This document shows, in pieces, positions 1 through 11,082 of a DNA stretch of 11,082 nucleotides. The stretch's first letter is position 1, and each line of letters begins with the position of its first letter. The position numbers and the translations under genes are program-made. The notes beneath the pieces were generated by a model, which was not told where the DNA came from, made no database searches, and saw nothing but the letters and a program-made list of their open reading frames with translations. Source of the stretch: Asaia bogorensis. Its GTDB lineage: Bacteria; Pseudomonadota; Alphaproteobacteria; Acetobacterales; Acetobacteraceae. The DNA is taken from contig CAMBXJ010000086.1 in NCBI GenBank assembly GCA_945871455.1, positions 1 through 11,082 on the forward strand, written 5' to 3'.

Positions 1-140
1 AGGGATGCGCAGGCGCCATAGCGTGCCGGTCGTTTGAGGCGAGGGCCTGGGTCCGTGGTCGTGGTCCACCGCAAACGCGCGCCTTTGCCCGCGGCGGACC
101 CGACCTATGCGGCGTGAATCATCGGCGGCAAACTGCCTCC
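1..140. other. Left edge, upstream of the kinase operon
   Basis: No gene is supported here. The reading frame of the downstream kinase stays open back to position 3, but the residues it would encode (Arg/Gly/Ala-rich) do not resemble the N-terminus of the kinase family, and the GTG at 114 has no Shine-Dalgarno site. I see no convincing -35/-10 pair. The operon promoter may lie in this stretch or to the left of the window. Confidence 0.4.
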
Positions 141-1148
141 ATGACCGAAACCCCGCCCGACGACATCCTGTCCGCGCTCCGTCGCATGGACCTGCTCGCC
201 ACCGGCGCCAACGCGTGGGGGGAGCGTCTGACCGGCGGCGTCTCCTCCGATATCTGGCGCATCGACCGATCGGACGGGTCGATCTGCATCAAGCGCGCGC
301 TCGGGAAACTGCGCGTGGCGGCGGACTGGCGGGCCCCGGTGGAACGCAACCTCTATGAGGCCCGCTGGATGCGCCGCGCCAACGCCGCGGTCGCCGGATC
401 GGCGCCCGCGATCCTCGGGCAGGATCAGGAGTCCGGCGCGCTGGCCATGGCATTCCTGCCCCCGGACGATCACCCGTTGTGGAAAGCGCAACTGCACGAC
501 GGCCACGCCGATCCGGAATTCGCGGCAAAGGTCGCGGACACGCTGGTGCGCATCCACGCCGCCACCGCGTCCGACCCGACGGTCGCGGCGGACTTCCCAA
601 CCGACACGATCTTCTACGACATCCGCCTGGAACCCTATCTGGTGGCGACCGGACGCGCGCTCCCGGACCTCAGCGCCCGGTTCGATGCCCTGGTCGCGAC
701 GACACAGGCCAACAAGCACGCTTTGGTGCATGGCGATGTCAGTCCGAAGAACATCCTGTGCGGCCCGTCCGGTCCCGTCTTCCTGGACGCGGAATGTGCC
801 TGGTGGGGCGATCCGGCCTTCGATCTGGCGTTCTGCCTCAATCACCTGTTGTTGAAATGTCTGTGGACCCCGTCGGCGACGGACGGGTTCCTGGCGTGCT
901 TCGACGCGATGGTGGCGACCTATCGTGCTGGCATCGCTTGGGAATCGCCGGACAGTCTTGAATCCCGCGCCGCCGCCCTGCTGCCCGGGCTATTCCTGGC
1001 CCGGGTGGATGGGAAGTCTCCGGTCGAGTACATCACCCAGGACGCGGACAAGGACCGGGTGCGGCGGGTGGCGCGCCCGCTGATCGCCAATCCGCCGGAC
1101 CGCCTGGCCACCATCCTCCAGGCATGGACAAGGGAACTGACCCGATGA
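141..1148 (+). CDS. APH/choline-kinase-fold phosphotransferase (small-molecule kinase)
   Basis: This is a 335-residue cytosolic kinase of the aminoglycoside phosphotransferase superfamily, which also contains choline, ethanolamine, homoserine and methylthioribose kinases. Family knowledge says it transfers ATP phosphate to a hydroxyl group of a small molecule. Visible signatures are the Brenner catalytic motif HGDVSPKN, with H197, catalytic D199 and N204, and the metal-binding segment LDAE with D216, which takes the place of the usual DFG-like motif. The text after it, WWGDPAFDLAF, is typical of the superfamily. An N-lobe lysine in CIKRALGK near residue 53 may contact ATP. The start at ATG 141 gives an N-terminus (MTETPPDD) usual for this group; a GTG at 114 is the alternative. 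Its stop overlaps the start of the enolase-like gene by ATGA, so translation is probably coupled. The substrate is unknown. Context argues for a metabolic kinase, not antibiotic resistance. Confidence 0.85.
   Translation: MTETPPDDILSALRRMDLLATGANAWGERLTGGVSSDIWRIDRSDGSICIKRALGKLRVAADWRAPVERNLYEARWMRRANAAVAGSAPAILGQDQESGALAMAFLPPDDHPLWKAQLHDGHADPEFAAKVADTLVRIHAATASDPTVAADFPTDTIFYDIRLEPYLVATGRALPDLSARFDALVATTQANKHALVHGDVSPKNILCGPSGPVFLDAECAWWGDPAFDLAFCLNHLLLKCLWTPSATDGFLACFDAMVATYRAGIAWESPDSLESRAAALLPGLFLARVDGKSPVEYITQDADKDRVRRVARPLIANPPDRLATILQAWTRELTR
1130..1148 (+). promoter_or_regulatory. Shine-Dalgarno site and ATGA stop/start overlap
   Basis: AAGGGA at 1130-1135 lies 9 bases before the ATG at 1145, and that ATG overlaps the kinase stop TGA (1146-1148). 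The site fixes the enolase-like start at 1145; the in-frame ATG at 1124 is too early. The overlap suggests translational coupling of kinase and enolase-like protein. Confidence 0.75.
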
Positions 1149-2434
1149 CCGAGACAGCAATCGCCTTCGTGCATGGCCGCCGGGTCTGGGACAGCCGCGG
1201 CCGCCCGACCGTGGAAGCCGACATCCTGCTGGAAGGCGGCGCGGTCGGCCGAGCGATCGCCCCGGCCGGCGCCTCCACCGGATCGGGCGAGGCCCTGGAC
1301 CTGCGCGATGGCGGCGACGCCTTTGGTGGCTTCGATGTGACCCGCGCGGTGGAGCACGTGAACACCGAAATCGCGCGCGCCGTCCGCGGTATGGATGCCT
1401 CGGACCAGGCCGCGCTGGACAGGCGGTTGATCGAACTGGACGGCACGCCCAACAAATCCCGCCTGGGGGCCAACGCCGTGCTGGCGGTGTCCATGGCCGC
1501 CGCCCACGCCGCCGCCGCCGCCGCCGGCCAGCCGCTGTATCGCTATCTGGGCGGGCCGGAGGCCGAGCTGATCCCCCTGCCGCAGATCCAGATTTTCGGC
1601 GGCGGCGCCCATGCCGGCCGCCGTGTCGACATCCAGGACTTCATGGTCATGTGCCCGGCCGCGGCCAACTTCGCCCAGGCGCTGGACTGGACCGCCGAGG
1701 TCTACCGTGCCGCCGGCCTTTTGATGAAGGAAGCCGGCACCCTGGCCGGGGTCGCCGATGAGGGCGGCTGGTGGCCGGTGTTCGCTACCAACGAACAGGC
1801 GCTCGACATGCTGGTTCGCGCCATCGAGCGTGCCGGCTTCCGCCCGGGCGAGCAGGTCGGGATCGCGCTGGACATCGCCGCGTCCGAATTCGGCCACGGC
1901 GGGCGCTACAAATTGGCGCTGGAAGACCGCGAACTCGATACTGGCGACATGATCAAGCTGCTGACCAGCTGGATCGGCCGCTACCCGATCCTTTCCATCG
2001 AGGACCCGCTGGCCGAGGACGATCCCGACGGATTTGCCGAATTCACCCGCCAGGTGGGCCACAAGGTGCAGATCGTCGGCGACGACTTCCTGGTCAGCCA
2101 GGCGTCCCGCGTGCGGGAAGCCGCCTTGCGCGGGGCGGCCAACACCGTCCTGTTGAAGCCCAACCAGCGCGGCACCCTGACGGAAACCGTCGAATGCTGG
2201 GATGCGGCGACGGAATGCGGCTTCTCCGCCATCGTCTCGGCCCGTTCCGGCGAAACCGAGGATACCACCATCGTGCATCTGGCGGTCGGCTGGGGGGCGG
2301 GCCAGCTCAAGGTCGGCAGCTTCGCGCGCAGCGAGCGCATGGCCAAATGGAACGAAATGCTGCGGCTCGAGGAGGCGCTCGGTGCCCGCGCGCATTTTGC
2401 CGGCGGCGGTATTCTGGGCCGGTCGCGCGGATGA
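1145..2434 (+). CDS. Divergent enolase paralogue (phosphopyruvate hydratase-like)
   Basis: This 429-residue protein has the full length and domain order of enolase. The N-terminal part keeps DSRGRPTVE (16-24) and the mobile loop GASTG (S44). The barrel keeps H156, general acid/base E206 (DEGG), metal ligands D243 (ALDIAASEF), E286 (SIEDPL) and D313 (VGDD), catalytic K338 (LLKPNQ), R367/S368 and K389 (LKVGS). It departs from true enolases at three places. The usual SHRSGETED reads SARSGETED, so the phosphate-region His is A366. The usual IQEFM reads IQDFM, so Glu168 (E. coli numbering) is D165. The usual Asn-Gly-Gly before the HA motif is G152-G153-G154, within a rewritten PLPQIQIF strand. It sits between a kinase and a hydroxyacid dehydrogenase. 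I infer that it dehydrates a 2-phospho-3-hydroxy acid other than 2-phosphoglycerate, or has weakened enolase activity. Family membership is sure; the reaction is not. Confidence 0.9.
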   Translation: MTETAIAFVHGRRVWDSRGRPTVEADILLEGGAVGRAIAPAGASTGSGEALDLRDGGDAFGGFDVTRAVEHVNTEIARAVRGMDASDQAALDRRLIELDGTPNKSRLGANAVLAVSMAAAHAAAAAAGQPLYRYLGGPEAELIPLPQIQIFGGGAHAGRRVDIQDFMVMCPAAANFAQALDWTAEVYRAAGLLMKEAGTLAGVADEGGWWPVFATNEQALDMLVRAIERAGFRPGEQVGIALDIAASEFGHGGRYKLALEDRELDTGDMIKLLTSWIGRYPILSIEDPLAEDDPDGFAEFTRQVGHKVQIVGDDFLVSQASRVREAALRGAANTVLLKPNQRGTLTETVECWDAATECGFSAIVSARSGETEDTTIVHLAVGWGAGQLKVGSFARSERMAKWNEMLRLEEALGARAHFAGGGILGRSRG

Positions 2435-2471
2435 AAGTCGTGTCGCACGCGCGGATGAAAGTCGTGTTCCA
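2424..2471 (+). repeat. 24-bp tandem duplication over a start codon
   Basis: Two 24-bp units, 2424-2447 and 2448-2471, are identical for their first 20 bases and 22 of 24 overall. Each carries an ATG (2431 and 2455) followed by AAAGTCGTGT. The first ATG overlaps the enolase-like stop; the second matches the point where the dehydrogenase family usually begins. The duplication adds eight codons in frame (MKVVSHAR). Confidence 0.9.
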
Positions 2472-3387
2472 TACCGCCGCCGGCCCCGATCTGCTGGACC
2501 GGCTGACCAAGGTTCCGGGGCTGGACATCGTCGCATGCCCCGAGAACGACGACGCCTGCCTGATGCGACTGCTGCCGGACTGCGACGTGCTGTGGCACGT
2601 GCTGAAACCCTGCACCGCGGCGATGATCGCGGACGCGCCTCGGTTGCGGCTGATCCAGAAGATCGGCGTCGGCGTCAACACGATCGACCTGGACGCCGCC
2701 AAGGCACGCGGCATTCCGGTCTGCAACCTGCCGGGCACCAACGCCCGCGCGGTCGCGGAACTGACTTTGACCCTGATGCTGGCGGCGATCCGGCGCATCC
2801 CTCGGTTCGATGCCGGGTTGCGCGCCGGGGTCTGGTCCGATCCGGGCTTGCAGGACGGCATCGGGGAACTTGGCGGCAAGACGGTCGGGCTGGTCGGCTA
2901 CGGCGCCATCCCCCGGCTGTTGGCTCCGGTGCTGATCGCGCTTGGCTGTGACGTGATTTTCGCCGCCCGCCGACCCGTTCCGGACGCCGTCGGACGCCAG
3001 GTCGCGCTGGACGCGCTGCTGGCCGAGGCCGACGTGCTCAGCCTGCATGTCCCGCTGACCCCGGATACCGAGCGGATGATCGACGCGGCGGCGCTGGCGC
3101 GGATGAAACCGGGGGCGATCCTGGTCAACACGGCACGCGGCGGTTTGATCGACCAGCCAGCCCTGACCGAAGCCCTGCGATCCAGCCGCCTGGGTGCCGC
3201 GGGCCTGGACGTGTTCGCAACCGAACCCACCGACCCCGCCGATCCGCTGTTCTCGCTGCCCAATGTCGTGGTGACGCCGCATATCGCCTGGATCACCACC
3301 GGCACGTTCGACCGCAGCTTCTCGATCGCCGCCGAGAACTGCCGGCGGATCGCGGCCGGCGAACCCCTGCTGCACCGCGTCGTCTGA
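2431..3387 (+). CDS. D-isomer-specific 2-hydroxyacid dehydrogenase
   Basis: This is a cytosolic NAD(P)-dependent oxidoreductase of the PGDH/CtBP/hydroxypyruvate reductase family, interconverting a 2-oxo acid and a D-2-hydroxy acid. It has 318 residues from ATG 2431, which overlaps the preceding stop, or 310 from ATG 2455. Numbered from 2455, the catalytic triad is R228 (NTARGGLID), E257 (DVFATEP) and H276 (TPHIAW). The Rossmann motif is VGYGAIP, with G148 and G150 but P153 where the third glycine usually stands. The end of strand beta-2 reads IFAARRP, without the Asp typical of NAD-dependent members, which may mean NADP preference (inference). The substrate-side motif KIGVGVNTIDL is also present. 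It lies inside the operon, 16 bp before the PLP enzyme. It could act like a hydroxypyruvate or glyoxylate reductase, but the sequence alone does not settle the substrate. Confidence 0.9.
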   Translation: MKVVSHARMKVVFHTAAGPDLLDRLTKVPGLDIVACPENDDACLMRLLPDCDVLWHVLKPCTAAMIADAPRLRLIQKIGVGVNTIDLDAAKARGIPVCNLPGTNARAVAELTLTLMLAAIRRIPRFDAGLRAGVWSDPGLQDGIGELGGKTVGLVGYGAIPRLLAPVLIALGCDVIFAARRPVPDAVGRQVALDALLAEADVLSLHVPLTPDTERMIDAAALARMKPGAILVNTARGGLIDQPALTEALRSSRLGAAGLDVFATEPTDPADPLFSLPNVVVTPHIAWITTGTFDRSFSIAAENCRRIAAGEPLLHRVV

Positions 3388-3392
3388 CCCAC

Positions 3393-3396
3393 GGAG
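3393..3396 (+). promoter_or_regulatory. Shine-Dalgarno site of the PLP enzyme
   Basis: GGAG lies 7 bases before the ATG at 3404 in the 16-bp gap after the dehydrogenase, which fixes that start. Confidence 0.65.
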
Positions 3397-3403
3397 ACCC
3401 ATC

Positions 3404-4651
3404 ATGACCATACGCTTCGAGGATGCCGGCCGCCCGCGCGACGCGGTCCTGACCGCTCTGGAGGACATGCGCGCCGGCGACGCCGATTGGCGCGGCGGGC
3501 GCGTCCCGTTGTACGTCTTCAGCGGCCCGCCGGACGTGCAGGACATCGGCAAATCCGCCTTCAATCTGTTCTTCACCGAAAATGCCCTCGGTGCCCGACG
3601 CGCCTTCCCCAGCCTGCTGCGCATGGAGCAGGAGGTGATCGGGATGGGCCTGGACCTGTTCCACGCGCCGGAGGGCGCAGCGGGGAACATGACCTCGGGC
3701 GGCACCGAAAGCATCCTGATGGCGGTGAAAGCCTGCCGGGACTGGAGCCGGTCCGTGCGTGGCGACCGACAGTTTCGCGGCACCATCCTGGCTCCGGAAA
3801 CCGCGCATCCGGCGTTCGACAAAGCCGCCGCGCTGATGGACCTGACGGTGCGCCGCGTGCCCGCCCGCGCCGATTACCGGGCCGATGTCGCGGCGATGGC
3901 GGCCGCGGTCGATGCCGACACGATGATGCTGGTGGGCTCCGCGCCGTGCTTCCCGTTCGGGGTGATCGACGATCTGGCCGGCCTGTCCGACCTGGCGGTG
4001 CGGCATGGGCTGTGGCTGCACTCGGATGCCTGCGTGGGCGGCTGGATGGCGCCGTTCGCGGCCGAGATCGGACGGACCATCCCGGCCTTTGACCTGGGCT
4101 TGCCGGGGGTGTCGTCGTTGTCGGCGGATTTGCACAAGTTCGGCTTCTGCCCGAAACCGTCCTCCGCCGTGTTCTACCGGTCGGCCGCGTTGCACGCGTT
4201 CCAGGAAATGGCGTTCGATGTGTGGCCGTCCGGGCGGTTCGGCACCCAGACCCTGGTCGGCACCCGGGCAGGTGGGGCGGTGGCGGCGTCCTGGGCCGTG
4301 CTGCGCTATCTGGGGCGCGAAGGCTACCGGCGCATCGCGGTCGAGGTCCTGACCATGCGCGACGCCTATATCGCCGATCTGACCCAGATCCCCGGAATGG
4401 TCATTCGCGGCACGCCGGAGCTGGCCAATATCGCCTTTGGGTGCGACGACATCGACATGGGCCAGGTCTCCACCCGCCTGGGCGAACTGGGCTGGGTGCC
4501 GGGCATGGTGCGGACGCCGCCCAGCCTGCATCTAATGATGTCGCTGCACCACGCCGACGCGCGGGAGGCCTATGTGCGCGATGTTGCGTCCTGCGTCGCC
4601 GCGGTCCGAGCCGGTGGCCAAGGGGTTTCCGCCGAGGTCACCTATGCGTGA
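3404..4651 (+). CDS. PLP-dependent lyase/decarboxylase, sphingosine-1-phosphate lyase-like
   Basis: This 415-residue fold-type I PLP enzyme is closest by motif to the sphingosine-1-phosphate lyase branch of the group II decarboxylase family. That branch cleaves the bond between the amino-bearing and hydroxyl-bearing carbons of phosphorylated amino alcohols. Visible motifs, in order, are the PLP-phosphate loop TSGGTES (97-103), the ring-stacking His in AHPAFDKAA (H135), the run MLVGSAPCFPFGVID, the Asp that pairs with the pyridine nitrogen in HSDACVGG (D208), and the Schiff-base lysine in SADLHKFGF (K245). All are intact. There is no transmembrane segment of the kind that anchors the eukaryotic lyase, so it should be soluble. 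It is preceded by a good ribosome site and follows the dehydrogenase closely. Together with the upstream kinase it could take an amino alcohol, phosphorylate it and split it. That is inference; plain amino-acid decarboxylation is the alternative. Confidence 0.85.
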   Translation: MTIRFEDAGRPRDAVLTALEDMRAGDADWRGGRVPLYVFSGPPDVQDIGKSAFNLFFTENALGARRAFPSLLRMEQEVIGMGLDLFHAPEGAAGNMTSGGTESILMAVKACRDWSRSVRGDRQFRGTILAPETAHPAFDKAAALMDLTVRRVPARADYRADVAAMAAAVDADTMMLVGSAPCFPFGVIDDLAGLSDLAVRHGLWLHSDACVGGWMAPFAAEIGRTIPAFDLGLPGVSSLSADLHKFGFCPKPSSAVFYRSAALHAFQEMAFDVWPSGRFGTQTLVGTRAGGAVAASWAVLRYLGREGYRRIAVEVLTMRDAYIADLTQIPGMVIRGTPELANIAFGCDDIDMGQVSTRLGELGWVPGMVRTPPSLHLMMSLHHADAREAYVRDVASCVAAVRAGGQGVSAEVTYA

Positions 4652-4666
4652 CGCCTCCGAGACAGG

Positions 4667-4690
4667 ATGGCCGTCATAAATCTCGGCCAT
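4667..4690. repeat. Intergenic hairpin with 7-bp perfect arms
   Basis: ATGGCCG at 4667-4673 and CGGCCAT at 4684-4690 are perfect inverted repeats around a 10-base AT-richer loop, 16 bases after the PLP-enzyme stop. No T run follows, so it is a poor intrinsic terminator. It could be an RNA processing or attenuation site, an operator, or a worn palindromic repeat. Confidence 0.5.
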
Positions 4691-4754
4691 ACGTGTCGGC
4701 GGTGGACATCATTCTCCGATCGGCGCCTGCATTCGCGATGCGTGAAGCCCCATG

Positions 4755-4790
4755 GGACCGGACGGCGGACCGGATGGCGGGCCGGATGGC
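4755..4790 (+). repeat. Three 12-bp tandem repeats upstream of the DUF1537 kinase
   Basis: Units at 4755-4766, 4767-4778 and 4779-4790 follow the pattern GGACCGGATGGC with one change in the first and one in the third. If translated in the kinase frame they would give Pro-Asp-Gly-Gly repeats, which are foreign to this enzyme family, so I treat them as non-coding leader. Confidence 0.7.
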
Positions 4791-4829
4791 GGGATCGGGC
4801 CTGTCGATCGCTGGCGGGGCCGGTCGGGG

Positions 4830-5810
4830 ATGACTGTGCTGCGCCTGCTTGCGGACGATCTGACCGGAGCGCTGGACAGCGCCGCGCGCTTCGTCCCGCT
4901 ATGTGGCCCGATTCCGGTGGCATGGTCGTTGGATCATGGTGAAGGCTCCTTCGCCGTGGACACCGGCACGCGGGAGGTCGCACCGGCGGAGGCCATCGCC
5001 GCCGTCACGCGCCATGCCAGCATGCTGACCGGGGCGGATATTGCGTTCAAGAAGATCGACAGCCTGCTGCGCGGCCATGTCGCGGCGGAGTTGCTGGCCT
5101 GCATGGCCGGGTTCGATCACTGCATTCTGGCGCCCGCGTTTCCGTTCCAGGGACGGATCACGCGGGATGGGCGCCAGATGGTGCGGGATGGACCAGATTG
5201 GCGAGATGTCGGCGTCGAGCTGGCGGGACTGCCGGTGCATGACGCGGCGACCGATGCCGACCTGGACAGGATCGTCGCCGCCGGATCGCGGTTGCCCGGG
5301 CGCGTGCTGTGGTGCGGCACCGGCGGTCTGGCGGGCGCCTTGGCGGGACGCCGGGCCGTGCCCTGTCCAGTGCTGGCCGGACCCATTCTGGCCTTGATCG
5401 GGTCGCGCCATCCCACGACCATGACGCAGCTTGCTCGCGTGCCCGACCTGCACCGGATCGTGCCGGTTGGTGCGGCGGTTGGCTTTCCGGGTTCGGCCGC
5501 GGTGACCGTGGATGTCCCCGCCACGATGGATCGGGGCCGAGCGGCCGTTCTGATTGCCGAGACCTTGGTGGCCGTGCTGCACCGGTCGGAACGGCCGAGC
5601 GTGATGTTTGTGAGTGGGGGAGAGACGTTAAGGGCGATTTGCGATGGGCTGGGCGCGACATCGCTGCTCGTGGACGGAGAGATCGAGCCGGGGGCCCCGA
5701 CCTCTGTTCTGTGCGGAGGATTGTGGGACGGGCAGCGCATTGTCTCGAAGTCCGGGGCGTTTGGGGATGCGGGGTTTCTCGGCCGGTTGCTTCGTGGCGG
5801 CAATCGTTAG
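4830..5810 (+). CDS. Four-carbon acid sugar kinase family protein (DUF1537), compact form
   Basis: This 326-residue protein has both halves of the OtnK/DtnK-type (DUF1537) kinases, which phosphorylate four-carbon sugar acids such as 3-oxo-tetronates or threonate. The N-terminal substrate domain shows ADDLTGALD (8-16), FKKIDSLLRG (73-82) and APAFPFQGR near residue 97. The C-terminal nucleotide domain shows SGGET (262-266), EIEPGAP and KSGAFG (307-312). Members are usually about 400 residues or more, so the linker and middle part are shortened here, but no frameshift is visible. ATG 4830 matches the family start. An in-frame ATG at 4752 would add a repeat-encoded tail and has no ribosome site; the site for 4830 is itself weak (GGCGGGG at 4813-4819). 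It is the last gene of the + strand cluster. The usual partners (PdxA2, OtnC, OtnI) are absent, so the substrate is open. Confidence 0.85.
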   Translation: MTVLRLLADDLTGALDSAARFVPLCGPIPVAWSLDHGEGSFAVDTGTREVAPAEAIAAVTRHASMLTGADIAFKKIDSLLRGHVAAELLACMAGFDHCILAPAFPFQGRITRDGRQMVRDGPDWRDVGVELAGLPVHDAATDADLDRIVAAGSRLPGRVLWCGTGGLAGALAGRRAVPCPVLAGPILALIGSRHPTTMTQLARVPDLHRIVPVGAAVGFPGSAAVTVDVPATMDRGRAAVLIAETLVAVLHRSERPSVMFVSGGETLRAICDGLGATSLLVDGEIEPGAPTSVLCGGLWDGQRIVSKSGAFGDAGFLGRLLRGGNR

Positions 5811-5846
5811 GCGGCGATCCCGTCGATGACCGTAATCGTGGTGAAT

Positions 5847-5873
5847 GCGCGTGGGGTCCGCCCCTATCCGCGC
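5847..5873 (+). terminator. Possible terminator hairpin after the operon
   Basis: GCGCG (5847-5851) pairs with CGCGC (5869-5873), and GGGG (5853-5856) with CCCC (5861-5864), with an asymmetric internal loop. It starts 37 bases after the kinase stop. No T run follows, so intrinsic termination is doubtful. It is the best candidate for the end of the transcript. Confidence 0.3.
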
Positions 5874-5982
5874 CAAAGAAAATCGCTCTTGCAGCGTTAT
5901 CTGTTGGGAGGCTGGCATTAGCCCGAGGCACAACGGCATCCACCGGCGGCGCTGGTTCACCAGGCTCTGCTTCGTGCTCTTC

Positions 5983-6005
5983 GGGTCTATCGTGAAAATA
6001 GACCC
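5983..6005. repeat. Perfect 8-bp inverted repeat with 7-base loop
   Basis: GGGTCTAT (5983-5990) and ATAGACCC (5998-6005) are perfect arms around CGTGAAA. No T run follows on either strand. It may be an RNA hairpin or a protein-binding palindrome. Confidence 0.7.
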
Positions 6006-6024
6006 CGGAATCCGAAAAGCGGCG

Positions 6025-6040
6025 GAAAATCGCCATTTTC
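6025..6040. repeat. Perfect 6-bp inverted repeat with 4-base loop
   Basis: GAAAAT (6025-6030) and ATTTTC (6035-6040) flank CGCC. The arms are AT-rich against a GC-rich background. Function unknown. Confidence 0.5.
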
Positions 6041-6052
6041 TACCATGGGGGT

Positions 6053-6066
6053 GCGGCCGCGGCCGC
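6053..6066. repeat. 14-bp perfect palindrome of alternating GCGGCC
   Basis: GCGGCCGCGGCCGC is self-complementary over all 14 bases and lies 7 bases left of the larger inverted-repeat element. In GC-rich DNA such strings can arise by chance. Confidence 0.6.
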
Positions 6067-6073
6067 TGGCTAA

Positions 6074-6180
6074 CTTCGTGGTGACAATCGCGGAGCCGCG
6101 GTTCGTGGCGTCCCGAACCAAAGGGACTTTCTCGGGTGGGCAAGGGGGCCTTGGTTAGCACCGCGATTCTCAACACGAAG
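6074..6180. repeat. 107-bp element with 20-bp imperfect terminal inverted repeats
   Basis: The left arm 6074-6093 and the reverse complement of the right arm 6161-6180 agree at 18 of 20 positions; the inner eight bases (AATCGCGG / CCGCGATT) are perfect. The 67-base interior holds two further, mutually exclusive pairings: GGTTCG/CGAACC (6100-6105 with 6114-6119) and a bulged AACCAAAGG/CCTTGGTT (6117-6125 with 6149-6156). No ORF is enclosed. The layout resembles a non-autonomous palindromic element (REP/BIME or MITE-like). I see no clear target-site duplication. CACGAAG repeats continue beyond the right arm. Confidence 0.65.
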
Positions 6181-6197
6181 ACACGAAGGGCACGAAG
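6174..6197. repeat. Three CACGAAG short tandem repeats
   Basis: CACGAAG occurs at 6174-6180, 6182-6188 and 6191-6197, with a period of 8-9 bases. The first copy is the outer end of the right arm of the 6074-6180 element. Similar CACGAAG strings are, to my recollection, frequent in bacterial intergenic DNA; a genome search would show whether this is a family. Confidence 0.65.
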
Positions 6198-6322
6198 AAG
6201 CGAGGGTGCGGCAGCGCCACCGGTGGTTTGGGTCGCCAGGCAGACCGACGCCACGCATTTCCAACAAATAGCCCTACGAGAGCCAAGAAAATTCATCTGC
6301 TCGGCCGATTTTACCCACGCTG

Positions 6323-6338
6323 TTAACGATGCCTTAAC
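6323..6338 (+). promoter_or_regulatory. CtrA-type binding site (TTAA-N7-TTAAC)
   Basis: TTAA at 6323-6326, seven bases, then TTAAC at 6334-6338 match the full alphaproteobacterial CtrA consensus exactly. TTAA is rare in DNA this GC-rich. The site ends 43 bases before the ATG of the secreted protein, and its right half overlaps a possible -35 position, where activating CtrA sites usually lie. CtrA control is inferred. Confidence 0.5.
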
Positions 6339-6360
6339 CGGCCCCATTGGACGCTATTCA
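6334..6360 (+). promoter_or_regulatory. Tentative promoter of the secreted-protein gene
   Basis: TTAACC (6334-6339) and TATTCA (6355-6360) could be -35 and -10 elements with a short 15-base spacer. GCTATTC at 6353-6359 partly fits the alphaproteobacterial -10 form. The evidence is weak; the main support is overlap with the CtrA-type box and distance to the start codon. Confidence 0.25.
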
Positions 6361-6381
6361 GGTTCCCGAAAGATTCATGAC

Positions 6382-6978
6382 ATGATCCCGCTCCGGTCCA
6401 TCGCACGTCGCATGCTGCCCTTCTTGTCGTTGTACATCTCGTCTTTTTTGGCCATGGCATTGCTTGCCATGTCGTCGGCCCACGCCCTCGATCCGAGAGC
6501 GACCGACATCATCGCCCTGCGTCTCGGCATGGTGGAGGCTAATGTCACCGCCAGATTGGCGGAGCAGGGCTTCGACGGGCCGGCGTTCCGGCGCGACCAC
6601 CAGCCGTGCCGTCTGGATGCAAGCAGACGCTGCCTGATTGCCATCTCCACCCGGACCTTGGATGGGTGGATTTCGGTCACCTTCGACCGTGCGTCCATCG
6701 ACGAGCCCGATCGTGTTGTTACGATTGCCTATTGGCTCGATGCCAAACGATCGGGCGAGGCAGAGGCGATAACGGTCTCCCTGCTGGAACGCTACGGGCC
6801 GCCGGACATCGCCAATCCCATGACATGGTGCGATCGTCCGACCGGGATCGGCCCGTGTTCCGTCAATCGCGCGAACATGATCCTGCAGACAAGCAATGGC
6901 AACGCGATGCTACTGCGGATGACGGAAAAATCGCCTACCCCACAAAGCCAGGCCCCGGCGCGCGGCCCGATCCGTTAA
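6382..6978 (+). CDS. Small secreted four-cysteine protein, function unknown
   Basis: This is a 198-residue protein with a clear Sec signal peptide: basic n-region (RSIARR), a hydrophobic core around residues 12-30 and an Ala-x-Ala cleavage motif (AHA, likely cut after residue 35). The mature part of about 163 residues begins with IALRLGMVEANVTARLAEQGF (44-64). This resembles the LGM-x-x-x-x-V-x-x-x-L helix motif of SmpA/OmlA-like envelope proteins, though I cannot assign the family. Four cysteines in two close pairs (C76/C84 and C150/C159) suggest disulfides in the periplasm. The tail (PTPQSQAPARG) is Pro/Ala-rich and probably disordered. ATG 6382 was chosen because it supplies the basic n-region; ATG 6412 is a shorter option, and neither has a strong ribosome site. 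A CtrA-type box upstream hints at cell-cycle or motility-linked expression. No neighbour suggests a role. Confidence 0.75.
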   Translation: MIPLRSIARRMLPFLSLYISSFLAMALLAMSSAHALDPRATDIIALRLGMVEANVTARLAEQGFDGPAFRRDHQPCRLDASRRCLIAISTRTLDGWISVTFDRASIDEPDRVVTIAYWLDAKRSGEAEAITVSLLERYGPPDIANPMTWCDRPTGIGPCSVNRANMILQTSNGNAMLLRMTEKSPTPQSQAPARGPIR

Positions 6979-7006
6979 CCCCAACCCGGCACCGTCTGTC
7001 CTGCCC

Positions 7007-7043
7007 CGTCTCTGTCCGACACCGTCTCTGTTCGACACCGTCT
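7007..7043. repeat. 16-bp tandem repeat, about 2.3 copies
   Basis: CGTCTCTGTCCGACAC (7007-7022) is followed directly by a copy with one change (7023-7038) and by the first four bases, CGTC, of a third (7039-7042). It lies between the secreted-protein stop and the next small ORF. It may come from slippage; no function is evident. Confidence 0.7.
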
Positions 7044-7080
7044 TGCCAGATCGCACACCGATCCACATATCAGTTCCACC

Positions 7081-7269
7081 ATGCCAGGCAAGATTCGCAA
7101 ACCCAATCGCCCCAGCCACCGCCGACCGATCGCACCGCTGCAGGTTCCGGTCACGTCGCAAGACAGCCCCGTCCCTGCACAGGCGACCGCGCCGGTCGAG
7201 GACGCCAGGACGGGCACCGACCTGACAGACGAGCAGATCCGCCGCACGCTCGAAGCCGCCTACACGTAA
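7081..7269 (+). CDS. Small hypothetical protein, 62 residues
   Basis: This short ORF has third positions mostly G or C, like real genes here. The protein starts basic (KIRKPNRPSHRRP), has a Pro/Ala-rich middle and ends in a predicted amphipathic helix, DLTDEQIRRTLEAAYT (residues 47-62), which looks like a conserved C-terminal motif. I cannot name a family. There is no signal peptide or membrane segment. No good Shine-Dalgarno site precedes ATG 7081, and a 16-bp tandem repeat lies shortly upstream. The stop is 4 bases from the stop of the ligand-binding protein on the other strand, so the two genes converge. It is supported by codon bias, its structured C-terminus and its exact fit between neighbours, but it could be a chance ORF. 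Confidence 0.5.
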   Translation: MPGKIRKPNRPSHRRPIAPLQVPVTSQDSPVPAQATAPVEDARTGTDLTDEQIRRTLEAAYT

Positions 7270-7273
7270 CGGA

Positions 7274-8200
7274 TCAGACCGTCCCAGAAGGATTGACGAC
7301 GGCATCCACGGCGGCCTGGGCTAGGCTGTTGTCCACGCAGGCGGCGAACGGGATATCCCTCGACAACGCCCCGCCCGAGCGCATGGCCGCCGCCAGCCGA
7401 TCGAACCCCTCCTCTCGCAGCACCGGGTCGGGACCATAGAGGCCCAGCGCCCGATAGCGGTCGATGGCGGCCGCGAAGATCGGCGCCGGCACATCCGGGA
7501 AATATCCGGCCAAGGTCCGCGCCATGTCGTGTCCCGGCGTCGCACGGATCCAGCGCAGCGCACGATAGATCGCGCGCACCATCGCCCCCAGTTCCTCCCG
7601 CCGTTCCGCGATCACCGACCGGCGCGAGACCAGCGTCGTATAGGCGGTCAGGCCCCGGTTTGCCGCCGCGTACCAAAGATGACCGGCGCCCGAAGCCAGC
7701 AACGCCTCCGCATACGGCTGGAACAGTTGCACCGCGTCCAGTCGCCCGTCCCGCAAGGCCACGGTATTGGCGGCCATACTCGGTCCATGCGTGCGATTCA
7801 GGGAGTCGGGATCGATGCCGGCGCGCCGGATATCGTCCTGGAGGCAAAGCCACGGGGTCGGCACCTCCGACACCGAGGCAAACCGTATCCCCACCAGATC
7901 GGCCGGCGAGAAATTCGGCTTCGGTTCCTTGCCAATCACGAAGAACGGATCGCGCGCCACCACATCGCAGAAACACACCAGGTCCGATGCCGGGTCGGCA
8001 TCGTGGGTCAGCAGCACCCGCAGCGGGCCACCCCACATCACGTCAATCCGTCCCGCCCGCAGATCGGCCGCGGTGCGCGCCGGATCGGGCGAGTCCCGCA
8101 AAGCGACCTCCACCTTTTCGGCATCATAGGCGCCGATCGCGTGGGCGGCGTAGAACGGCGCGTAGAACAGGGCGCGGAAATTCTCGGACAGGGTGATCAT
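7274..8200 (-). CDS. NMT1/THI5-type (SsuA-like) ligand-binding protein without signal peptide
   Basis: This 308-residue protein has the two-lobed periplasmic-binding fold of the NMT1/THI5/SsuA group, whose members bind small molecules for ABC import or, in fungi, make the thiamine pyrimidine. Supporting text includes the N-terminal strand and NF-x-x-x-FYAPFYAAHAIG (7-23), ADLRAGRIDVMWGG (45-58), DPFFVIGKEP, SEVPTPWLCLQDD and GRLDAVQLFQPYAE. The start is fixed by AAGGAG 8 bases upstream, and the protein begins directly in the first beta strand. It therefore has no signal peptide or lipobox and should stay in the cytosol. No ABC permease or ATPase is present in the window. It follows the DapA-type gene by 30 bp and is probably co-transcribed. 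C76 and C78 (VCFCD) are not the cysteine motif of fungal Thi5. It may be a cytosolic binding or sensing protein, or an enzyme. Confidence 0.8.
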   Translation of the reverse strand: MITLSENFRALFYAPFYAAHAIGAYDAEKVEVALRDSPDPARTAADLRAGRIDVMWGGPLRVLLTHDADPASDLVCFCDVVARDPFFVIGKEPKPNFSPADLVGIRFASVSEVPTPWLCLQDDIRRAGIDPDSLNRTHGPSMAANTVALRDGRLDAVQLFQPYAEALLASGAGHLWYAAANRGLTAYTTLVSRRSVIAERREELGAMVRAIYRALRWIRATPGHDMARTLAGYFPDVPAPIFAAAIDRYRALGLYGPDPVLREEGFDRLAAAMRSGGALSRDIPFAACVDNSLAQAAVDAVVNPSGTV

Positions 8201-8208
8201 CGGCCGGT

Positions 8209-8214
8209 CTCCTT
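8209..8214 (-). promoter_or_regulatory. Shine-Dalgarno site deciding the binding-protein start
   Basis: AAGGAG on the minus strand lies 8 bases before the ATG whose first base is 8200. It rules out a longer form carrying a signal peptide. Confidence 0.8.
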
Positions 8215-8230
8215 GCAGATCAGCGTTGGG

Positions 8231-9193
8231 TCAGGCGGCGAGATCCAACGCACCGTCCGGACCAATTCCCGCCGCCGCCAGCGCCCGACGCAGCCGTTCC
8301 CGTTCGGCGTCCCCGATACGGACCAACGGCGCACGCACCACGGCGCGGTCCATACGGCCCAGCATGACCAGACACTCCTTCATGCGGTTGTGCATATCCA
8401 GCGCCGGCGCGGCGTAGAACGCCTGCGCAAGCGGATAAATGCGGTCGTTGATGGCCCGCGCCCGCGCCATGTCGTTCGCTTGGACCGCCTGGAACAGCGC
8501 CGCCTGCAGGTCGGGGATGATGCTGCCCGAACCGGACAGCAGCCCGTTGCAGCCCATGGTCAGCGAGTGCATCAGCCACGCCGAGTGCGTGGTCAGCACA
8601 TTCACCGGCCGCGGCAAGGACTGCAGGACGCGGACCTGGCGTTCATGCAGCATCGGGTCGTTGCACCAGTCCTTGATGGCGCGGATATTCGGCACCGCCT
8701 CCGCCAGTATCACCAGCGTGTCCAACGGATAGCTGAGCGTGCTGCGCTCCGGATACGCAAAGACGATGATCGGCAGATCGGTCGCCGCGGCGATGGCCGA
8801 GAAATGCGCGATCGCCATTTCCGGCCGCAACTGCCCGCCCATCGAGAACACTTGCGACGGAAACACCAACAGCGCGGAGGCGCCGTGGCTGGCCGCCATG
8901 CGCGCGATCCGCGCGGCCTGGTCGGAGCCATCGGCCCAGACGCCGCTGATCACCGGCAGGCGGTCGCCCACTTCCTCCATCGTCACATCCAGGATGCGCC
9001 GTTGCTCCTCGAACGTGCAGGCATGCACTTCTGACGCGTGACCGTTGACGGTGATGGCCGACAGGCCGCGCGTGGCGGCGACATCGCGCAAATGCCGGCG
9101 CGTGCCACGTTCGTCGATGCTGCAATCGTCATTCAGGGCGAGCAACGTCGCCGGGATGACGCCATGCGGCACGTCGTCCTTGAATCGTGGCAT
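8231..9193 (-). CDS. DapA-superfamily aldolase/lyase, not a true dihydrodipicolinate synthase
   Basis: This 320-residue TIM-barrel protein belongs to the DapA/N-acetylneuraminate lyase superfamily, which forms a Schiff base between a lysine and a 2-oxo acid and then makes or breaks a C-C bond or dehydrates. The Schiff-base lysine is K174 in IRAIKDW. The start of the barrel reads GVIPATLLALNDD. The hallmark GTTGE loop is replaced by NGHASEV (50-56). The catalytic Tyr of YNVP is Phe in VFAYPERS (F145), with a Tyr two residues later (Y147). Lysine biosynthesis is therefore unlikely; a sugar-acid or other oxo-acid aldolase/dehydratase is more probable. A longer in-frame start at 9283 exists, but AGGAGG 7 bases upstream marks ATG 9193. 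It is followed 30 bp later by the binding-protein gene, and is separated by 225 bp from the glycoside hydrolase upstream. Confidence 0.85.
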   Translation of the reverse strand: MPRFKDDVPHGVIPATLLALNDDCSIDERGTRRHLRDVAATRGLSAITVNGHASEVHACTFEEQRRILDVTMEEVGDRLPVISGVWADGSDQAARIARMAASHGASALLVFPSQVFSMGGQLRPEMAIAHFSAIAAATDLPIIVFAYPERSTLSYPLDTLVILAEAVPNIRAIKDWCNDPMLHERQVRVLQSLPRPVNVLTTHSAWLMHSLTMGCNGLLSGSGSIIPDLQAALFQAVQANDMARARAINDRIYPLAQAFYAAPALDMHNRMKECLVMLGRMDRAVVRAPLVRIGDAERERLRRALAAAGIGPDGALDLAA

Positions 9194-9200
9194 GCTGTGT

Positions 9201-9206
9201 CCTCCT
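9201..9206 (-). promoter_or_regulatory. Shine-Dalgarno site deciding the DapA-like start
   Basis: AGGAGG, a perfect core on the minus strand, lies 7 bases before the ATG whose first base is 9193. It excludes the longer in-frame start at 9283. Confidence 0.85.
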
Positions 9207-9313
9207 GCCTGGTCGTTCCGGTCGACGATAACCCGCATTCCGTGGCTGCGCATCCGGTTTTCCGAGGATAGGCGGGCCGACATTCAGACACCAGACAGCT
9301 TACCTTGGACCTC

Positions 9314-9327
9314 GGGGCATTTGCCCC
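9314..9327. repeat. Short GC hairpin in the hydrolase-DapA spacer
   Basis: GGGGC (9314-9318) and GCCCC (9323-9327) flank the loop ATTT. No T run follows on either strand. The rest of the 225-bp spacer (9194-9418) shows no gene and no clear promoter; a promoter for the DapA-like gene would be expected in it. Confidence 0.35.
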
Positions 9328-9400
9328 CGGATGTCGGGCACCGGACAGCGGGACAACGGCGCTGACAACGATCCCGCGCGACACCGGGCGCCCGAACCGC

Positions 9401-9417
9401 GGGCGAAAGTGGCGCCC
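9401..9417 (-). terminator. Weak hairpin directly after the hydrolase stop
   Basis: GGGCG (9401-9405) and CGCCC (9413-9417) form a 5-bp stem with a 7-base loop, 2 bases beyond the stop codon of the glycoside hydrolase. The stem is short and has no T tail, so termination here is doubtful. Confidence 0.2.
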
Positions 9418-9418
9418 C

Positions 9419-11082
9419 CTAACGCGGCGCCACCGGCAGCACCACGATCGTTCGTTCCGTGCTGCCCCCGCCCAGGCGGTCCGTCGCTCGGACCACCCAC
9501 TGGCCGGTCGGATCGTTCAATGCCAGCCGCAGCAGCCACGGGGTTGGCCCGGTCCCGACAGCGACGTTCTCCGTCAGCCGGTCGCGGGTTTGTCCAAGCG
9601 GGTCGATGACCTCGACATGCAGGATGTGGGTTGCACTGGTGGCCGCGACGCCGCCGGATAACGCCGCCAGGCCGATTTGCAGCGGCACCAAGGAGCCGAC
9701 GTCGACCGAATCCGGTCCGGACAGCATCGGTTTCCTGGGCGGGGTGGGCGAGATGGCCAGCAGCAAAGGCCCATCCGCCGGCAGGCTCACCGCGACCCGA
9801 TCGGTGAAAACCGCCGGACCGCCGCCGCGCAGATCGCTGACCCAGGCAGGCGCCGGAAGCGTCAGGGTCATGGGCTCGGACACGCCATCGGGCGCGGCCA
9901 TCACGGATACCAACCTGACACCGCCGGCTTGCCATCGACGCAGTTCCGCGCCCAACGCCGGTTTCCCCTCGGCCGTTTGCAGCGCATAGGCCGGCACGCC
10001 GCCCGCCCCCCGCAGCAACCCGGCAAACGCCACCCACGCATCGACGGCGGTCGCGTCGGACGGGCCTGACGGCGATGGCGCAGAAACCGTCGCGTCCGCG
10101 GGCGGCCGACCACGCGCCGGTGCGGCGGTGGCCAACGCCAATGGGCGGCCGATGGCGACCCCGTCCAACGCCGAGACCGGCCGTCGGCGCCCGTGACCAT
10201 CGAACAGCCCGGCCGGACCGTCGGCGAGGACCAACCCGCCCACGGCTGCGAATTCGCGCACGGCGGCGGCCTCCCGGTCGGACAGAGCGATGACCTGGGG
10301 CAGAATCAGAACGCGCACGCCTTCGGCGAACAGCGATTTCGCGCCGGTTGCCGCCCCCAGCAGATTCGGCGACAGAAAGCGCGGGCGAACCCCCAACCCG
10401 ACCAGATGCCGCATCGTTTGCGCCAGGGACCGACGATCGGCGGTCGGGTGCTCGTGCTCGGTCTCCGCGTCGCGCGTTTGCCAGGCGATCCCGTCCGCCC
10501 GACGTTCCAGCAGCCAATGCACCCGGAAACTTGGTGGCGACACCAGGACCGCCACCGGATCCACCGGTGCCGTTGCCGCGGCGATCTGAGTCGGCAGACC
10601 GTTGCGCAATTCGGCGATCGCCGGCGCCAGATCGCGTCCGCGCGGGCCGATCTGCCCGTCCTCGGTGACGATGTCGCCCTGCCCGTCCCACAGGATGACA
10701 CCACGACTGCCCAGCAACGCCTGCCGCCAGAGTTCCCGCCGCTGCTCAGTTCCTTGACCAAAACTGGTGCTGAGCACGATCAGGGCCGGGTTCAAGGACC
10801 GTGCGATTTCCACGTTGTGGCCGGCGTTGCCCGCCTCCATCAGGTCCACCGTGTGGGCGAGCCTTGTGTAATCGAAGCCCCCCCAGCCGGGGACCTGCAT
10901 GCCCTCGATCGCGGACAGGGCGGATGGGTCGGCGGCGTGGATGGCGTCGGTGCCGGCCCGCAACGCGCGGGCGAAGGCCTCATCCATCCAGTCCTTGAAA
11001 TCCGACCAGGCCGCGAAATTGTCGTCCGCCTGGCGGAGCGCGGCGTCGGTCAGCATCGGCATGACCTGGGCCCAGGTGGCAT
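9419..11082 (-). CDS. GH42-like glycoside hydrolase (beta-galactosidase family), 5' end cut by window
   Basis: The reading frame runs through the right edge, so the start and N-terminal part of the barrel are missing; 553 residues are visible. The ATG at 11062 is probably internal, since the frame continues upstream with AT-WAQVM in the same style. Near the edge, WSDFKDWMDEAF and AIEGMQVPGWGGFDY, followed by EAGNAGHNVEIARSLNP, resemble the catalytic barrel of large GH42-like enzymes. The Glu in IEGMQ (codon 10904-10906) is a possible active-site residue, unproven. Next comes a flavodoxin-like segment (SLFAEGVRVLILPQVIALSDREAAAVREFAAVGG, split by me as one region around 10,350-10,230) like the beta-galactosidase trimerisation domain. 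The C-terminus is a beta-rich Ig-like domain (DVGSLVPLQIGL, HVEVIDPLGQT, GQWVVRATDRLGG). It should act on beta-galactosides or other glycans; location cannot be judged without the N-terminus. Confidence 0.7.
   Translation of the reverse strand, partial: ATWAQVMPMLTDAALRQADDNFAAWSDFKDWMDEAFARALRAGTDAIHAADPSALSAIEGMQVPGWGGFDYTRLAHTVDLMEAGNAGHNVEIARSLNPALIVLSTSFGQGTEQRRELWRQALLGSRGVILWDGQGDIVTEDGQIGPRGRDLAPAIAELRNGLPTQIAAATAPVDPVAVLVSPPSFRVHWLLERRADGIAWQTRDAETEHEHPTADRRSLAQTMRHLVGLGVRPRFLSPNLLGAATGAKSLFAEGVRVLILPQVIALSDREAAAVREFAAVGGLVLADGPAGLFDGHGRRRPVSALDGVAIGRPLALATAAPARGRPPADATVSAPSPSGPSDATAVDAWVAFAGLLRGAGGVPAYALQTAEGKPALGAELRRWQAGGVRLVSVMAAPDGVSEPMTLTLPAPAWVSDLRGGGPAVFTDRVAVSLPADGPLLLAISPTPPRKPMLSGPDSVDVGSLVPLQIGLAALSGGVAATSATHILHVEVIDPLGQTRDRLTENVAVGTGPTPWLLRLALNDPTGQWVVRATDRLGGGSTERTIVVLPVAPR

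Follow-up and report, generated by a model that had tools for sequence, protein, structure and literature searches.

An enolase subfamily in which an altered active site is fixed, and its linked APH-fold kinase: possibly a two-gene module for an altered substrate

We found that the enolase paralogue encoded at positions 1145 to 2434 (forward strand) of a contig from Asaia bogorensis is a member of a separate enolase subfamily, in which an altered active site is fixed. The window, which is the whole stretch of DNA analysed, is 11,082 nucleotides long. The preliminary description of this DNA had presented a single odd paralogue, and what is new here is that the paralogue belongs to a fixed subfamily whose members nearly always have a kinase partner. 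Judging from homology and gene neighbourhood, we lean toward the view that the kinase and the paralogue form a two-gene module, in which the paralogue would take the second step and act on an altered substrate.

The enolase family is usually regarded as having a single reaction, and in plasmid records the genes of the present branch carry the label 'eno: phosphopyruvate hydratase'. Should the branch have another activity, this annotation is wrong, and so are the metabolic models that rely on it. The kinase-plus-enolase pair would then be a new catabolic module and a new route by which the breakdown of sugar acids or aromatic fragments feeds central metabolism, hidden under an automatic label. 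Among the matches listed in a search of the open-access literature, a scope outside which most subscription papers lie, no description of the branch or of the kinase-enolase module was found.

The enolase paralogue and its subfamily

The gene encodes 429 amino acid residues with no internal stop, and its ATG (position 1145) lies 4 bp inside the end of the upstream kinase gene, the stop codon of which ends at 1148. Pfam Enolase_N (169.1 bits, positions 1-131 of 131) and Enolase_C (291.5 bits, positions 3-290 of 296) both match the protein, as does NCBIfam TIGR01060 (eno) with 500.6 bits, above the equivalog cut-off of 300; the paralogue is a full-length enolase homologue, as had been claimed. 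The AF2 model has a pLDDT of 89.0, with the active-site loop 155-158 below 50. The nearest solved folds are the enolases 4Z17 and 7CLL (about 50% identity; TM 0.93-0.94 to 4Z17), and enolases alone appear among the 50 matches listed in the fold search.

The metal ligands, the Lys base, the Glu acid, the phosphate Arg/Ser, and the carboxylate Lys are all present (D243, E286, D313, K338, E206, R367, S368, K389, and S44). These residues, together with H156, occupy the positions given for them in the preliminary description, and so do the three replacements that it had reported, A366, D165, and a Gly for Asn (at 152). At the places by which a housekeeping enolase is recognised, namely the Glu of QEF(M), the His of SHRSGE, and the Asn of NGG, the paralogue thus has D165, A366, and G152, respectively.

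We aligned 93 distinct related proteins (from the window, close and distant relatives, and plasmid copies) with 25 canonical rows, of which 22 are distinct. G152, D165, and A366 were found in all 93 paralogues and in none of the canonical rows, all 25 of which have N152, E165, and H366. Additional group-specific residues are Q149, R160, A204, W210, V390, and W402 (93 of 93 paralogues) as well as W15 and A41 (91 of 91; two rows do not reach these positions); the preliminary list did not include them. The same-genus copies L003-L026, which carry the signature where covered, were kept outside the 93, and the Sphingobium protein L116 was counted apart. R342 of the NQRG motif was rejected as a substrate-binding residue because it is not conserved in the group.

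An unrooted tree of 57 rows was built by a quick likelihood method without bootstrap. In it, 36 paralogues formed one branch (SH-aLRT 100) and 18 canonical enolases formed their own (SH-aLRT 99). Three divergent members constituted a third branch (99), leaving between the other two. This tree supersedes an earlier FastTree rooting, in which the support for the core group was 0.388. The divergent sister members, from Sphingobium (L116), Methylobacterium nodulans (L157), and Rhodococcus (L158), are 47-49% identical to the window protein; they keep D165, A204, and A366, and have S152 and S210. A phylogeny against housekeeping enolases had been suggested as a check in the preliminary description, and the separate branch obtained, the complete conservation of the signature, and the intact core residues together bear out its claim of an altered site in which the residues of the catalytic chemistry are kept. 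The kinase-enolase pair was seen mainly in Proteobacteria, and also in Acidobacteriota and Binatota assemblies, with the sister group extending to Actinomycetota. As it is present in many separate assemblies, a genome-specific artefact was rejected.

The paralogue is like the housekeeping enolase (EC 4.2.1.11; TIGR01060, PF03952 and PF00113) in its full-length fold, its approximately 50% identity to the nearest solved protein, and its catalytic residues, but it differs by A366, D165, G152, Q149, R160, A204, W210, V390, and W402, by its separate branch, and by its linkage to a kinase. Carboxyphosphonoenolpyruvate synthase of phosphonate biosynthesis is an enolase homologue with a changed reaction, which the paralogue may resemble in this respect. 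No match was found in the open-access literature for this synthase named together with enolase.

A second enolase in the same genomes

Genomes that bear the paralogue normally hold a second enolase. Within the genus, the paralogue was found over at least 355 residues in 24 of 32 genomes, and fragments were found in 2 more. Matches in the canonical identity range (45-49%) were also present in 21 of the 24 carriers (one partial, in G015); the other 3 are at most 80% complete. At the class level, we searched 290 genomes, for which 95% completeness was asked, with the window's own genome as the exception. Among the matches listed, the scores separated into an upper group of at least 603 bits and a lower one of no more than 532 bits, and all 23 other genomes in the upper group (all at least 95% complete) had two or more enolase matches. 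These 23 were assigned to the paralogue by score, with the signature confirmed for G056 (L029) only. The second matches of 13 of the 23, among the matches listed, scored 508-526 bits, which is the canonical range.

The preliminary description had held that its reading would fail if the genome contained no other enolase. In the window's own MAG, neither a protein search nor a PF00113 search found one, which speaks for this objection; against it, the MAG is 85% complete and its relatives carry a second enolase. The closest relative found (G032) has a 97%-identical paralogue and a canonical enolase (L135). When both flanks of this canonical gene were searched for in the window's assembly (40 candidate places scored in each search), only bases 3-155 of the 1,400 upstream bases matched well (93%), the rest of the matches being weaker and at most 155 bases long, and the matches to the 3,001 downstream bases all lay within 44-210 (67-90%). 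The paralogue's own region, compared between the two assemblies, matched at 84-89%. Because complete relatives have two enolases and the neighbourhood of the G032 canonical gene is essentially absent from the window's assembly, we rejected the idea that the paralogue is the sole enolase of the organism.

The linked kinase and the variable neighbourhood

The kinase gene lies at 114 to 1148 on the forward strand, taken from a GTG at 114; an ATG at 141 is an alternative in-frame start. This linked gene, the main clue in our analysis, was absent from the finding of the preliminary description. The protein is an APH-fold small-molecule kinase, methylthioribose-kinase-like, which we propose as a candidate 2-kinase of a 2,3-dihydroxy acid. 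Pfam gave APH (56.9 bits), a sub-threshold Fructosamin_kin match, and nothing else. H195, G196, D197, N202, and D214 are invariant in 37 rows. The AF2 model (residues from 147 on) has a pLDDT of 94.8, and its best solved folds are the MTR kinases 2PYW and 2PUN. Although 5-methylthioribose kinase is thus the best solved fold (TM about 0.8) and also the best PDB profile match, the identity is 14-16%, the NCBIfam MTRK score of 49.2 bits is far under the cut-off of 275, so that the protein is not classed as a methylthioribose kinase, and the present kinase is linked to an enolase.

We studied 95 loci, which comprised those of 80 of 214 relatives, 14 chosen plasmid loci, and the window. L122, L123, and L160, which are canonical by signature, were outside this set. 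The kinase gene was found in 93 loci. In 85 of these it immediately precedes the enolase gene on the same strand, and in 2 it immediately follows it; 2 loci have it further upstream, and 4 carry it on the opposite strand. No kinase was detected in L094, nor in L159, which lies near a record edge and has a D-2-hydroxyacid dehydrogenase (HADH) gene. HADH was found in 42 of the 95 loci, in 31 of them directly after the enolase gene, and an FAA-type hydrolase (FAH) was found in 13. Among the 83 loci in which the gene caller found the enolase, 12 had the enolase with the kinase alone. In the sister group, the order is HADH-APH-ENO in Sphingobium, FAH-HADH-ENO-APH-FAH in Rhodococcus, and ENO-APH in Methylobacterium nodulans. 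The linkage between kinase and enolase outlasts gene re-ordering, which argues for a joint function. Since the surrounding genes vary and the enolase can occur with the kinase alone, the pair is the unit, and the other genes are a variable supply.

The preliminary description had placed the paralogue in a catabolic operon. This holds for the kinase, the enolase, and often the dehydrogenase, which recur together, but not for the two genes that follow in the window. The dehydrogenase gene (2431 to 3387, forward strand; Pfam 2-Hacid_dh_C, 185.7 bits, run from 2428) encodes a D-2-hydroxyacid dehydrogenase of the NAD type, the proposed supplier of a 2-hydroxy acid; R237, E266, and H285 are invariant in 16 rows. 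The next gene (3404 to 4651, forward strand) encodes a PLP-dependent enzyme of the sphingosine-1-phosphate lyase or MfnA type, with S1P lyase as the best PDB match (244.6 bits) and an NCBIfam MfnA score (237 bits) below the cut-off. It was found in 1 of the 95 loci, this one only, and is probably a locus-specific neighbour outside the core. A short DUF1537-type (four-carbon acid sugar kinase-like) protein, encoded at 4752 to 5810 on the forward strand with partial PF07005 and PF17042 matches, is accessory and was found in 4 of the 95 loci.

The wider neighbourhoods are diverse. In Paracoccus and Roseibium, the order kinase-enolase-FAH-SDR is followed by sugar ABC transporter genes. L119 has a UxuA-like protein, an SMP-30 lactonase, a protein with no Pfam match, the kinase, the enolase, FAH, and one further gene, and L104 has the kinase, the enolase, FAH, SDR, an ILVD-type dehydratase, and SDR. 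In L096, a mannonate dehydratase gene (above the cut-off) lies upstream of the kinase gene, with FAH and SDR on the other strand. The FAH proteins of L104 and L096 scored 349 and 398 bits, respectively, against the 2,4-didehydro-3-deoxy-L-rhamnonate hydrolase model, with a cut-off of 500. By its pathway, such a hydrolase would give pyruvate and a 2-hydroxy acid, which would be glycerate if the starting hexonate is an ordinary one. In L054, DUF1537 and PdxA genes lie downstream, a pairing that we take to be as in tetronate catabolism. An HpaD-like dioxygenase homologue was found in five loci, and the one scored (L112) was below the HpaD cut-off. In three rhizobial plasmids, a PEP carboxylase gene adjoins the genes for the kinase and the HADH, which lie on the strand opposite to the enolase gene; in the one translated, what we take to be the PEPC motifs are readable. 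We gave no weight to TauE, ILVD, and PfkB genes in loci of the L055/L083 type, since several neighbours are common to these loci.

Candidate reactions and substrates

With the two-metal site, Lys338, and Glu206 kept, the natural reading of the paralogue would be abstraction of an alpha proton and beta-elimination from a 2-phospho-3-hydroxy acid. In the reaction order that we infer from homology and neighbourhood, a small (2R)-2,3-dihydroxy acid would come either from an FAA-type C-C hydrolase or from the HADH, through reduction of a 2-oxo-3-hydroxy acid, and the APH-fold kinase would phosphorylate the C2 hydroxyl of the dihydroxy acid. The paralogue, with two Mg ions, Lys338 as the base, and Glu206 as the acid, would then remove the alpha proton and eliminate the C3 hydroxyl, and the phosphoenol acid thus formed may join central metabolism. 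The site of phosphorylation and the product are likewise putative.

The replacements E165D, H366A, and N152G each shorten a side chain, so that the pocket is probably wider. In yeast enolase, His373, Glu168, and Asn152 presumably line the C3 side of the pocket, and the three smaller side chains would suit a substrate with a larger or differently placed group at C3. Rather than D-2-phosphoglycerate, the paralogue probably prefers a near analogue, such as a C3-substituted acid (for example, 2-phosphotetronate) or an isomer. D165 corresponds to Glu163 of Mycobacterium tuberculosis enolase, which is placed in VDIQ-E-FMVA by a mutagenic primer in PMC10619443; there, the alanine mutants are described as non-functional except for S42A, so that position 165 matters for the 2-PG/PEP reaction. 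We give about an even chance to a second enolase reaction of this kind, in which a hitherto unrecognised APH-fold kinase would 2-phosphorylate a dihydroxy acid that is not D-glycerate, and an enolase whose C3 pocket has been rebuilt would dehydrate it. With the fixed residues and the adjacent kinase, the substrate is directly testable with two purified proteins.

The main rival is an ordinary route from glycerate to PEP, in which hydroxypyruvate or a sugar-acid fragment is converted to D-glycerate, the APH protein represents a glycerate 2-kinase of a new class, and the paralogue acts as a genuine 2-PG enolase that tolerates the changed residues. Its TIGR01060 score, well above the 'phosphopyruvate hydratase' cut-off, counts against an altered substrate. 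So do the contexts with FAH and UxuA, in which FAH, SDR, and a dehydratase predict pyruvate and glycerate, the mannonate dehydratase of L096, which predicts D-glycerate, and the 45 of the 95 loci that have, in the stretch covered, the kinase but neither HADH nor FAH beside it. The PEP carboxylase gene of the three rhizobial loci would fit PEP as the product, and loci with the enolase and the kinase alone are also expected with this product. Glycerate dehydrogenases are among the solved relatives of the HADH, although the best matches are phosphoglycerate dehydrogenases, and in Cupriavidus an extra enolase of canonical signature lies beside pyruvate kinase and glycerate kinase, which shows that such modules exist.

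However, drift would not give identity in 93 of 93 paralogues at three positions that differ in 25 of 25 canonical rows, and, besides the pair, these genomes already contain another enolase and a glycerate kinase of the class II type. The window's own genome has PF13660, which we take to be the domain of class II glycerate kinase, as do 19 of the 20 same-genus relatives examined; a search of the window's assembly for a class I glycerate kinase found none. Thus, conversion of D-glycerate to PEP is probably already covered, which weakens the ordinary route. A class II (MOFRL) glycerate kinase followed by enolase would give the same net conversion if the substrate of the pair is glycerate, but that kinase belongs to a Pfam family other than that of the APH kinase, and PF13660 is separate in the same genome. 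Three classes of glycerate kinase are described in PMC2063504, and by Pfam matches the present kinase fits none of classes I-III as defined there. We regard the ordinary route as possible but doubtful.

A leaving group other than hydroxide at C3 is quite improbable. For example, 2-phospho-3-sulfolactate might lose sulfite to give PEP, which is the phosphosulfolactate synthase reaction in reverse. Such a substrate would explain the wider pocket and the Arg fixed at position 160, and its product would require no additional gene; the shortened side chains lie, as we assume, on the leaving-group side. A TauE-type exporter cluster occurs in six loci (annotated from L083), and the window encodes an NMT1-like binding protein with a weak SsuA-family match (27.2 bits, cut-off 163.5). 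However, the TauE gene is on the other strand, and the six loci share several other neighbours and may therefore be one observation. No other sulfonate gene was found among the annotated neighbours, which are part of all neighbours, and E206 and D165 would repel a sulfonate.

It is hardly credible that the paralogue is a non-catalytic structural or regulatory partner of the kinase, as the loss of two residues that canonical rows otherwise keep fixed might suggest, since the base, the acid, the metal ligands, the phosphate Arg/Ser, and the carboxylate Lys are present in every row covering them, and the replacement residues are fixed rather than drifting.

The PLP enzyme and DUF1537 genes

The window encodes a PLP enzyme resembling sphingosine-1-phosphate lyase and MfnA (3404-4651), which lies between the dehydrogenase gene (2431-3387) and the DUF1537 gene. 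Among the 95 paralogue loci studied, window included, this gene was found only in the window locus; in L032, the relative's locus whose enolase is 97% identical to that of the window, the DUF1537 gene directly follows the dehydrogenase gene, with no PLP gene between them. The assembly containing L032 is titled as a Nitrosovibrio metagenome-assembled genome (MAG), and those containing the loci L056 and L085 as Bordetella parapertussis MAGs. These names, taken from the MAG titles, look doubtful.

The DUF1537 kinase-like protein is short both in the window (4752-5810, 352 aa) and in the locus L088 (10247-11278, 344 aa). As the matches in these two copies were limited to the first half of the SBD_N domain and roughly the second half of the NBD_C domain, both appear to lack the central part of a typical protein of this kind or to have diverged there. 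L032 and another relative's locus, L054, also have short copies, as judged by length only, the domain scan having covered the window and L088 copies.

Minus-strand genes at the window end

On the minus strand, Pfam identified an NMT1-like binding protein (7274-8200) adjoining a DHDPS-family aldolase/dehydratase (8231-9283), and this gene pair is possibly a separate transport-catabolism unit. A further minus-strand protein of at least 547 aa (9419-11080) extends towards the window end, and searches of Pfam and NCBIfam at an E-value of 0.001 gave no match to it.

Additional enolases and plasmid loci

Three same-genus genomes (G029, G006, and G024) contain a third enolase (L140, L141, and L142, respectively), canonical by signature; the two included in the tree formed a separate long branch. 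An additional enolase with the canonical signature was found on a Cupriavidus pinatubonensis plasmid (L123), where, together with nearby genes for pyruvate kinase, glycerate kinase, and a TRAP transporter, it makes up an apparent glycerate-to-pyruvate module. On the plasmid of Rhizobium sp. RCAM05350 (L121), the match to the paralogue was split in two pieces and the annotation of the region contains no enolase gene; thus, this copy may be broken.

Three Rhizobium plasmids (L112, L113, and L120) carry a PEP carboxylase gene adjoining the kinase and dehydrogenase genes. The L112 protein contains TAHPTE, GYSDSNKDGG, and FHGRGGSVGRGGGP, and the top match of the plasmid PEP carboxylase among solved structures was 1fiy (485 bits).
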